Source: Sphingobacteriaceae bacterium
GTDB lineage: Bacteria > Bacteroidota > Bacteroidia > Sphingobacteriales > Sphingobacteriaceae
Direction: 5' to 3'
Assembly (NCBI GenBank): GCA_029266635.1
Contig: JAQSWM010000005.1
Coordinates: 310,001 to 374,000, forward strand
DNA: 64,000 nucleotides
Part shown: one piece after another, positions 1 through 64,000 of the stretch
Numbering within the stretch: the first letter of the stretch is position 1
Layout of the letters: the number at the start of each line of letters is the position of its first letter
Notes under the pieces: generated by a model
The model's database searches: none
What the model saw: the letters and a program-made list of their open reading frames with translations, nothing else
What the model was told of the DNA's origin: nothing
Translations under genes and position numbers: made by a program

Positions 1-94
1 TATCAGGAAAGTGATGGTGTGAAAGTAAGGTATAAATTGATTTAACTCAAATGGAACTTCCTACTTTGGGATTCAGAACAGCACCAAAACAAAA

Positions 95-123
95 AAAGCC
101 CTTGCTTATTTGCAAGGGCTTTT
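95..123. terminator. Bidirectional intrinsic terminator
   Basis: A perfect stem (AGCCCTTGC with GCAAGGGCT, five-base loop) is flanked by A7 on one side and TTTT on the other. It lies just after the stop of the leftward secreted-protein gene and would work in either direction. Confidence 0.85.
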
Positions 124-137
124 ACTTTGAAGGCTAC

Positions 138-701
138 TTATTGCCTATTCTCATTTCTGTTGCGGCCATTCCAATCGTTGTCACGATCATCATCGTCACG
201 ATCTTTATCGTGCTTCTTAGATTTCGAATCTCTATCGTATTTTCCGTTCCTGTCGTAATCACCGGAGCCGTAATTGCCATTCCCCTCTACTTTCTTCCGT
301 TGTCCCGGAGGCATGCCGTGTGGGTGTTTGCCAGCCCAGCCGGGTTGCTTCTGACCATTGTCATATTGTCCGTTTTGATTGTACTGGCTTCCATTATGGT
401 AAATTTTCAACCTGTCGGTTACTACTTCATAATGGCCTGGAACTGTCTTCTTGCCGAAAAGAGTTGACTTCTCGTAAGTATCAATCCATACCCGCTTCTC
501 AACAGTTTGCCAATGATACTGTCCACCCTGGTCGGTATAAACGTTCGGATCATCTGTACGGCTTATAATTTGCTCACGCTGATTTGAGTTGTTCCGGGTT
601 GAGTAAGTTCCGTTCTCATTTCTGGAACTGTTATACTGCGCACTCGCTGTGTTAGCTATTAATGCTGCAAAAAGAGCTAACATTGTTAATTTCACTTTCA
701 C
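138..701 (-). CDS. Secreted Asn/Asp/Arg-rich hypothetical protein
   Basis: This 187-residue protein has a clear Sec signal peptide (MKVKLTMLALFAALIANTASA) with likely cleavage after ASA. The mature part is low in hydrophobics. Its middle (about residues 60-100) carries a short aromatic/charged region with HWQTVEKRVWIDTYE and GHYEVVTD. The C-terminal 90 residues are very rich in Asn, Asp, Gly, Lys and Arg and probably disordered. No enzymatic motif is seen. A periplasmic or surface-exposed role is inferred only from the signal peptide. It is a monocistronic leftward gene with its own terminator. Confidence 0.8.
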   Translation of the reverse strand: MKVKLTMLALFAALIANTASAQYNSSRNENGTYSTRNNSNQREQIISRTDDPNVYTDQGGQYHWQTVEKRVWIDTYEKSTLFGKKTVPGHYEVVTDRLKIYHNGSQYNQNGQYDNGQKQPGWAGKHPHGMPPGQRKKVEGNGNYGSGDYDRNGKYDRDSKSKKHDKDRDDDDRDNDWNGRNRNENRQ

Positions 702-802
702 GTTATATCATAGAATTCCGTGCTTCATTGCACTTATGATATAAACTGTTGCAAAAGCAAATTATTGCAGAATATTAATCTAAAATACAGGTAGGGGAAG
801 AA

Positions 803-3460
803 CTATTTGTCGGCAATCGGCAGGCTCACACAAAAAACAGAGCCCTTGCCAAGCTCACTTTGGACTATAATATTTCCGTTGTGGGCTTCGATAATTTGCT
901 TGCTGAGGTATAAGCCAAGGCCTAGCCCCTGATAGTGGCCGCTGATTTTGCCCGAGCGATAAAAACGGCTGAAAAGGTTGGCAGCATCTTTTTCGTCAAT
1001 GCCTATTCCGGAGTCCTTTACAACAATATAAACTTCTTTGTTATCCTGATAACACCTTACCTCAATCTCAGCAGAGGAGTATTTAAGAGCATTTTGCACC
1101 AGGTTGTTGATCACCTGCTCCAGCCTCACTTCGTCGGCTTGAACAAGTGCATCGCTTGTGTTTGAGAAGGAGATAATCCGCCCCGGATTGCTGTCCTGCA
1201 AGCCTTTCACCACATCCTCTGCTACTGCGCTTGCCGATATCGCTGTTTTGTTGAAATTCAACTGGCCTGCACTTGCTTTCGAAACGTCAAGCAAATCTGT
1301 AATCAAACGTTCCAGCCGGTTCACGTTTTTGAGCACTTTCTCCAGGAACGGTGTTGCTGAAGATCCCTCCTTGCTCAAGCTTGACCTCATAACCTGCATA
1401 TAAGCTTTGATGCTCGTGATGGGAGTTTTTAACTCGTGACTGGCAATGTTTAGGAACTCGTCCTTATAGTCATTAAGCTGCCTTAGATATTGTTCGGTGT
1501 TATGTGATGCTTTCAGCTCAATGAGTGAGTTTTGCAACTGGATCTGCAAGGTTTTAACCGACGTAATATCGTGGAAATTGATAAAGACTTCCGCTCCAAT
1601 CTTTTTGGCCATCACATCAAACCAGATCATAGTCCCGTTTAGGGCATATTCAGATTCAAAATGGAGCTCATGCCCGCTTTCAGCTACATAACTATATTTT
1701 TCGAAAACGCCATTCTCTTTGAGTGAAGGAAAATATTTGTTGTGCGATTTGCCGGTAAGGTCTTCGGCTTTTTGGTGGAGGTACGAGGCTACTTTCTCGT
1801 TTACAGCCTTAAACGTAAAATCTACGATTTTGCCATCTTTAATTACCGGATTAAGTAAAACGATGCCTGTAGCCGAGCTGTTGATCAAGGTTTGGAGATA
1901 TGTTGCAGCTTGCTCTATGGCAAGTTTGTTTTGTTTGCTTTCCGTAACATCAGAAAACTGCGTTACAAGACCGTTCTCACCAAGCTTAACTGATGAAATG
2001 CTATACCAGGCATTCAAGCCATCTGCCTGATAAAGTACTTCTTCCTGATAAGGCTCGCCAGTTTCTATTACTTTACAGAAGTTCTTGAATAAGCCATTTC
2101 GCTTAGCTGTCGGCCACCTTTCTAAATAGCTTTTGCTCACACCATCATCAGTATGTAGCCCCAGCAACTCGGAATATCGTTTATTCACCTTAGTAGTTTC
2201 CAGGTCAATAATCTTGCCTGTGCCGTTTCTGATTGCGGTGTAAACTGCAACGCCACTCATAGACGAGTTCAAAACGCTGTCTAAAAACTCATTATGTTGT
2301 TTTAATCTTGTTTCTGAATCTTTTCTGATTGTGATGTCGCCGAAAGTTACCACGATCTTTCGGTCGCCGATTGAAGCTGCCGAGATGTTGAACCAGCGTT
2401 TAATATCATCGTAATAAACTTCAAAAACTCCCCTGTTCCCGTTAATCGCTTCGTTTATGCACTTGAAGAATTCGTGTTCATTGTGGCGCTTTGAAACAGA
2501 AGTCAGCGTTTTGCCAAGCACTTCCTCCGGGTTAAGGCCTACGACACCGCTAAATGCCTCATTTATTCGCAGAAATTTTAAGTCCACAATCTTACCCGAG
2601 CCGTCATGGATTGTTTCAGCAGCATAAACAGCACTTAAAGAACTATTGAAAATAGCATCCAGCTCATTTGCTTTTTGCGATGACAAAAGTTCAAGTTTTT
2701 TAGTTTGAGATATATCTACTGCATTGAACAGAAAACCATCTTCATGTTTGCTAAGGTTATAAGCAACCCAGGCGTTACGCTTCGTAGAATAGTGTTCAAA
2801 TTCCAGTGGTTCTCCAGTTTCGACGGTTTTTACAGCTGCTCTGAAAAAAGCACCTCCATCACGGTCCTGTGTCAGTTGCTTTACTGTGCATCTCTTAAGT
2901 TCATCGGATTCAATCGCAAAAAGATCGGCTGTTTTCTTATTGATCCGTTTTGGCTTAAAATCAATTATGCTATTCATCTCATCCCGGATAGCTTCATAAT
3001 GCCCGATGCCGGTGGTGGAATTATCAAGGATGCCATTAATAAGCCGGATATGTTGTAACCTTTCAAGTTCCGACTTTACTTCAGGTGTTCGGTTCTGAGT
3101 CACACTTATCACCCCATCAAGCACCTTGCTCCGCACAACTTCCATGTAACTGTCCAGCTTCTCATTGAAGTAGGTGTGCGCATGCTGCTCGCCGGTTTCC
3201 CAAACCTGTTTGCAGTGGCTGAAGATTATATTAAGAGACGTTTCGTCTACCAGCTTGGTGCCTACTAAACGTGAGCCAATAATATCCGCTCTGGATGCTT
3301 TCAAAAACTTACTGGCAACTTCGTTGCAGTATATTATCTCAAAATCAACGAGATCTCTGCCGCGGCTTCCGCCAAAAATGGGCTTAGACCAAACCACAGA
3401 CACGGGGATGGAATCGTAAAGTTCAGATATTAGTAGATTTTCAGAGCCTGATGTAGACAT
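803..3460 (-). CDS. Multi-PAS sensor histidine kinase
   Basis: An 885-residue kinase with four or five tandem PAS-like segments over residues 1-640, each with the pattern of a PAS core followed by a PAC-type ending (for example VTFGDITIRK, VTQFSDVTESK, INFHDITSVK). A HisKA domain follows with the phospho-accepting His near residue 675 (ASHELKTP), and then a HATPase_c domain with N box (NNLVQNALKYS), G1 (DSGIGI) and G2 (GLGLGLYLSK). There is no transmembrane segment or receiver domain, so it is probably a soluble, cytoplasmic sensor that passes phosphate to a response regulator encoded elsewhere. It lies 80 nt downstream of the DUF4407 gene on the same strand. The signal is unknown. Confidence 0.93.
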   Translation of the reverse strand: MSTSGSENLLISELYDSIPVSVVWSKPIFGGSRGRDLVDFEIIYCNEVASKFLKASRADIIGSRLVGTKLVDETSLNIIFSHCKQVWETGEQHAHTYFNEKLDSYMEVVRSKVLDGVISVTQNRTPEVKSELERLQHIRLINGILDNSTTGIGHYEAIRDEMNSIIDFKPKRINKKTADLFAIESDELKRCTVKQLTQDRDGGAFFRAAVKTVETGEPLEFEHYSTKRNAWVAYNLSKHEDGFLFNAVDISQTKKLELLSSQKANELDAIFNSSLSAVYAAETIHDGSGKIVDLKFLRINEAFSGVVGLNPEEVLGKTLTSVSKRHNEHEFFKCINEAINGNRGVFEVYYDDIKRWFNISAASIGDRKIVVTFGDITIRKDSETRLKQHNEFLDSVLNSSMSGVAVYTAIRNGTGKIIDLETTKVNKRYSELLGLHTDDGVSKSYLERWPTAKRNGLFKNFCKVIETGEPYQEEVLYQADGLNAWYSISSVKLGENGLVTQFSDVTESKQNKLAIEQAATYLQTLINSSATGIVLLNPVIKDGKIVDFTFKAVNEKVASYLHQKAEDLTGKSHNKYFPSLKENGVFEKYSYVAESGHELHFESEYALNGTMIWFDVMAKKIGAEVFINFHDITSVKTLQIQLQNSLIELKASHNTEQYLRQLNDYKDEFLNIASHELKTPITSIKAYMQVMRSSLSKEGSSATPFLEKVLKNVNRLERLITDLLDVSKASAGQLNFNKTAISASAVAEDVVKGLQDSNPGRIISFSNTSDALVQADEVRLEQVINNLVQNALKYSSAEIEVRCYQDNKEVYIVVKDSGIGIDEKDAANLFSRFYRSGKISGHYQGLGLGLYLSKQIIEAHNGNIIVQSELGKGSVFCVSLPIADK

Positions 3461-3540
3461 ATATGCTACGTTACAAATATTCTTGCTTTACGTGCAATAG
3501 CAAGAATAGAATTATACGTGGATTGTTTGTTTGCGGATTG

Positions 3541-4659
3541 TTAATCCCAGGGATAATCTTCAAGTTCCCGGGCAGAGCTGCGGGTAATAATCTTTTTCTG
3601 CTTACTGATCTCGGCATCTACTTTTGTATCCTGCACGCCATCTGTAACAGCGATGTCGTAATCTTTGGATTTATAGGAGCCATGAATGGCTGATTCCTCG
3701 CTGTTCTGCAGTGCGAAATCATACGGGCCGCTGTTGCTCATTAACTTCACAAAAACAGGCAGGCACTCAAAGAGGATAAACAGCATGCCGATAAACGAAA
3801 TTGCCAGATACGTGTCAAGGTCGCGGGTGCCATCTGCTTTAAACGAAAGCTGGCCAAGTGCCCAGTTTCGGTCAGCAAAACCTGCTACGTTGCTCAGGCT
3901 GTCCAGTTGTTTGCCACTAAACATCCGCTCCGTTGCTAAGCCATCCATGTCCTTGCGCCGGTTAATGAACTCGTCCATTTTGCCAAGCTCGGCACGCACC
4001 AACTGCAGCCGCTCTTCCTTTTGTGACAGCACTGCGGCTTTTTGTTTTGCGTAAGTGCCATATCCGTTTACTCCTGAAGTTTGGTTCGTTTTATCGCCGA
4101 ATACTTCCTGGTTGAGCACAAAGCGGGAGTGGTTGATATCTTTCACAAGTGAATCCTGCTCGGCTTTAAGCTCCTTCATTTTGCCAAGCTCTAAGGTGTA
4201 TTTCCTGGCAAAAGTGTTGTTCAGTGTATCAATTTTGGAGCGTTGGCCATTCAGGTAACTGGTTTTCAATTTCGCCCGTATCTCCTTGTCGAAAATCTTT
4301 AGCTCCAGCGGGCGGGAAATAACCAAGCCAATCATAATAGCCAGCAGGATACGCGGGGTTGCCTGCATAATCTGCTTGTTGGTACTTCCGCTTTTGGAGA
4401 TGCTGGAGACGATGTAGCGGTCCATGTTAAAGATGGCCAATCCCCAGATCAGCCCAAACACTACGGCAAAAGCAACGGCTGCGGGGCTCCCTGAAAACAC
4501 GAAGTACATCGCGTATCCGCCGGATAGGCTGGCGAAAAGGGCAGTAAAGAATATAGTTGCACCAATACCCACGAACTTGTTATGTTCGGTTGGATATTTT
4601 CTTAAAGTATCAACGTGGGCTCCGGAACAAAACCAGAAAAAATCAGTTACCCTTTTCAT
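3541..4659 (-). CDS. DUF4407 family membrane protein
   Basis: This 372-residue protein has three N-terminal membrane segments (about residues 28-54, 57-76, 100-116) and one near residues 290-312, enclosing a 170-residue charged and probably coiled-coil loop (ELGKMKELKAEQDSLVKD and similar). This layout, with the N-terminal FFWFCSGAH, matches the DUF4407 family common in Bacteroidota. The family has no established function. The start ATG is well placed and no longer in-frame extension is plausible. It may share a transcript with the downstream histidine kinase. Confidence 0.85.
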   Translation of the reverse strand: MKRVTDFFWFCSGAHVDTLRKYPTEHNKFVGIGATIFFTALFASLSGGYAMYFVFSGSPAAVAFAVVFGLIWGLAIFNMDRYIVSSISKSGSTNKQIMQATPRILLAIMIGLVISRPLELKIFDKEIRAKLKTSYLNGQRSKIDTLNNTFARKYTLELGKMKELKAEQDSLVKDINHSRFVLNQEVFGDKTNQTSGVNGYGTYAKQKAAVLSQKEERLQLVRAELGKMDEFINRRKDMDGLATERMFSGKQLDSLSNVAGFADRNWALGQLSFKADGTRDLDTYLAISFIGMLFILFECLPVFVKLMSNSGPYDFALQNSEESAIHGSYKSKDYDIAVTDGVQDTKVDAEISKQKKIITRSSARELEDYPWD

Positions 4660-4710
4660 ATTTACCTATAAACGCCTGTGGACTTGACTTGTTACAGCTT
4701 TAATCAATTA

Positions 4711-4740
4711 TTTGCTGTTGTTTGATTTTGTCTATCTTTG
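4711..4740 (+). promoter_or_regulatory. Bacteroidota-type promoter of the rhodanese gene
   Basis: TTTG at 4711-4714 and TATCTTTG at 4733-4740 are separated by 18 nt and match the Bacteroidota consensus TTTG/TAnnTTTG. The first in-frame ATG upstream (4722) falls inside this promoter, which argues for translation starting at 4758. Confidence 0.7.
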
Positions 4741-4757
4741 ATTTAAATACCAAGTTA

Positions 4758-5075
4758 ATGAAAGAAGTAACCGTAGAAGAACTGAAAGAGAAAATGGATA
4801 ACAATGAAGACTTTCAGTTGATTGACGTGCGTGAGCCGTTTGAATACGAGATGTCTAACCTTGGCGGGGAGAATATTCCGCTCGCCGGGATTGTTATTGA
4901 AGCTGCCAAGATTTCCAAGGATAAACCTGTTATCATTCAGTGCCGCAGCGGTGCCCGGAGCGCTGCCGCGATCATGCAACTTGAGCAGAAATTTGGTTTC
5001 GATAATCTGTATAATCTAAAAGGCGGAATATTAGCCTGGGCAGCAGAGATTGAGCCTGATATGCAGGTTTATTAA
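4758..5075 (+). CDS. Rhodanese-like domain protein
   Basis: A 105-residue single-domain rhodanese, starting MKEVTVEELKEKMDNN. The motif IDVREPFEYE and the active-site loop CRSGARS with its nucleophilic Cys are intact, and the typical C-terminal NLKGGILAW is present. It probably acts in cytoplasmic sulfur transfer or redox handling. The start at 4758 is preferred because the longer frame begins inside the promoter. The stop overlaps the next start by one base (TAATG), so the two genes are co-translated. Confidence 0.93.
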   Translation: MKEVTVEELKEKMDNNEDFQLIDVREPFEYEMSNLGGENIPLAGIVIEAAKISKDKPVIIQCRSGARSAAAIMQLEQKFGFDNLYNLKGGILAWAAEIEPDMQVY

Positions 5076-5263
5076 TGGTTAAAAAGTTCCTTCTCAATAT
5101 ATTCTACAACATTGCTATTATTATGCTGGTGTTGAGTGGCATCTGGGCATATAATAACAAGCACTTTCTTTTCATTATTCCGATAGCCGCAGCGATTGGG
5201 CTTTTTATCTTCCTTAAAGTTAGGTTAGTGAAGGAGATAAAAACGTTGACGCGGAAGAAGTAG
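5075..5263 (+). CDS. Small two-TM membrane protein
   Basis: A 62-residue protein with two hydrophobic segments (about residues 8-24 and 29-47) and a Lys/Arg-rich tail (VKEIKTLTRKK). It is coupled to the rhodanese gene by a TAATG overlap. Small membrane partners of single-domain rhodaneses are common, but a role in transporting sulfur compounds is only a guess. Confidence 0.7.
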   Translation: MVKKFLLNIFYNIAIIMLVLSGIWAYNNKHFLFIIPIAAAIGLFIFLKVRLVKEIKTLTRKK

Positions 5264-5269
5264 TTTGTG

Positions 5270-5342
5270 CTGTCATGCTGAACTGAGTTGAAGCATGTTA
5301 GCGAAATTATTCATTGGCTAAGCCTTCGACTCCGCTCAGGCT
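5270..5342. repeat. REP-like intergenic inverted repeat
   Basis: Two inverted copies of a GTCATGCTGAACT / CTTCGACTCCGCTCAGGCTGAC type unit face each other between two convergent genes. The unit resembles the REP-like palindromes widely dispersed in Bacteroidota intergenic regions, judged from memory of such sequences. It may form a hairpin after transcription. Confidence 0.6.
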
Positions 5343-5716
5343 GACACGCGTTTGTAAACAGGCTTAAAGAAATTCACATACACGCTCGCTACTATGGCCA
5401 GTCCGAAGCTTATCCCTGTGATGTAGTCAATCAGCAAAGCCGAAATATTCTCCCCGGTTAGCCCGTCTGCAGCATACTTGATGAAAGAAGCCGGAAGCTT
5501 GGTTTCACCTAATCTTTCCTTTACCTGCCAGTGCCAGTCGGTTAGCGGGCAATAGCCGATGCCGTACCAAATTCCCAGCAGCAGCCAGCAGGCAAGGGTG
5601 ATCCCCGCTCCGATCAGATGCAGCTTTCTGGTGCTTTTCCGTATCCAGCCCAGCAGGTTAAAACCAATTACCAACAGGTGCGCAAGCGTGAGCAGAATGT
5701 TGAGAAACTGTAGCAT
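5336..5716 (-). CDS. DUF2784 family membrane protein
   Basis: A 126-residue integral membrane protein with about four hydrophobic segments. The motif YCPLTDWHWQVKERLG is characteristic of DUF2784. The family's function is unknown. Its start lies immediately after the stop of the dipeptide epimerase gene, so the two are probably one operon. The 3' end overlaps the REP-like repeat. Confidence 0.82.
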   Translation of the reverse strand: MLQFLNILLTLAHLLVIGFNLLGWIRKSTRKLHLIGAGITLACWLLLGIWYGIGYCPLTDWHWQVKERLGETKLPASFIKYAADGLTGENISALLIDYITGISFGLAIVASVYVNFFKPVYKRVSA

Positions 5717-6727
5717 CTATTTCTTCAGTCCGAGCCCCGGCAAATCGCTCAACACCCATTTCCCATCTTTGAACTCAGGATCTTTGAACGGGTTGTTGCG
5801 GGTAAGGAAAGGGCCGTCGAGGTCTGCCCAATCGCACAGAGGAGCCAACGCTGCGCCAGCCAGAGTGCCGATGCTCGTCTCGCTCATACAGCCAATCAGC
5901 ACGCTCATCCCAAGCTCCTTTGCCTTCCTGATCATCTTATAACCCTCGTGCATCCCGGCACTCTTCATTAGTTTCATGTTGATGCCGTGGTAAACGCCTT
6001 TGGCTTTTTCTACATCAGCAAGCCGTTGAACAGATTCATCGCCAATGATCGGAATCGGGCTGCGCTCCGTTATCCAGGCATTATCATCAATGTTCTCCTT
6101 CGCCATTGGCTGTTCTATCAATACCACTCCCTGTTCTTGAAGCCAGAAAACCATGTCGAGCCCTGCTTCGCGATCTGCCCAGCCCTGATTGGCATCCACA
6201 TAAAGAGGTTTATCGCTCACGCTGCGAATGGTATTGATGAGCTCTTTGTCGGTATCGCGGCCAAGCTTCACCTTTATAACTTTACAAGGCCCAGCCTCCT
6301 TCACCTTTTTAAGCACCACTTCAGGCGTGTCGATTCCGATTGTGATCGAAGTGACGGGCATCTTAGTTTGTTCTGCACCAAAATACTCAAAGCAGGGCTT
6401 ATTATCCAGTTTCCCCTGAAGGTCATGAAGGGCAATGTCTACTGCAGCCTTTATGTTCGGGTTGCCTGCGGCGATAGAATCCAGGTAAGCAATGATCTCA
6501 TCGTAATCAAAAGGAAGTTTTGCCCAGCTCAGGTCAAGTTTCGCCATGAAAGCCGAAGCCGTTTCGATGTTCTCGCCCATGTACGGCACCATCGACGCTT
6601 CGCCATGGCCGGTACAGCCCTCGTACGATATTTCCACCAGCATGATCGGTGTGGAGGTGCGGGAGAATTTTGCTATTGTGAACGGGTGCCTTAGCTCCAG
6701 CTCATAAGGTGTGGCAGTTATCTTCAT
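5717..6727 (-). CDS. L-Ala-D/L-Glu (dipeptide) epimerase, enolase superfamily
   Basis: A 336-residue enolase-superfamily protein. The N-terminal capping domain is followed by a barrel with catalytic Lys in KVIKVKLG, metal ligands Asp in VDANQGW, Glu in IEQPM and Asp in GDES, and the second catalytic Lys in MKLMKSAG. This K-x-K ... K arrangement and length fit the dipeptide epimerases that invert Ala-Glu from peptidoglycan. The exact dipeptide specificity cannot be read from the sequence. It is upstream of and probably co-transcribed with the DUF2784 gene. Confidence 0.9.
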   Translation of the reverse strand: MKITATPYELELRHPFTIAKFSRTSTPIMLVEISYEGCTGHGEASMVPYMGENIETASAFMAKLDLSWAKLPFDYDEIIAYLDSIAAGNPNIKAAVDIALHDLQGKLDNKPCFEYFGAEQTKMPVTSITIGIDTPEVVLKKVKEAGPCKVIKVKLGRDTDKELINTIRSVSDKPLYVDANQGWADREAGLDMVFWLQEQGVVLIEQPMAKENIDDNAWITERSPIPIIGDESVQRLADVEKAKGVYHGINMKLMKSAGMHEGYKMIRKAKELGMSVLIGCMSETSIGTLAGAALAPLCDWADLDGPFLTRNNPFKDPEFKDGKWVLSDLPGLGLKK

Positions 6728-6789
6728 GGTATTGCTAAATAACGAAATGTTGAGCCAAAAAAAGGTATTTCGCTGTACATTTACGGCTT

Positions 6790-7749
6790 ATGGCGGTGCA
6801 ACTATTCAATCCGTTTGAGCGGCTTACTTTTAATGATAAAACCTGTTTCCTAAGTGGTGAGGAAGCTCTTGCGGGCGAGAAGCTGACTGTCTTTCCTGAA
6901 TGGATATTGGAGAGGTTTGAACTGCACGATAAGTCTTTTAAACTACTTGATGAAAGCATCATCACTTATCGGGATATAAAAGTGCCTTGCTCTGCCAACA
7001 CGCTGCTCACCCTGAGCAAACTGGAAAATGAAATAAAGGATGCGTTTACATCCGGTTACGATGCTGTTAAGGCTTTGAATGAAATCAGGCTTTTTCAGTG
7101 GCTTGCCAAAATGGTGTACGGCATGATTTACTACGAGACCACTGTGGGCATCAGGCAACAGGCAATGGCAGGCGAGCGGCTCTCCTTTTCACAGTCGCTG
7201 CTTCACAAGTTTGGCAATTTTCATCTGATGCTGCAGTCGCTTATACGGCCTATGGCGTTTGACGGCGCTTTGCCGTGGACAATCTGCATCTTTCCTGTTA
7301 AGAATGAACCGCAAACGTTCAGCTATCGCGATGAGATCAATACACTTATTTGTTCTTTGCGGATGAATGATTTCGGGATAATTGCCTGCCTTCAGGACAA
7401 TGGAGCAAATGGACGTTATCATAAGGAGGTGCTGGATCAGGCTGCGGGCAGGGAGCTGTCGCCAATACAATTCGAAGAGCTTTGTGGGCGATTTTTTTAT
7501 TCGGCCTATTTATTCAACCGCCTGCCCGAATACACCATTCTCCCCACTTCCGAAACCGTTTTTATCGAGGCAATGCCTTTACGCGGCATCAGCAACAAGC
7601 CCTTGTTCGACGACTGGATGGAAAAAACCTACGCTAAAGTTCTCGAGAATTTCTGGAAGCCCTGGGATATCCAATACTTTGAGATCATAAAAAATCCAGA
7701 AAAGGCAATGAGCTTTCTGGATACAGATTCGAGCAACACAGCCCTATAG
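6790..7749 (+). CDS. Hypothetical protein
   Basis: A 319-residue soluble protein, divergently transcribed from the epimerase gene. It is rich in aromatic residues and has no signal peptide or membrane span. I do not recognise the family. A TACATTTA box at 6774-6781 ends 8 nt before the ATG, so the mRNA would be nearly leaderless. Length and codon use look like a normal core gene. Confidence 0.75.
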   Translation: MAVQLFNPFERLTFNDKTCFLSGEEALAGEKLTVFPEWILERFELHDKSFKLLDESIITYRDIKVPCSANTLLTLSKLENEIKDAFTSGYDAVKALNEIRLFQWLAKMVYGMIYYETTVGIRQQAMAGERLSFSQSLLHKFGNFHLMLQSLIRPMAFDGALPWTICIFPVKNEPQTFSYRDEINTLICSLRMNDFGIIACLQDNGANGRYHKEVLDQAAGRELSPIQFEELCGRFFYSAYLFNRLPEYTILPTSETVFIEAMPLRGISNKPLFDDWMEKTYAKVLENFWKPWDIQYFEIIKNPEKAMSFLDTDSSNTAL

Positions 7750-7946
7750 CCGAGCCCTTTTTATCGCCTCATGTCTCTCGTAGGGCATCGTGTTAGAGTT
7801 CGGCGGCTATCGTACTTGTTGTTTTAACGCCCTGCTACCAGCTTCAAATAATTTTTCATTTTCTTAAAACCCAATGGGCAAGTTTGGGTTAGAACAATGT
7901 GCGTAGCCACTTTTTGCAATAGTGCGTATTCGGCTAATGATAGATT

Positions 7947-8096
7947 ATGAAACACGTTATACCTTACACCATCAAAAGAACACTTTTAGAAGAACGAAAT
8001 GCTGCCCGTAACCGCTTCCGCAAAATGGGCCATATGCTCCATATAGCTGTAGGCTTTGCCGCATTTCTTTGGGAATCTCTAAATTTTAAAGCTTAA
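7947..8096 (+). CDS. 49-aa basic micro-protein with C-terminal FLWxxLxFKA
   Basis: An ATG-to-TAA frame encodes 49 residues: a basic N-terminal half (IKRTLLEERNAARNRFRK) and a hydrophobic helix ending FLWESLNFKA. The same architecture and ending occur in a second short gene at 11277-11435 (FLWKVLTFKA), which supports both as real. It probably inserts in or lies on the inner membrane. The function is unknown. Confidence 0.6.
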   Translation: MKHVIPYTIKRTLLEERNAARNRFRKMGHMLHIAVGFAAFLWESLNFKA

Positions 8097-8106
8097 AATC
8101 CCACTG

Positions 8107-8535
8107 TCAGTTAGTGGATTCTGATACGGTTTGTACCCACTGGCCGTCTTTGAATTGGTCCCAGTTTTCTTCAGCCTCTTTAGATAGCTCTAATATCTGC
8201 TTAGGGTCGTAGATTATTATCTCGGGTTTGCCGATATTCTTCACAAGCTTTCCCGTTACCAAAATCTTCTTGCCTTTAAAATGATCTTCAGGGCTGTACG
8301 TAAATTTTTCTTTAGCCGCTGGCGGGATGAATAATACCAGGAGTTGTTTAGGATACGGGGCACCCAGGTTCAGCAAAGTCATCCCATTTTTAAAAACTTT
8401 TGAGCTATACACCTTCGCCAAAACCGCCACCGAGTCGCCGATGTGATTGGGGGCTGTTAAAGCCGAAATCTTGATCTGGCTATATGCGTTACTACAAAAT
8501 ACACCTAGTGCAAACAACAAGAAAAGCTTTTTCAT
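8107..8535 (-). CDS. Secreted OB-fold-like protein
   Basis: The start is placed at MKKLFLLFALGVFCSNAYSQ, a clean signal peptide; the longer in-frame start would add a polar leader. The mature part of about 120 residues has HIGDSVAVLAKVYS, GMTLLNLGAPYP and KKILVTGKLV..GKPEIIIYDPKQI, a pattern typical of small periplasmic OB-fold proteins. A close paralogue sits in the island at 32538-32909 with the same motif order. No catalytic residues are apparent. Confidence 0.75.
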   Translation of the reverse strand: MKKLFLLFALGVFCSNAYSQIKISALTAPNHIGDSVAVLAKVYSSKVFKNGMTLLNLGAPYPKQLLVLFIPPAAKEKFTYSPEDHFKGKKILVTGKLVKNIGKPEIIIYDPKQILELSKEAEENWDQFKDGQWVQTVSESTN

Positions 8536-8568
8536 ATCCCACGTGTTAGTTCCCGGCTTGCCATACAA

Positions 8569-8880
8569 GCCCTAATTACTAACCAAATAGAAAATGAAGT
8601 TGTTTACAGAACATTTACATTCTTTTTCTAAGCTTTTCCGAGCAATCTAAGTACAAATTTCTCGCGACTTTCTCCATCTCTCATGTCTAAACTGAAGCTT
8701 CTATATTGGAATAAATTCGCTCTTGGATCTAATGTTTGTAAAGGCAGCGCTTGCGGTTTAGCCGGTAATGTATGCACAAATCAAAAGTATAGCAATAAAG
8801 CAATTCTTCTTTAGTTTTAACAATTAACTTAACTTGCTCGGTATTTATCCGCTTTTTGGCTTGTAGTTTAACTCAAAAGA
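8569..8880. other. 312-bp intergenic region
   Basis: This AT-rich spacer lies between divergent genes. It must hold the promoter of the M3 peptidase gene, but no full TTTG/TAnnTTTG pair is convincing. No coding frame or strong hairpin is seen. Confidence 0.4.
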
Positions 8881-11001
8881 ATGAAATTAATTTATTATTT
8901 ATCCATAGTAGCTATGGCAACAGTTTCCGGTTCGGCTATTGGCCAGGTGACTAAATCATCGTGGAACAGTTCTAACCCGTTCTATCAAACCAGCACACTG
9001 CACATGCATGCGCCGGCTTTCGACAAGATTAAAAACGGCGATTTTAAACCAGCGATGGAAGAGGGCATCCGCCAGCAGCAGCGGGAGATCACGGCTATCG
9101 TGAACAATCCCGCTGCTCCAACCTTTGAAAATACCTTGGTTGCGATGGAAAAAAGCGGACAATTGCTTGATCGGGTCGAATCAGTTTTGAATGTTTTGAC
9201 AGGTGCCTACACCAATGCTGAATTGCAGAAAGTAGAAGAGGATATGTCGCCCGCACTGGCGGCAAACAGCGATGCCATTTATCTTAACTCAAAGCTGTTC
9301 AAACGAGTCGAGGCAGTTTACAACAATCGCAATAAGCTGAAAGACGCTGAATCTAAACGCTTAGCTGAGTACTACTACGAGAACTTTGTACGGGCAGGTG
9401 CCAAGCTTTCTGAAGCCAACAAGGTTGTCATGAAAAAGCTGAATGCTGAAGAGGCTACGCTTCGGACCAAATTTGGCAGCCAGTTGTTAGCAGCTAATAA
9501 AGCAGGTGCAGTGGTTCTGAACGATAAATCAGAATTAGCGGGATTAAGCGAAGCTGCTATCGCCGCTGCGGCACAGAACGCGAAAGCCGCTGGCATGGAC
9601 GGCAAGTACCTGATTACTTTGCAAAACACCACGCAGCAGCCGGAACTTGCTTCGCTGACAAACCGGGCAACACGGCAAAAGCTGTACGAAGCGTCAATCA
9701 ATCGCACCGAGAGAAATGATGCCAATGACACTCGGGCAACTATCTCCCGCCTGGCTCAAATCCGGGCTCAAAAAGCAAATTTGCTTGGCTTTAAAAATTA
9801 TGCTGCGTGGAAGTTGCAGAATCAAATGGCTAAAACTCCAGAGACAGTGGAGACGTTTTTAGGGAAGCTTACCCCGGCTGCCACGGCGAGAGCTAAGCAG
9901 GAAGCGGCCGAGATACAGGCAATGATCGATCAGCAGAATGGGGGCTTTAAGCTGCAGCCATGGGACTGGAATTTTTACTCTGAGCAGGTTCGCAAAGCTA
10001 AATATGCCATTGATGAAAGTCAGATCAAACCCTATTTGGAAATTAATACAGTTTTGGAGAAGGGCGTTTTTTATGCCGCCAATCTGCTTTATGGATTGAC
10101 TTTTAAAGAACGCAAAGACTTGCCGGTTTATCAGGAAGATGTGCGGGTTTTTGATGTGTTCGATAAGGATGGAAAGCAGCTTGCTTTGTTCTATGCAGAC
10201 TATTTTAAACGCGATAACAAGCGTGGCGGTGCATGGATGAGCAATATGGTGGGTCAGTCAAAACTGCTCGGCACTAAGCCTGTGATCTACAACGTGTGTA
10301 ATTTCACTAAGCCAGCGCCTGGCCAGCCTGCGCTGATCAGCTCATCTGATATGACGACTATGTTCCATGAGTTTGGTCATGCGCTGCATGGCATGTTCGC
10401 AAGCCAGCAGTACCCAAGCCTCTCAGGAACTGCAACAGCCCGCGATTTTGTGGAGTTCCCATCGCAGTTTAACGAGCATTGGGCAATGGATCCGAAGGTG
10501 CTGAATAACTACGCAAAACATTATAAAACCGGTGAGCCCATGCCGCAGGAGTTGATAGACAAAATCAAAAAAGCATCCACATTCAATGAAGGTTATGCCT
10601 TTACAGAAGTGCTGGCTGCTCATAATCTCGACTTGCAGTGGCATAGCCTTCCGGCAAATGCGCCGCTCCAGGATGTAGACAAATTCGAAGCTGATGCGCT
10701 ACACAAAACCGGGCTCGACCTGCCACAAGTTCCACCACGATACCGCTCTTCTTACTTCAACCACATATGGAACAGCGGATACTCGGCTGGCTACTATGCA
10801 TATTCGTGGACAGAGATGCTTGCGCACGATGCATATGCCTGGTTCGAGGAACATGGTGGGCTTACACGTGAAAATGGCCAACGCTTCCGCGATATGATCT
10901 TGTCGCGAGGCAATACTATTGAGCTTGGAAAAATGTATCGCGATTTCAGAGGGCATGATCCGGAGATCAGGCCTTTGCTGAAGGCAAGAGGATTAGAATA
11001 A
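8881..11001 (+). CDS. dcp: Peptidyl-dipeptidase Dcp-type M3 metallopeptidase
   Basis: A 706-residue M3 family peptidase with a signal peptide (MKLIYYLSIVAMATVSGSAIGQ), so it is probably periplasmic. The zinc site HEFGH is at residues 496-500, followed by ALHGMF, and the downstream Glu ligand region (FVEFPSQFNEHW) and substrate-binding C-terminal part (SSYFNHIWNSGYSAGYYAY) are present. Enzymes of this family remove C-terminal dipeptides. A terminator follows the stop. Dcp is preferred over oligopeptidase A because of length, leader and the C-terminal motif. Confidence 0.93.
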   Translation: MKLIYYLSIVAMATVSGSAIGQVTKSSWNSSNPFYQTSTLHMHAPAFDKIKNGDFKPAMEEGIRQQQREITAIVNNPAAPTFENTLVAMEKSGQLLDRVESVLNVLTGAYTNAELQKVEEDMSPALAANSDAIYLNSKLFKRVEAVYNNRNKLKDAESKRLAEYYYENFVRAGAKLSEANKVVMKKLNAEEATLRTKFGSQLLAANKAGAVVLNDKSELAGLSEAAIAAAAQNAKAAGMDGKYLITLQNTTQQPELASLTNRATRQKLYEASINRTERNDANDTRATISRLAQIRAQKANLLGFKNYAAWKLQNQMAKTPETVETFLGKLTPAATARAKQEAAEIQAMIDQQNGGFKLQPWDWNFYSEQVRKAKYAIDESQIKPYLEINTVLEKGVFYAANLLYGLTFKERKDLPVYQEDVRVFDVFDKDGKQLALFYADYFKRDNKRGGAWMSNMVGQSKLLGTKPVIYNVCNFTKPAPGQPALISSSDMTTMFHEFGHALHGMFASQQYPSLSGTATARDFVEFPSQFNEHWAMDPKVLNNYAKHYKTGEPMPQELIDKIKKASTFNEGYAFTEVLAAHNLDLQWHSLPANAPLQDVDKFEADALHKTGLDLPQVPPRYRSSYFNHIWNSGYSAGYYAYSWTEMLAHDAYAWFEEHGGLTRENGQRFRDMILSRGNTIELGKMYRDFRGHDPEIRPLLKARGLE

Positions 11002-11023
11002 AGGTAAATTTGAATTTTACAGT

Positions 11024-11052
11024 GAAGCCGGATCAGTGCCGGCTTCTTCTTT
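11024..11052 (+). terminator. Intrinsic terminator after dcp
   Basis: A GAAGCCGG/CCGGCTTC stem with a seven-base loop is followed by TTCTTT, starting 23 nt after the peptidase stop codon. Confidence 0.75.
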
Positions 11053-11159
11053 AAGCTATGCAATTAGCTTGAAGATCGCGGAACGTAAATTAAGAAATCT
11101 ACGTAACAGCATAGCACATCTATAATTCGATGCCTTTTATCAAAAAGTCCATTACAGAG

Positions 11160-11192
11160 TTTGCACTTGTGAAGTGTGTTTGCCTATCTTAA
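11160..11192 (+). promoter_or_regulatory. Promoter of the 52-aa micro-protein
   Basis: TTTG at 11160-11163 and TATCTTAA at 11185-11192 are separated by 21 nt and resemble the Bacteroidota consensus. The box is about 85 nt upstream of the ATG of the micro-protein gene. Confidence 0.5.
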
Positions 11193-11276
11193 CACATTAA
11201 TTAAACCTCACGAACAGAATTCAGTCTACAGATTACAAAAGTGCATACCACATTGCAATCTCTAATTACACAGTGT

Positions 11277-11435
11277 ATGAAGCCAACATTACCAAAAAAC
11301 TCTCTTCAACTTAGACACAACTTATATCACAATTTGCATTCAGCATCGCAAGGAATCCGCTATGGATTGCATATTGTGAATATTTTTGGCGGCTTTATTA
11401 TTTTCCTTTGGAAGGTACTAACCTTTAAGGCATAA
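11277..11435 (+). CDS. 52-aa basic micro-protein, paralogue of the 49-aa protein
   Basis: The ATG at 11277 gives MKPTLPKNSLQLRHNLYH as a basic N-terminus and a hydrophobic C-terminal helix ending FLWKVLTFKA. It shares length, charge pattern, the G-x-x-LHI segment and the ending with the product at 7947-8096. It has its own promoter and is followed by a convergent terminator. The function is unknown; a small membrane-associated protein is likely. Confidence 0.6.
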   Translation: MKPTLPKNSLQLRHNLYHNLHSASQGIRYGLHIVNIFGGFIIFLWKVLTFKA

Positions 11436-11460
11436 AAAAGCCCCTGCAAAGCAGAGGCTG
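11434..11460 (-). terminator. Intrinsic terminator between convergent genes
   Basis: On the minus strand the stem AGCCTCTGC..GCAGGGGCT is followed by TTTTTT. It serves the coiled-coil protein gene at 11478-12404. Confidence 0.8.
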
Positions 11461-11477
11461 AATTAGTGTAAAGGCTT

Positions 11478-12404
11478 TTATCGTAACCCGATGCTGGTTT
11501 TCCCCATGGTATATCCATCTGCATACAGTACAACCGTATAAGTACCTTTCTGGAATTTGTTAGGGTTTGCCCATTCAATGTTGTACACCTTGCTGTCATT
11601 TGAAAAATCGATCGATGTTTTGTATGAATACTGAAGATCTTCGCCATCAGCGTTAAACATCGCGTTGTTATCGGAAGTTACCAGGTTCCCGCTCGGGTCT
11701 ATCACCCGAACATAAATGTCATGCATTCCTTTTTGAGCAACTGGGTTGTCCGCGATGTTAAAGCTGATACGTAGTTTTTCTGCCGTGCTCGCACGGGTAA
11801 CGTCCGTTTCTTTTCCGCTATTCCTCACACGCAAAGGGGTGATCCCAATAGTGCCAACTTTTAATGCTGAAGCTATTTTAACTTTAGAATTCAGTTCTGT
11901 ATTCTGGCTTTCGAGTTGGCTTGCCTTCGCTGTGACGTCACTGACGGTGCTCTTCAAGCTGTCACGCTCAAGCGTAAGGGATGCATTTTTCTTCTGCAAC
12001 ACCTCAATGTCGTCGGTGTATTTGGTAACGAAGTACCGAAGTTGTTTGATGTCTTCCTGTGCTCTGGCAAGCTGGCCTTGTGTAAGTTTTCCGGCTTTCA
12101 GCTGCACGCGAAGTTCTTCTATCTTTTTGCGAGCCAGTTCCTGATCACTTTTCATGGCGGCAGTGAGCTGGATATTTGAAGCATTTGATTTATCGAGCTC
12201 TGCCTCGATTTTATCAATCTCAGTTTCCATGCTGCTCTTTTGGTCAACCATGGAATCGCTAAGAGATACGATGCGTTCATTGGCACTTTTATCCTTGAAA
12301 AACAAGTAGGCGTTGGTGCCAAGCAGTGCCAGAATTACAACTATAAGGAAGTATATTTTATTGGAATCTTTTTTCCTGGCTGTAGTGTTGGGGTTGGGTT
12401 CCAT
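11478..12404 (-). CDS. Single-pass membrane protein with long coiled coil
   Basis: A 308-residue protein with an N-terminal cytoplasmic tail of about 17 residues, one membrane helix (about 17-36, YFLIVVILALLGTNAYLFF), a coiled coil of about 130 residues (heptad-rich, AELDKSNASNIQLTAAMK and onwards), and a C-terminal beta-rich domain of about 120 residues (FNIADNPVAQKGMHDIYVRV ... TYTVVLYADGYTMG). The layout suggests a periplasmic structural or cell-envelope protein. I do not recognise a named family. Confidence 0.8.
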   Translation of the reverse strand: MEPNPNTTARKKDSNKIYFLIVVILALLGTNAYLFFKDKSANERIVSLSDSMVDQKSSMETEIDKIEAELDKSNASNIQLTAAMKSDQELARKKIEELRVQLKAGKLTQGQLARAQEDIKQLRYFVTKYTDDIEVLQKKNASLTLERDSLKSTVSDVTAKASQLESQNTELNSKVKIASALKVGTIGITPLRVRNSGKETDVTRASTAEKLRISFNIADNPVAQKGMHDIYVRVIDPSGNLVTSDNNAMFNADGEDLQYSYKTSIDFSNDSKVYNIEWANPNKFQKGTYTVVLYADGYTMGKTSIGLR

Positions 12405-12603
12405 GGTTCTGAGCGCTAATATTCGACAATTCTAAAAACTTTAGAGGTATCTTCCTATCGTTTGTAAACAAATATAAAACATTCTGTTTGCTGCCTGCTT
12501 ATACCAACGCAATAATTGAAACGCAAGTATTCACGCTGAGGCAGCCGGCTATTTGTAAAAATCCTGCGAGCCTTACAAGCAATGTTTATCTTTGGCGTTG
12601 AGG

Positions 12604-14199
12604 ATGAAAAACACTGCCATGTTAAAAACCGCCTACACTCTGGTATTTATTCTGATGATTTTGGTGCTGTCTCCAGGGCACGTATGTTGTCAAACACCGG
12701 CATCAGCTCCCATCATTTCAACAGAGCATGTGGCAGACCTGACACATAAGCGTGAGTTTAGAGGCGTATGGGTTGCCACGGTAGCTAATATTGACTGGCC
12801 ATTGAAACCGGGCTTGTCCACAGAAGTGCAAAAGGCACAATTGATCAAGCTTCTCGACGAACATCAGAAGACGGGCATCAATGCCATTATGTTCCAAATT
12901 CGCCCTGTTACTGATGCCTATTACTCCAGAGGCCAGGAATTATGGAGCCGTTACTTGACTGGCAAGCAGGGCCTGGCGCCCGATCCTTTTTATGATCCTC
13001 TTGATTTTGCCATCGCCGAAGCTCATAAGCGTGGCATGGAACTTCACGCCTGGTTTAATCCATATCGGGCAACCATGAACGCAAATGAGGCCAACACCAG
13101 CCCTAAGCATATTACCCGCACACATCCAAGCTGGTTTTTCACTTATGGTGGGATGAAGGTATTCAATCCGGGCATACCAGAAGTAAGGAAGTATATAGTT
13201 GGCGTTATCATGAATGTGGTGCGCAACTACGACATAGACGGCGTCCACTTCGACGATTATTTCTATCCTTATAAAATTGAGGGGATCAACATTCCTGATG
13301 AGTCAACCTATAGATTGTACGGGGCGGGATATTCGAATATCAAGGATTGGCGCAGGCAGAATGTAGACACGCTAATCCATACTTTGTCTGACAGTATTCA
13401 CGCTGCCAAGTATTTCATGAAGTTCGGCATCAGTCCTTTCGGGATTTGGAAAAACATCAAGCAAGATCCCGAAGGCTCTAAAACTGATGGCGGATCATCC
13501 TACCTTGAACTTTATGCCGACTCACGCAAGTGGGTGCAAAAAGGCTGGATAGATTATGTGAATCCACAGATTTACTGGCCATTTCAGCACCGGCTTGCAC
13601 CGTTTGAGAACCTGCTGGAATGGTGGGGCAATAATGCATATGAACGGCACTTGTACATCGGCCAGGCGGTTTACCGGGCTGCGGAGAACAGCCAGGGGTT
13701 CCGGGAACGCAACCAAATACCTCGACAGGTGCGGGCATTGCGGGAAAATCCGAATGTACAGGGAAGCGTATATTTTAGTTCGAAGTCACTTACCGATAAT
13801 CTCGGTGGCGTTCAGGACTCTTTGAGATACGATTTGTATAAAAACAAAGCTTTGCCACCCCAAATGCCATGGCTTGACGCTATTCCTCCACATCAGCCAG
13901 CCAGCCTTTCTGCCAGGGTGAATGCATCTAAGAAGGTAGTACTCACCTGGGCACTTCCAACTGCAGCAACGGACGGGGAGCGGGCTTACGGGTACGTAGT
14001 TTACAGGTTTAACGAAGGCGAAGAGGTGAACGTGAATAATTCGCAAAATATTCTGAAAATACTCTTCGACGGAAAAGAAACCACGTTTACAGATGAGTCT
14101 GTGCGGCCGGGAGTTCGTTATACCTATGCGGTAACGGCCATCGATCGGTTAAAAAATGAAAGTTTGAAATCGCCGCTGGCGGTTATAGAAATAAAGTAA
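12604..14199 (+). CDS. Secreted GHL10/DUF187 family glycoside hydrolase-like protein
   Basis: About 531 residues from the ATG at 12604. The frame opens further upstream at a TTG that lies inside a TATCTTTG -7 box (12587-12594), so the ATG is preferred. A signal peptide is followed by the GHL10 barrel: FRGVWVATVANIDWP, FQIRPVTDAYY, HAWFNPYRA, DGVHFDDYFYPY, FGISPFGIW and DYVNPQIYWPF are all present. A fibronectin-III-like C-terminal domain (about 430-531) ends the protein. Family members are linked to peptidoglycan or polysaccharide hydrolysis. The substrate cannot be told here. Confidence 0.9.
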   Translation: MKNTAMLKTAYTLVFILMILVLSPGHVCCQTPASAPIISTEHVADLTHKREFRGVWVATVANIDWPLKPGLSTEVQKAQLIKLLDEHQKTGINAIMFQIRPVTDAYYSRGQELWSRYLTGKQGLAPDPFYDPLDFAIAEAHKRGMELHAWFNPYRATMNANEANTSPKHITRTHPSWFFTYGGMKVFNPGIPEVRKYIVGVIMNVVRNYDIDGVHFDDYFYPYKIEGINIPDESTYRLYGAGYSNIKDWRRQNVDTLIHTLSDSIHAAKYFMKFGISPFGIWKNIKQDPEGSKTDGGSSYLELYADSRKWVQKGWIDYVNPQIYWPFQHRLAPFENLLEWWGNNAYERHLYIGQAVYRAAENSQGFRERNQIPRQVRALRENPNVQGSVYFSSKSLTDNLGGVQDSLRYDLYKNKALPPQMPWLDAIPPHQPASLSARVNASKKVVLTWALPTAATDGERAYGYVVYRFNEGEEVNVNNSQNILKILFDGKETTFTDESVRPGVRYTYAVTAIDRLKNESLKSPLAVIEIK

Positions 14200-14213
14200 T
14201 TGTATATTTTGGC

Positions 14214-14960
14214 TTAACTATTCATTACAGCTCCGCCATTAATGTCAATTACCTGTCCTGTTATTGATTTTTGTCTAAGAAGATAAGAGATCAATTCGGA
14301 GATTTCTTCAGGCTGGCTCATTTTGCGAAGAGGCACGCTTTGCATCGCGATGTCGTAAAATTCATCTTTGGTAATCCCGATGCCATCGGCGATTCCCTGC
14401 AAACCTTCCTGCGACATTTCGGTGTCTACCCAACCCGGGCAAACGGCATTGACCAGGATATTTTCCGGAGCAAATTGTACAGCCCACGAACGCATAAGCC
14501 CAAGCAACCCGGCTTTGCTCGCACAATACGCTGAATAATTAGCCACTCCTAAACGTGCGAGCACTGATGATGTCATCACGACTTGCTTAAACGGAGCTGT
14601 CGACGAGCGTAGATTCGGCAGAAAAGCATTCACAAAGTTATAAGTACCTGTTAGATTAGTAGAAATGATGTCATTCCACCTGTCATTGTCGCCCCAGTAA
14701 TTCTCTCCGCCAATTCCGGCATTGGCAATCAGCCCGTCAACAGGCAATCCGGTGAGAGCATTGGCAGCAGTTTCCAGATTTTCGGCAGAACGGATATCGG
14801 CAGCCAGGACAATGTGATTGCCTTCGATTTCAGAGACAGCTGTTTTGAGTTTAGCCTCATCGCGGCCAATCAAGATGCATTGCGCTCCTTCTGTTGCAAG
14901 TTGCTTTACGATGGCTTTCCCGATTCCGCTGCCAGCCCCGCTTACGATATAGGTTTTCAT
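14214..14960 (-). CDS. Short-chain dehydrogenase/reductase
   Basis: A 248-residue classical SDR. The dinucleotide-binding GAGSGIG is near residue 8, NAG follows (LIANAGIG), and the catalytic Ser (MTSSV) and YSAYCASKAG (Tyr and Lys) are intact. It ends with the usual VIDINGG. The substrate is not predictable. Its neighbours do not form an obvious pathway. Confidence 0.92.
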   Translation of the reverse strand: MKTYIVSGAGSGIGKAIVKQLATEGAQCILIGRDEAKLKTAVSEIEGNHIVLAADIRSAENLETAANALTGLPVDGLIANAGIGGENYWGDNDRWNDIISTNLTGTYNFVNAFLPNLRSSTAPFKQVVMTSSVLARLGVANYSAYCASKAGLLGLMRSWAVQFAPENILVNAVCPGWVDTEMSQEGLQGIADGIGITKDEFYDIAMQSVPLRKMSQPEEISELISYLLRQKSITGQVIDINGGAVMNS

Positions 14961-14999
14961 AAATTGTTAAAGAAACGGTTGCCTATTTTGTTTGTTCGA

Positions 15000-16187
15000 T
15001 TACCACACCCGGCAAAGCAAGCCTTTCAAATATTCTCCTTCCGGGAAGGACGCCCGCACCGGATGATCTTTTCCTTGTGAAAACTGCTGAATAAATTGAA
15101 CTTCTTTGCCTGCATCCAGCGCAGCCCAGGCAAGAATTTGCTTGAACAATGCAATGTCTACAGCTCCCGAACACGAGTATGTCGCCAACAATCCACCATC
15201 ATTCAATAAGCCCATAGCAAGCCTGTTCAGGTCTTTGTATGCACGCGATGCTTTGTCTAAAGCCGAACGGGAAGGGGCGTACTTCGGTGGATCCAATACT
15301 ATAATGTCGAACTTCTCGCCGTCTTCACGAAACTTGCGCAATTGTTTATTTACATCAGATTGTATGGCACTGTGAGCGGAAGAGTCTAGCTTGTTGAGGC
15401 TGATGTTCTGATTAAGTGTTTCGAGCGCCAGGGCAGAACTGTCGAGGCTTATTGCTTCGGTTGCGCCGATTTTAAGGGCATTGAGCGTGAAGCCACCAGA
15501 GTAGCAAAAGCAGTCCAGGATCTTTTTCCCTTTTGCATGTTCTGCAACAATGCGGCGGTTGTCCCGCTGATCACAGTAAAAGCCAGATTTCTGCCCTTCG
15601 GCGATGTTGACGTTGTAAAGAATGCCGTTTTCTTTCACGGTTACAAATTCAGGCGGGTCAATGCCAAGCAGTTTTCCGAAAGAGGGCTGCAGGCCTTCGT
15701 GTGCCCGGGCTGAGGCATCGCTACGATCAAATATCCCGGCAGGTTTTAAGATGCTGTTCATTTCGTCCAACAAAATGTCTTTCACCTTCTCAATTCCCGC
15801 TGATAAAATTTGTACAGAAACGAAGTCGGCGTATTTATCAGCAATCAGGCCCGGAAGATAATCGGCTTCGCTGAAGATCAAACGGCAGGTGTCAGTCTCG
15901 CCTGAAGCAAGTAGTTCCCGGCGTGCTGCAAGAGATTTGCGCACTCGGTTCCGCCACCATTCTTCAGTTATTTCAACCTCCGGCATCCACTCAAGCAAGC
16001 GCACGGCTACCCGCGACTGCCCGTTAAAAAAGCCATATGCGAGAAAATCTCCATTAAAGTCGGTCACCTGAACGATATCGCCATTAGCTGGTTTTCCTTT
16101 AATCTGCTCAACAGCTCCTGAGAATACCCACGGATGCAACTGCCGTACCGCTTTGTCTTTGCCTTTCTTTAGTTTAACCGAATACAT
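15000..16187 (-). CDS. rlmI: Class I rRNA (cytosine-C5) methyltransferase, RlmI family
   Basis: A 395-residue protein with an N-terminal PUA domain (HPWVFSGAVEQIKG, about residues 18-90) and a C-terminal Rossmann methyltransferase with DCFCYSGGFTLNALKIGA (motif I), VLDPPKYAPSRSAL (motif IV) and ATYSCSG. This order and length match the RlmI/YccW family, which methylates a cytosine in 23S rRNA. Family assignment is firm; the exact target base is inferred from the family. Confidence 0.88.
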   Translation of the reverse strand: MYSVKLKKGKDKAVRQLHPWVFSGAVEQIKGKPANGDIVQVTDFNGDFLAYGFFNGQSRVAVRLLEWMPEVEITEEWWRNRVRKSLAARRELLASGETDTCRLIFSEADYLPGLIADKYADFVSVQILSAGIEKVKDILLDEMNSILKPAGIFDRSDASARAHEGLQPSFGKLLGIDPPEFVTVKENGILYNVNIAEGQKSGFYCDQRDNRRIVAEHAKGKKILDCFCYSGGFTLNALKIGATEAISLDSSALALETLNQNISLNKLDSSAHSAIQSDVNKQLRKFREDGEKFDIIVLDPPKYAPSRSALDKASRAYKDLNRLAMGLLNDGGLLATYSCSGAVDIALFKQILAWAALDAGKEVQFIQQFSQGKDHPVRASFPEGEYLKGLLCRVW

Positions 16188-16230
16188 GAGGCAAAGGTAC
16201 TCTTTGGCAATAACAACATATATTTGGTGT

Positions 16231-16395
16231 ATGAGAAAAAATCCCGCCCTTTTGTTGCTGCCCGTGTTTGTGTTGGGTTATGTGCTCTGTAAATTTTATT
16301 TCAAGGTAGCTGGAGGGTTGCAAATTATGCTTTTGGGAGCTATAGCGATGTGCGTGATATTTGCGGTGGGAAGTTACTTTCAAAAGAGAAGGTGA
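16231..16395 (+). CDS. Small membrane protein
   Basis: A 54-residue protein from ATG 16231, with one or two hydrophobic segments (ALLLLPVFVLGYVLCKFYF and IMLLGAIAMCVIFAVGSYF) and a basic tail. A perfect TATATTTG box at 16219-16226 ends just 4 nt before the ATG, which excludes longer starts and suggests a near-leaderless mRNA. It runs directly into the lipoprotein gene. Confidence 0.6.
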   Translation: MRKNPALLLLPVFVLGYVLCKFYFKVAGGLQIMLLGAIAMCVIFAVGSYFQKRR

Positions 16396-16398
16396 GTG

Positions 16399-16809
16399 AT
16401 GAGATATTTCGCAGTCGTTATTCTGCTGTTGTTATCAGGGTGCAGCAAAAAGGAGAGTTCTGTCACCGCCTCTGAACTGATAGCGGTTTTTGACGCAGCT
16501 GAGAATGGCAGTGACTATCAAACGCTGCTTACGGATATGGGCTATAAGCCTTTGAAAAGTAAAAGCGTTCAAAATTTTTATAAGCCGTCCGAATCCTATT
16601 CCGATGGTGGAACTGTTGTGACGCTGTACAAAGAAGGAGGTCGATCGGGAACATTGAGTATCAGGACAGAATCATTAGAAACGTATAAAAGAGTGTTGAA
16701 GCAGCTCATGCATTTTAAAAAATCCCTTCGGCTATCCACAGACGAACGCAGATATTTGCTTCAACATTTCTACTCGATTAGCATATCAAATAAACACCGC
16801 GTGTATTAG
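16399..16809 (+). CDS. Small lipoprotein
   Basis: About 136 residues with a lipoprotein signal peptide and lipobox (VVILLLLSGCSKKESS). The mature part contains AFDAAENGSDYQTLLTDMGY-like text with no known motif. The GTG at 16396 is an alternative start but the ATG at 16399 is more likely. It is the last chromosomal gene before the island; its transcript would end at the hairpin inside the left 51-bp repeat. Confidence 0.72.
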   Translation: MRYFAVVILLLLSGCSKKESSVTASELIAVFDAAENGSDYQTLLTDMGYKPLKSKSVQNFYKPSESYSDGGTVVTLYKEGGRSGTLSIRTESLETYKRVLKQLMHFKKSLRLSTDERRYLLQHFYSISISNKHRVY

Positions 16810-16828
16810 ATTTATGGTTCGGAAAAAT

Positions 16829-16879
16829 GCTATAAAATAGAAAAACTCGGTGATGGGCACCGAGCTTTTCAAACTAACC
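16829..16879. repeat. Left 51-bp direct repeat (attachment site)
   Basis: These 51 bases are identical to 45968-46018. The repeat contains a CTCGGTG/CACCGAG hairpin (16846-16864) with A- and T-rich flanks, an intrinsic terminator. It marks the left boundary of the integrated element. Confidence 0.9.
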
Positions 16880-16989
16880 AATTATAAACCTAAATTAAAG
16901 GTGCTGTAGGGGAAGGAATCTCTAAAAGCGCCTTGGTTAGCTTGAAAGCCTCATTTCAACGATTCATTTTTCGAACTTGTGTTCCAAAA

Positions 16990-17009
16990 GTGAACCAAAA
17001 AGTGAACCA
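16990..17009. promoter_or_regulatory. Left candidate integrase arm-type sites
   Basis: Two GTGAACCA copies (16990-16997 and 17002-17009) are spaced 12 bp start to start. An identical pair with identical spacing lies inside the right end at 45858-45877. This arrangement is what arm-binding sites of tyrosine recombinases look like; binding is inferred. Confidence 0.55.
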
Positions 17010-17036
17010 ATCGCTGATTCACATTAATAAATAGGG

Positions 17037-17495
17037 TTATATCAACCCTTCATCTGCAAAACTATAATAACCCTCCCGGGATATTATAATATGTTCTATG
17101 ACATTTATATCTAACAATTTACCTCCTTCCTTCATCTTACTTGTTAAACTAATATCAGCATTACTAGGTTGTAAATTCCCACTTGGATGGTTATGCACTA
17201 AGATAACGCTACTTGCTACAGCTTTCAATGCAGCTGCAAAAACTAATTTCGGATCAACCACTGTATAGTTGATTCCTCCTGAACTAATTGGCACTATCCC
17301 TAAAACCCTACTAGCTCGGTTTAGAAGGATGATTTTGAATTCCTCTACAAACTCCAGCCGGTCTAAATCCCATCCACCCCGGACGATCTTAGATGCCTCT
17401 AATGAGCTAAGTACTTTGGGTCTGTTAGAAGGTTTGACTTTTGGTCTGTACGTTAGCTGCACCTCGGCAACCTCGTAAATTGATTGATTTTCCAT
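17037..17495 (-). CDS. RadC-like JAB domain protein
   Basis: A 152-residue protein with the JAB/MPN metal motif HNHPSGNLQPSNADISLT and a downstream VIEHIIISREGYYSF, matching the C-terminal domain of RadC. It lacks the N-terminal helix-hairpin-helix part of full RadC. Such short RadC-like proteins are common on Bacteroidota mobile elements, typically near one end. The family has predicted metallo-isopeptidase fold chemistry but its role in the element is not established. Confidence 0.88.
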   Translation of the reverse strand: MENQSIYEVAEVQLTYRPKVKPSNRPKVLSSLEASKIVRGGWDLDRLEFVEEFKIILLNRASRVLGIVPISSGGINYTVVDPKLVFAAALKAVASSVILVHNHPSGNLQPSNADISLTSKMKEGGKLLDINVIEHIIISREGYYSFADEGLI

Positions 17496-17648
17496 AATTG
17501 TTGATTGAATTAATTATGGTGCTCAAATCAACTTTGGGGTGAACTAAGCAAAGGAGGAACGGAATAAATGGACAAGAGCTAAGGCATAGTGCGGTTTATG
17601 CCGTAGTTCCTTTAAGCGTGTTCAACACACAAGTTTAAATTCGCTTGA

Positions 17649-18041
17649 ATGATTAATGATATGTATATATTTAAACCTATGGCATCTCTAGGTCAGTCTC
17701 AGGCTCGGTTAACTATGAAAGTCGTGATTTCTCTTCCTGTGCTATTAGTTCTTTACGTTACAATAGGCACCAGAATTGAACACGGGGATGTAAATGCGGG
17801 ATCAATGTATGGTTTGTGGATCTTACCAGGACTGATCGTCAGCATTGTTTCCAACGTTATTTGTGGTTTTGGAGAAAGATTCGTTGGTAGCAAGTACTCA
17901 CTTTCAGCATCTTTTTTTCACCTTCCCCTCGCCTGTGCAGCATTATTTTTCTCCCCAGGAGATTCTATGATGCTTTTCGGTACACTCGCTACTGTAGCTA
18001 CTATCAACGTGATTAATTATTTTGTCACTGAATCTAGGTGA
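17649..18041 (+). CDS. Putative multi-pass membrane protein
   Basis: A 130-residue frame with four hydrophobic segments (about 24-40, 57-75, 88-102, 106-124). There is no recognised motif. The start could also be the second or third Met. It stands alone on the plus strand, with the 51-bp palindrome copy 28 nt downstream. Confidence 0.5.
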   Translation: MINDMYIFKPMASLGQSQARLTMKVVISLPVLLVLYVTIGTRIEHGDVNAGSMYGLWILPGLIVSIVSNVICGFGERFVGSKYSLSASFFHLPLACAALFFSPGDSMMLFGTLATVATINVINYFVTESR

Positions 18042-18068
18042 CCGCGTGATGCTGCTCGAGTATTACTT

Positions 18069-18119
18069 GGGAGATTTTCTTAAGATTTTTTATTTATATA
18101 TGCCGTCAAAAAATTCTCC
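18069..18119 (+). repeat. Dispersed palindrome, copy 1
   Basis: GGGAGATTTT at the left and AAAAAATTCTCC at the right flank an AT-rich centre with TTTATATAT. It belongs to a four-copy family in the island (others at 21909, 36336 and 38439), and this copy is the most diverged. Confidence 0.65.
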
Positions 18120-18309
18120 GCAAAAAGCAATGCGTTTTAATCAACGCAGACGTAATCAGTTCACGCACTAGTTTTAACTACCTTATGGGAATAAGGGTGC
18201 AAAAGAAATGATATAAATGGATACTGGATGAGGTTGGGGGTTTTATGCTCAGCAGCTTTTGGACGCTTCAACAGCTTAAAGCTTTATTTTGTATAAATAA
18301 TTTATCATA

Positions 18310-18500
18310 TCCCAATTCTTAACAAGACGCTAAACCTTTCGGCTTAGCGTCTGAAAAAATTACTAAGAGTTATCGTGTGTAGCGTTTTAATGCTCCAATC
18401 TAGCTGTAAGGATTTTGCAGTACTTTTATTACCTTACAACCAGTTGTATTGTAAACCTAAAGTACTAGATTTTAGGTTATCTTGACTCCTAGCAATTCAA
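18310..18500 (-). ncRNA. Candidate ncRNA of the DRT3 system
   Basis: Directly downstream of drt3b on the same strand there are three helices: AACCTAAA/TTTAGGTT (18471-18478 with 18454-18461), GTAAGG/CCTTAC (18432-18437 with 18406-18411), and an 11-bp stem closed by a GAAA tetraloop (18326-18351). The last contains one G-U pair that exists only if the minus strand is transcribed. An ACACAC hexamer (18375-18380) lies in the unpaired stretch between the second and third helices. DRT3 systems are known to include an ncRNA; its location here is inferred, and the ends are approximate. Confidence 0.45.
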
Positions 18501-18503
18501 TTT

Positions 18504-20462
18504 TTAATAAGTTGTGCTCCACTCTTTTTTCTTAAGCACTCTTTCAAGATCTATGTCGCTGCCCCAATCCATGAACCACTTTTTCTGCTGCTCAATCTTT
18601 TCAATTGCTTGAGCAACCAACGCAGGAACTTGGGGTGCGTACTTACTATGAATGACCACTTTCCGTTTAGAATCCATGGTGACGAACGGGCAAGCAATAA
18701 AGTCAAAAAATAAACACGTCATCTCCGATTTAGAAAATGGGTGTTCATCTGTTTCAAACTTCTTCACTACTGACTTCTCTAAATATATCTTTAAATTTTC
18801 ATACTGATTATCATTGTCTATGTAATATAACAAAGTTATGATATGAAAATAGTTGAGGTTGAGGAATTTTCTTAATCGGTCTACATTGCTACCTTCATCT
18901 TTCAGTTCTACTTCTAAATCGAAATATTCGCGAAGTTTTTTTTCTGTAATATGGTAACCTTCTCCTAACATTTTAAGCGGAATGATAAGATTTAGTATTT
19001 CAATATTCGTCTCTTTGTCTTTCAATTTCCTATGATATATAGTCATTACATCTTCACATTCTCTAAAAATCTTAGATAAGATGCTATGTTTTATATCTGA
19101 AGTCTGATGTGTTGCGAATTTTGAAACAATTACGATCAATTGTGCTAACTTGAAAGTTGAGCTGGCATTAATTGACAGAGAATAACAATAAAAAACTATA
19201 TCCAATACTGCTAAAAGAAAGCCTTCGTAATTGGGATGGGTCTTCTTTAGATCAGTTCTTTTAAAAATTTTCGTAATTTCTGATTTAAAGAATCGAACAA
19301 CGTCTTTATTTGCCGCATCGTATGAAACACCGTTTTGTCTTATTATAGATTGAAAATCTTTAATAAAGTTTTTAGAAACGAAGTAGGGATTTTTTATTTC
19401 ATCTATAAAAATATGGCTTTCCGAAATTTTTACAAGGTCTATAAAAAAGCTTTTTACTAATTTGGTTACTTGGCGTTTCGCGACTGAAATGTCGGTAAAA
19501 AGTGGTGTAGAGCTTTTTTTTGTTTTGTTGGAATTTATATAAAGCTTAAATTTTTCTAGTTCCTTTTTATAGATGACAAAAATTTCCTCAAGTACAGCCT
19601 CGTTGTTTGAGAATACGAAAAAGTCGTCAATGTAACGCCTGATTTCGTAATCGACACCCAATTTCAATTTCAGTTCATTTAGTCTATTAAGAACATTAAC
19701 GTCTACCTGTTGCAGTATTACTTCAGCGAAAATCCTAGATATCTCAGGACCAACAACTATTCCATTCGTCTCGTTATAATTAGATAACTGCATCAACTTG
19801 TCGAACTTATTTTCAAACGTGTGCAGTGTTGCGTTACGTTTAGCTGTTTCCTTGTCCTTAATTGCCCAGGTGATCGAATGAGTATAAATGTGATAGAAAC
19901 ACTTGCTTATATCAAATTCCCACAGGTATTTAAACCGTTGTTCAAGCCTTTGGTACTCGTTTCTTTCATAGAACTTATAAATTAAATCAACTGGATTATA
20001 AATAAAATACGACTTGTAACGGGTTGAATTAATGTCAAGAGCTTCTGGTTCAGTTTCAACACCATCAGATCGATGCTCATCATCTTCAAACAAGAGATCT
20101 GGAGAATAACTAAACTTTGCGACACTAGTAATACGCCTTAGAGAAAATTGGCTTTTAGAACAAAGGTGTATTATTATAGAATGGTATTTCTCGTAAAAAT
20201 CAATGAAATCAACTTGGTTAAACGGGTGAATGACACTCAGCCGCCTGGTAGAACCGTCACTGCTCTTTGAGATTAGGTAATTAAAGGGGATGCCATAGGG
20301 CTTTTTTTTGCCTTTTAGATTTTCTTTGAATTCTTCAAACTCACCGTTCTTTATAATCTGATAAAAGCCTTCATTAGAAAACAATATGGGAACTTCATAT
20401 GGAAGTGTCTCGGAGAGCAATACGCGAACTGCGTCGTTTTTGTCAATTTTAATCTTGCTCAT
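18504..20462 (-). CDS. drt3b: Antiviral reverse transcriptase Drt3b (UG8-type)
   Basis: About 652 residues from the ATG at 20462, which overlaps the drt3a stop as ATGA; the longer start would overlap further. RT palm motifs include FDISKCFYHIYTHSI (about 183-197), NETNGIVVGPEISRIFAEVI (about 230-249) and RRYIDDFFVFS with the catalytic YIDD near 277-280. The long C-terminal part of about 370 residues is alpha-helical and lacks a recognised nuclease. This sequence pattern and the pairing with a shorter RT fit Drt3b of DRT type 3. In recent reports as I recall them, Drt3b makes one strand of a dinucleotide-repeat DNA without a nucleic-acid template. Confidence 0.88.
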   Translation of the reverse strand: MSKIKIDKNDAVRVLLSETLPYEVPILFSNEGFYQIIKNGEFEEFKENLKGKKKPYGIPFNYLISKSSDGSTRRLSVIHPFNQVDFIDFYEKYHSIIIHLCSKSQFSLRRITSVAKFSYSPDLLFEDDEHRSDGVETEPEALDINSTRYKSYFIYNPVDLIYKFYERNEYQRLEQRFKYLWEFDISKCFYHIYTHSITWAIKDKETAKRNATLHTFENKFDKLMQLSNYNETNGIVVGPEISRIFAEVILQQVDVNVLNRLNELKLKLGVDYEIRRYIDDFFVFSNNEAVLEEIFVIYKKELEKFKLYINSNKTKKSSTPLFTDISVAKRQVTKLVKSFFIDLVKISESHIFIDEIKNPYFVSKNFIKDFQSIIRQNGVSYDAANKDVVRFFKSEITKIFKRTDLKKTHPNYEGFLLAVLDIVFYCYSLSINASSTFKLAQLIVIVSKFATHQTSDIKHSILSKIFRECEDVMTIYHRKLKDKETNIEILNLIIPLKMLGEGYHITEKKLREYFDLEVELKDEGSNVDRLRKFLNLNYFHIITLLYYIDNDNQYENLKIYLEKSVVKKFETDEHPFSKSEMTCLFFDFIACPFVTMDSKRKVVIHSKYAPQVPALVAQAIEKIEQQKKWFMDWGSDIDLERVLKKKEWSTTY

Positions 20463-21637
20463 CGCCAGCAATTGCTGATGTTCTTCATAGTTGCTGCGTC
20501 AAAGCGATAGAAAACTTTCTTATTAAATCCATGGGCGAAAGAATATTTTTGAAGTTGGCTTTTTAATGCAGGAGAAAGCAAGGGTGCTAATTTAACCCCT
20601 AAGCTATTCCTCCTACTGTTCAATGTTTTGTGATAAAATAGGTTCAGTTGATGAAAAACTTCTGTATCGTTCGCATGAATGTAGTTATAAAAAATTCCTG
20701 CTTTTAGACTTACTCCCTCTATTGAACTCTTAAGATTGTAATTTCCGGTCAAAAACTGTATCCTCTTTATTAATAGCAGCTCTTCCCTGGTTTTAACGAA
20801 ATCTACAAAGGATAATATTATTCTCGTTTTAATCTTTTTTACTTTTGAATCAGCGATAGAAATCACCATTTCTTTCGATTTTTTGTCAGTTTTCTTGAAA
20901 TAGAACTTATAACCCAGAAACTCCAAAGGACTGTATGGTCGTAAGAGACTACCGTCAAACGTGCTGGTTTTCTTCAAGTTCTTGTTCAAACCTGTTTCTA
21001 ACATGCTATCTAAAGCGTTCACTAAAGTCTCAGTCTGTTTTCTACTATAGTTAAAAATAATTATATCATCTACGAAGCGTGCGTAATAATATATCCCGTC
21101 GAATCCGCGAATAGCCTTATCAAAGCGCCGCATGTAAAGCTCAGACAATGTTGAACTGATCGGCACGCCTTGCGGCAGTCCCGGGACCTCCGACAAAAGC
21201 TTATTAGAGAAGATTTTTTCAATTAGACGTATTGAAAAATAAGACAACATAGAATCCCCTTTCAACTTTTCAAGTAACCTTTCTTGGCTGATGCTTGCAT
21301 AGAAAGAGCTTATATCAGTACGTAAAATATATAATGGGCACTGATCCTCAAGTAACGTCTTAATTTGGTATACAATAAGGTTACGATTAGCCTGCTTGTC
21401 TTTGTATAGCTTTTTTATGTTGCTGTTGAGCTTACGAAGTATCAACTTATTGACCAAATCGCTTGCGTAGTAGTAATTTTTATGTCTCAGAAAAACATAC
21501 TCATAAGTGTCAGACAAAATTTTCTCATATGCCTCAGACAAAAGCTCTAAAAGAGCGGTTTTGGTTAAGCCATATTCAATAAGTTCCGTCTTTTTACAGA
21601 GTTTAATTACTTCCTCCGGAGAAAAATTTTGGTTCAT
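20459..21637 (-). CDS. drt3a: Antiviral reverse transcriptase Drt3a (UG3-type)
   Basis: A 392-residue RT with motif A TDISSFYASI (about 107-116), GLPQGVPISSTLSELYM (about 153-169) and catalytic FVDDIIIF (about 188-195), followed by LEFLGYKF. There is no maturase X domain or endonuclease, so it is not a group II intron RT. It is translationally coupled to drt3b by ATGA. Upstream on the minus strand, a TTTG and a TACCGATTG-like box sit shortly before the ATG and could be the promoter. Family knowledge: Drt3a plus Drt3b plus an ncRNA give phage defence. Confidence 0.9.
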   Translation of the reverse strand: MNQNFSPEEVIKLCKKTELIEYGLTKTALLELLSEAYEKILSDTYEYVFLRHKNYYYASDLVNKLILRKLNSNIKKLYKDKQANRNLIVYQIKTLLEDQCPLYILRTDISSFYASISQERLLEKLKGDSMLSYFSIRLIEKIFSNKLLSEVPGLPQGVPISSTLSELYMRRFDKAIRGFDGIYYYARFVDDIIIFNYSRKQTETLVNALDSMLETGLNKNLKKTSTFDGSLLRPYSPLEFLGYKFYFKKTDKKSKEMVISIADSKVKKIKTRIILSFVDFVKTREELLLIKRIQFLTGNYNLKSSIEGVSLKAGIFYNYIHANDTEVFHQLNLFYHKTLNSRRNSLGVKLAPLLSPALKSQLQKYSFAHGFNKKVFYRFDAATMKNISNCWR

Positions 21638-21908
21638 CTAAATACAATCGGTAATTTTCAATAAAGAAGCCAAACGGATTTTAACTGTGAAGCTATAACT
21701 TTTAATCTTATTAAAGATATGCATCACTAAGATTTAATCAATATTAAAATCTCAAAACATATATAGTAATAAACAGTCACCTTTTGTTGGTACATGCTTC
21801 TACCTCTAAATGGTTGAAGTGCCGCACAGGGAGTTAGCCTGGTATCACGCATCAGAACAGAAGGGTGCTTAAACCTAACCAACCAACGATAATTACTCAC
21901 GTAACTCC

Positions 21909-21960
21909 GGAGATTTTTTTGAATTTTTTTGATTTATATATACAATCAGAAAATCTCCCC
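21909..21960 (+). repeat. Dispersed palindrome, copy 2
   Basis: GGAGATTTTTTT (21909-21920) pairs with AAAATCTCCCC (21950-21960) around an AT-rich centre with GATTTATATATAC. Read on the plus strand it is most like the minus-strand reading of the copy at 36336. It lies at the left edge of the structured RNA region. Confidence 0.75.
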
Positions 21961-22600
21961 ACTAGCAAACCGTTTTTACGCTCACCACAAGCGAACGGAG
22001 GAAAGGTCTGTGAAGAAGAGCCTGTTAAGGCGATTAACAGATACGCCTTGCGCAAGTTCTGGCGGAGTTATTGACGCTCAAGCCTGGAGAGCAAGCCAAT
22101 CAATAACTGTGACAGAACGCAGCCTTTTCGACCAAGCGGTGAGCAAAACTAGGAGAAGCGCAAGCTCTTATGGGGTTAAGCTTTTCGCGAGAACCTTATA
22201 AGAGATTCAGGAGCTTCTCATGGAAGCCGACTCTGCTCAAAAGCCACTAAGTATGACAGATTGCTAACCGGTCGGGTTATTCCAGGATCAACTTATATGT
22301 GTCTGGTCTGGGGGTGGAGAGAAGTTGTCCTAGAATATGAAGGGATAGCCATAGCAGTGGAGCATAAATGTGCTTGAAAAGCTTTTTTATGCGGAACGTA
22401 AATCTGGCGAACTTATGGCGGGAGCTACGAGGCTGGAATGCCTTTCTTCCGCAACTAGCCGTTCGAGTTTGCACTGTCCCACCGTTTAGATGGCGAAGTC
22501 ACCTCACTGACCCTTAAAGAAAGCACTGAAGGAGCTTAGCAGATAAACACAGACCAATCCCCACCTTTCCTCTCTTAAGCAGCAATTGGGAGAAAGGTGA
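21961..22600 (+). ncRNA. Densely folded candidate ncRNA, about 640 nt
   Basis: No convincing gene lies in this stretch, yet it holds many perfect helices: CTGTTAA/TTAACAG (22022-22040), GTTCTG/CAGAAC enclosing GTTATTGA/TCAATAAC (22056-22118), GAGAAGC/GCTTCTC enclosing CTCTTAT/ATAAGAG (22153-22219), AGGA-CAACTT/AAGTTGTCCT (22284-22331), GCATAAA/TTTATGC (22362-22392), GCGGGAG/CTTCCGC (22418-22452) and CACCTTT/AAAGGTG (22562-22599). G-U pairs in three of these arms fit a plus-strand transcript and would be A-C on the minus strand. Class unknown. It lies upstream of and divergent to the DRT3 genes. Confidence 0.5.
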
Positions 22601-22692
22601 AGGAATTGGGATGATGAAGACTCGCTTTATTGTAAGTAAACTTTCTGCCCAGGTTCATTGGGTTTCTTGGCTAAATTGATATTGGAAAGAAG

Positions 22693-23364
22693 TTAAATAG
22701 GTAAACTTCGAATGTAGTCATAGAAGAGTTGCCTTGCTCCTCCAGGCAGCCTTAACTCTAGCATAGAATCTTGATTTAAGTCTTCGGCTTTCCGAATGCA
22801 AGTATAAACCAAGTCTCTAAATTTTTCAACGTTAATATAAGTAGTGTAGAGCTCCCGATTTCTATCTAAAGTTTCATAGATTCCGTCCCATTCCTTTTCT
22901 GCTTTTTGGTAAACACCTTCAATTTCGTTATTATAACGGAATATATAATGCTTGTCGTTGTATTGACCTTTGGAGGTTAAACTTACATTGTGAAGGAGTC
23001 CGTTTCTCAGGGCATATAGAGTATCTATAATTTCATCATCCTCTTCTATTTCGCCAAAATAAACAAGACATCTTTTTATTCCATTTGCAAACCTTGGCTC
23101 TTCTTTATCTTTTCTGTTATAGCATATTCCTAGTTGGTCTAATACGGCGCATAACGACAAGTACGGCATCAACTGTTTACTATAGTCAAAATTTAAAGAA
23201 TGTTGAATGTTTTGATGAATGAACGATAAAGTTGACCTAAGGGCTGCATTTTTTACGGAGATCGGTGAATAATTAGTATATAAATGGACAAAGCTCATTT
23301 CTTCTACTGAGAGTTCATCAACGTTTTTATTGCTAATGTTACCTGGAGTAATATTGTATTCCAT
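22693..23364 (-). CDS. HEPN-type protein
   Basis: About 223 residues from MEYNITPGNIS; a longer start at 23442 would overlap the upstream gene by 14 nt. An all-helical region carries LYALRNGLLHN, which fits the HEPN ribonuclease motif RNxxxH (about 120-125). Other recognisable parts are absent. HEPN RNases are typical toxins or abortive-infection effectors. It is the second gene of a tight pair with a pentapeptide-like membrane protein, so I infer a two-gene defence or toxin module. The RNase activity is a prediction from the motif. Confidence 0.65.
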   Translation of the reverse strand: MEYNITPGNISNKNVDELSVEEMSFVHLYTNYSPISVKNAALRSTLSFIHQNIQHSLNFDYSKQLMPYLSLCAVLDQLGICYNRKDKEEPRFANGIKRCLVYFGEIEEDDEIIDTLYALRNGLLHNVSLTSKGQYNDKHYIFRYNNEIEGVYQKAEKEWDGIYETLDRNRELYTTYINVEKFRDLVYTCIRKAEDLNQDSMLELRLPGGARQLFYDYIRSLPI

Positions 23365-23428
23365 TTTTATGATTTTTTTAAAAGTTAGGTTGCTCGGGTA
23401 AAAAGGATATAATTGACGGCTTCTCACA

Positions 23429-24937
23429 TCAACTCTTACCATACTTTCTGAATGCAGCTATAAACTGGTAGATAAGAAAGCCAACAAGAACTTTGTTGAG
23501 GTAGTCGACTACTATACTGAGTCCCGTAAGTTCGCACTTGTCAACTAAAAAATCATTTCTATGAGTAATATCGAGAAAAGCAAAGTAGTAACCAATCAGA
23601 TTCAAATCAACACAATTTGGGTTGAATATTCTGCCTAATGTCCAGAGATAAAGTATGTACAGGATAGAACAAACCGTCAGAGTGCCGAAAAATGGCTTTG
23701 CAATAGATAGTCCGTGGTTATTAGATAGGCTATTAATCTTCAGTATTATCTTATCACTCCATGGAAGATTACTGATTTTTAGTAAGGCTTCATTCGAAAC
23801 CGCCTGCAACTTCTGGGACTCATAGAAATTCCCAGAGGCTTCTAAAAGCTTTCTTAACTGGACGAAAGTTTCGTATCTAACCTTTTGATGGCTTTCATCT
23901 ATTTTGTCAGGATAATGAATATTTTCAACTGTTTTGAACTTTTCAAATCCTTTATAATCTTTTGGAAATTCACAAGATGTCATCATGGTCTGTCCAAACT
24001 TGTTTCTATAGAATGAAATAACTGAAAAACTATCGAAAGCAACGTTGTCAAACCAAACATGGTCAAGATTTGACTTATGAACTTCAAATTTGCTATTCCC
24101 CAATTCAGGTCGAAATGGCTTAATGTCATAGAAGTTTGATGGTAATTGAGTTGAAAAATTTCGTATAAATATATTATCAATTTTAGCACCCTCGATATTG
24201 ACTTCACCTGATGAATAGCCTGTTATCGACAACGAAGTTAATTTGGCGTTTACAATTTTTGTTGAAACATGGTCTATGTCAGCCGAATATTGAAGACTAA
24301 GCTTTAACTTAAATGTTTTCTTCTCCTCATCTGTCAGACGATAACCAATTCTATCAGCAATTCGAGTCGCATACGGCTTTTTATAGAGTCCCTTTACCTG
24401 ACTAGTTTCTTCGGTCAAACTAAACACGACAGTTTTACAATCGTAGATGTAAAATCCTTGTTCATATGATTTAAAATCATCAATTTCAGCGCTGAGGCTT
24501 TTAAGAAGAGATTTCCACCTAACTGGAGATATATTTTCTTCATTATAAGAAACAACAGCCTGTTTAAGACCCAAAAGAAACAACGATCTGTGGAGTAAGC
24601 AGTTATCGACGTTAACTCGGAGTATATTTCCATTTGCAATCCTCCCGCCTAGGATTGAACTATAAAAATAAATAGAGAAGTTCGTTGTAGTAAACGCTTC
24701 TATATCTATATTTTTAATGTAACAACCGGTAAAAAAGACGCTGATATCTGGAAAGTCTATACCTTCCTCGTTCTCAAAACGAATGTTTCCAAACCGGCAA
24801 TTTGAGAACGAAAAAGTGGTTTGTCCGTCTTGAAAGTGAATTCCCGTAAACTCTGCTGCCCTGATTACGATAGTTACGTCGAAGGGATAATCCTTGTTCG
24901 CGAACTTAGAATATGGTTTTAAGTAAAATCGCTTCAT
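23429..24937 (-). CDS. Pentapeptide-repeat-like membrane protein
   Basis: A 502-residue protein. Residues about 1-330 are made of short beta-strand repeats with recurring N/C/F patterns (FSNCRFGNIRFEN, FFTGCYIKNIDIEAF, INIEGAKIDNIFIRNF, LDHVWFDNVAFDSF), as in right-handed beta helices or pentapeptide proteins. After a linker, the C-terminus has hydrophobic segments at about 410-440 and 470-492 that should span the membrane. It directly precedes the HEPN gene. A sensor or anchor for the HEPN protein is an inference. Confidence 0.62.
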   Translation of the reverse strand: MKRFYLKPYSKFANKDYPFDVTIVIRAAEFTGIHFQDGQTTFSFSNCRFGNIRFENEEGIDFPDISVFFTGCYIKNIDIEAFTTTNFSIYFYSSILGGRIANGNILRVNVDNCLLHRSLFLLGLKQAVVSYNEENISPVRWKSLLKSLSAEIDDFKSYEQGFYIYDCKTVVFSLTEETSQVKGLYKKPYATRIADRIGYRLTDEEKKTFKLKLSLQYSADIDHVSTKIVNAKLTSLSITGYSSGEVNIEGAKIDNIFIRNFSTQLPSNFYDIKPFRPELGNSKFEVHKSNLDHVWFDNVAFDSFSVISFYRNKFGQTMMTSCEFPKDYKGFEKFKTVENIHYPDKIDESHQKVRYETFVQLRKLLEASGNFYESQKLQAVSNEALLKISNLPWSDKIILKINSLSNNHGLSIAKPFFGTLTVCSILYILYLWTLGRIFNPNCVDLNLIGYYFAFLDITHRNDFLVDKCELTGLSIVVDYLNKVLVGFLIYQFIAAFRKYGKS

Positions 24938-24958
24938 AAAAAGAGAATAGGACAGTAT

Positions 24959-25324
24959 CTAATAATATCCCTTCCCTAAGATACAATGCCTTACTCCTCC
25001 TCTTGGGTTCTCCATATCGCCTACGTACCTCGGTATAAGATGGCAGTGAAAATGAAACACAGTCTGACCCGCTGATTCACCACAGTTCATTCCAATATTA
25101 AACCCATCTGGCGTATGCTCCTGCATAACTAGTTGTTTTGCAGTGTTGAGACTTTCAACCAAGCCTTTTTTTTCTTCTTCTGATAGCTCGAAGAAATCTC
25201 TTTTCACCTCATTAGATATTATTAAAAGGTGACCTGGAGAAACAGGATAATCATCTTTTATAATAAAAAAGAACTTGTCTCTATAGAGAACTCTCTCTTC
25301 CGCTATTCCTGTAAAGTCTTTCAT
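24959..25324 (-). CDS. HIT family hydrolase
   Basis: A 121-residue HIT protein. The histidine triad is HFHCHLIPR near residues 95-103, preceded by GFNIGMNCGESAGQTVFH, and the N-terminal part (SPGHLLIIS) fits the family. HIT enzymes hydrolyse nucleotidyl phosphoester or phosphoramidate bonds. Its ATG abuts the stop of the HNH gene, so the pair is translationally linked and probably functions together. Confidence 0.9.
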   Translation of the reverse strand: MKDFTGIAEERVLYRDKFFFIIKDDYPVSPGHLLIISNEVKRDFFELSEEEKKGLVESLNTAKQLVMQEHTPDGFNIGMNCGESAGQTVFHFHCHLIPRYVGDMENPRGGVRHCILGKGYY

Positions 25325-26353
25325 TCAAAAATTACCTTCATATTCAAACTTAGGCTTCCACTGTTGTATTGACTGACTTAAAGCTAAGTTGTATTGCGTT
25401 TCTAAAAATCTTCTGCGATTTTCTTTTGTCTTACCCGTCTGGTTTATGATTGTCTCTGCTAACGGATGTTTGCTTTCAATATAAAACTCATTTCTATTGA
25501 ACAATCGTTGCAAAAACCGTCTCTCTGGAATTTTCGCCTTCTTATCAAGGTTGACTGACCGATCCGCCAACACCAGGTTCCAAACACCATTTATGTTCAC
25601 ACCATGATTTGCATGCGTCAACTTGTTGACATGTGGCAGGAAGTGATCAACATCGCACACGTCGGAAGTGTTACTATTTATAGATATATCTTTAAAAGAA
25701 TAGAAGCATTTACCTTTCTGGTATCCGTTCAAACCATCTCGAACAGAAGTAATATCAACTCGTCTCATCAAGTTAGTGTTGATGTAGAACATGGACCGAT
25801 CTTCGTCAACCTTTACTTCTAAGAGGTTAGGATTTATTTGCAAGCTCCACGCAGTTTCAACCAAATTCCATCGAGCTTCCACCTCTTTGTTGAGATTTCG
25901 ATACTGAAACAGCTCTTTCATCTTTAAGAGATTATCGGTAACGACAATCTCCTTTTTGCCTGCTTTAAAGTTCTTTTCATAGAAACTGTTAGGGACTACT
26001 CCACCATTCACATTTTGAAAGGCATCGACAACGTTGACAAATCCGTATGTCTCTGTTAGGCTATAAAGCTGTTCTTGTGAAATAGAGTTGCTTATGAAAT
26101 CCCTACAAGCTTGTAAGAACTTGCTTGAAGCTGAGCTTCCTTGTTTATCGCTTTTTTTGAGGTGATCGACGATCGAGTTTGCAAAAGGAATAGCCAACGC
26201 TTGGAGCGATATATTGGTTTTCTGCTTCTCAACAAGCTCAAGTAATGATTTGGCAAACGCAAACTTATAAGTTGCTGAGTTCTTTCCAAAAAGGATTATC
26301 GCTCTCCATTGAGATTCCAGGGATGGATCATTGATTTGAAACCTAGTTGCCAT
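25325..26353 (-). CDS. HNH endonuclease-like protein
   Basis: A 342-residue protein. The C-terminal third holds an HNH-type core: CDVDHFLPH, HANHGVNINGVWNLVLADRSVNLDKKAKIPE (Asn and downstream residues) and then FLQRLFNRNEF. The N-terminal 200 residues are helical and unrecognised. It directly precedes a HIT gene with no spacing. The pair may be a nuclease with a nucleotide-processing partner; this is an inference from gene order. Confidence 0.78.
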   Translation of the reverse strand: MATRFQINDPSLESQWRAIILFGKNSATYKFAFAKSLLELVEKQKTNISLQALAIPFANSIVDHLKKSDKQGSSASSKFLQACRDFISNSISQEQLYSLTETYGFVNVVDAFQNVNGGVVPNSFYEKNFKAGKKEIVVTDNLLKMKELFQYRNLNKEVEARWNLVETAWSLQINPNLLEVKVDEDRSMFYINTNLMRRVDITSVRDGLNGYQKGKCFYSFKDISINSNTSDVCDVDHFLPHVNKLTHANHGVNINGVWNLVLADRSVNLDKKAKIPERRFLQRLFNRNEFYIESKHPLAETIINQTGKTKENRRRFLETQYNLALSQSIQQWKPKFEYEGNF

Positions 26354-26383
26354 TTGATAACTTCAGCAAGCGCTAAAAAAACT

Positions 26384-26773
26384 TTAATAAATCGGAAGTA
26401 CTAACCTATCTTCTTCCTTTCCCCATTGTACCTGCCATGTTCTGCCGTTTATCTGATCAAGGAGAATAAAAGTGTATATATTGATTGTTGGATAAAGGAA
26501 AAATCTACCATTCTTCTCTTCTTCTTTATTTACTAGAGCAATGTCAGAAAGAGTAGTCTCAAACCGAGATTTAGTCTCCATACTCCATTGAACTTGCCAC
26601 ATTTGCCCGTTTCTAGTATTCAGTTTGATGAACATATAGTTGTTTTTTGTAGCAAATAGCCTGTAGACAACAGTGCTGTCCGTAGAGATATTTTGACTGG
26701 GTGCTTCAGGTGTTTGAGCAAAAGCATTAATTGCGGTCAGAGTAATAATCAAAAAACATATTATTCTTTTCAT
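26384..26773 (-). CDS. Secreted protein with internal WQVQW duplication
   Basis: A 129-residue protein with a signal peptide (MKRIICFLIITLTAINAFAQ). Two roughly 38-residue repeats follow, each ending in G-x-x-WQVQW (near residues 76-81 and 112-117). The function is unknown. It belongs to a run of short, leftward genes of unknown role in the middle of the island. Confidence 0.7.
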   Translation of the reverse strand: MKRIICFLIITLTAINAFAQTPEAPSQNISTDSTVVYRLFATKNNYMFIKLNTRNGQMWQVQWSMETKSRFETTLSDIALVNKEEEKNGRFFLYPTINIYTFILLDQINGRTWQVQWGKEEDRLVLPIY

Positions 26774-26851
26774 CTTGACTGATTTAACCGTTCATAACTG
26801 TACGTTGGGGGCTAGACTAATATACTAGAAAGCTAGAAAATTGCTTAACAA

Positions 26852-27346
26852 CTATTTTCTTCTTAATAAGGTTACCGAATCGAATCCTATTAGGTACTCT
26901 GTGGTGTATTTTTCTTCATCGTACTTGTGTTGAATCGTAAGTAAATAGGTTTCTTTCTTGGACCCGGGTGATAAAGTGGCTTTTTCTACTAGATAAAAGG
27001 GTCCCACTTTAAAGAGCCTAAAGTCATTTGGAAGGTCGTATGTCCCATTTGAGATATAGTAATTGGCGGCGTTATTGCAATAATCTAGTTCGGGATCTGA
27101 AGGACCGTTGTAGCAATAAAACACCTTACAATCATAATTATCATTCGTCCTTTTGGCTAACAGCTCGGCAGAGTTTAGTACTTCCGCAAACTCATAACCC
27201 TTCAACTCGGTCTGCTTCATAGATTCAAAGCGGCTTGTTAAACCATTTCCAAAGTAATTCTTTTTGGGGTTAACACTCTGTGCTTCGGCACAGGAAAAGA
27301 AACTTAGGAATGCCACTAGTACGAGCGTTAACTTTTTGGAGTTCAT
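26852..27346 (-). CDS. Secreted hypothetical protein
   Basis: A 164-residue protein with a signal peptide (MNSKKLTLVLVAFLSFFSCAEAQ). The Cys is followed by AEAQ, so cleavage by signal peptidase I after AEA is likeliest, with lipidation less so. The mature part has several Cys and Tyr residues (CKVFYCYNGPSDPELDYC) and no known motif. Confidence 0.68.
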   Translation of the reverse strand: MNSKKLTLVLVAFLSFFSCAEAQSVNPKKNYFGNGLTSRFESMKQTELKGYEFAEVLNSAELLAKRTNDNYDCKVFYCYNGPSDPELDYCNNAANYYISNGTYDLPNDFRLFKVGPFYLVEKATLSPGSKKETYLLTIQHKYDEEKYTTEYLIGFDSVTLLRRK

Positions 27347-27429
27347 TTAAAATGAAGTTGTAAGCTTAGACTAATATACTAGAAACTTAAGAATAATATA
27401 ACTGCACAGGGGAAGGTGTGTTATAGGAG

Positions 27430-27768
27430 TTAGAATTCTAAGCTTTTGTTGTGCTTCTCGTCCTTATAGACTGTATGCGTTACAATGATAACTATACAAT
27501 TCATTAGCCAGATAGCAAAGCAACCTACCGTGATTTCAAACATAAGGATCATATCGTTATGTGAAAATCTTATCTTGACGAAGTGATCGTTTAAGTACTT
27601 GGTTAAAAAATCTGTAAAAGGAAGTACGATTGCTACTGAAAGGATTGAGTAAGCAACGATTCCAACCGCCAACTTAAAAGGTCTATATTTTGGTAAGATA
27701 AAGTAAGCTATGGAAGAGAGGCTAATAAACAGAAATGCTGAGAACAAGAGTACGAACACTTGGTTCAT
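27430..27768 (-). CDS. Small three-TM membrane protein
   Basis: A 112-residue protein with three hydrophobic spans (about 5-25, 32-52, 75-100). It is the last of three closely spaced genes (28562 to 27430) with gaps of 17-18 nt, all encoding membrane proteins. I do not recognise the family. Confidence 0.65.
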   Translation of the reverse strand: MNQVFVLLFSAFLFISLSSIAYFILPKYRPFKLAVGIVAYSILSVAIVLPFTDFLTKYLNDHFVKIRFSHNDMILMFEITVGCFAIWLMNCIVIIVTHTVYKDEKHNKSLEF

Positions 27769-27786
27769 CGGTTCTGATCGTTAATA

Positions 27787-28032
27787 TTATGGTTTATCAT
27801 CAAGTAATTGACCATACTTGTCCATTTCGGTATTGCAATTATTACAGGTATATCCACCCCAAAGTGCTTCCCTTTCATTCTTCGGCACCCTAATAAACGG
27901 TTGCTTTTCGTTACACTTTGGACAACGTACTCCTTTCAAATGAACTCCCCATTTCGATTTACCACGGCTTTTTACAATGAAGAAGGCTATTAGTGCTGAG
28001 ATGATGATCGTGAAAAGCGAAATCTGAGACAT
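27787..28032 (-). CDS. Membrane-anchored zinc-ribbon protein
   Basis: An 81-residue protein with an N-terminal membrane helix (about 5-22) and then a four-cysteine ribbon (CPKCNEKQ ... CNNCNTEM). It is the middle gene of a three-gene membrane cluster. The zinc site is clear, the role is not. Confidence 0.72.
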   Translation of the reverse strand: MSQISLFTIIISALIAFFIVKSRGKSKWGVHLKGVRCPKCNEKQPFIRVPKNEREALWGGYTCNNCNTEMDKYGQLLDDKP

Positions 28033-28049
28033 AAATTAATTTTTATTGT

Positions 28050-28562
28050 CTATTGTCCTGCCACAGCCGGGAAGTTAATAAACCACAGCATGGTCATGCC
28101 AGCGATACCTCCAGCTAAGCCTAAACACCAAAATATTTTAATTGCTAAAGGCGATGTAATGTCTTTGTTAATGCCTGGTCCATGAAAAGTTATCAATCCA
28201 GGGTGTTTTGCAAGAAAGTTTGCTCCATTTTTGAGAAAAATCCAGTTACTGCCTAACAGCCAAAGGAGTATGATTGAAAAATGAAAAACCAAAACCATAG
28301 GATTCAAGGATTTTGGATTGGTATAGTCTTCGATACTATTTGTGATGCCGGTTAAGTCACCTATCGCCATAACGACCCAGGGAAGATTTCCGTAAATCAA
28401 CCAACCTTTTACAAGTTTGTCGTACCCCCTTTCAAGATCATTGTTAGCTGCAATATATTGTTTAGAGCGCTTCTTGAAAGCGATTCCGTTGTAAATCGTC
28501 ATCACAGTCAATATTATCCAAGCATGTTTAAAAATAAATTCCATGTTTGCGCTATTTTTCAA
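28050..28562 (-). CDS. Multi-pass membrane protein
   Basis: A 170-residue protein with four hydrophobic spans (N-terminus, about 50-72, 90-112, 140-165). First gene of the three-gene membrane cluster. The ATG of MKNSANMEF or the second Met could be the start. No family was recognised. Confidence 0.65.
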   Translation of the reverse strand: MKNSANMEFIFKHAWIILTVMTIYNGIAFKKRSKQYIAANNDLERGYDKLVKGWLIYGNLPWVVMAIGDLTGITNSIEDYTNPKSLNPMVLVFHFSIILLWLLGSNWIFLKNGANFLAKHPGLITFHGPGINKDITSPLAIKIFWCLGLAGGIAGMTMLWFINFPAVAGQ

Positions 28563-28617
28563 GTGGTGCGACTAGTAAACTGTAATATATTTTTCATCCA
28601 TAGCACTTCGATAAGAT

Positions 28618-28803
28618 CTAAATTTCCTTTAACTGAGTCGGGCTTTCGAAACTGTTGGTGTAATATCTGTTTTGGTTCAGATTTCGTAGTAAGCCAAGTT
28701 CAATTTTTTCTTGTTCCCTAGCCGATCTACCTGAAGCATCTAATCGCCTAACCACGTTACCTTCTTCAAAGGTTTTAACTTCGATATAGTAGTAGTCGCT
28801 CAT
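28618..28803 (-). CDS. Small hypothetical protein
   Basis: A 61-residue acidic/charged protein beginning MSDYYYIEVKTFEEGNVVRRLD. It is short, but its start, length and orientation agree with its neighbours. No motif is seen. Confidence 0.45.
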   Translation of the reverse strand: MSDYYYIEVKTFEEGNVVRRLDASGRSAREQEKIELGLLRNLNQNRYYTNSFESPTQLKEI

Positions 28804-28928
28804 TGTCCTTTAAAGATGATGAATTTTTTTTGTAATTAGAAAGAACTGAAGAGTTGCTGCGATTTTAAAAGAGGCAAAGAAAGGAGCATAGCAAAGAAAC
28901 AACTATGCTCTTCTCGAAACGTTACCGT

Positions 28929-29276
28929 TCACGAATTAGGAGAGGTTTCGCTCTGTAAATACGAGGCTACATCTTTTAAAGTAGGCTTGTCAGCTCCCGA
29001 GGTTGAGAAGCCAAGCATGTATTCGTTTCTGAAACTCTTTGACTCAATGTTTATCCAACCAGTTGCTCGATGTTCTGAAATAGTTAAGAATAAGGTAGTC
29101 AAATGGTGTTCAAAACAAAGCTGGTTAAAGACTTCCCTTATCCCCCCCTTGAAGTCGTCGCAAAACGTGTTGAACCGAGGTCGGGCACGTTGATAAATAC
29201 AAACTACGTATTTTCCTGAGGTTGAATTCGTGCTAACGAGATTCCTGTCGTATTCGAAGATGAGATTGATAGCCAT
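28929..29276 (-). CDS. Hypothetical protein
   Basis: A 115-residue soluble protein, the last of three close genes (30091 to 28929; gaps 9 and 14 nt). It contains HEHRATGWINIESKSF-like text with no family recognised. Confidence 0.6.
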   Translation of the reverse strand: MAINLIFEYDRNLVSTNSTSGKYVVCIYQRARPRFNTFCDDFKGGIREVFNQLCFEHHLTTLFLTISEHRATGWINIESKSFRNEYMLGFSTSGADKPTLKDVASYLQSETSPNS

Positions 29277-29290
29277 TCTACAACAATTAG

Positions 29291-29695
29291 CTACTGAAAT
29301 AAGCTTTTACCAATGCTGTGTAAATCCGATTCCCTGGAAGCAATCAACGCATATAGAGCTGTATTATAGTGAATGAGATTTTCAAAAATATCTGCGTTCT
29401 TCAATATTGCAATTGCACGTTTGATTTCTGTTGTTCCGGCGATCCCATCTGAATTTAGTATAGACAGGATTAAATCACACAACAACCGTTTGTTTGCATC
29501 GCTCAGGATTCTTAAGGTAGATGCGGCTATCTCCATTCGATAATTCGGTAAACCACATTCAAATATTAGCTGAGAATCAATATTGAGTGATCTGATAATA
29601 GTGGCTACTTCTTTGTCTTTAAAACCTGCTTGAATTGCAGTGCTTTGATCGGTCAATATTTTAAAAATGGCTTTCTTTTCTGATGTATTGAACAT
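29291..29695 (-). CDS. Helical hypothetical protein, possibly TerB-like
   Basis: A 134-residue all-helical protein. The stretch DLILSILNSDGIAGTTEIKRAI resembles the D-G-x-hydrophobic-x-x-x-E pattern of TerB-like folds, but the match is weak. Middle gene of a three-gene cluster. Confidence 0.55.
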   Translation of the reverse strand: MFNTSEKKAIFKILTDQSTAIQAGFKDKEVATIIRSLNIDSQLIFECGLPNYRMEIAASTLRILSDANKRLLCDLILSILNSDGIAGTTEIKRAIAILKNADIFENLIHYNTALYALIASRESDLHSIGKSLFQ

Positions 29696-29704
29696 GATTA
29701 TAGG

Positions 29705-30091
29705 TTATAGGTAAATTTTAGCTGATATAAGGTTCAAAGTACTTGCTCCGGCTGTAGCGACTTGAGCTTCTATTCTTCGACCTGCCTTGAGTGCCAGGAT
29801 AAGATCAGTTCTTGTCTGTGTGGAGCATAAATCTGGATAAAAGAACACGTTGTATTGATCACCTTTGGAGACTTCTATCCTTATAATTGAAGTTGTTTCC
29901 GCAGAGACATCGAGTATTCTTCCTTTGATATTTTGAATTCCGGGTTCTAAGAAGCTTTTTAGATCCTGGGGGTTGGGGAAAAGCTGCTTGGAAGTGAACG
30001 TGTAAACTTTCGATTGGACGAAAGCTGAATTAGCATGGGGTTGGACTGTAGCCAATGCAAGTAGAATGGCTAAGAATTTTAAAGATTTCAC
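29705..30091 (-). CDS. Secreted hypothetical protein
   Basis: A 128-residue protein with a signal peptide (MKSLKFLAILLALATVQPHA). The mature part has beta-strand-rich text (GRILDVSAETTSIIRIEVSKGD) as in small OB-like folds. It begins immediately downstream, on the same strand, of two tandem structured RNA modules, which could act on its leader. Confidence 0.62.
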   Translation of the reverse strand: MKSLKFLAILLALATVQPHANSAFVQSKVYTFTSKQLFPNPQDLKSFLEPGIQNIKGRILDVSAETTSIIRIEVSKGDQYNVFFYPDLCSTQTRTDLILALKAGRRIEAQVATAGASTLNLISAKIYL

Positions 30092-30100
30092 AGATCTAAG

Positions 30101-30174
30101 ACCTCTATAGTCCTGTTAGAGGTGGCTAGTAAACACAATAAGCGCAGGACTGAACTCATTTGCGCCTTAGAGGT
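30101..30174 (-). ncRNA. Structured RNA module B
   Basis: On the minus strand, outer helix ACCTCTA/TAGAGGT (30168-30174 with 30101-30107) and inner helix AGTCCTG/CAGGACT (30145-30151 with 30109-30115) enclose the shared core CAAATGAGTTCA (30151-30162, overlapping the inner helix by one base). A second TAGAGGT at 30117-30123 offers an alternative pairing. The core is shared with module A; the stems are not. Confidence 0.5.
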
Positions 30175-30185
30175 CCTAGGAGACC

Positions 30186-30254
30186 CGACAACAACAAACA
30201 AGTCAGCACCTACGCTTATCGCGCAGATGTTGAACTCATTTGTCCTCGTTGTCG
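30186..30254 (-). ncRNA. Structured RNA module A
   Basis: On the minus strand, outer helix CGACAAC/GTTGTCG (30248-30254 with 30186-30192) and inner helix CATCTGC/GTAGGTG (30223-30229 with 30207-30213, two G-U pairs on the minus strand) enclose CAAATGAGTTCA (30231-30242). The stems differ from module B but the core and order are the same. Confidence 0.5.
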
Positions 30255-30388
30255 TGAAATTTCCTAGGTTTCTAAGACAAGAACAAAAAGCTTAACGCTT
30301 ATATCTTAATTTCTAAAGGGTTTGGTTCTATTCTATAATTTCTTTGTTTTAAACCAAATGTATTGAATTTCTAAGAAGAAACAAGAGC

Positions 30389-30805
30389 CTACTCGACTCT
30401 TGCTATAGCTCCAGGAAACTGCATCTGAACAGCAGTAAATGAATAATCAGTATCCGGTTCACTAACCTTTTTCTTATAGTAGTACTGTAAATGCTCAGTA
30501 TCGCTGCAGACGATTGTTAAAAGATCTTCTATGTTCTCTGAGGTATTCTCGAACATCGTGAACTTGAATGCTGTCCTGAGCAGGTTTAGGTAGTCTTTCC
30601 TACTTAGCAAGTACTCGGAACTGAGATCAGCATCGATTTCTAAAAGGTAAACACCTTTTTTTAAAATAACGGTCACAGTCCCGAATAAACAGACAAATTC
30701 AAGTTGAACCTTGGGTTTTAACGCATTCTTGGTGTTGTCGGTGTAGGAGTACCTTCTAGCTTGAACACTCGGCAGCTTCGAGATTGTAATAAGTACCTCA
30801 GCCAT
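30389..30805 (-). CDS. Hypothetical protein
   Basis: A 138-residue soluble protein beginning MAEVLITISKLPSVQARRYS. Beta-rich first half, mixed second half. No motif is recognised. It stands alone between the tandem RNA modules and the long inverted repeat. Confidence 0.6.
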   Translation of the reverse strand: MAEVLITISKLPSVQARRYSYTDNTKNALKPKVQLEFVCLFGTVTVILKKGVYLLEIDADLSSEYLLSRKDYLNLLRTAFKFTMFENTSENIEDLLTIVCSDTEHLQYYYKKKVSEPDTDYSFTAVQMQFPGAIARVE

Positions 30806-30927
30806 GATATTGTAGAAGGCTTTTAAAATTTCTTGGTTTTTAGAGTGGTAGAATTTACCAATGGTTTACTGGATGGTGTAAGCGTTTGTGCTTCCATAGT
30901 TGAGTTTTTAAGGGTTTAAGAAGTGAG

Positions 30928-31055
30928 TTGATTAGAAAAAATGCGTAAACCGGATTTTTCGTAGGACGGTGTAAGGGGCTGCCAGGAGAAAATTTATTTT
31001 TTCAGGCACGATGTATTAAAAAGAGTAGAAGGAAAAATTCGGTTTATCTAATCAA
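30928..31055 (+). repeat. Long inverted repeat, likely structured RNA
   Basis: TTGATTAGA (30928-30936) pairs with TCTAATCAA (31047-31055), and after a 9-nt bulge the 15-base arm at 30946-30960 pairs with 31032-31046 with a single G-U. The 71-nt interior can form a further TGCC/GGCA hairpin. Total 24 paired bases. The G-U pair fits a plus-strand transcript. Confidence 0.6.
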
Positions 31056-31172
31056 GAGCGGGAGGGGTTGTCGTTATAGAGGCTGCTCGTGGAGAGCATA
31101 CGGGGGTACTCTTTTTTGACTTACGTGAAAAAATAAAAAAATATTTTCTCAGTTAGTCTTGTATCTTTAAAT

Positions 31173-31430
31173 ATGAGTAAAAATCTAATTCAGATTTGGG
31201 ATAGTCTATGTCGAAAAACACCTTTTTTAGCAAGAAGAATTCACTGGTCTGATGGATACCATGCAGTCGTAGAAGCTATCGATTGCGATAAGATGCCATA
31301 TGGCACCGCTTATGGCTATGCAGTTGCTGGTGGACAGCCTACTAACCACTTTGAATACGATAAAAATTGGAGAGAATCCAAAGTAATCCCTTGCGGTGGT
31401 AATTATTCGTGGGAGCTGGTTGATGAATAA
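31173..31430 (+). CDS. Hypothetical protein
   Basis: An 85-residue protein (MSKNLIQIWDSLCRKTPFLARRIHWSDGY...) with several Trp, Tyr and Gly residues. A TATCTTTA box at 31162-31169 ends 3 nt before the ATG, so the mRNA would be nearly leaderless. No family is recognised. Confidence 0.6.
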   Translation: MSKNLIQIWDSLCRKTPFLARRIHWSDGYHAVVEAIDCDKMPYGTAYGYAVAGGQPTNHFEYDKNWRESKVIPCGGNYSWELVDE

Positions 31431-31472
31431 TGGTTCTTTGGAAGAGGATTTAGCCCTATGCAGTACAATTAA

Positions 31473-32480
31473 TCAATTTGGGAACAGCGATGCTGAATCT
31501 ATAAACTCTATTTCAGGCTTGTAGTTGTTAAACTGCATAAGAATATTGTATTTTTCGTTTTTCAGCTCGATCTCGCTTCGATCTTTCGTGTATATTGATA
31601 TTACCAATGCTCTATTGCTCTGCCGTAATGCGTCTACGATATGTGAATCGAATGCCGAAAGACTGTTTCCATAAACTATGACCGCAGACTTCTTATGCTC
31701 TTTGAGTTTATCAAGGCAAAAAGATAGATAGTTGCTTCTGTGGATTGAACTTAGTTTATCTGCTCCACTACCTTCTGTTATAAATAGAGGAAAGTTGCCC
31801 TTTTGAATTTCTGAAGATATTCTTTCAATAAGTTCTTCTTCATCCTTTTTTATTTTCAAATCAAAAATGTCACGATTAAAAATAAAAAGAGCTCCATGCA
31901 AGTAATGAACGCTCTTTAGCTTCAATTCCTGATATGGCATAAACTGAGTGTAACCGGGAGATGAGTTACCCCAAAAATAATCATGATAAACACCAGACTT
32001 GGTCTTCTCCCGACTAATATCATTCGCCACCATTATGATATGGTAAAGATAGAGATCATAATTTGTTGAATAGATGTCGCCGAAATCTGCTAGTTGGCTT
32101 GTGATCTTCTTTATTCTGTCCCAATCAATATCAGTTGCACGGGGGTGGACTTCTTTTATAGACTCAATCAAGCCATTTTTTAATTCTTGGATTGCCTCGT
32201 CGATCAACTCTGTTGGCAAGTTCAAAATTGAATTGACTTTACTTGCGCTCGTTAAAAACTTCAGAATTAATTCAAAGTTTGTGGTGTCAAATTGTTGAAA
32301 CAGATTCGAGAAAGGCTCATGTGTTTTGCTAATAAAAGTTTTAAAAAGTGACTGATATCGAAAGTTATCTGATAATGAAATACTAAATCCATTTCCAATT
32401 AGAAGATCAGGATTCTCGTATTTCGATTTCAGTTGTTCCCATTGTCTAATTCCAAGACTATTTAAACTTTCAATATCCAT
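31473..32480 (-). CDS. DUF4917 family, SIR2-like protein
   Basis: A 335-residue protein. LLIGNGFSIS (near residue 26) is the Rossmann-type glycine loop, FGDIYSTNYD and VHYLHGALF are the SIR2-like NAD-site segments, and VIVYGNSLSAFDSHIVDAL is typical of DUF4917. SIR2-like domains in defence systems often deplete NAD+. Whether this one does is not known. It is a single gene in the defence-rich island. Confidence 0.72.
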   Translation of the reverse strand: MDIESLNSLGIRQWEQLKSKYENPDLLIGNGFSISLSDNFRYQSLFKTFISKTHEPFSNLFQQFDTTNFELILKFLTSASKVNSILNLPTELIDEAIQELKNGLIESIKEVHPRATDIDWDRIKKITSQLADFGDIYSTNYDLYLYHIIMVANDISREKTKSGVYHDYFWGNSSPGYTQFMPYQELKLKSVHYLHGALFIFNRDIFDLKIKKDEEELIERISSEIQKGNFPLFITEGSGADKLSSIHRSNYLSFCLDKLKEHKKSAVIVYGNSLSAFDSHIVDALRQSNRALVISIYTKDRSEIELKNEKYNILMQFNNYKPEIEFIDSASLFPN

Positions 32481-32537
32481 TACTTATTTTGTTGTTAAGA
32501 ACGATTGACGCTGCCATAGGTAAAAATGTTAAGTATA

Positions 32538-32909
32538 CTATTTTGTATTTATCAAGATGTATAGCTGAACAATCTGCTTAGGATCGTGCACCACTATTTC
32601 CGGTTTTCCTTTATAATCGATCAGCTTACCAGTGACAGAGATCTTTTTATCTTTCAATTCTTGCTCCGGTGCATATTTAAATAGAGCCTTTGCTTTAGGC
32701 TCGATCATCACGACCAGTAAGTGGTTGGGATATGAACCGCCTAGATTCAATAAGATCATCCCGTTATCGAAAGCTTTCGCAGAATAGACCTTTTCTATAA
32801 TAATTACAGAATCTCCTATGTGTTTTGAAGCATCGGCAGCTGCAATTTGGGTTTGGCTAAAAGCTCCCAAAGAGCAAAAGCTGATCAACATTGTATATAG
32901 AAACTTCAT
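32538..32909 (-). CDS. Secreted OB-fold-like protein, paralogue of the chromosomal gene
   Basis: About 123 residues from MKFLYTMLISFCSLGAFSQ, a signal peptide; a longer frame begins at 32954 but would overlap the SRAP gene. It shares HIGDSV, KVYSAKAFDNGMILLNLGGSYP and KKISVTGKLIDYKGKPEIVVHDPKQI with the product at 8107-8535. It follows the SRAP stop by one base, so the two genes are co-transcribed. Confidence 0.75.
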   Translation of the reverse strand: MKFLYTMLISFCSLGAFSQTQIAAADASKHIGDSVIIIEKVYSAKAFDNGMILLNLGGSYPNHLLVVMIEPKAKALFKYAPEQELKDKKISVTGKLIDYKGKPEIVVHDPKQIVQLYILINTK

Positions 32910-32910
32910 T

Positions 32911-33594
32911 TTAACAGATTTTAAATTTCTCTTGGTACTCTTCAACGTCACCAACCTTTTTCACTGGATAAAAATCCAAAAACTCATTGGGGACTGGCTC
33001 TAACGCCTTTTTACGTTCTTCAAAGGAGAGTTCCTGGTCCAGCCATATCTTCGCTGTTTCCGTGGTAAGAAATGCAGGCATTCTCCCCTTAGTATTATGA
33101 ATTTCAGCCATTAACGTGTTAGCAGGAAGGGTTATAATGCTACAGCTTGGTGTAAACTCACCCGTTGTCGGATTTTTCCAAACTTGCCACAGTCCAGCCA
33201 TTAACGTGAAGCGGCTGTTCTTAGCTCTTATCAGGTGTGGCTTACTTCCTTTCTTTTTCACTGGATCTTCGTACTGCCACTCATAGAAGCCGTTTGTTAT
33301 AAATAAACAATGTTTCTTGCCTATGAGGGGCTTCCACAAGCCCGATTCCTCCAGCCTTTCAATCGTCGCATTAAATGTGCTCATTTTAAAGTCCGGCAAT
33401 CCGGTCTTCGAATACGGAGGAATAACACTCCATGTAAAATACTGAAGAGTATCAGGTTTGGTGTTCGTGATAACAGGTACCTTTAAAGTTGGAGGTACAT
33501 TGATATGTGCTGGCACATTTTCTTCTCCCTCATATTTTACCTGGAGCACTGTTGTTATTTCTTCCGTCTCGGGTATATCTATTCTTCCACACAT
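32911..33594 (-). CDS. SOS-response-associated peptidase (SRAP/YedK, HMCES family)
   Basis: A 227-residue SRAP protein beginning MCGRIDIPE, with the catalytic Cys2 that forms the DNA crosslink after Met removal. Asn in TFNATIERL, Glu in FITNGFYEW and His in EIHNTKGRMP are in family positions. SRAP proteins shield abasic sites in single-stranded DNA. It is part of a small operon (33819 to 32538) and is divergent to umuD/umuC, consistent with a DNA-damage module. Confidence 0.92.
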   Translation of the reverse strand: MCGRIDIPETEEITTVLQVKYEGEENVPAHINVPPTLKVPVITNTKPDTLQYFTWSVIPPYSKTGLPDFKMSTFNATIERLEESGLWKPLIGKKHCLFITNGFYEWQYEDPVKKKGSKPHLIRAKNSRFTLMAGLWQVWKNPTTGEFTPSCSIITLPANTLMAEIHNTKGRMPAFLTTETAKIWLDQELSFEERKKALEPVPNEFLDFYPVKKVGDVEEYQEKFKIC

Positions 33595-33597
33595 ATA

Positions 33598-33819
33598 TTA
33601 TATATAATGATTTTCTATTTCAGTGGTTATTTTGCTTATGCTATCTAGGTCTAAAGTGCCGTTTATCTGCTCCCAAAACTCTCCATTATTGAAGACTTGG
33701 GTGACAGTCTTACCATCAATCATTACTTGATAGACACTACTTAAACTTGGGATGACTAATAGTTCGGTTACTCTATCATCCCCATAAAGCCTTGCTTTGA
33801 TATAAAAAGACTCATCCAT
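33598..33819 (-). CDS. Small hypothetical protein
   Basis: A 73-residue protein located 3 nt upstream of the SRAP gene on the same strand. It contains ARLYGDDRVTELLVIPS and VMIDGKTVTQVF, beta-rich. No family is recognised. Confidence 0.6.
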   Translation of the reverse strand: MDESFYIKARLYGDDRVTELLVIPSLSSVYQVMIDGKTVTQVFNNGEFWEQINGTLDLDSISKITTEIENHYI

Positions 33820-33906
33820 ACACTAATTAACGGAATAGGTATCAAACTGCATAGCTGGAGGTTGAAATATTTTAATCTGCCAATCAACCTGTTATGCTTT
33901 TAAAAC

Positions 33907-34413
33907 TTGATGACGGCAAACAGTTTACTAAAAATATTAGTATTATTGTTGCCCACTCACTGCAATATGATACGAAATATACAGCCAGTACGCTCTATAG
34001 AGTTAGAGCCTCTAGAAAACCCAGGTGAAGTTTCAGGATTCAAATCTCCTGCAGCTGACTATGAAGAGCAGCGGTTGAATATCATGCAAAGGCTTGTTAA
34101 GGACCCCACAAACACTTACTACTGGGAGTCTGAAAACAACGATATGATCCTCTTTGGGATGAAGAAAGGCACACTGTCTATAATTGATACTACCATAATT
34201 CCTAAAGGCGGAATGATTGTAGTAGCATGGCATGAGGGGAAATTTTACGTAAGACAGCTATTAGTCCGGGGAAGAGAGATGTTTCTAACAACAGGGCTAG
34301 AGCATGGCGAGATTATCAGGCTTAATGAAACTAGCCTGATTAAAGGCGTTGTTACTTGGAGTTGTTGTCCGCAATTGGAGTTGAAACGTCATGATAGCTC
34401 TCGTAGATTGTAA
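33907..34413 (+). CDS. umuD: UmuD-like protein without the catalytic dyad
   Basis: The S24/LexA-type fold is clear: [14 protein letters not shown] matches the UmuD segment after the cleavage site, and [12 protein letters not shown] matches the end of the protease domain. However the Ser of the family's G-D-S-M is Asp here ([10 protein letters not shown]), the catalytic Lys region reads YVRQL with Arg, and the C-G cleavage site is S-G. It is probably not a self-cleaving protease. The first Met may be too early; MIRNIQPV (33967) is an alternative. It overlaps umuC by 23 nt. Confidence 0.8.
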
Positions 34414-35644
34414 TAATTTTTATGCCTCTTGCGAAAGGCTGTTTAGACCGGAGCTGAGAGGTAAGCCTGTTGTTGTTTTAAGCAATAATGATGGTTGCGT
34501 AATTGCGCGAAGCAATGAGGCGAAAGCCTTAGGTGTGAAAATGGGTGCGCCCTGGCACTTAATGGATAAGGACCTTCAGGAGCAACTTACTGTCTTTAGC
34601 AGCAACTATACTTTTTATGCAGACATGAGCGCCAGGGTAATGAACAACCTAGCTCGTTTTACCGACCGTGTTGATGTTTATAGTATTGATGAGTGCTTTT
34701 TACAATTCAGCCATCATGAAGGGTTTACCGGTGGGTTGGAAAAATACTGTCATTTAATCCGAAACACGATTATTAGAAATACAGGTATTCCGGTCTCAAT
34801 TGGAGTAGCCACTAGTAAGACTTTAGCTAAGATGGCTAATAAGCTAGCCAAAAAGTTCAACGGAGTTCTTGTATTAGATACCGACGAGAAGGTTACTGAT
34901 GCTGTAAACTCTTATCCTGTTGAAGATCTTTGGGGTATAGGTAGAGCCAGCTCATCAAAATTGTTAAAGCTAGGCATTAAAACCGCCGGAGAATTAAGAA
35001 ATCAACCAGTTGATTGGGTAAGGAAAACCTTTACTGTTCAAGGTGAGCGGATGTGGTATGAACTATGGGGAAAATCGTGCATTCCATTAAAAGAAGTATT
35101 AGACCGGAGAAAAGGCGTTTGCACCAGCAAAGGGTTTGGGAGGCTAGTTGATGATTATGAAGAGTTACAAGAGATTGCAACAAACTATGCTTGTAGAATA
35201 GCTGAAAAGCTTAGAAAAGACAAGTGTTGTACCACGAACCTATCAGTACGGCTGCTGACTAACCCTTTTAGAAAAGACTTACCCCAACTTTTCCCATCAG
35301 TTGTTTTATCTCTACCCTATCCTACAAACAGTACTCCTGATCTTGTAAAACATGCATTGATTGGTCTAAAAAAGATCTATCGTCCCGGATTTAAATTTTT
35401 AAAATATGAGTTGACGGCTACAGGGTTAATCCCTGAAAGTGAAGTTCAGCTTAACATTTTTCAAGATTATAAAGGAACGAAGCATATTAAAGTAAGCAGG
35501 TTGATGGACCAGCTTAACAGCCATTATGGGAAGGGTACGCTTAGGATGGCAACTGAAGATAAAAAGCACAATTGGGATATGAGGAGGAATTTTTTGAGCC
35601 CGAACTATACGACAGATTGGAAGGATATTATAAAAGTCAGGTGA
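34391..35644 (+). CDS. umuC: Y-family DNA polymerase V subunit UmuC
   Basis: A 417-residue translesion polymerase. [50 protein letters not shown] and [20 protein letters not shown] are complete with the catalytic Asp and Asp-Glu. The little-finger domain and C-terminal tail with DUF4113-type text ([18 protein letters not shown]) are present. Translationally coupled to the UmuD-like gene. Mobile UmuDC units are common on elements of this phylum. Confidence 0.95.
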
Positions 35645-35656
35645 GAGGCTGTCATC

Positions 35657-36244
35657 CTATCTGTCAACTTTTACCTTTATTAATTCTTCAAATTTTGCTC
35701 CACCACACCGATAACATAAACCAGCATTTACATGATCATATTCCGGAAACCACCCTGCTCCATTACAGCGTGAGCAAGGTGTTAAGTCTGTAAGCAGATT
35801 ATTACCCTCATCATAGACTTTGACCACCTCATTCAAATGAAGTTCCTGATGGCACCAATTGCACAAAGTTGTTAAAATTTCGCTTGAATAATCCCAGGGG
35901 AGTTTATTCCTTATATAAAATCTATGATGAACTTGCAAGTGATATGGCTTTGATGCCGATGTAATCTTAGGTAAGGCTGTAAGAACTTGTTTACCTTCTT
36001 CATTTTTTACAAAAGTAAGCTCGTCATCACCCCACCAGAAGTGGATGAGTCGTTGGTTTTTAGAATCCCAATGGTTTTCTGTGGCTGAATGGCTACAAGA
36101 AGTGCATCTGTAATCATCCCTTTTTATTATTTCCGACCGTTTATCCCTCCATTCAAGCGTCGCCAAGAGTGCTAGGTAAGGAACATATTCTCCATCAACT
36201 TCTTGCAGCAATTCGCTAAATGGTTTTGGATTCGCGGGAATCAT
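35657..36244 (-). CDS. HNH protein with C-terminal zinc ribbon
   Basis: About 195 residues from MIPANPKPFSEL at 36244. The apparent longer frame to 36376 only translates the palindrome copy and hairpin upstream and is rejected. RDDYRCTSCSH, LQVHHRFYI, LTTLCNWCHQELHLN form an HNH-type core with zinc Cys pairs, and the tail CSRCNGAGWFPE ... CYRCGGAKF is a DnaJ-like ribbon. Probably a DNase or DNA-binding protein. Confidence 0.75.
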   Translation of the reverse strand: MIPANPKPFSELLQEVDGEYVPYLALLATLEWRDKRSEIIKRDDYRCTSCSHSATENHWDSKNQRLIHFWWGDDELTFVKNEEGKQVLTALPKITSASKPYHLQVHHRFYIRNKLPWDYSSEILTTLCNWCHQELHLNEVVKVYDEGNNLLTDLTPCSRCNGAGWFPEYDHVNAGLCYRCGGAKFEELIKVKVDR

Positions 36245-36295
36245 TGTCGTTTGAGGTGTTTTTTCGGAAAGTTCGTAATTTTTATGGATAGAAGA

Positions 36296-36323
36296 AATAA
36301 CCAAGCTGCTAAGCCTGGTATTT
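36296..36323 (-). repeat. Hairpin ACCAAGCTGCTAAGCCTGGT, copy 1
   Basis: This imperfect hairpin is nearly identical to the terminator hairpin at 37249-37276. It lies 13 nt from the palindrome copy 3 and between the PLD-like gene and the HNH gene, where it could attenuate transcription. Confidence 0.55.
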
Positions 36324-36335
36324 CTATTGCTGATA

Positions 36336-36386
36336 GGGAGATTTTTTATAAGTATATATAAATCAAATATTTTCAAAAAATCTCCC
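36336..36386 (-). repeat. Dispersed palindrome, copy 3
   Basis: GGGAGATTTTTT (36336-36347) and AAAAAATCTCCC (36375-36386) flank an AT-rich centre with TATATATA. Perfect 12-bp arms. The minus-strand reading matches the plus-strand reading of copy 2 at most positions. Confidence 0.8.
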
Positions 36387-36417
36387 AGTAAGCTGCCTTA
36401 GTATTGAATTACAACCA

Positions 36418-37205
36418 CTAGTACCAAATCATGCGTGCTTTAACATCTTCTTTAAACGAAAACTGTAGATCGGATAGCAATTGAACAAGCTTGTAAGCTG
36501 GTAAATTCACTATATCCAGATACCAATCACAAATTCCCTTTCCATCCGCAAACGGTGCAATTTTAAAAGATTTTGGCGCAAGTTTCGCGTCAAGGTTGTC
36601 CATTAGTACCTTATCTATTCCTTTGATCGGGTACTTTAACCGTAGGTGATCTGAATGTATCATTACGTGAAATGGAGGCACGATATCTTTAGAAAAAAGG
36701 TAACTGGTCCCTGTTATATTAGCTCCTACGAATTGAGTCAAAAGTGCATCTCTAAGCCGCTCCAAATCTTCTTCGACATCAAAGGGAATACTGCGGTCAT
36801 CTCCAATGGTAGCAATGTACCTTTGGAAATAGCTGTATAACTTATCATAGCTCTCTCTATCCGAGTATTGCAAAGCGAGATCTACGGAATTTAGGTCGGA
36901 ATACTCATAGAAATTCATGCTAGATACGATGGCTTCGGATTCATTAAAATAAAGTTTGGTATGGAGTCCTTCAACTTGAACCAGTTCTGCACCGTAGCTT
37001 TTTAGAACTTTATAATCCTGGGCTTTTAACTCTCTATAGTAGACTTTGATCTTTACTCCACGTTCGAAGCTTTTTCTAAGTTCACTATGATTTTTTTCCA
37101 CTGTGATAAGTTGATATATGCTGAAACGGCAATAAAGCTTTTGTTAGCTTCTGCTATAAGAGTAGAGATCTTGACACCAATCTCATTGGGGTTGATAACT
37201 TCCAT
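36418..37205 (-). CDS. PLD-like protein split by a -1 shift at A7
   Basis: Two frames form one protein. The first 38 residues (MEVINPNEIGVKISTLIAEA...) start at ATG 37205. The remaining 227 residues continue in the -1 frame after an A7 tract (T7 at 37091-37097). The main frame holds a PLD-type motif LHTKLYFNESEAIVSSMNF (His-x-Lys). The split may be a programmed frameshift, a phase-variable tract, a pseudogene or a sequencing error. PLD-like proteins with one HKD-type motif act on phosphodiesters as dimers, including nucleases. Confidence 0.6.
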
Positions 37206-37248
37206 GGTTTAAATCTGGCTAAAGCGTCTTGTTTTTAAATAAATAAAA

Positions 37249-37276
37249 AAATACCAAGCTGCTAAGCCTGGTATTT
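37249..37276 (-). terminator. Intrinsic terminator of the HsdR-N-like gene
   Basis: On the minus strand the stem AAATACCA/TGGTATTT is followed by a T-rich run (TTTTTTTATTTATTT). It starts 24 nt after the stop of the gene at 37300-38352. Confidence 0.75.
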
Positions 37277-37299
37277 ACCGTTTGAAGTTAGAAATGCCT

Positions 37300-38352
37300 T
37301 TAAACAAATTGATCAACAGCTTTCAATAAAACATCAGCGTTGCTATAAATATCATCCAAGGAATTTATCTCGATTTTTGGGAAAGATTTATCACCTTGAA
37401 GGATCGCAATAGATTTCTTCTTTCCATTAAAGTGGAATCTGCAAACAGACTTCCTGTTATTGTCGTCGATCAACACAGCACAATAGCTTTGAGCATCACG
37501 TAAGAATATACGATTTATCGGTAGTTTCTGCCTCAGGATAGATTTAACCACCATAAAAGCCTCGAGTTCCTCCTGAGTAGTCTCAACGGAATCGCCTTTT
37601 TCGTCAAGTGGCGCTTCGGTTAATGGCTCAGAATTGGCTGATTCGGTTTTTAAGGCAGACTTAAGCCTATCGTTGATCAGGTCGTTTACCAGCAATGTAA
37701 AGGCTTTCTTTGTCAAGCCAGTAAACAGTTCTAAAACTTTTTGATTGACCTGACCGGGATAAACCTTCTTTGCAAAGTACCTGACGAAATCATCAGTTGG
37801 AGTATTCATCTCCGCTACGATGTGGTTCCTCAACTCATTCAGGTACTTCAGCTCACTTGCGGCACTTGAAATATTACTTACGTCGAAATAGGATTTATGG
37901 AACTTTTTCAGTTCTGCGATCTCATTGTCTTTAATTTCACCTATGTTGAACTCGAAAAATGGCTTATCGTCCATTTTGTTTGGAGTGACCAAGTCTGTAT
38001 AAAACCGAAAATTTAATCCATTCGTCAACAGACCGAACTTAGCTTCTGTAGTATGGAAGTATCTAAAGAGTTGCGAGTTATGCGGATCAAGTTTCTCGCT
38101 ATAATGCTTGCATTCGATAAGCATACAAGGTTTACCATCCTTTATAATGGCATAATCTACTTTCTCGCCTTTTTTTATCCCTATATCAGCGACGAACTCG
38201 GGGCTTACCTCGAAAGGATCGAAAACATCATAGCCCAACAATTGAATAAAGGGCATGATCAAAGCATTCTTAGTTGCTTCTTCAGTTTGGATTTGGGGAC
38301 AGAGTTTTTCAACTCGTGAGGCGAATTGTAAGACGGAATCTTTGAAGTCCAT
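37300..38352 (-). CDS. HsdR-N-like PD-(D/E)XK nuclease
   Basis: A 350-residue protein. EEATKNALIMPFIQLLGYDVFDP and VDYAIIKDGKPCMLIECKHYSEKL fit the type I restriction R-subunit N-terminal domain, with the nuclease Asp and Glu-x-Lys (ECK). There is no helicase domain, so it is a solitary nuclease. The C-terminal part (KSVCRFHFNGKKKSIAIL...) is conserved in mobile-element relatives. It may be a restriction-like defence protein. The palindrome copy 4 lies 87 nt upstream of its start. Confidence 0.8.
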   Translation of the reverse strand: MDFKDSVLQFASRVEKLCPQIQTEEATKNALIMPFIQLLGYDVFDPFEVSPEFVADIGIKKGEKVDYAIIKDGKPCMLIECKHYSEKLDPHNSQLFRYFHTTEAKFGLLTNGLNFRFYTDLVTPNKMDDKPFFEFNIGEIKDNEIAELKKFHKSYFDVSNISSAASELKYLNELRNHIVAEMNTPTDDFVRYFAKKVYPGQVNQKVLELFTGLTKKAFTLLVNDLINDRLKSALKTESANSEPLTEAPLDEKGDSVETTQEELEAFMVVKSILRQKLPINRIFLRDAQSYCAVLIDDNNRKSVCRFHFNGKKKSIAILQGDKSFPKIEINSLDDIYSNADVLLKAVDQFV

Positions 38353-38438
38353 TATAAGGTGATTAGGTTAGGTGAATGAAGTTATCAATTATTTATAAAC
38401 AAAAGAAAAATCCTTGCAACGAAGGAACGTCTAGAACT

Positions 38439-38491
38439 GGGGAGATTTTTAAAATTCGTATATATAAAAAGAAATATCCAAAAATCTCCCC
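38439..38491 (-). repeat. Dispersed palindrome, copy 4
   Basis: GGGGAGATTTTT (38439-38450) and AAAAATCTCCCC (38480-38491) are perfectly complementary 12-base arms around an AT-rich centre with TATATATA. Confidence 0.8.
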
Positions 38492-38627
38492 ATCGGCTAA
38501 GCTGAAGTTTCGCTGTCTTTATTGCGGATCTTTATCTAGTAAGATATAGTATATAGTGTTGAGAATTCGAGGCATCGAACTCTCCGAAATAAAAGTTCAG
38601 CCCATGAGCTGGAAAAGCGGTTTTTTC

Positions 38628-38658
38628 TTGTAGAACCCATGAAATTTTCGTATCTTTA
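38628..38658 (+). promoter_or_regulatory. Promoter of the HTH protein gene
   Basis: TTG at 38628-38630 and TATCTTTA at 38651-38658, separated by 20 nt, resemble the Bacteroidota consensus, about 90 nt upstream of the ATG. Confidence 0.5.
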
Positions 38659-38748
38659 TTCTACTTCAAAGGCAATAGACTTGGTCAGAGTCATTGTAGA
38701 TCCTTCGAGAACTTAGATCTTTTATTTTTTTATTTAATTCTATACAGT

Positions 38749-39423
38749 ATGCCAGACTTTAGAGCTTTGGCTTATAAATCATTTAACAACTTTGTAATGG
38801 TCAACCGGACTTTGACCAAACACTTTAAAGATTCTAACCCAGCCTTGTTGCTCGGGTATTTTATTTCGGAAGATCAATTTCATAGAGAACAGGGGACACT
38901 AGATAAACATGGCTATTTCTATTGCAAAGCAGACAAACTGATGGACAAATTTGGATTTACAGCCAGTGTCCAAAGAGGCATACTAGACAAACTTGTTCAG
39001 GAAGATTTGATTGAGGTTTACCTAAAAAGGATTGATGCTTCTGAGTCTTTATCAGAAGTCAGGCATATCAAAATTAATTACGGTGCCATTCATGACCTAG
39101 TATACTCGATTCCAAAACCTCCAGTCATAGAAACGTTGCCATCGCATTTCCTACCAATGAAGTATACGATAGTAAATTTTATAAAGAGAAGAGGTGGGTC
39201 ATTCGTGCCAACATCTAAAGACGAAGAGATATTAAGGGTAGCGGAACTTCATGGATTGTGTCCAGAAATACTAGAGCAAAATCTTGCAGAAAGAAAGTTC
39301 AAGATTAAATCCAAGAGAATAACCTTAAAATATATACTTTCAGCGTTCATTAGCAACTTTGAAAAGTTTCAAAGGACTAGTTCAGATCAGGAAAAAGGCA
39401 GTTTCTCTTTGGTAATGTCTTAA
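38749..39423 (+). CDS. Winged-helix DNA-binding protein, possibly replication-related
   Basis: A 224-residue protein. Residues about 60-110 read like a winged helix (KADKLMDKFGFTASVQRGILDKLVQEDLIEVYLKR), resembling phage and plasmid replisome-organiser proteins. The rest is unrecognised. Its own promoter, a 396-bp upstream spacer and a terminator isolate it from neighbours. The context next to a helicase-like gene supports a replication or regulatory role, which is inferred. Confidence 0.65.
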   Translation: MPDFRALAYKSFNNFVMVNRTLTKHFKDSNPALLLGYFISEDQFHREQGTLDKHGYFYCKADKLMDKFGFTASVQRGILDKLVQEDLIEVYLKRIDASESLSEVRHIKINYGAIHDLVYSIPKPPVIETLPSHFLPMKYTIVNFIKRRGGSFVPTSKDEEILRVAELHGLCPEILEQNLAERKFKIKSKRITLKYILSAFISNFEKFQRTSSDQEKGSFSLVMS

Positions 39424-39462
39424 AACAAGGAGCTTCAAAAACATTTGAAGCTCCTTGTTTTT
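39423..39462. terminator. Bidirectional intrinsic terminator
   Basis: A 17-bp perfect stem (AACAAGGAGCTTCAAA and its complement) with T-runs on both sides separates the HTH gene from the convergent helicase-like gene. Confidence 0.9.
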
Positions 39463-41356
39463 AATTGTTGCCTTTGTCTTTAGAAAGAAAGCTCAAATCA
39501 TCAGAAATTTTATATTTAGGCTTATTGATAATGTAATAACTCTTATAGATGCCATCTATTTTCTGTTTACTATTCCTTCTGACACACTCAAAGTATCGTT
39601 CAATATCTGTAGCGACAGCGGTTTTAATAACCCCTGGAGCACTCTCATATTGGTATTCTTCGTATATGGCTTTCAACTTTTTAGATATATCATCACAGTA
39701 ATAATGATTTCCTATTTGAAACTCGCTAATGATACGATCCAGCATCAATATCAACTGGTGTTTATCCGTTTTTTTGTGCCTGAATAAAGCATCTCTCATT
39801 TTCGGTTGGCTGAATTTCAGTTGTTTCAAATACTCAAGTCCAAATAAGCGATAGCACTCAAAAGTTAAAGGTTCATCCTTACGCACTATATCAATCACTC
39901 TGTTTAGCTCTTGTTGGGTCATAGAGGTTCCTGGTCTTACCATCTTAAATAATGCCAGATCCAAAAGTTGAGCATAGCTTTTCCTCTTTACTTCAGCGCT
40001 TAGACGGAATGAATGCTCTTTATCCAAGTCTGACCATCGTTGGATGACTGTGTCAAACGTTAAATTGAATTGGTCCATTTTTGAATATCCGTTTTTCAAG
40101 TTCTTTGCCGATTCATAGAAATAGCGGAGCTTTCTTTGCTGAATTATATGTTCCCTGTAATAAGGTCTCACAAAAGGATCATCATCAACAACGGGTGAAC
40201 TATAGCTCTTTTTAATCAAACCTTCTATTTCTTCTTGCTCGCCTGAGTCCCCTAGGGTAAGCATTGTGTTCTTCCATGTCTCTAAGGTTATCCGTTCATG
40301 TTGAAACTTGCTCATAATAAAACTTTCATTTTTATTTTCAGATGAGTAAGTAAGAGACGTTATGTGTGTGAAAGAATTAACACCATTTCGGCTTCTCCCG
40401 TATATTTGAAGGGCGTCACAACGAGGGTCAATAATTGATTGAAAAGCTTTTGGAACATTCGTGATCATAAACACGTCAGGCGAGGGACCATCAATAAGAA
40501 TATCAACCCCTGTATAAAATCTCGAAGTAAAAAAATTGAATTTACTGTACTTCTGATCCGCAATACTGTTTTTGACACATTTTATATCATTTAATGCAAA
40601 GTATTTCCTATCCAAATCCTCAGAGCAAAAAATAGTATAGTCATCTTTTATAAAATCAAGTTGACTTAGGTATTCTATTGTCTTTGTACAATTCGTAAAT
40701 ATCAGCCTCGGACCCTCGCCATTGCAATAGTTAAGTAGATTCCTAGCTGAAGTTCTTACGTTGTTGGTCACAACGACATTCAAATCCACCTTGTAGTCTG
40801 TATAATCAGGGCTAACATCAAGCCGTCTAAAGTCACTAAACTCTTCAAAGTCTAGCTCAACTGCTGTTGCGGAAACCATAGCTTTATTTGTAAACATTAG
40901 CACTTCCTTTAAGCATCGTACAAATTCTTTCCGGAATAATGCATTGTGGATGATGCGATCAAATTCATCATACAACACAAAGTAATTTTCTCGATAATAA
41001 GGATCAAATTTTCTTAAGGCTCGAATGAGCTTTGGAAAACCTTCGGGAACTACCAGAAGTTTTTGCCAGCCTTTAGTGTTTTGAAGATAGTCTACTATGT
41101 CATCCTCTGATGCGCTACTTGTGACGGCGCAAACCTTTTCCTTGAAATCTTCTTTCTTGACTTCGACAATGGTGATAAATGGCAGTATGACAATTGAGTG
41201 CCTATGACACGATATTTCGCTATGAGTAGCACCAAAGTTTGGGAATCGTTTATTGATGATAGTATTTGATGGAATGAATTCTCCATAACCGCTTCTACGG
41301 AGAACCGCGTCGAACTTTTCAGTTTTCGATTTTCTTGTGAGTGGTAAATGTTCCAT
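39461..41356 (-). CDS. SF2 helicase-like protein
   Basis: A 631-residue protein. LYDEFDRI (motif II), SATAVEL (motif III), SRFYTGVDI (motif V region) and QIYGRSRNG (motif VI with Arg) follow a helicase order. The Walker A position is GATHSE rather than GxGKT/S, so ATP binding may be altered or use a different loop. Relatives in this phylum occur on mobile elements near replication functions. One nt separates it from the upstream acidic-repeat protein gene. Confidence 0.68.
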   Translation of the reverse strand: MEHLPLTRKSKTEKFDAVLRRSGYGEFIPSNTIINKRFPNFGATHSEISCHRHSIVILPFITIVEVKKEDFKEKVCAVTSSASEDDIVDYLQNTKGWQKLLVVPEGFPKLIRALRKFDPYYRENYFVLYDEFDRIIHNALFRKEFVRCLKEVLMFTNKAMVSATAVELDFEEFSDFRRLDVSPDYTDYKVDLNVVVTNNVRTSARNLLNYCNGEGPRLIFTNCTKTIEYLSQLDFIKDDYTIFCSEDLDRKYFALNDIKCVKNSIADQKYSKFNFFTSRFYTGVDILIDGPSPDVFMITNVPKAFQSIIDPRCDALQIYGRSRNGVNSFTHITSLTYSSENKNESFIMSKFQHERITLETWKNTMLTLGDSGEQEEIEGLIKKSYSSPVVDDDPFVRPYYREHIIQQRKLRYFYESAKNLKNGYSKMDQFNLTFDTVIQRWSDLDKEHSFRLSAEVKRKSYAQLLDLALFKMVRPGTSMTQQELNRVIDIVRKDEPLTFECYRLFGLEYLKQLKFSQPKMRDALFRHKKTDKHQLILMLDRIISEFQIGNHYYCDDISKKLKAIYEEYQYESAPGVIKTAVATDIERYFECVRRNSKQKIDGIYKSYYIINKPKYKISDDLSFLSKDKGNN

Positions 41357-41357
41357 A

Positions 41358-42119
41358 TTAGTCAGCTAAATTTTGGTTGTCTTGATCCAAATTCTCGTCT
41401 TCATTAGATATAGTTCCATCCTCAATCTCCTTCTCCACTGAGAGATCCCACAACAAGGCACTTTCCTCTTCATCTTCTAAAGCTGTATCATAAAGAATTT
41501 GAAAAAGTATTTCCTCAGTTTCCGTTTTCACCGCTTCATCCCAAAGTAGTTGAAGAAGTTCTTCAGCGTCGGCATCATCATATAACAGTTCGTAGACATC
41601 TTCTTCAAAGTTTGCGTGCTCGGCTGATCCAACTAAAAATTCATAAACAGCTTCGGTGGATTGATCATCAGTTACAGTCTCAACTACGCCTTCATTTGAT
41701 AATGTACTTTCTTCAGAATGCTGATCAGCCTCAACAGGTGTGATATCAAGATACTCCTGTTTAAAAGCACCGATAATTTCCCACGTCGCTCCAGTTTTTT
41801 TGAAGGTTTGTTGAGTTTGATTGTTTGCTAAACTCAATGAGTCAACCGATTTAACCTGAATAATCGAGTTCTGTAGCTTTTTTATCAGTTCCTTTGGACC
41901 TTCTCCATAGTATAGATCGGAAAGCTGGATTCGAAATTCCTGATTCTTGAATTTTAAAGTTTCAGGAGACCAGTAGGCGATTGCCTCTTTTGCTGAGGAG
42001 TTTGGATGCTGAGAAGGCAGGATCTCCTTGATTAAATAATAGCCAACTGCAAGAGAGTTGGTCGATCCGAAGGGTTTGGCAGAGAGATAAAATCTCCGCA
42101 CTAGTTCGTCATTTGACAT
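41358..42119 (-). CDS. Protein with acidic C-terminal repeats
   Basis: About 253 residues from MSNDELVRRF (42119); the longer start adds nine residues. The N-terminal half is soluble and unrecognised. From about residue 165 the protein has about five tandem repeats of 16 residues with the pattern hydrophobic-L-Y/W-D-x-A and then Glu/Asp (for example VYELLYDDADAEEL, LQLLWDEAVKTETEE, LFQILYDTALEDEEE). The tail is very acidic. Tightly coupled to the helicase gene; it may bind that protein or mimic DNA. Confidence 0.65.
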   Translation of the reverse strand: MSNDELVRRFYLSAKPFGSTNSLAVGYYLIKEILPSQHPNSSAKEAIAYWSPETLKFKNQEFRIQLSDLYYGEGPKELIKKLQNSIIQVKSVDSLSLANNQTQQTFKKTGATWEIIGAFKQEYLDITPVEADQHSEESTLSNEGVVETVTDDQSTEAVYEFLVGSAEHANFEEDVYELLYDDADAEELLQLLWDEAVKTETEEILFQILYDTALEDEEESALLWDLSVEKEIEDGTISNEDENLDQDNQNLAD

Positions 42120-42233
42120 TTTTTTAAGTTTTAAGGTTAGCACCATTGCTAACTTGGAACCAATGTCAGGAGATGAGGTATGGGATACCGAAATAGTAAA
42201 TGAACTAGTTTTTGGAGTTAATTATTTCGCCTT

Positions 42234-43040
42234 TTACATGCTAGAAAAAGCATTTTTCATTAAAGTTCTCAGATAATTTTCTTTGTTGCTAGTAATCTGA
42301 TCATTCGACAAATAACCAAACTGTTCTAGTAAGTCGAAGATAAAGCGTGCTTGTTCATTGGAAAGTTTAGCAGAAGTAGGAGTCTTTAAGGGTGTTTCTC
42401 CATCTAAATAGTCTCTGAGAAGAAAAGTGAAGCTTCCTAAAGCTTTCATAAAGAATGAGGCTTTCCGAACCTTAAACTGCTTTTTTAGATCTATCAATAA
42501 TTCTTTGGTAATCTCTTTGTCGGCTATAGCTACTGAAAGAAGTTGATTATTGCCGAAGCTTCTAGCGGACTTAACCACGGATTCGTATAAGGACTTCCAA
42601 GCACCTTTTATCGCAAGAGGCATGTTTAGGGTCGAGCTATAGCCCTTAGTTCTACTGCTTATTTTGATGATTAAGTCTCTAGGTTTGCACTCCTCCTTAA
42701 TGATAGTAAGTTCTAGGAGATTTGAAACTGTATCGTACGCGTGTTTCTTTAGATCCTCCTGGTAGATGAAGGTAGGAAGATCCATATCCCAAAGACAATG
42801 ATTTAAATACAAAAGATGATCCAGGTGGGATTCAAGGCGGTATTGGCTTAGAACATTAGAAAGGCTTTGTTTTAAATGTATAAGGTGCTCCTGGCTCCTG
42901 ATGTTACTGAACGAGATGACTTCAGTGTAGTTGGAAGTATCAAGATTGTTCAAATCGCCCTCTACTTCTTGGGTGATTGGCTGCAGATGATAGCGAGATA
43001 GTATTTGAAGATTAACGGTAATGGGAAAAGTGAACGACAT
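42234..43040 (-). CDS. Hypothetical protein
   Basis: A 268-residue soluble, mostly helical protein (MSFTFPITVNLQILSRYHL...). The C-terminal QARFIFDLLEQFGYLSN faintly resembles a stretch in the product of 43657-44550 (EFIFDLLYLFDILRF), so the two may be related. No family is recognised. Confidence 0.6.
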   Translation of the reverse strand: MSFTFPITVNLQILSRYHLQPITQEVEGDLNNLDTSNYTEVISFSNIRSQEHLIHLKQSLSNVLSQYRLESHLDHLLYLNHCLWDMDLPTFIYQEDLKKHAYDTVSNLLELTIIKEECKPRDLIIKISSRTKGYSSTLNMPLAIKGAWKSLYESVVKSARSFGNNQLLSVAIADKEITKELLIDLKKQFKVRKASFFMKALGSFTFLLRDYLDGETPLKTPTSAKLSNEQARFIFDLLEQFGYLSNDQITSNKENYLRTLMKNAFSSM

Positions 43041-43150
43041 ATAGCTAAATTATAAAAAACCTAGCCTTAGATGACGGGAGTTTATCACTATATGCAGTTT
43101 AGATCTTCACAACCCTCCGAGTATATTTTATTTTCAGTACGTGCTAGTAA

Positions 43151-43615
43151 TTAATTTTCGATGCCATAATGGCTTTTTGGATTTTCAAAGGGTGGGGGTG
43201 CAGGGTCATATTTAATAAATCGTTGGGGATACCCAACGATCTGCCAAACCATCTTGGTAATCTGATACGCTCTTCCATTTAGTTCTGTGTCTAATAGTTC
43301 AATAGATACGATTTTTAACTTTAAACCGATTAAAAACCCTGGATCAAAGAATTTTGAGTTTACGGAATACTTGTTGAATAACAACGATAACTGGACGGTG
43401 ACTGGGAGTTTAAATTTGCAATATGCATTTTGGGGATGCCATCGAGCGGAAACCAATAAATCTTCCAGTCTGGTAGTAATTATGAGCGATTCAATTCCGG
43501 TTATTTCAAAAATTCCTTGCCTAAGTGAATTTGGTGTCGATAGCACTTTCTTGCTGGCATAGGCTTTTAGAAGGTCTTCTTGTTTTTGTAACATACCCCA
43601 AATGTCTCGGGGCAA
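43151..43615 (-). CDS. Hypothetical protein
   Basis: A 154-residue soluble protein with beta-strand-rich text and no motif. Located between two longer unknown genes on the same strand. Confidence 0.55.
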   Translation of the reverse strand: MPRDIWGMLQKQEDLLKAYASKKVLSTPNSLRQGIFEITGIESLIITTRLEDLLVSARWHPQNAYCKFKLPVTVQLSLLFNKYSVNSKFFDPGFLIGLKLKIVSIELLDTELNGRAYQITKMVWQIVGYPQRFIKYDPAPPPFENPKSHYGIEN

Positions 43616-43656
43616 TTAGGGGACAAAAAAGGGGAAAACAGGTCTCGATTTGTTCC

Positions 43657-44550
43657 CTACCCTAAGCTCCTTTTATAAGCTAGCTTTCTCTTCTTTTGTA
43701 AAGCAGTTATATATCTAGCTTTATTGAAGTTGGCAGGCAGTGTTCGATAGTTTGCAATCCTAAAATCCTTTCTTATAAGATCAGTCCCTAGGAAGTTGTC
43801 TACTTTACCGGTGAACCTGAGAATATCGAAGAGGTAAAGGAGATCGAAGATGAACTCATTTTTTTGATTTACTAAGGCGTGGGGTAGATAGGTGGATATA
43901 TAATCTTTTAGATCATCAACTGTTTCTGAGACAAAGATCTCCCCAGGATAATTAATCTCTGATTCTAAATCACTAGTTAGGCTGGTTAGTACGTCTAGGG
44001 GAGGGATTACTTTATAACTTCGAAGTACTCCTGAATAATTTGATCGGCTTAACCTTATCCGTTGTTGAGTATAAATGCTTTTTAGTGCTATTGTAGATAA
44101 TGTCAACGACATTTCGATTCCTTTTGAATGTCCTTGCTTTTGTACCTGTAGGGTAAAAGCTGGCTTTGAGGGTACACCTTTGCCCTTAAGCTTCTTCTGT
44201 TCTTTGTCAACCATTTCGGCATATCCTTTAAAAAAAAGAATTGTATCGTAAGCTTCTTGGAGCTCAAAGCTTATTGCATCAATGTCTTGAACTTTATTAT
44301 AGAAATTTTGGCAAATGAAAAGGAGGTATTTGTGATGTTCTTCGGGAATGTTGAACGAGGTAGCAAGGTCGCAAAACGCAGTACGAAATGGGTCGAATTG
44401 CTCGTCAGTAATCTCTAACTGCAGTTCAACAGGGATAACTTGGCTCCAACCACTCTTTTTGATAAGCCTAAATTGTGCGTTTAAGACCTCATTATATTTA
44501 GCTATCCTTTCTAAATCTAATTCCTGTGTTGCTTCTACCATGATTGCCAA
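43657..44550 (-). CDS. Hypothetical protein
   Basis: A 297-residue helical protein with a coiled stretch near 110-145 and a basic C-terminus (LQKKRKLAYKRSLG). No family recognised. It precedes the integrase in gene order but is separated by a terminator, so it has its own transcript. Confidence 0.6.
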   Translation of the reverse strand: MAIMVEATQELDLERIAKYNEVLNAQFRLIKKSGWSQVIPVELQLEITDEQFDPFRTAFCDLATSFNIPEEHHKYLLFICQNFYNKVQDIDAISFELQEAYDTILFFKGYAEMVDKEQKKLKGKGVPSKPAFTLQVQKQGHSKGIEMSLTLSTIALKSIYTQQRIRLSRSNYSGVLRSYKVIPPLDVLTSLTSDLESEINYPGEIFVSETVDDLKDYISTYLPHALVNQKNEFIFDLLYLFDILRFTGKVDNFLGTDLIRKDFRIANYRTLPANFNKARYITALQKKRKLAYKRSLG

Positions 44551-44582
44551 AATAGAAAATAGAATCGTGTCAATAAATAAAA

Positions 44583-44608
44583 AACCCCAGCCATAGATGA
44601 CCGAGGTT
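44583..44608 (-). terminator. Integrase terminator
   Basis: On the minus strand a 10-bp stem with wobble pairs (AACCTCGGTC..GGCTGGGGTT) is followed by TTTTTTATTTATT, six nt after the integrase stop. Confidence 0.7.
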
Positions 44609-44614
44609 TTTCAG

Positions 44615-45796
44615 TTAATGGAAATTAAAATCCTTCCTGGACTTCCTTATGTACTTAGATTCGGGAATTTGGTCTAAGAGTTCTCTCGCATATGTTTCTG
44701 TTTGAGAGACCTTACTATGCCCATTCCGGTACATTAGCTCAACAAGATCAGCCCCACTTATAAGCAGATTCACATTGCCGGTGTGTTTAAAGCTATAAAG
44801 TGTTTTGTTCTTTTCGATCTTCAAATCCTTTTTGAGGATCTTAAATCTAGAGTCAACGGTATTTTTTGAAAGTGGAAGCTCTTTACAGAATCCGGCTTTC
44901 TGGAGAGGTTTAGTTATTCCTATGAAATACCTTTCTGAATAGGTTTCATTCCTAAAATCGATTGGTAGCTCAAGCAAATACTTCTTTAGAGGTTGATCTA
45001 TCAACACCGTCTTGGCTTTGTTTTTAATTTTCGCCTTTCCTTTGGGTAGAACAATCTTGTTTTCGTCTAACCGGAAGTCTTTCATCTGAATTCTAAGTAT
45101 TTCAGAAATTCTTATTTGTGCGCCATAGATAAGGTATATAATAGTTTTTAGGACCATATGACCTTTTTGATCGCAATATTTGATCACTGTTGCTATGTCT
45201 GTCTTGTTATAGACCCTGTGTCGCTCAACTGGATGATTCTTCGGCAGCTTAATCCCTAATGTTGGATTGATGATTGCCAGCTTAGCCTCCTCTATTACCC
45301 AATTAAAAAAAGCGGACAGATAGGCTCTGTAAGCTCGTTTGCTTTGAGGCTTAATGTCAAGTTTCCAAAGGAAGTCTCTTATTAGTTCCTTCGATGCCTG
45401 GTTTGCCATCAACTGACCGGCTAATATTTTAAATGACGAGAACACAGTAGTGTAGTTTGCATAGGTGTTTTTTGTAAGCCTATCTTTTACAGAAAGCAAG
45501 TAGTCGTCGATCAGTTGTGCTAGCAGAGTAGATTCGGTTACAGTTGGCACAAAGCTTTTAGTGGCTGTGTCGAACCTGTGAGTTTTTAGCTGATCATCAA
45601 GCTTTTGAACAAGCTCATTAGCAGTTTTCTTTCTGTCCGTTATTGTCTGACTGGGATCGTTCAAGCCTTTAAACTGCCGGAACATCAATCTCTTGCCGTC
45701 CATTTGGTAATGAAAGAAGACAAACCATTTATCAGATAGCTTTTTGCCTGCTATCAGAGGAGGCTTACAATGTGGGTTTAATGGGTATGTTTCCAT
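44615..45796 (-). CDS. Tyrosine recombinase/integrase
   Basis: A 393-residue protein with an N-terminal arm/SAM-like domain (about 90-190) and a catalytic domain with Arg in GAQIRISEIL, Lys in the KGKAKIKNKAKT region, the box-II segment YSFKHTGNVNLL (unusual Tyr and Lys in place of His and Arg), GHSKVSQTETY with the nucleophilic Tyr. It lies 171 nt inside the right repeat. The catalytic core fits phage-type integrases of Bacteroidota elements. Confidence 0.92.
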   Translation of the reverse strand: METYPLNPHCKPPLIAGKKLSDKWFVFFHYQMDGKRLMFRQFKGLNDPSQTITDRKKTANELVQKLDDQLKTHRFDTATKSFVPTVTESTLLAQLIDDYLLSVKDRLTKNTYANYTTVFSSFKILAGQLMANQASKELIRDFLWKLDIKPQSKRAYRAYLSAFFNWVIEEAKLAIINPTLGIKLPKNHPVERHRVYNKTDIATVIKYCDQKGHMVLKTIIYLIYGAQIRISEILRIQMKDFRLDENKIVLPKGKAKIKNKAKTVLIDQPLKKYLLELPIDFRNETYSERYFIGITKPLQKAGFCKELPLSKNTVDSRFKILKKDLKIEKNKTLYSFKHTGNVNLLISGADLVELMYRNGHSKVSQTETYARELLDQIPESKYIRKSRKDFNFH

Positions 45797-45967
45797 CTTA
45801 AAAAGTTTAAGAGGAACAGAAATCCTTATTGAATCAGTGAATTTGAGGCAATTCCAGGTGAACCATTAGGTGAACCATTTTCCTATTTTGCCACTAAAAA
45901 CCGCATTTTCTAAGGGGTCAACGTAAAAAGACCAATTTCCTTTTTAGTCTAAAAACGCTCTCAGATA
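45797..45967. other. Integrase upstream region with arm-type repeats
   Basis: GTGAACCA occurs at 45858-45865 and 45870-45877, start-to-start spacing 12 bp, matching the left pair at 16990-17009. The rest is AT-rich spacer holding the integrase promoter. Confidence 0.55.
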
Positions 45968-46018
45968 GCTATAAAATAGAAAAACTCGGTGATGGGCACC
46001 GAGCTTTTCAAACTAACC
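45968..46018. repeat. Right 51-bp direct repeat (attachment site)
   Basis: It is identical to 16829-16879. It forms the 3' end and terminator (hairpin 45985-46003) of a leftward small RNA gene that starts near 46140. Confidence 0.9.
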
Positions 46019-46141
46019 GTTGGTTAACCGAAATTAATTTCCCAGAATCTCCGCCACCGAGACAAGGAGGTGTGTCTGCCTGTTTCACCACCCTACAAGT
46101 TTTAAGCTAATCTTTAAAGAACGTTCGTTTTGCTGATTTGC
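45972..46141 (-). ncRNA. Chromosomal small RNA gene, integration target
   Basis: A strong promoter, with TTTG and TACATTTG spaced 21 nt, drives about 170 nt leftward to the intrinsic terminator in the right repeat. The middle, GTGGTGAAACAGGCAGACAC, resembles the D-arm of leucine-type tRNAs, but a matching T-arm and acceptor stem are absent. It is not a standard tRNA. The RNA class is unassigned. Confidence 0.62.
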
Positions 46142-46147
46142 TTGATA

Positions 46148-46180
46148 CAAATGTAGGGCAAAGAGGCTATTCATTGCAAA
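46148..46180 (-). promoter_or_regulatory. Promoter of the small RNA
   Basis: On the minus strand TTTG (46177-46180) and TACATTTG (46148-46155) are separated by 21 nt, a very good match to the Bacteroidota housekeeping promoter. Confidence 0.75.
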
Positions 46181-46256
46181 TATTTTAATGAATTATTTTA
46201 ATTTTTACAAAATTTTAATTTACTTAGAGCCTAAATTAATATCCTCAAAAAAATAG

Positions 46257-46745
46257 ATGGAAAAACGGCCTCAAAATTTAGAAATTGATAATCTCGATAT
46301 GCAGATATTATCTTTCCTATTGGAAGACGCAACTATTGCATATACAGAAATCGCCAAACGGCTGATAGTTTCGGGTGGAACTATCCACGTCAGGATGAAG
46401 AAAATGCAGGATATGGGCATAATTAAAGGTTCTAACCTTTTAATAGATGCTCAGAAGATAGGATATGATGTCTGCGCCTTCTTGGGTATATACCTTGAGA
46501 AAGGCTCTATATACAAGGATGCAGTACAGAAATTAAAGCAGGTAAAAGAGATCGTGGAGCTTCATTATACTACGGGTGCTTACAGCATGTTTGCCAAGAT
46601 AATATGCCGCGACACCAATCACCTGAGGCATGTGCTTAACGAAAGCATCCAGGCTATTGAAGGGATACAGCGTACGGAAACATTTATCTCTTTGGAGGAA
46701 AGTATTAAAAGGCAAATTAGCTTGGAGGATCTGGGGAACGACTAA
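46257..46745 (+). CDS. Lrp/AsnC family transcriptional regulator
   Basis: A 162-residue regulator. The N-terminal winged helix-turn-helix (LDMQILSFLLEDATIAYTEIAKRLIVSGGTIHVRMKKMQDMGII) and C-terminal RAM ligand-binding domain (VCAFLGIYLEKGS, VELHYTTGAYSMFAKI) are complete. The ligand is not predictable. First intact protein gene right of the island; a terminator follows. Confidence 0.93.
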   Translation: MEKRPQNLEIDNLDMQILSFLLEDATIAYTEIAKRLIVSGGTIHVRMKKMQDMGIIKGSNLLIDAQKIGYDVCAFLGIYLEKGSIYKDAVQKLKQVKEIVELHYTTGAYSMFAKIICRDTNHLRHVLNESIQAIEGIQRTETFISLEESIKRQISLEDLGND

Positions 46746-46760
46746 CGAAAATCAATTAAC

Positions 46761-46792
46761 AAAAAAGGCCGCTTTTTTAAGCGGCCTTTTTT
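46761..46792. terminator. Bidirectional intrinsic terminator
   Basis: AAAAAAGGCCGCTT and its complement form a perfect stem with T-runs on both strands between the Lrp-type gene and the convergent outer-membrane protein gene. Confidence 0.9.
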
Positions 46793-46808
46793 GTTTTGTA
46801 AAGGGATT

Positions 46809-47699
46809 TTACTCCTTCTTCTTATTTAAAAGGATTCCGACTTTGATCCCGCCAGAAAATCCTAATCCACTGTCTGCACCCGTTATGATTGCAAAATGAT
46901 GTCCAACAAAATCAGACTCCAGCCTTTCTCCGTTAAGAGTTTGATTATCGTGAAGATTGTCGATAGCATATCCGGCGCCGGCGTACACATCCAATATCAT
47001 TATGTCTCCCAGCACCCACTGCTTGCCAAGATTTAGCATCAGAGCCCCAAAAGACACATCCTTTTTCACAATGCTGTTGTTGAAAGTTGTGCTGTTATAA
47101 GATTCCATGTTCTGAGAATAAAAGCCAAAAAGAAGTTCCGGCTTTATGTAAGAACCCTGCATAACGTGATTGAAACGGTCCTTTCCGTTTACCAGGTCAG
47201 GCATTCTGCTCAACTTAAAACCACCTCCCATAAAAACTCCCGCCTGTTCACGGTAATTAGGTGTTGAAGACGAACTTGAGTAGTAACCCAGTTCTTGTTT
47301 TTTCCCCAAGCCAATTATCCCGAGAGTAAGTTCATACGATCTGCCCGGCCGCATGTTATGTTCAAAGTTCAACTGGGTGTAGCCGAGGAGAGGAGAAAGA
47401 AAGTTGATCTTAATGGCATTTTTCGCCTGATCTGCGTAGAGCTCCGGATCACTCATAGCGTTACTTTGGTAAACCTCCGTACGCCCGTTCTGATACACGA
47501 CTTTGAGAATTCTGGCTTTTTCAATTGTGTAAACAGGACCTTCAGGATTCTTGAAGATTTTGTACTTGATCTCATCGGTGCCTACTTCGCTGATAGTAGC
47601 GTCAATCACTTCGCCGCCTTTTTTGTAAATTTTATCCTGCGCAGCGGCGTTCAGCACCAAACCCACGGCAAGAAGCAGTAAAAGAAGAATTTTTTTCAT
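46809..47699 (-). CDS. Outer-membrane beta-barrel-like protein
   Basis: A 296-residue protein with a signal peptide (MKKILLLLLLAVGLVLNAAAQ). The first mature 60 residues contain a small domain (VIDATISEVGTDEIKYKIFKNPEGPVYTIEKARILKVVYQNG) often found before barrels in this phylum. The rest alternates amphipathic strands with aromatic girdles. It ends in KVGILLNKKKE. The role is unknown. Confidence 0.78.
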   Translation of the reverse strand: MKKILLLLLLAVGLVLNAAAQDKIYKKGGEVIDATISEVGTDEIKYKIFKNPEGPVYTIEKARILKVVYQNGRTEVYQSNAMSDPELYADQAKNAIKINFLSPLLGYTQLNFEHNMRPGRSYELTLGIIGLGKKQELGYYSSSSSTPNYREQAGVFMGGGFKLSRMPDLVNGKDRFNHVMQGSYIKPELLFGFYSQNMESYNSTTFNNSIVKKDVSFGALMLNLGKQWVLGDIMILDVYAGAGYAIDNLHDNQTLNGERLESDFVGHHFAIITGADSGLGFSGGIKVGILLNKKKE

Positions 47700-47730
47700 G
47701 TTGGTTTAGGTTATATATTAAGCAATATAC

Positions 47731-48717
47731 CTATTTCTCAACATACAACACAGACTTTACCGCTTTTACCACTCGCTCTGCATTTGGCAATGCTTCTTTG
47801 ATTAAAGTTGGGGCATAAGGCAAAGGCACATCCGCAGAAACAACCCGCAGCACTGGCGCATCCAGGTAATCAAAAGCATCTTTTTGAACTTTGAAGGATA
47901 TTTCCGTCGCAATAGAGCCAAGTGGCCATGCTTCTTCCACGATCACTAACCTGTTAGTTTTTTTAACAGAATTGATGATGGTCTCATAATCGATAGGACG
48001 AACGGTGCGAAGGTCGATCACTTCAGCATTGATGCCGTCCTTAGTGAGCTCTTCTACAGCAGGATTTACCACACGTGTAAGCATTTTGCCAAAGGTCACG
48101 ATAGTTACATCCGTTCCTTCTTTTACCACATTGGCTTTTCCTAGCTCGATGTAATATTCTTCTTCAGGAACCGCTCCTTTATCGCCATACATCACCTCAG
48201 ATTCCATGAAAATGACAGGATCATTATCCAGGATGGATTGCTTTAACAAACCTTTCGCTTCGTATGGAGTGGATGGAACCACAACTTTAAGGCCAGGGCA
48301 GTTAGCATACCAGTTCTCAAAGTTTTGCGAGTGTTGCGCTCCAAGCTGTCCCGCATTTCCTGTTGGGCCGCGGAAAACAATTGGCACAGAGAATTGGCCA
48401 CCGCTCATAGAAAGCACTTTGGCCGCTCCGTTTATTATCTGATCGATAGCTACAAGCGAGAAGTTAAAAGTCATGAACTCCACGATCGGGCGTAAGCCGT
48501 TCATCGCAGCGCCAGTAGCAATGCCCGCAAAGCCAAGCTCCGCGATAGGCGTATCAATAACCCGCTTGGCGCCAAACTCGTCAAGCATTCCCTGGCTCAC
48601 TTTGTAAGCACCGTTGTACTCAGCCACCTCTTCGCCCATCAGGAATATCTTGTCGTCTTTGCGCATTTCTTCGCTTAATGCCTCACGAAGTGCTTCTCTG
48701 AACTGTATTTCTCTCAT
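47731..48717 (-). CDS. pdhB: Pyruvate dehydrogenase E1 component, beta subunit
   Basis: A 328-residue E1 beta subunit with the thiamine-diphosphate-binding region (MGEEVAEYNGAYKVSQGM, RVIDTPIAELGFAGIATGAAMNG, EFMTFNFS) and transketolase C-terminal domain. It acts with the alpha subunit, encoded elsewhere. Length and motifs are standard, and it could also serve a branched-chain 2-oxoacid complex. Confidence 0.93.
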   Translation of the reverse strand: MREIQFREALREALSEEMRKDDKIFLMGEEVAEYNGAYKVSQGMLDEFGAKRVIDTPIAELGFAGIATGAAMNGLRPIVEFMTFNFSLVAIDQIINGAAKVLSMSGGQFSVPIVFRGPTGNAGQLGAQHSQNFENWYANCPGLKVVVPSTPYEAKGLLKQSILDNDPVIFMESEVMYGDKGAVPEEEYYIELGKANVVKEGTDVTIVTFGKMLTRVVNPAVEELTKDGINAEVIDLRTVRPIDYETIINSVKKTNRLVIVEEAWPLGSIATEISFKVQKDAFDYLDAPVLRVVSADVPLPYAPTLIKEALPNAERVVKAVKSVLYVEK

Positions 48718-48829
48718 TATATGCTATGTCAAATTTTGGAACGCAAATATAAGGTAGCGAGGGCGGATATACAATTAGTATTCAGGTATAAGCTGCCTCG
48801 CTTCAAAAGTGTAGTTTTCTGTTTATCGC

Positions 48830-50749
48830 CTAAAATTTCCACCTCACAAAGGTTTCCATTGCTTCGTACTCTGCAAGGCCAAGCTGATCATAAATCTGTG
48901 CTGTTTCGCGGGTGCGATCTTCGGCCCGGACCCAGAATTCCCGTGAGTCATCGCCGGGAAATACTGGGCGGTCTTTTTGAGATTGATGCTTGTAAATGGC
49001 GTAGCGTTTACGTTCCACCTCCTGCGGCGAAAGCGGCACAGCCATCTCAATTTCATGAGCCTCAAACTCGTGCCAAGCGCCACGGTACATCCACAACCAG
49101 CAGTCTTTTGTCCACTCTTCTGTCTTACGAAGCCTTTTCATTGCGTTGATGATGATGTCAAAGCATACCTTGTGGGTGCCATGCGGATCGGCAAAATCGC
49201 CGGCAGCGAAAATCTGATGGGGCTTTATTTGTTGAAGAAGTTCCATCGTTTTCTGGATGTCGTCTTCTTTAACAGGATTTTTCTGTGTTTTGCCACGATC
49301 ATAGAAAGGCAAATCTAAAAAGTGGATATGCTGATCGTCCAAGCCAGCAAAACGGGCACCTGCCATTGCTTCGCCTTTGCGGATAAGCGCCTTCACAGTC
49401 AATATTTCTGGAGTGTCGCTCTGGTTTGGCTGTTTAGTCTCTAGGAACCTGCGCATATCGCTATATAAGTTCTCAAGCTTTGAAGAGTCGGTGTTTTGCT
49501 TTTTGCCGAAATCGATGGCAAATTCTACGAAACGCAAGGCATCGTCATCCCAGACGGCTGTATTGCCGGAGGTTTGATAAGCAACGTGAACGTCGTGGCC
49601 ATGATCCGCCAGGCGAATAAAGGTACCACCCATTGAGATCACGTCATCATCCGGGTGAGGAGAAAAAATGATTACGCGTTTTTTTGCAGGTTCCGCACGC
49701 TCAGGCCGCTGACTGTCATCCGCGTTTGGCTTCCCCCCTGGCCAACCAGTAATGGTATGCTGCATCACATTAAAAATGTGAACGTTGATGTTGTAAACCG
49801 GTCCTTGCTCGGTGGCCAACTGCGCCATTCCGTGGTTGTTGTAATCTTCTTCAGTGAGTTTTAGAATTGGTTTTTTCAAAGTGCGTGCAAGCCAAATGAC
49901 TGCCTTTTTCACCATCTGCTCATCCCAAACACAATCCTTGACTAACCAGGGCGTATCAAATCGCGTTAGCTCATCTGCTGCATCCTGATCTAATACGAAC
50001 TCTACATTATTTGAAAGTTGGAGGTAAGTTGCCGGAACATCCGATGAAATTTCGCCTTCAACAGCCTTTTTAATGATAGGTGCTTTCTTGCGGTTCCAGG
50101 CCATGAGGATGATCTGCCTGGCCTTGAAAATAGTTCCAATGCCCATTGTGATGGCTTTAGTAGGCACGTTCGCCTTTCCGCCGAAATCGCGGGCAGCATC
50201 GCTGCGGGTAAGGTCATCAAGAGTTACGAGGCGTGTGCCCGAGTTTGGCGCAGAGCCGGGCTCGTTAAAGCCGATGTGTCCCGTACGACCAATACCTAAT
50301 ATTTGCAGGTCTAAGCCACCTAACTCACTGATCTTTCTTTCGTATTCAATACAGAAGGTTGGAATTTGGTCCAGAGGAAGTGTGCCGTCAGGAATATGAA
50401 CATTATTGAAATCTATATCTATATGATCAAATAAGTGCTCCTTCATAAAAGCCACATAGCTTTGTTCTGAAGTTGGGCGCATTGGATAATACTCGTCCAG
50501 ATTAAACGTAATTACATTTTTGAAACTCAATCCCTCTTCTTTGTGGAGGCGGATGAGCTCTGTGTAGACGCCGATGGGGGTTACGCCCGTAGCCAATCCT
50601 AAAACCGTGTTTTCGTTACTGCTTTGTTTGCTGATAATGACATCCGCAATGCGGCGGGCTACTTTTTTGGAAGCGATATCCGGGTTTGGATACACCGTAA
50701 CTGGAAGCTTTTCGAAGCGGGTTTCTTCCAGTAGATTTAGTCTGGACAT
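48830..50749 (-). CDS. nagB: Glucosamine-6-phosphate deaminase fused to PIG-L-type deacetylase
   Basis: About 639 residues from MSRLNLLEETRFEKLPV (50749); a longer start gives 30 extra residues with no homology signal. N-terminal NagB domain: LATGVTPIGVYTELIRLH, FNLDEYYPM, GIGRTGHIGFNEPGS. C-terminal PIG-L fold: IIFSPHPDDDVISMGGTF (His-Pro-Asp-Asp metal site) and GDFADPHGTHKVCFDI. The fusion is typical of Bacteroidota and links deamination to deacetylation of amino sugars. It is divergent to anmK, fitting an amino-sugar locus. Confidence 0.9.
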   Translation of the reverse strand: MSRLNLLEETRFEKLPVTVYPNPDIASKKVARRIADVIISKQSSNENTVLGLATGVTPIGVYTELIRLHKEEGLSFKNVITFNLDEYYPMRPTSEQSYVAFMKEHLFDHIDIDFNNVHIPDGTLPLDQIPTFCIEYERKISELGGLDLQILGIGRTGHIGFNEPGSAPNSGTRLVTLDDLTRSDAARDFGGKANVPTKAITMGIGTIFKARQIILMAWNRKKAPIIKKAVEGEISSDVPATYLQLSNNVEFVLDQDAADELTRFDTPWLVKDCVWDEQMVKKAVIWLARTLKKPILKLTEEDYNNHGMAQLATEQGPVYNINVHIFNVMQHTITGWPGGKPNADDSQRPERAEPAKKRVIIFSPHPDDDVISMGGTFIRLADHGHDVHVAYQTSGNTAVWDDDALRFVEFAIDFGKKQNTDSSKLENLYSDMRRFLETKQPNQSDTPEILTVKALIRKGEAMAGARFAGLDDQHIHFLDLPFYDRGKTQKNPVKEDDIQKTMELLQQIKPHQIFAAGDFADPHGTHKVCFDIIINAMKRLRKTEEWTKDCWLWMYRGAWHEFEAHEIEMAVPLSPQEVERKRYAIYKHQSQKDRPVFPGDDSREFWVRAEDRTRETAQIYDQLGLAEYEAMETFVRWKF

Positions 50750-50841
50750 TTTACGTAGAAGTTTGATTCGCGGCAAATATAGTTTGTAAAGGCATTGATC
50801 TTCAGGAAAAAAATCAAACGGCTTTTTTAATTTAGCCAACC

Positions 50842-52023
50842 ATGGCGAAGAGCGGCATCATCAAACTGAACGAGATTTCTGAAAAACCAACACGTTTGAT
50901 CGTGGGCCTGATGTCGGGCACCTCTCTTGATGGGCTCGATATCGCCTTATGCCGTTTTGCGGGCGCCGGGCAGGATGTAAAAGCGGAGGTTTTGAGGTTT
51001 GAAACTGTCCCGTATTCCGAAAGCTTCATCGCAGACGTACGCGAGGTGTTTGCGAAAAAAACAGTAAGCCTTGAAAAGCTTTGCCTGTTGAACGCATTCA
51101 TCGCCGACGAGCATGCGTCGATGGTTGTCTCAGCATTAAAAAATTGGAATATCTCTGCAGAGGAAGTTGATTGCATTGCCAGCCATGGACAAACAGTTTA
51201 CCATGCGCCGAAGCGTTTGCATGGGCTTCATGGTTACCCAGATGCTACTTTGCAAATCGGCGACGGAGACCGGTTGGCGGTGAAGACGGGTATTATAACC
51301 ATCAGCGACTTTCGTCAGAAGCATGCTGCTGCAGGAGGCGAGGGCGCACCTTTGGCTTTGTATGGCGATTATCTTCTGTTCACATCCAAATCAGAAAACC
51401 GTGTTTTATTAAACATAGGCGGCATCTCCAATTTTACATGCCTGCCTTCAAATGATGATGCAGCAATTATTTCAACAGACGCTGGTCCCGGTAACACGCT
51501 GATAGACGCAGTTGCTAAAAAATATTTCGGAGTTGCTTACGATGAAGGTGGCGCATTGGCTTTGAGCGGAACCGTCAATGAAATGTTGCTGAATGAGATG
51601 ATGCAACATCCATTCTTTTCCGAATCGCTGCCGAAGACTACCGGACCAGAATTGTTCAACACGGATTTTGTGGATAATGCAATAGAGTGTTGCGGTCAGT
51701 TTTCACTTTCTAATCATGATTTATTGGCAACCGTAACAGAGCTAACAGCACGTGCAATTGCAGACTTACTTATATCAATGCAAATGCCTGCTGCCACAAT
51801 TTACGCCAGCGGCGGTGGAGCACACAACGGTGCTATTATAGGCAGCTTGGAAAAGATTTTGCCGAAAATGCAAGTGAAGCCCTTAAGCGCTCTGGGTATA
51901 AATCCAGATGCAAAAGAAGCTTTATTATTTGCATTACTTGCCAATGAGTGCCTGGCGGGGGAGCCGCAAGCGCTGGGTAGCGCACCGGCAATTACGATGG
52001 GCAAGATTAGTTTGCCAGGCTAA
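50842..52023 (+). CDS. anmK: Anhydro-N-acetylmuramic acid kinase
   Basis: A 393-residue AnmK with GLMSGTSLDGLDIALC at the N-terminus, ASHGQTVYHAP, LLNIGGISNFT and STDAGPGNTLID in family order. It phosphorylates 1,6-anhydro-MurNAc during cell-wall recycling. Its 3' end overlaps the convergent DeoR-type gene by 17 bp. Confidence 0.95.
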   Translation: MAKSGIIKLNEISEKPTRLIVGLMSGTSLDGLDIALCRFAGAGQDVKAEVLRFETVPYSESFIADVREVFAKKTVSLEKLCLLNAFIADEHASMVVSALKNWNISAEEVDCIASHGQTVYHAPKRLHGLHGYPDATLQIGDGDRLAVKTGIITISDFRQKHAAAGGEGAPLALYGDYLLFTSKSENRVLLNIGGISNFTCLPSNDDAAIISTDAGPGNTLIDAVAKKYFGVAYDEGGALALSGTVNEMLLNEMMQHPFFSESLPKTTGPELFNTDFVDNAIECCGQFSLSNHDLLATVTELTARAIADLLISMQMPAATIYASGGGAHNGAIIGSLEKILPKMQVKPLSALGINPDAKEALLFALLANECLAGEPQALGSAPAITMGKISLPG

Positions 52024-52756
52024 GCTGGGAATATTTTTCTAGGGCTTCGTCGCCTTCTGGCAATTCCGTAATGACAGCAGAGATCTGGTTAATACCACAA
52101 ACCTTCATGGATTGTACCGAATCGAGCTTTTCTGATATGCTTAAGATTACAGCACGCTTGGCTGCTCTGATCATTGCTTTCTTGACCTGAACAACTTCCC
52201 AATCGGAATCTGTAATGCCGTTCTGGGCACAAACCCCGTTAGTGCCCAGAAAGCATATATCTACATGTATGTCATGCAGGTTGCTGATTGCCTGTGCGCC
52301 AATGCTAACCTGGGAGTTTTTTGAAAGTTGGCCGCCAATAAGGATTACGTTAGCGTTTGGATGTTCGTTTAGCTCTAGTGCCACTAGGGGGCTAATCGTA
52401 AATATGGTTAGCGCAATATGATCGGGTATAAGCTTCGCAAACTCAAGCATGGTGGTGCCGCCGCCCGTGAGGATGGTCATTCCGTCAACAAGCATCCTAA
52501 CCGCTTTTCGGGCGATCTCCTTTTTAGGAGCTAATGCATAAACATCATTTGCCTGGTTAGTAAAGTGGAAAGATTTGGAAAGTGCGCCGCCATGCACCTT
52601 TAGAAGCTTGCCTTCATCAGCAAGTTCGATCAGGTCGCGTCGAACTGTATCTTCAGACACTCCAAGTTGTGAACTGAGATCTGATGACAATACTTTATTG
52701 TGAAGGTTTAACTGTTTGATTATATAGGAGTGCCTCTCTTTTTTTAACATGAGCAT
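52007..52756 (-). CDS. DeoR/GlpR family transcriptional regulator
   Basis: A 249-residue regulator. The N-terminal HTH (VLSSDLSSQLGVSEDTVRRDLIELADEGKLLKVHGGAL) and the phosphosugar-binding DeoR C domain (TILTGGGTTMLEFAKLI, CFLGTNGV) are complete. Such regulators typically sense phosphorylated sugars. Its place between the amino-sugar genes and the SusC/SusD pairs makes control of either plausible, but no operator is visible. Confidence 0.92.
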   Translation of the reverse strand: MLMLKKERHSYIIKQLNLHNKVLSSDLSSQLGVSEDTVRRDLIELADEGKLLKVHGGALSKSFHFTNQANDVYALAPKKEIARKAVRMLVDGMTILTGGGTTMLEFAKLIPDHIALTIFTISPLVALELNEHPNANVILIGGQLSKNSQVSIGAQAISNLHDIHVDICFLGTNGVCAQNGITDSDWEVVQVKKAMIRAAKRAVILSISEKLDSVQSMKVCGINQISAVITELPEGDEALEKYSQLSLAN

Positions 52757-52880
52757 GCAGTTTTTTGCCGGTTTAGGAAATTTAGTTTAAAAAAGCGCAT
52801 AACCAAAAATCAGGTTTAAAGAGCCTAAAGCTAATTTTTCTGCTTGATGGCAACAATGTAAAAAATATTGTTGATAAAAG

Positions 52881-52913
52881 CTTGCGTATTTCTGCAATTA
52901 ATCCAAACTTTAA
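52881..52913 (+). promoter_or_regulatory. Upstream element of the first susC gene
   Basis: These 33 bases are identical to 58450-58482, upstream of the second susC. The element ends about 45 nt before each start codon and contains GTATTTCTG, similar to a -7 box. It is likely a promoter or operator. Confidence 0.6.
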
Positions 52914-52957
52914 TAATTCGCTAAAGAAATACTAACCAATAACTAACGAAAATTATT

Positions 52958-55900
52958 ATGAAAAAAAAGCTACTAACTTTTATGCTAGGGCTCTTTTTCG
53001 TCATCTCTCAAGTGTTTGCCCAACAGCAGGCAATTACAGGTAAAGTGATTGACGAGACAGGTTTGCCGTTGCCTGGCGTTTCAGTAAAAATTAAAGGATC
53101 CACCATGGGTACATCAACGGCACCCGACGGTACGTATTCGATCCGAGCGTCACAAGGCGACGTCTTAACGTTCTCTTTTGTAGGCTTCTCAGCCGAGGAG
53201 AGAACAGTTGGTTCCGACAACACCATTAATGTGTCGTTCAAGCCGGATACAAAAAGCCTAAGTGAAGTTGTAGTAGTAGGTTACGGTACACAAAAAAGGG
53301 GTAATTTAACCGGTGCAATCACAACTGTTGATGTTAAGAAAACACTTGAGGGAAGAGCTATCGCTGATGTAGGCAGGGGCTTACAAGGCGTCGCTCCAGG
53401 CCTAAACGTAGTTGTTCCCAGCGGCGAAGTTGGATCGGATCCCTTAATCAAGATTAGAGGTGCGATTGGCTCCTTTCGCGGTAGTTCGGCGCCGTTGATA
53501 TTGTTGGATAACGTAGAAATACCAAGTATTCAGCTGGTTAATCCGAACGATATTCAGTCAATAAGCGTTTTGAAGGATGCAGCGGCTTCATCTATTTATG
53601 GAGCAAAAGCGGCCTTTGGTGTTGTACTTATTACAACTAAACTTGGATCAGGCACGGATAAGCCTCAGGTAAATTATTCAAATAATTTCTCTTTTCAGAA
53701 TGTGTGGAAGGACTTAGAGATGGGCGATGTAAATGCCTTGAAGTATGCACTTGATGCTAATGAACGAGTTGGTATCTCCAGCCCGATTGGTGCTTTTTAT
53801 TTTACTGATAAGGCTAGCTATCAAAAAGCCGTTGCCTGGAAAGAAAAGTATGGCAATACGATTGGCCCCGGTGACCCAACTGTTTATGGGCGGGACTGGT
53901 ACGTACAAGGAACCAGTAAAATGGGAGTACGCACATATAATCCCTATGACTATATGGTGAAAGAATGGGCGCCTACGCAGCAACAAAATATATCTGTTGG
54001 GGGTACCTCGGGAAAAACATCCTACAATTTGGGCCTAGCATTATTAGATCAGAGCGGTATGAACAAGCCGGCTAAATCGGATCAATTTACCAGATATAAT
54101 GCCTCGCTAAGGCTTAGCAGTGAGATAAACAAATATATCACAGTAAGAGCGGGAGCTCTTTACTCACGGAGAAATAAGGAATATCCATATGCCACTAGCT
54201 CTACCACAGCAGATCCGTGGTATTATTTATATCGCTGGAGTTCCCTTTATCCATTAGGGAATGATGAGCTCGGAAATGCGATAAGAAGTCCATGGAGTGA
54301 AATGGCTTCTGCAAATACAGCAGATATACTCCAGAATTACATGAATGTAAATACTGGTGCTACTTTAAATATTTTAAAAAACTGGAAAGTAGATTTTGAC
54401 TACACATTTGCAAACCAGGAGATGAACTGGAATAGGCCAGGCACGAGATTTACTGCCAGTAACTCCTGGGCTGCACCACAGGCAAGGCTTGACGCTAATG
54501 GCCAACCTGTTTATGTAAATGCTGAAGGACAAGTTGTGCCAAGCGGTACAGTTGGGGCCGTTCCAGCTTATAATCTTTCTTATGAAACTTATACATCCCC
54601 GGGAACGAATCCAGACCATATATTTAGATCCGCTGAAAACTTTAAGCGTAGCACAATCAATGCGTTTACTACATATAATCTGAATTTGAACCAGTCACAT
54701 GATCTAAAATTTATTCTTGGAGTAAACAGAGTAGCAGATAACTCAGAATATCAAAGTACTCAGGTAACTAACCTATCGGATATAGGAAATCCTCAATTCG
54801 CATTCGGAACTGGAATCTGGACAGGTAGCGGTGATCAGTCATGGGAAGCTCAGTTAGGATATTTTGGACGGGTGAACTATGCCTTCAAAAATAAATATCT
54901 GCTTGAAGGCAACGTGAGGTACGATGGATCTTCAAAATTTCCCGGCGACCTGAAATGGAGATGGTTTCCGTCGTTCTCAGCTGGTTGGGTCGCGTCAGAG
55001 GAGGCTTTTATGGAATGGTCTAAACCGGTATTAGACCAGCTAAAGTTCCGGGCCTCCTGGGGCTCAATCGGCGATCAGACTGTTCCAAATGACTTGTATA
55101 TAGCTACAATGGCTAACGGACAGTCAACATGGATTGGCGCCAACGGGGCAAAGGTAAACTTTGTTGGCACACCAGGAGCTATCTCTACAAGCATCAGATG
55201 GCAGGATATTGAGACAAAGAACTTAGGTGTCGACATTGCATTGCTAAAGAATAGGCTGAGCGTAAACTTCGATGTTTACCAGCGAAATACCAATAATATG
55301 ATTGTTCCGGCTGAAGGTGTTCCCGCAACTTTCGGTGTTGGCGCTCCACAAAGCAATTATGGATCACTTAGAACTAACGGATGGGAGTTTGCTGCAGACT
55401 TCAACCATAAGTTTTCAAATGGGCTTGGAATCAATATCAAAGGAACTTTGGCGGACGCAAGGACAACAATAACTGCATACGGATCTAGTACAGGTGTTAA
55501 TTCGAACTATGTGGGCAAAACCTATGGAGAGATATGGGGTTATCGCACAGATCGTCTATATCAGTTAGATGACTTTGAATTAGATGCAAGTGGTAAGCCA
55601 TTCTTAATCAATCTTACACCAGCTGAGAGTGCAAAATATGGCAAACCGGGAAATACCGGACCGCTCGCTTATAAGTTAAAAACTGGGCCGAATGGTGAAA
55701 AACCTGTATACCAAACTTTCGTACAAAATTCTGCAAACTTCCGGTTTGGTCCTGGGGATGTTAGGTTTAAGGATGTCAATGGAGACGGTGAAATTAATAA
55801 TGGCAGTGCTTTGCTAGCTGATCATGGCGATTTGGAAGTAATTGGTAATTCTACTCCTCGTTATGAGTACGGCTTTAGATTAGGCGCCGATTTTAAACGT

Positions 55901-56389
55901 TTTGATATCAGTGGTTTCTTTCAGGGAATAGGGAAACGCAGTATTTGGGGTGACGGGATGTTGGCCATTCCAGGTTACAATGTTGGCGATGGCGCAATGC
56001 CCGCAGCAATTGTAAATGATTATTGGACCCCTGATAACACAAGTGCATTTTATCCGGCTGCATACAATAACGGAGTCAGCAATACCACTAATAACATGCA
56101 GGTTCAAGATCGTTACTTGCTTAATATGGCTTATCTGCGGTTGAAAAATCTGACATTAGGTTATTCCCTTCCACAGCCGCTGCTGAAAAAGGTTAGTATA
56201 TCCTCTCTTCGGGTATATGCAGCACTTGAAAACTTTATCACATGGGATCATTTGAAGGGACTACCTATCGATGCCGAAACTATCAACGGCTATTCCATGT
56301 GGAATTCAAGTAATTATAATTCAGGGCGTACTGCTATGGGTATACCAGCGTTTAAGTCTATTTCCTTTGGCGCTCAATTAAATTTTTAA
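52958..56389 (+). CDS. SusC/RagA family TonB-linked outer-membrane transporter 1
   Basis: A 1143-residue transporter. Signal peptide MKKKLLTFMLGLFFVISQVFAQ, then a carboxypeptidase-regulatory-like domain (ITGKVIDETGLPLPGVSVKI), a TonB-box-like VVVVGYGTQKRG, a plug (RIRGAIGS-like text) and a 22-strand-type barrel ending with QLNF. With the downstream SusD it imports a glycan fragment or similar ligand. It has a close paralogue at 58528. Confidence 0.95.
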   Translation: MKKKLLTFMLGLFFVISQVFAQQQAITGKVIDETGLPLPGVSVKIKGSTMGTSTAPDGTYSIRASQGDVLTFSFVGFSAEERTVGSDNTINVSFKPDTKSLSEVVVVGYGTQKRGNLTGAITTVDVKKTLEGRAIADVGRGLQGVAPGLNVVVPSGEVGSDPLIKIRGAIGSFRGSSAPLILLDNVEIPSIQLVNPNDIQSISVLKDAAASSIYGAKAAFGVVLITTKLGSGTDKPQVNYSNNFSFQNVWKDLEMGDVNALKYALDANERVGISSPIGAFYFTDKASYQKAVAWKEKYGNTIGPGDPTVYGRDWYVQGTSKMGVRTYNPYDYMVKEWAPTQQQNISVGGTSGKTSYNLGLALLDQSGMNKPAKSDQFTRYNASLRLSSEINKYITVRAGALYSRRNKEYPYATSSTTADPWYYLYRWSSLYPLGNDELGNAIRSPWSEMASANTADILQNYMNVNTGATLNILKNWKVDFDYTFANQEMNWNRPGTRFTASNSWAAPQARLDANGQPVYVNAEGQVVPSGTVGAVPAYNLSYETYTSPGTNPDHIFRSAENFKRSTINAFTTYNLNLNQSHDLKFILGVNRVADNSEYQSTQVTNLSDIGNPQFAFGTGIWTGSGDQSWEAQLGYFGRVNYAFKNKYLLEGNVRYDGSSKFPGDLKWRWFPSFSAGWVASEEAFMEWSKPVLDQLKFRASWGSIGDQTVPNDLYIATMANGQSTWIGANGAKVNFVGTPGAISTSIRWQDIETKNLGVDIALLKNRLSVNFDVYQRNTNNMIVPAEGVPATFGVGAPQSNYGSLRTNGWEFAADFNHKFSNGLGINIKGTLADARTTITAYGSSTGVNSNYVGKTYGEIWGYRTDRLYQLDDFELDASGKPFLINLTPAESAKYGKPGNTGPLAYKLKTGPNGEKPVYQTFVQNSANFRFGPGDVRFKDVNGDGEINNGSALLADHGDLEVIGNSTPRYEYGFRLGADFKRFDISGFFQGIGKRSIWGDGMLAIPGYNVGDGAMPAAIVNDYWTPDNTSAFYPAAYNNGVSNTTNNMQVQDRYLLNMAYLRLKNLTLGYSLPQPLLKKVSISSLRVYAALENFITWDHLKGLPIDAETINGYSMWNSSNYNSGRTAMGIPAFKSISFGAQLNF

Positions 56390-56391
56390 AG

Positions 56392-58236
56392 ATGAAAAAG
56401 AACTTTCTTAATTATATCTACCTGATCGCGATAGCTGTCATTGCTGTCTCCTGTAATAAAGAGGTGCTGGACAGGCCTCCTTTAACGAGCTATGTCGACG
56501 AGGAATTTTGGCGCAACGAGAACGATGTACGTATGTATGCGTATGGTTTCTATCCCAATTATTTTAATGGATACAACACTGGCTTTGGCACTGACTATGC
56601 ACCAGTAACCGGTTACAAGTTTAATGATGATCTCACGACAAAAAACGTACAAACGAACTTTGAAAGTAGCGTACCCTCCTCAAGAGAGTCAACATCCGAA
56701 TCAGCAGCATGGCTCTCGCAATATTCCGGACCTACCTGGGACTTCGCTTGGGTGCGTAAAGCAAATGTTTTCATGGACAGGCTGGACACTAAAGCCAAAC
56801 CAAACTTATCTGTTGAGGCTTATAACCATTGGACGGCTGTGGCAAAGTTTTTCAGAGGCTACGAATACAGCAGGTTAGTAAGTGTATTTGGTGATGTTCC
56901 TTATTTTGATAAAGTGGTTTCGGATACGGATTTCCCGACCCTGTATAAGGATAGGGATAACCGTGGATTGGTTATGGATAAGGTTTATGACGATTTCAAA
57001 TATGTGCTCGCAAACATCCGTGAAAACGATGGAGCCAATACGCTAAACAAATACGTTGCGGCAGCATTCATATCGCGTTTCATGCTTTTCGAAGGGACTT
57101 ACCAACATTATCACGCCTTCGATGCCGCTAGAGCTAAGAAGTATCTTGAGTTTGCAGTTGAGGCAGCGCAGGTAGTGATGAACAGTAACAAATATAGTTT
57201 TTCAAAAGATTACAAGTCAATTTTCACATCAGAAAGCCTGGCAGGTCACCCAGAAGTACTTATGTACAGAGTGTATGATGCTGCACTTACCGTTACACAT
57301 TCTGTGCTATCATATTCTAACGGGACTGAAACGAATGCGTTTGACCCAAACCTAGTTTTAATAAAGTCTTACATCGCGGTAGATGGACAGCCTTGGCAAA
57401 CATCGACTGTGGCAAATGCATCCTCTTTTGCTTTAGCCGATCTGGTAAAAACTCGCGATCCTCGTTTCGAGGCATCAATTATGGATAAAGGCAATGGCAA
57501 CTCTGCTACAATGGCCTATGGGTATAAGTTTGCTCCGAGAGAGGCATTAACATACATCGGCAAGACTTACCCAGCTGCTTACACCAGCCAGACAAATACA
57601 ACTGATGCTCCTATAATCCGACTTGCTGAAGTGGTGCTAAACTGGATTGAAGCTAAAGCGGTGCTAGCGCAATATTTCGGAGGTGCAGCGGTAACTCAAA
57701 GCGATCTTGACAAATCGATAAATGCTATCCGAAATCGACCATTAGAGGCTGCCGCAGTAGCGAAAGGGGTGAAAAAAACCTCACTGCTTGTTTTAACAGC
57801 TATTCCTAATGATCCCGCCCGTGATTCTGATGTACCTGCACTTATCTGGGAAATACGTCGCGAAAGGCGGATGGAATTTGTGTTTGAAGGATTTCGTTTA
57901 TTGGACATTAAACGATGGAAGAAGTTAGATTATATGGATTTTAGTAAAAGTCCTGATTATTTCTTAGGTCCATGGGTAGACTTGCAAGTGGAAAACTTCC
58001 CGGTAAACTATCTAACAACAGGGTTTATCAACAAGGTCAAGGTTAAAAAAGCTGATGGAACAATAGTGACTTGGAACGGTAGTAATGCAAGCCAAATGGT
58101 CGGTTATTTTGTAGTTGACAATGCTGCTAATCGCACCGCCTTTGCTTACAAAAATTATCTATCACCTGTTGGTCAAGCTCAAATAGTTCAATACAAGGAT
58201 AGAGGCTTTACGCTTACTCAAACTACTGGCTGGTAA
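56392..58236 (+). CDS. SusD/RagB family lipoprotein 1
   Basis: A 614-residue lipoprotein. The lipobox IAVSCNKEVLDRPPLTSY and the SusD signature regions (FFRGYEYSRLVSVFGDVPYF and IRRERRMEFVFEGFRLLDIKRW) are present. It forms the lid of the SusC transporter. It follows susC by two bases. Confidence 0.94.
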   Translation: MKKNFLNYIYLIAIAVIAVSCNKEVLDRPPLTSYVDEEFWRNENDVRMYAYGFYPNYFNGYNTGFGTDYAPVTGYKFNDDLTTKNVQTNFESSVPSSRESTSESAAWLSQYSGPTWDFAWVRKANVFMDRLDTKAKPNLSVEAYNHWTAVAKFFRGYEYSRLVSVFGDVPYFDKVVSDTDFPTLYKDRDNRGLVMDKVYDDFKYVLANIRENDGANTLNKYVAAAFISRFMLFEGTYQHYHAFDAARAKKYLEFAVEAAQVVMNSNKYSFSKDYKSIFTSESLAGHPEVLMYRVYDAALTVTHSVLSYSNGTETNAFDPNLVLIKSYIAVDGQPWQTSTVANASSFALADLVKTRDPRFEASIMDKGNGNSATMAYGYKFAPREALTYIGKTYPAAYTSQTNTTDAPIIRLAEVVLNWIEAKAVLAQYFGGAAVTQSDLDKSINAIRNRPLEAAAVAKGVKKTSLLVLTAIPNDPARDSDVPALIWEIRRERRMEFVFEGFRLLDIKRWKKLDYMDFSKSPDYFLGPWVDLQVENFPVNYLTTGFINKVKVKKADGTIVTWNGSNASQMVGYFVVDNAANRTAFAYKNYLSPVGQAQIVQYKDRGFTLTQTTGW

Positions 58237-58258
58237 ATTCTAGTTTTTGCTTCAATCT

Positions 58259-58291
58259 AAAAAAAGGCTGCCGTATATGGTGGCCTTTTTG
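58259..58291 (+). terminator. Intrinsic terminator after the first SusCD pair
   Basis: AAAAAGGC ... GCCTTTTT forms a stem with T-run, 23 nt after the SusD stop. It also separates the two pairs into different transcripts. Confidence 0.78.
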
Positions 58292-58449
58292 TTTGAAGGA
58301 TAGCTATTCCAAACTCCTGAAATGCGGATTTATGCGGGAATTGTTTAAAAATAGCTGTTAGTAACACATAGGTAAAGCTGGGTTTAAATCATTTAAACGT
58401 TGATTTTCACACAGTTGGTGTAGAAATTTCAAAATAATATTTTAAAAAA

Positions 58450-58482
58450 CTTGCGTATTTCTGCAATTAATCCAAACTTTAA
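58450..58482 (+). promoter_or_regulatory. Upstream element of the second susC gene
   Basis: It is identical over 33 bases to 52881-52913. The conserved block is much more similar than the nearby non-coding sequence, so it is probably under selection. Confidence 0.6.
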
Positions 58483-58527
58483 ATTTTCGCTCCCTAAATG
58501 GGCTTCATTAATCTAACCAATTAAACT

Positions 58528-61500
58528 ATGAAAAAAAAGCTACTTATTCTTGTGCTTGGAGTCTTTTTTATCATCACTAACGTTTTTGCTCAACAAAAAG
58601 CAATTAGCGGAAAGGTGATTGACGAAACCGGGCTGCCCCTCCCTGGTGTTTCTGTGAAAATTAAAGGATCAACAATGGGTACCACCACTGATGTGGATGG
58701 TAATTACTCAATCCGAGCCGCTCAAGGCGATGTATTAGAGTTCTCATTTGTAGGTTCGAAAAGCCAGGAAAGAATTGTGGGCGCCGACAACACCATTAAT
58801 CTCACTCTTCAACCTGATGCTCAAAGCCTGAGCGAGGTTGTAGTGGTTGGTTACGGCACGCAAAAGAAAGAAAGCCTGACAGGTGCGGTTACATCAGTAA
58901 ATGTTGAAAAGGTATTTGGAAATCGTCCTATTCCTGATGTGGCAAGAGGCTTGCAGGGTGCTGTCCCTGGGCTTTCAGTAGTTGTTCCGAGTGGAGAAGT
59001 GGGGTCAGATCCAATCATTAAAATCCGTGGCCAAATAGGTTCGCTGGTAGGATCAAGCAATCCGCTAATATTAGTTGACAACGTAGAGATTCCCAGTATC
59101 CAGTTTGTCAATCCAAATGATATCGAAACAATAAGTGTACTCAAAGATGCTGCTTCAAGTTCAATTTATGGCTCTAAAGCGGCGTTTGGCGTAATTCTAA
59201 TTACCACAAAAAAAGGAGCCAAAGTAGATGGGAATAAATTTATCTATTCAAATAATCTGGTTTTGCAATCTCCATTTAAAGAGCTAGATATTGCCGGTAT
59301 TGATGGCTTGGAGTATACGCTGGATGCTAACGATAATATGAAACAAACCGGGGTTGCTGGTGGTTTTTGGCGCATTGACAGAGCCAGTTTCGAGAAGATT
59401 AAAGAGTGGCAAGCGAAATATGCAGGTGTGATAGGTAACGACGATCCTGTTGTTTATGGACGTGACTGGTATTGGGACGGAGCTCAAAAGTTTGGATACA
59501 GGATCTATGATCCGGTAGCGGCAATGGTAGAAGACAACGCGTTGTCTCAGATTCATAATCTTGGGTTAAATGGAAAAAGCGGCAATACCACATACAATCT
59601 GAGCATAGGTTATTTAGGCCAAGATGGGATGATGAAACCTGCTAAGCATGATGACTACAAGAGAATTACTCCCGCTCTATCCTTATCAACAAAGGTTAAT
59701 GATTATCTGTCGCTACGCGGCGGCGTGCGCTATGCAGATGGGACAAAACGAAATCCTTATTCTTTAAACGCCGATGCTTTTGCAGCAGATCCATGGCTGT
59801 ATTTGTATCGCTGGAGCCGGTTATTTCCGATCGGTGTTCAGGAGAATGGCCAGGATATCATCGATCCTGCATTTTCCGCTCGCATGTCGAATGATCAAAT
59901 CCGTGATTCAAAATATCTGAATATGAATCTGGGAACCACTATCAATTTGACCAAAAATTGGGATGTTCAAGCCGACTACGCCTATAGTACTGAAAATAAT
60001 CTTTCCACATCGTCTGTCCCTTATGTACAGGGCCGTACGCATTGGTATGGTGTTGAAGCGCTTAAGGATGCAAATGGAAATCAGGTATATGTAGATGAAA
60101 ATGGAAACCCTACCACTACCGGCGGAACTCCGGCTTATCAGTTTCCTCTAACCGATCATACAATAAAGGCAAATACTTTTTACTCCCAGAATGATTACAG
60201 GGCTAAACGCAATACCTTAAACGTATTAAGTAATTATAACCTGAATTTAAGTGATCATCATTTTAAGTTTTTGCTGGGTAGTAACATTGTGTCTTATGAC
60301 TACTCAAGCCAGTTCTCCAGCCGCAGTAACTTATTAAACAATGATAATCCTCAATATAATTTCGCGGTAGGTACCGAAAATTCAGGTGGTGCTGCAAACT
60401 GGGATTCGCAGGCCGGTTTTTTTGGAAGGGTAAATTATGCGTTTAAAGATAAATACCTTCTGGAAGGCAGCCTAAGGCGTGATGCAACATCTAAATTCCC
60501 TTCAAACTTGCGATGGAGAACTTACCCGTCAGTTTCCGGCGGTTGGGTTATCTCAAACGAGAGTTTTATGAGCGGAATAAACTCTTTATTGAGCTTCGCT
60601 AAACTCCGTGCATCGTGGGGCACTATTGGCGACCAATCAGTGCCAAATTCTTTGTACTTACCTCAAATGGGCATCGGCACAAACTCATGGTTGAGTAGTG
60701 GTGGTATTCCTTATTACCAATTGGGCACTCCAGCACCGGTATCAAGCGACATTTCATGGCAGGACATTGAACACATGAACGTAGGCGCTGATCTTCGGTT
60801 CTTTAGGAACAAGTTTGGAATTACCGCCGAAGTGTTCCAGCGATACACCAGAAACATGATTATTCCAGGCGATGCATTGCCTAACACATATGGCGCCAGC
60901 GCACCTCAAGGTAATTATGGTGATTTACGTACCCGAGGCTGGGAATTGAACCTTGATTTTACTCATCAGTTTGGCAAAGGCCTGCGTTTAAGCTTTGATG
61001 CTAACATCTCTGATGCTGTAACATTTATCACAAAGGGTGCTGACTATCAAACTCCATGGGAAAACAGAAGCTTAGGTTCAGACTTTTCAACTGGTAGAAG
61101 ATATGGAGATGTATATGGGTTTGTAACTGATCGGTTGTTTCAGAAAGACGATTTTGTTTATGACGCTTCCGGCAACTTTGTACAAACAAATATTGTATAT
61201 AACGGAACCAGTAAAACTACAAACAAACTTACCGGTGCTAACCCTGTTTATCAGACCTACTTTGAAGATGGGAATCAAACACTGCTGATTAGTCCCGGCG
61301 ATGTGAAGTTCGTGGATGTAAATGGCGATGGCTATATCGATGCGGGCAAAGGTACCAATGGCGATCCTGGTGACAGGGTTGTAATTGGAAATACAACACC
61401 CAGATATCAGTATGGCTTCCGTTTAGGTGCTGAACTGAAAGGCTTAGACTTATCACTTTTCTTCCAGGGTGTTGGAAAAAGAATGATTTGGGGTAGCGGG

Positions 61501-61935
61501 CAGTTAGCTATACCAGGCTATTACGCAAAAGAAGGTGCAATGCCGCAAGCAATAGCAGGTGATTACTGGAAAGCAGATAGAACTGATGCATTTTATCCAC
61601 GGGCATGGAATCTGAATGGCGCTGATGAAGGTTACGTGATGAGGGCGCAAAGCAGATATATGTTAAACATGGCTTACCTGAAAATAAAGAACATTACGTT
61701 GGGGTACAACCTGCCAAATTCCATATTCCAAAAGGCTAAGATCTCTAATGCACGAGTTTACGTTTCACTCGAGAACTATATCACCTTCGATAAGTTGAGG
61801 GGATTGCCTATCGATCCGGAAGCAATTTCTGGATATTCAATGTTGCGCTCTGGAGGTAATTACAACTTAGGACGTACAGGTACCTCGAATCCTGCGTTTA
61901 AATCGGCTTCTGCAGGCCTTCAAATTGGATTTTAA
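58528..61935 (+). CDS. SusC/RagA family TonB-linked outer-membrane transporter 2
   Basis: A 1135-residue paralogue of the first transporter; the N-terminal 150 residues are close to identical in pattern (MKKKLLILVLGVFFIITNVFAQ, SGKVIDETGLPLPGVSVKIKG) while the barrel loops differ. This divergence suggests a different ligand or a tandem duplication with specialisation. Confidence 0.95.
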   Translation: MKKKLLILVLGVFFIITNVFAQQKAISGKVIDETGLPLPGVSVKIKGSTMGTTTDVDGNYSIRAAQGDVLEFSFVGSKSQERIVGADNTINLTLQPDAQSLSEVVVVGYGTQKKESLTGAVTSVNVEKVFGNRPIPDVARGLQGAVPGLSVVVPSGEVGSDPIIKIRGQIGSLVGSSNPLILVDNVEIPSIQFVNPNDIETISVLKDAASSSIYGSKAAFGVILITTKKGAKVDGNKFIYSNNLVLQSPFKELDIAGIDGLEYTLDANDNMKQTGVAGGFWRIDRASFEKIKEWQAKYAGVIGNDDPVVYGRDWYWDGAQKFGYRIYDPVAAMVEDNALSQIHNLGLNGKSGNTTYNLSIGYLGQDGMMKPAKHDDYKRITPALSLSTKVNDYLSLRGGVRYADGTKRNPYSLNADAFAADPWLYLYRWSRLFPIGVQENGQDIIDPAFSARMSNDQIRDSKYLNMNLGTTINLTKNWDVQADYAYSTENNLSTSSVPYVQGRTHWYGVEALKDANGNQVYVDENGNPTTTGGTPAYQFPLTDHTIKANTFYSQNDYRAKRNTLNVLSNYNLNLSDHHFKFLLGSNIVSYDYSSQFSSRSNLLNNDNPQYNFAVGTENSGGAANWDSQAGFFGRVNYAFKDKYLLEGSLRRDATSKFPSNLRWRTYPSVSGGWVISNESFMSGINSLLSFAKLRASWGTIGDQSVPNSLYLPQMGIGTNSWLSSGGIPYYQLGTPAPVSSDISWQDIEHMNVGADLRFFRNKFGITAEVFQRYTRNMIIPGDALPNTYGASAPQGNYGDLRTRGWELNLDFTHQFGKGLRLSFDANISDAVTFITKGADYQTPWENRSLGSDFSTGRRYGDVYGFVTDRLFQKDDFVYDASGNFVQTNIVYNGTSKTTNKLTGANPVYQTYFEDGNQTLLISPGDVKFVDVNGDGYIDAGKGTNGDPGDRVVIGNTTPRYQYGFRLGAELKGLDLSLFFQGVGKRMIWGSGQLAIPGYYAKEGAMPQAIAGDYWKADRTDAFYPRAWNLNGADEGYVMRAQSRYMLNMAYLKIKNITLGYNLPNSIFQKAKISNARVYVSLENYITFDKLRGLPIDPEAISGYSMLRSGGNYNLGRTGTSNPAFKSASAGLQIGF

Positions 61936-61946
61936 GTTATAACAAA

Positions 61947-63764
61947 ATGGAAAAGATGAAAACAGCATATAAATTAGGGTTGATGCTTATACTAATGGTC
62001 TTCGCGGGATGCGAGAAGTTATTAGACCGTCCGCCCCTTACATCCGAAACAGACGACACGGCCTGGACAAGTGAAGAAAAGCTACGTCTGTACGCAAATA
62101 AATATTACACCGATTTCTTTGATGGCTATGGAAGTGGTTTTAGCACAACGGGTGCTCCGCTTGTAGGTTATACTAACAGTGACGATATGGTTGTCTTGGG
62201 GAACCAACTAAACTTTACACGTTCTGTGCCAAATAGTTCTATCTGGAGCTATAGTACCATTCGTTCAATCAACATCATGCTAGACAGGATAGACACCAGA
62301 ATGTCAGGCATTTTATCGCCGAGCGCAAAAGCACATTGGACCGGTATTGGCAGGTTCTTTAGAGCGTTCAGGTATTCAGAATTGGTACAGACCTACGGAG
62401 ATGTTCCTTACTACACTCGTGAGATAGCAAATACAGAGTTCGATGAGTTGTATAAGGATAGGACACCTCGCAATGAAGTTATGGATGGAGTGTATGATGA
62501 TTTGAAATTTGCACTTCAAAATGTTCGGTATGATGATGGCGACCAGAACGTTAACAGATATATCGTTGCAGGCTTTACATCCAGGATTGCTTTAAGTGAG
62601 GCTACCTGGCAAAAATATTATTACAAGAATAACGAACGGGCGAAGAAATTTTTAGAGCTGGCAATTGAGGCTGCCGACATAGATATTTCAAGCGGTAAAT
62701 ATGATATCAACACTGATTACAAAACCATTTTTACTTCTAAAGAGCTAAAAGGAAACAAAGAAGTTATTCTATACCGCAATTACGATCCTGCCGCAGGAGT
62801 TACGCACGCTATTGCATCGTACGGAAACTTAGCCGAATCTACACTTAACGGGCCCACCTCAGACTTGCTCAAGTCATACATTCTCACTAATGGCCAGGTG
62901 TGGCAAAATGCGCCTGCTGCTACAGCTTCATTCAGTTTGGACAACATGATCGTAACACGCGATTCTAGGTTCGAAGCAACTTTTTACAGCAAGCCAAGCC
63001 TTCTCAATAAAGGCTCTTTCTACTACATCACAAAATTTCTTCCGCGGGAAGTAGAAAAGCGTACTCAAGTAGATCAACTTGGAATGCCGCCGGAATTTAC
63101 AGGAGACAAGAACGAAACTGACGCTCCTGTACTACGCTATGCAGAAGTGCTGTTAAACTGGATTGAGGCAAAGGCGGAATTAGCCACTCTCGGAGGTGCA
63201 GCAGTAACCCAAAGCGATATCGATAAATCAATCAATAAAATTAGGAATCGCCCTTTAGCTCAGGAAGCAATTTCAAGAGGGGTAACCAAAACCGCACCTC
63301 TGAGCCTATCAGCGCTTCCGTCAGATCCAAACAGAGATGCAGATGTTCCGGCTTTATTGTGGGAGATTAGAAGAGAACGAAGGATGGAGTTCGCATTTGA
63401 GATATTCCGTTTAGCCGATTTAAAGAGATGGTCTAAGTTGGAGTATATGGATAGTGATGTTAATCCCGATATCTTGTCTGGAGGATGGATCAACTTCCCT
63501 ACACAACTACCTGCTGCTTTAACCGCTGCAAACGTGGGTAAAATTGCGGTTGTAAGCGTAAGTGGGACTGAAACCGTTTATAACGGCAGCAACAACTCCT
63601 CTATGGTTGGATTTTACAAGAGTACTACTAATAAAGGCCGTTTGCCATTTTTAAACCAGCCCAACATCAACCCGTATTTGGCACCTGTGGGCCGCGTTCA
63701 GATTGATGATTATGCTGCCAGGGGATATAAATTAACGCAAACCCAAGGCTGGCCACAAAACTAG
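61947..63764 (+). CDS. SusD/RagB family lipoprotein 2
   Basis: A 605-residue lipoprotein with lipobox VFAGCEKLLDRPPLTSE and RRERRMEFAFEIFRLADLKRW near the C-terminus. It follows the second SusC by 11 nt. It is clearly related to the first SusD. Confidence 0.94.
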   Translation: MEKMKTAYKLGLMLILMVFAGCEKLLDRPPLTSETDDTAWTSEEKLRLYANKYYTDFFDGYGSGFSTTGAPLVGYTNSDDMVVLGNQLNFTRSVPNSSIWSYSTIRSINIMLDRIDTRMSGILSPSAKAHWTGIGRFFRAFRYSELVQTYGDVPYYTREIANTEFDELYKDRTPRNEVMDGVYDDLKFALQNVRYDDGDQNVNRYIVAGFTSRIALSEATWQKYYYKNNERAKKFLELAIEAADIDISSGKYDINTDYKTIFTSKELKGNKEVILYRNYDPAAGVTHAIASYGNLAESTLNGPTSDLLKSYILTNGQVWQNAPAATASFSLDNMIVTRDSRFEATFYSKPSLLNKGSFYYITKFLPREVEKRTQVDQLGMPPEFTGDKNETDAPVLRYAEVLLNWIEAKAELATLGGAAVTQSDIDKSINKIRNRPLAQEAISRGVTKTAPLSLSALPSDPNRDADVPALLWEIRRERRMEFAFEIFRLADLKRWSKLEYMDSDVNPDILSGGWINFPTQLPAALTAANVGKIAVVSVSGTETVYNGSNNSSMVGFYKSTTNKGRLPFLNQPNINPYLAPVGRVQIDDYAARGYKLTQTQGWPQN

Positions 63765-63792
63765 ATTTAGCACCTATTTTAAAATAGTAGAT

Positions 63793-64000
63793 ATGAAACT
63801 AAAAACATTAAAAGTAGGAACATGGGCAATGTTTATCGGATTGCTTGGCCTTGCGTCGTGTAAGGAAGATCTTCCTGAAGCACTGGATACATCTCCCCAG
63901 ATGACAGTTTTAACGTCAATTAAAATTGTAAATGCCGGCGAAAACGGAACTACAGTATTAACCGGGACAATTGATGAGGATGCTAAAACTGTGTCCTTCC
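63793..64000 (+). CDS. Lipoprotein, 3' truncated by window end
   Basis: The first 69 residues show a lipoprotein leader and lipobox (GLLGLASCKEDLPEALD), then a beta-rich domain start (TSIKIVNAGENGTTVLTG). It lies directly downstream of the second SusD and is probably a surface glycan-binding protein or further PUL component. The rest is outside the window. Confidence 0.72.
   Translation, partial: MKLKTLKVGTWAMFIGLLGLASCKEDLPEALDTSPQMTVLTSIKIVNAGENGTTVLTGTIDEDAKTVSF

Follow-up and report, generated by a model that had tools for sequence, protein, structure and literature searches.

A large covarying RNA carried by integrative elements of Sphingobacteriaceae and independent of the adjoining DRT3 reverse transcriptases

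Bacterial RNAs of the size and complexity described here are few, and the best-known ones from phage DNA have no known function. The passages cited here describe ROOL (env-120, 659 nt) and GOLLD RNAs, many of which exceed 800 nt, as elaborately folded, encoded by phages and prophages and of function not known (PMC12286853, PMC7567579); both form nanocages and are located on phages and prophages (PMC12286853). In the PLE phage satellites, according to the section cited, the most abundant ncRNA, the IIR transcript, is long and a standing part of the integrated satellite (PMC7567579). A further structured RNA, Pedo-repair (RF01715), is reported from Pedobacter (PMC2864571), and the ncRNA of the E. 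coli DRT3 system is described as lying downstream of drt3b and carrying 5'-ACACAC-3' (PMC13174585).

The locus studied here lies in a 64-kb stretch of a Sphingobacteriaceae genome, which was analysed as a whole and is referred to as the window. Judged by its sequence, the stretch 21961-22600 is a free-standing plus-strand gene that specifies a large structured RNA and is presumably transcribed; most of its neighbours lie on the minus strand. Our main reading, to which we give a probability of about 0.88, sees in it a large, conserved mobile-element RNA that is independent of DRT3. The features of the locus are collected in Table 1.

Table 1. Features of the RNA and of the element that carries it (window positions).
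Feature	Position	Strand	Basis or remark
Large structured RNA, family member	21965..22612	+	5' end GCAAACCG; 3' end directly past the terminal hairpin's outer pairs (GGGAT)
Helix 1, closes the 5' domain	22004-22007 with 22122-22125	+	3 of 4 pairs double-changed; 94% of cells paired, 38 copies
Arm with internal loop UGGCG (22060-22064) / UGACA (22110-22114) and stem 22067-22074 / 22100-22107	22060..22114	+	Paired in 95.6% of cells; one pair is C-G throughout (38 of 38)
Arm GAGAAGC (22153-22159) / GCUUCUC (22213-22219) around a long stem	22153..22219	+	Nine first copies compared
Long-range helix 22247-22261 / 22402-22416 with second internal loop UGACA / UGGCG (22254-22258 / 22405-22409)	22247..22416	+	8 of 12 pairs double-changed
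3' terminal hairpin with UAAGCAGC as its apical loop (22576-22583)	22551..22612	+	Hairpin folds in 38 of 39 listed copies
att-like repeat, left element end, 51 bp	16829..16879	.	Identical to right repeat; presumed role
att-like repeat, right element end	45968..46018	.	Presumed role
RadC-like protein, left element end	17037..17495	-	PF04002, E 6.7e-37
Candidate DRT3 ncRNA, expected partner of the RT pair	18318..18503	-	Fold z -7.35; ACACAC at 18380-18375
drt3b reverse transcriptase, separate system	18504..20471	-	PADLOC Drt3b, E 1.2e-202
drt3a reverse transcriptase, separate system	20459..21637	-	PADLOC Drt3a, E 8.8e-116
Relative of the ~165-aa neighbour family	30389..30805	-	Family seen near 30 of 50 RNA copies
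Helicase-like backbone protein linked to the RNA	39461..41356	-	Homologous to the ~609-aa neighbour family (E 8e-42)
Tyrosine integrase	44615..45796	-	PF00589, E 3.1e-15

Fold, covariation and strand of the RNA

An earlier note on this DNA had placed the RNA at 21961-22600, and both ends proved right to within about a dozen bases: the family alignment sets the 5' edge at 21965, and the 3' edge, read off the alignment as the last base pair, should lie at about 22612. On the program-made list, the open reading frames touching the stretch measured 69, 90 and 65 aa. The plus strand of 21961-22600 folded at -208.2 kcal/mol compared with -188.7 ± 5.3 kcal/mol for 20 dinucleotide shuffles (z -3.7), none of which was as good, so that the shuffling control proposed in the note came out in favour of a genuine fold; the minus strand reached z -2.7. 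In segments of 480 nt, the window copy scored z -4.4 sense and -3.3 antisense, and 12 of the 50 copies of the large RNA averaged -3.9 and -3.3, whereas eight hand-picked control segments of the window averaged -0.8 and -0.1 (lowest -1.7). This is in agreement with the previous observation that structure is denser here than in the surrounding DNA. The stretch is also richer in G+C (48%) than its flanks (33 and 38%) and the element (38%), as would be expected if the structure had arisen by chance in GC-richer intergenic DNA; given the dinucleotide-shuffled controls and, above all, the covariation in 38 copies, we rejected a chance fold, the probability of which is practically negligible. The long helix that closes the single-sequence fold of this copy (22005-22012 / 22548-22555) found no support in the family, in which 22004-22007 pairs with 22122-22125 instead; it competes with such family-supported pairs.

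Covariation was assessed in a MAFFT alignment (A3) of 38 of the 50 copies, which measure 444-666 nt (median 541) and also served for the orientation counts of neighbouring genes. The other 12 (L071, L111, L114, L120, L122, L123, L124, L126, L133, L135b, L136 and L146) were left out because their 3' hairpin was missed by simple patterns or the copy was truncated or doubled, and the covariation figures thus describe the better-kept copies. RNAalifold predicted 46 pairs on A3, 33 of them with double changes, and 90.4% of the 1741 cells were paired. Double changes occurred in 365 cells, compared with 121.8 ± 8.9 after shuffling and 52-86 when the structure was slid along the alignment; the structure was derived from the same alignment, which biases the count somewhat in its favour, but hardly by such a margin. 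The covariation in homologues that the earlier note had proposed as a check was thus present and exceeded the controls, as expected of a large conserved structured ncRNA. A3 starts sharply, with GCGA.CCG in most copies and an unconserved flank upstream. There are two nearly invariant UGGCG / UGACA internal loops, the strand order of one being reversed in the other. Within the long-range helix, for instance, one covarying pair was AU in 22 copies, GC in 15 and UA in 1. The GAGAAGC/GCUUCUC arm is built from different yet complementary stems in at least seven of the nine first copies, the single-sequence fold of L070 being different. Likewise, the 3' hairpins carry UAAGCAAC-like loops on stems that diverge widely among copies and keep their complementarity; in the one exception, L136, the loop position used was wrong.

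The A3 pairs comprised 192 G-U and 26 A-C cells (89 versus 26 without three near-invariant G-U columns), in line with the earlier remark that G-U pairs favour the plus strand, and RNAalifold yielded -31.3 for the plus and -11.5 for the minus strand. Together, these asymmetries identify the plus strand as the strand of the conserved fold. The gene at the 5' side of the RNA lies on the opposite (minus) strand in 36 of the 38 loci, an arrangement that would suit an RNA acting on the minus strand or as an attenuator- or riboswitch-like leader of the neighbouring gene. The G-U/A-C asymmetry and the RNAalifold values led us to reject this reading as quite improbable: the near-invariant G-U pairs would become A-C on the other strand, and on the plus strand the next gene, at the 3' side, is opposite and convergent in 28 of the 38 loci, with neighbours that vary among loci. 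No conserved promoter motif was found before the 5' end in 49 copies, which is odd for a free-standing RNA gene and counts against our main explanation.

Rfam 15 returned no match in the entire window at gathering scores and two chance matches (E 5 and 7.7), both at the edges, in 21500-22800 at E ≤ 10. Nine loci searched at gathering scores contained tRNA only, and 17 RNA loci searched at E ≤ 1 gave a tRNA and a sub-threshold OxyS match (25.1 versus 75 bits, L099) that overlaps the RNA 5' end by about 11 nt. Neither GOLLD, ROOL, OLE nor any other Rfam family thus matched by covariance model over threshold in the window and the tested loci, and known Rfam families were rejected as the identity of the RNA. 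Group I and group II introns were without an Rfam match in the window, in 21500-22800 and in the sets of nine and 17 loci, consistent with the earlier statement that the stretch shows no group II intron domain V. Pedo-repair RF01715 (211 positions) had no match over the cut-off in the window's own genome, where its best place lay elsewhere (E 0.8, 15.5 versus 150 bits), and none in the 17 RNA loci at E ≤ 1. The family is absent from Rfam 15 and, on Rfam 15 and the open-access literature (subscription papers being outside this scope), undescribed; what had been proposed as a large new ncRNA is a covarying family without an Rfam match.

Distribution and carrier elements

A DNA search of 395 genomes of the class revealed a single collinear relative, which belongs to a different genus of the same family, and a search of 301 family genomes at loose limits yielded many chance matches and some true ones. 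Early DNA matches at the hairpin GTGCTTGAAAAGC occurred in many genomes and were mostly chance; among 20 regions taken from them, seven carry the RNA by comparison and an eighth (L072) by covariance model R1 (E 1.1e-7). R1 was built from an alignment of nine copies (A1) and covers 157 positions of the 5' part with 32 pairs; the window copy, one of the nine sequences behind it, matched at 21995-22151 with 102.2 bits (E 5.6e-20). The set of 50 copies leaves out a second, weak R1 match in L131, a 5' piece. At E ≤ 0.01 and with strict filters, R1 matched 127 of 399 genomes of the host's family in 14 of 25 genera, with up to six copies per genome, so that the covariance-model search suggested at the outset did recover a family. 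Ten of 237 genomes of the class were matched, four of them from the same family; of those outside it, two matched strongly (E 1e-11 and 3e-8) and four weakly (E 0.002-0.007). Both strong outsiders also have the later UGACA and UGGC motifs, and a simple pattern did not find the 3' hairpin in them. An exact-pattern search returned 15 loci, eight of them Mucilaginibacter, which points to Sphingobacteriaceae as the family; the remaining seven, a Bacteroidetes MAG and six loci from other phyla, had no R1 match and were taken as chance. The RNA is also present on one IMG/VR contig (L173, E 1.2e-26); one pattern scan of IMG/VR and DNA searches of plasmids and phages were unproductive. The large structured RNA almost certainly belongs to a covarying family of Sphingobacteriaceae and some other Bacteroidia.

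In the window, the RNA is part of an integrative element of 29 kb between 51-bp identical repeats, with the tyrosine integrase at one end and the RadC-like gene at the other. A mobile-element RNA of a giant-ncRNA type, one of the options raised before, fits what was found, namely a covarying family carried on integrative elements. Near the 50 RNA copies, the ~165-aa family was seen 30 times, the ~609-aa helicase-like family 19 times and RadC nine times. The label helicase-like refers to motifs judged by eye; the protein had no significant Pfam, PHROGs or PDB profile match (a single PDB match at E 0.44). At least one marker gene was present near 35 of the 50 copies, or 36 counting one further downstream. 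The remaining 14 were without marker genes, with upstream sequence read to about 9 kb only; a further 15-20 kb downstream of 12 of them contained none either, and the other two could not be followed. Neighbours of the marker-less copies, assigned by eye, include Rhs-like and transposase genes. These 14 copies suggest that the RNA probably also travels by other means. Conversely, at least 37 of 52 helicase-like genes from 201 genomes had an RNA match 2.1-17.7 kb downstream among the matches listed; three had the RNA upstream within 25 kb among those matches, in multi-copy genomes, and 15 had no RNA among them. The count of 52 derives from 54 rows minus two second pieces of split genes, and with 80 listed places of the RNA compared, 37 of 52 is a lower bound. 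A Bacteroides finegoldii sequence (NZ_OY725919.1, 18090-43781, L153), labelled plasmid yet with genes of chromosomal look, has an integrase, a helicase-like protein and a JAB-domain gene in the same order, with no detectable RNA in the gap. This element and the helicase-like genes without a listed RNA, like the copies without marker genes, count against our main explanation. At another locus (L128, 4948-15402), an RNA copy lies between two tRNA-His genes about 10.4 kb apart, which suggests a tRNA-integrated element.

Several loci contain pieces of the RNA in addition to full copies. Extra 5' pieces lie upstream of full copies in L131 (two), L145, L110 and L121, and extra 3' pieces lie downstream in L148, L147, L144, L117, L143, L141 and L028, all in the same orientation and with up to 2.8 kb of sequence in between. 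L135 holds two copies 3.9 kb apart with genes between them. In L114, L122 and L124, the RNA domains are closely similar but the reading frame behind them differs from locus to locus (one of 299 aa, a NADAR-like one of 129 aa and a lipoprotein-like one of 127 aa, the latter two judged by eye); a common hairpin with a loop unlike the usual one comes next. The end pieces and the varied frames suggest, at the level of sequence comparison, that the RNA is a site of gene gain and loss. They would also fit an exchange platform, that is, a mobile or recombining RNA unit (ribozyme-, retroelement- or cassette-like) with cargo swapped at its ends, and so would the sharp 5' end without a fixed promoter, the multiple copies per genome and the spacing in L135. 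The breakpoints of the pieces vary, however, as decay or homologous recombination would leave them. A looser 3' hairpin scan gave 42 extra matches on the minus and 43 on the plus strand, one plus match being upstream (L144, -3007), and with equal strand counts it adds no support for turnover by itself. Furthermore, group I and II introns had no Rfam match, and no common transposase or RT was seen by eye among neighbour families listed in at least four loci. We regard an exchange platform as unlikely, though still a serious candidate. The location on an integrative element and the recurrence of pieces of the RNA ends near cargo would similarly suit a structure that works as single-stranded DNA, attC- or origin-like; the tolerance of G-U pairs, with A-C pairs rarer, indicates that selection acts on RNA, and the unit far exceeds in size any folded recombination site that we know of, which makes this reading improbable.

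The DRT3 reverse transcriptases and their own RNA

The RNA starts 327 nt upstream of drt3a, and the earlier note had considered that the two RTs might have it as a second RNA partner. This assumption did not hold. The neighbouring genes form a DRT3 system of Drt3a, Drt3b and a downstream RNA with ACACAC, which is the candidate DRT3 ncRNA and occupies the position described for the ncRNA of the E. coli system (PMC13174585), and ACACAC was likewise found within 400 nt downstream of drt3b in L004, L005, L006 and L007 (L008 having only ACACA). The large RNA, in contrast, is encoded on the opposite strand, upstream of drt3a, and lacks the placement of a DRT3 partner. Moreover, 61 stretches from the 48 other RNA loci, which hold 49 further copies, contained no Drt3a/b pair and one lone, weak, partial Drt3a match (L113). 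A scan of genome contigs with Drt3a was unproductive. The DRT3 block is bounded by palindromes at 18070-18119 and 21909-21958, and the RNA is located outside these borders. With a separate ACACAC RNA present and no Drt3a/b pair in the stretches searched at the other copies, a partnership with DRT3 was rejected as highly improbable: the large RNA is independent of DRT3, which is mere cargo of this copy. A large RNA can adjoin a reverse transcriptase without being its template.

The 50-bp AT-rich palindrome (GGAGATTTT...AAANTCTCC) is present in four copies, the two that flank the DRT3 block and two more at 36337-36385 and 38441-38489. These are the sole exact pattern matches in the 3.6-Mb genome, all of them within the element, and the pattern was not found near other RNA copies. 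The palindromes may mark the borders of cassettes or be bound by a protein of the element. Other defence-like cargo comprises a DUF4917/PDC-S21 protein (31473-32480), an HsdR N-terminal-like protein (37300-38352), a sub-threshold PLD-like protein (36418-37101) and HNH_4 (25325-26353) and HIT (24959-25324) proteins.

Possible role and relation to known RNAs

By analogy, the conserved RNA of mobile elements may act in trans as a folded scaffold, self-assembling or protein-binding, that serves the element; we advance this tentatively and with the odds leaning against it. Transcribed from the plus strand, the RNA would either assemble with its own copies, as GOLLD and ROOL do, or bind an element protein at its two UGGCG/UGACA internal loops. 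Such a scaffold would promote the maintenance or spread of the element rather than of its cargo. The family itself is spread with integrative elements, DRT3 being cargo of this copy only. A wider proposal, which we consider possible but on balance doubtful, is a new giant-RNA class at the core of Bacteroidia mobile elements. It would work either as a scaffold or particle, adding a third cage-type RNA to GOLLD and ROOL, or as a platform with defence and toxin cargo exchanged at its ends. The family is common and often multi-copy, is found in named environmental isolates, e.g., Mucilaginibacter, and has a linked backbone gene, so that expression, deletion and structure are directly testable.

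Among the systems compared, Pedo-repair shares with the large RNA that it is structured and differs in its 211 positions; Pedobacter belongs to the same bacterial family as the hosts named here. The DRT3 ncRNA occupies the same locus in the window and differs from the large RNA in being shorter, in its ACACAC template loop and in its place downstream of drt3b. Group II introns and retron RNAs are likewise large, structured and near an RT gene, but Rfam found no match to them here, and the adjoining RTs are Drt3a and Drt3b. The PLE IIR transcript, likened here by description, is similar as a long ncRNA that forms a constant part of an integrated element; it differs in lying between inverted repeats and in having antisense matches to leaders of its own genes. 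GOLLD and ROOL are often near tRNA genes, which is a frequent and not a defining trait, whereas the large RNA mostly is not: the 64-kb window has no tRNA, and in 48 RNA loci of 7-18 kb a tRNA was present in 18 (one doubtful), in three of which (L114, L122 and L123) it lies no more than about 0.5 kb from the RNA. Their hosts differ as well, those found here being Bacteroidia, and GOLLD and ROOL are known with their cages whereas the present RNA is known from its sequence. In size and elaborate fold they resemble the large, structured RNA of this locus, which, without detectable relation to GOLLD and ROOL, is nearest to them in kind.
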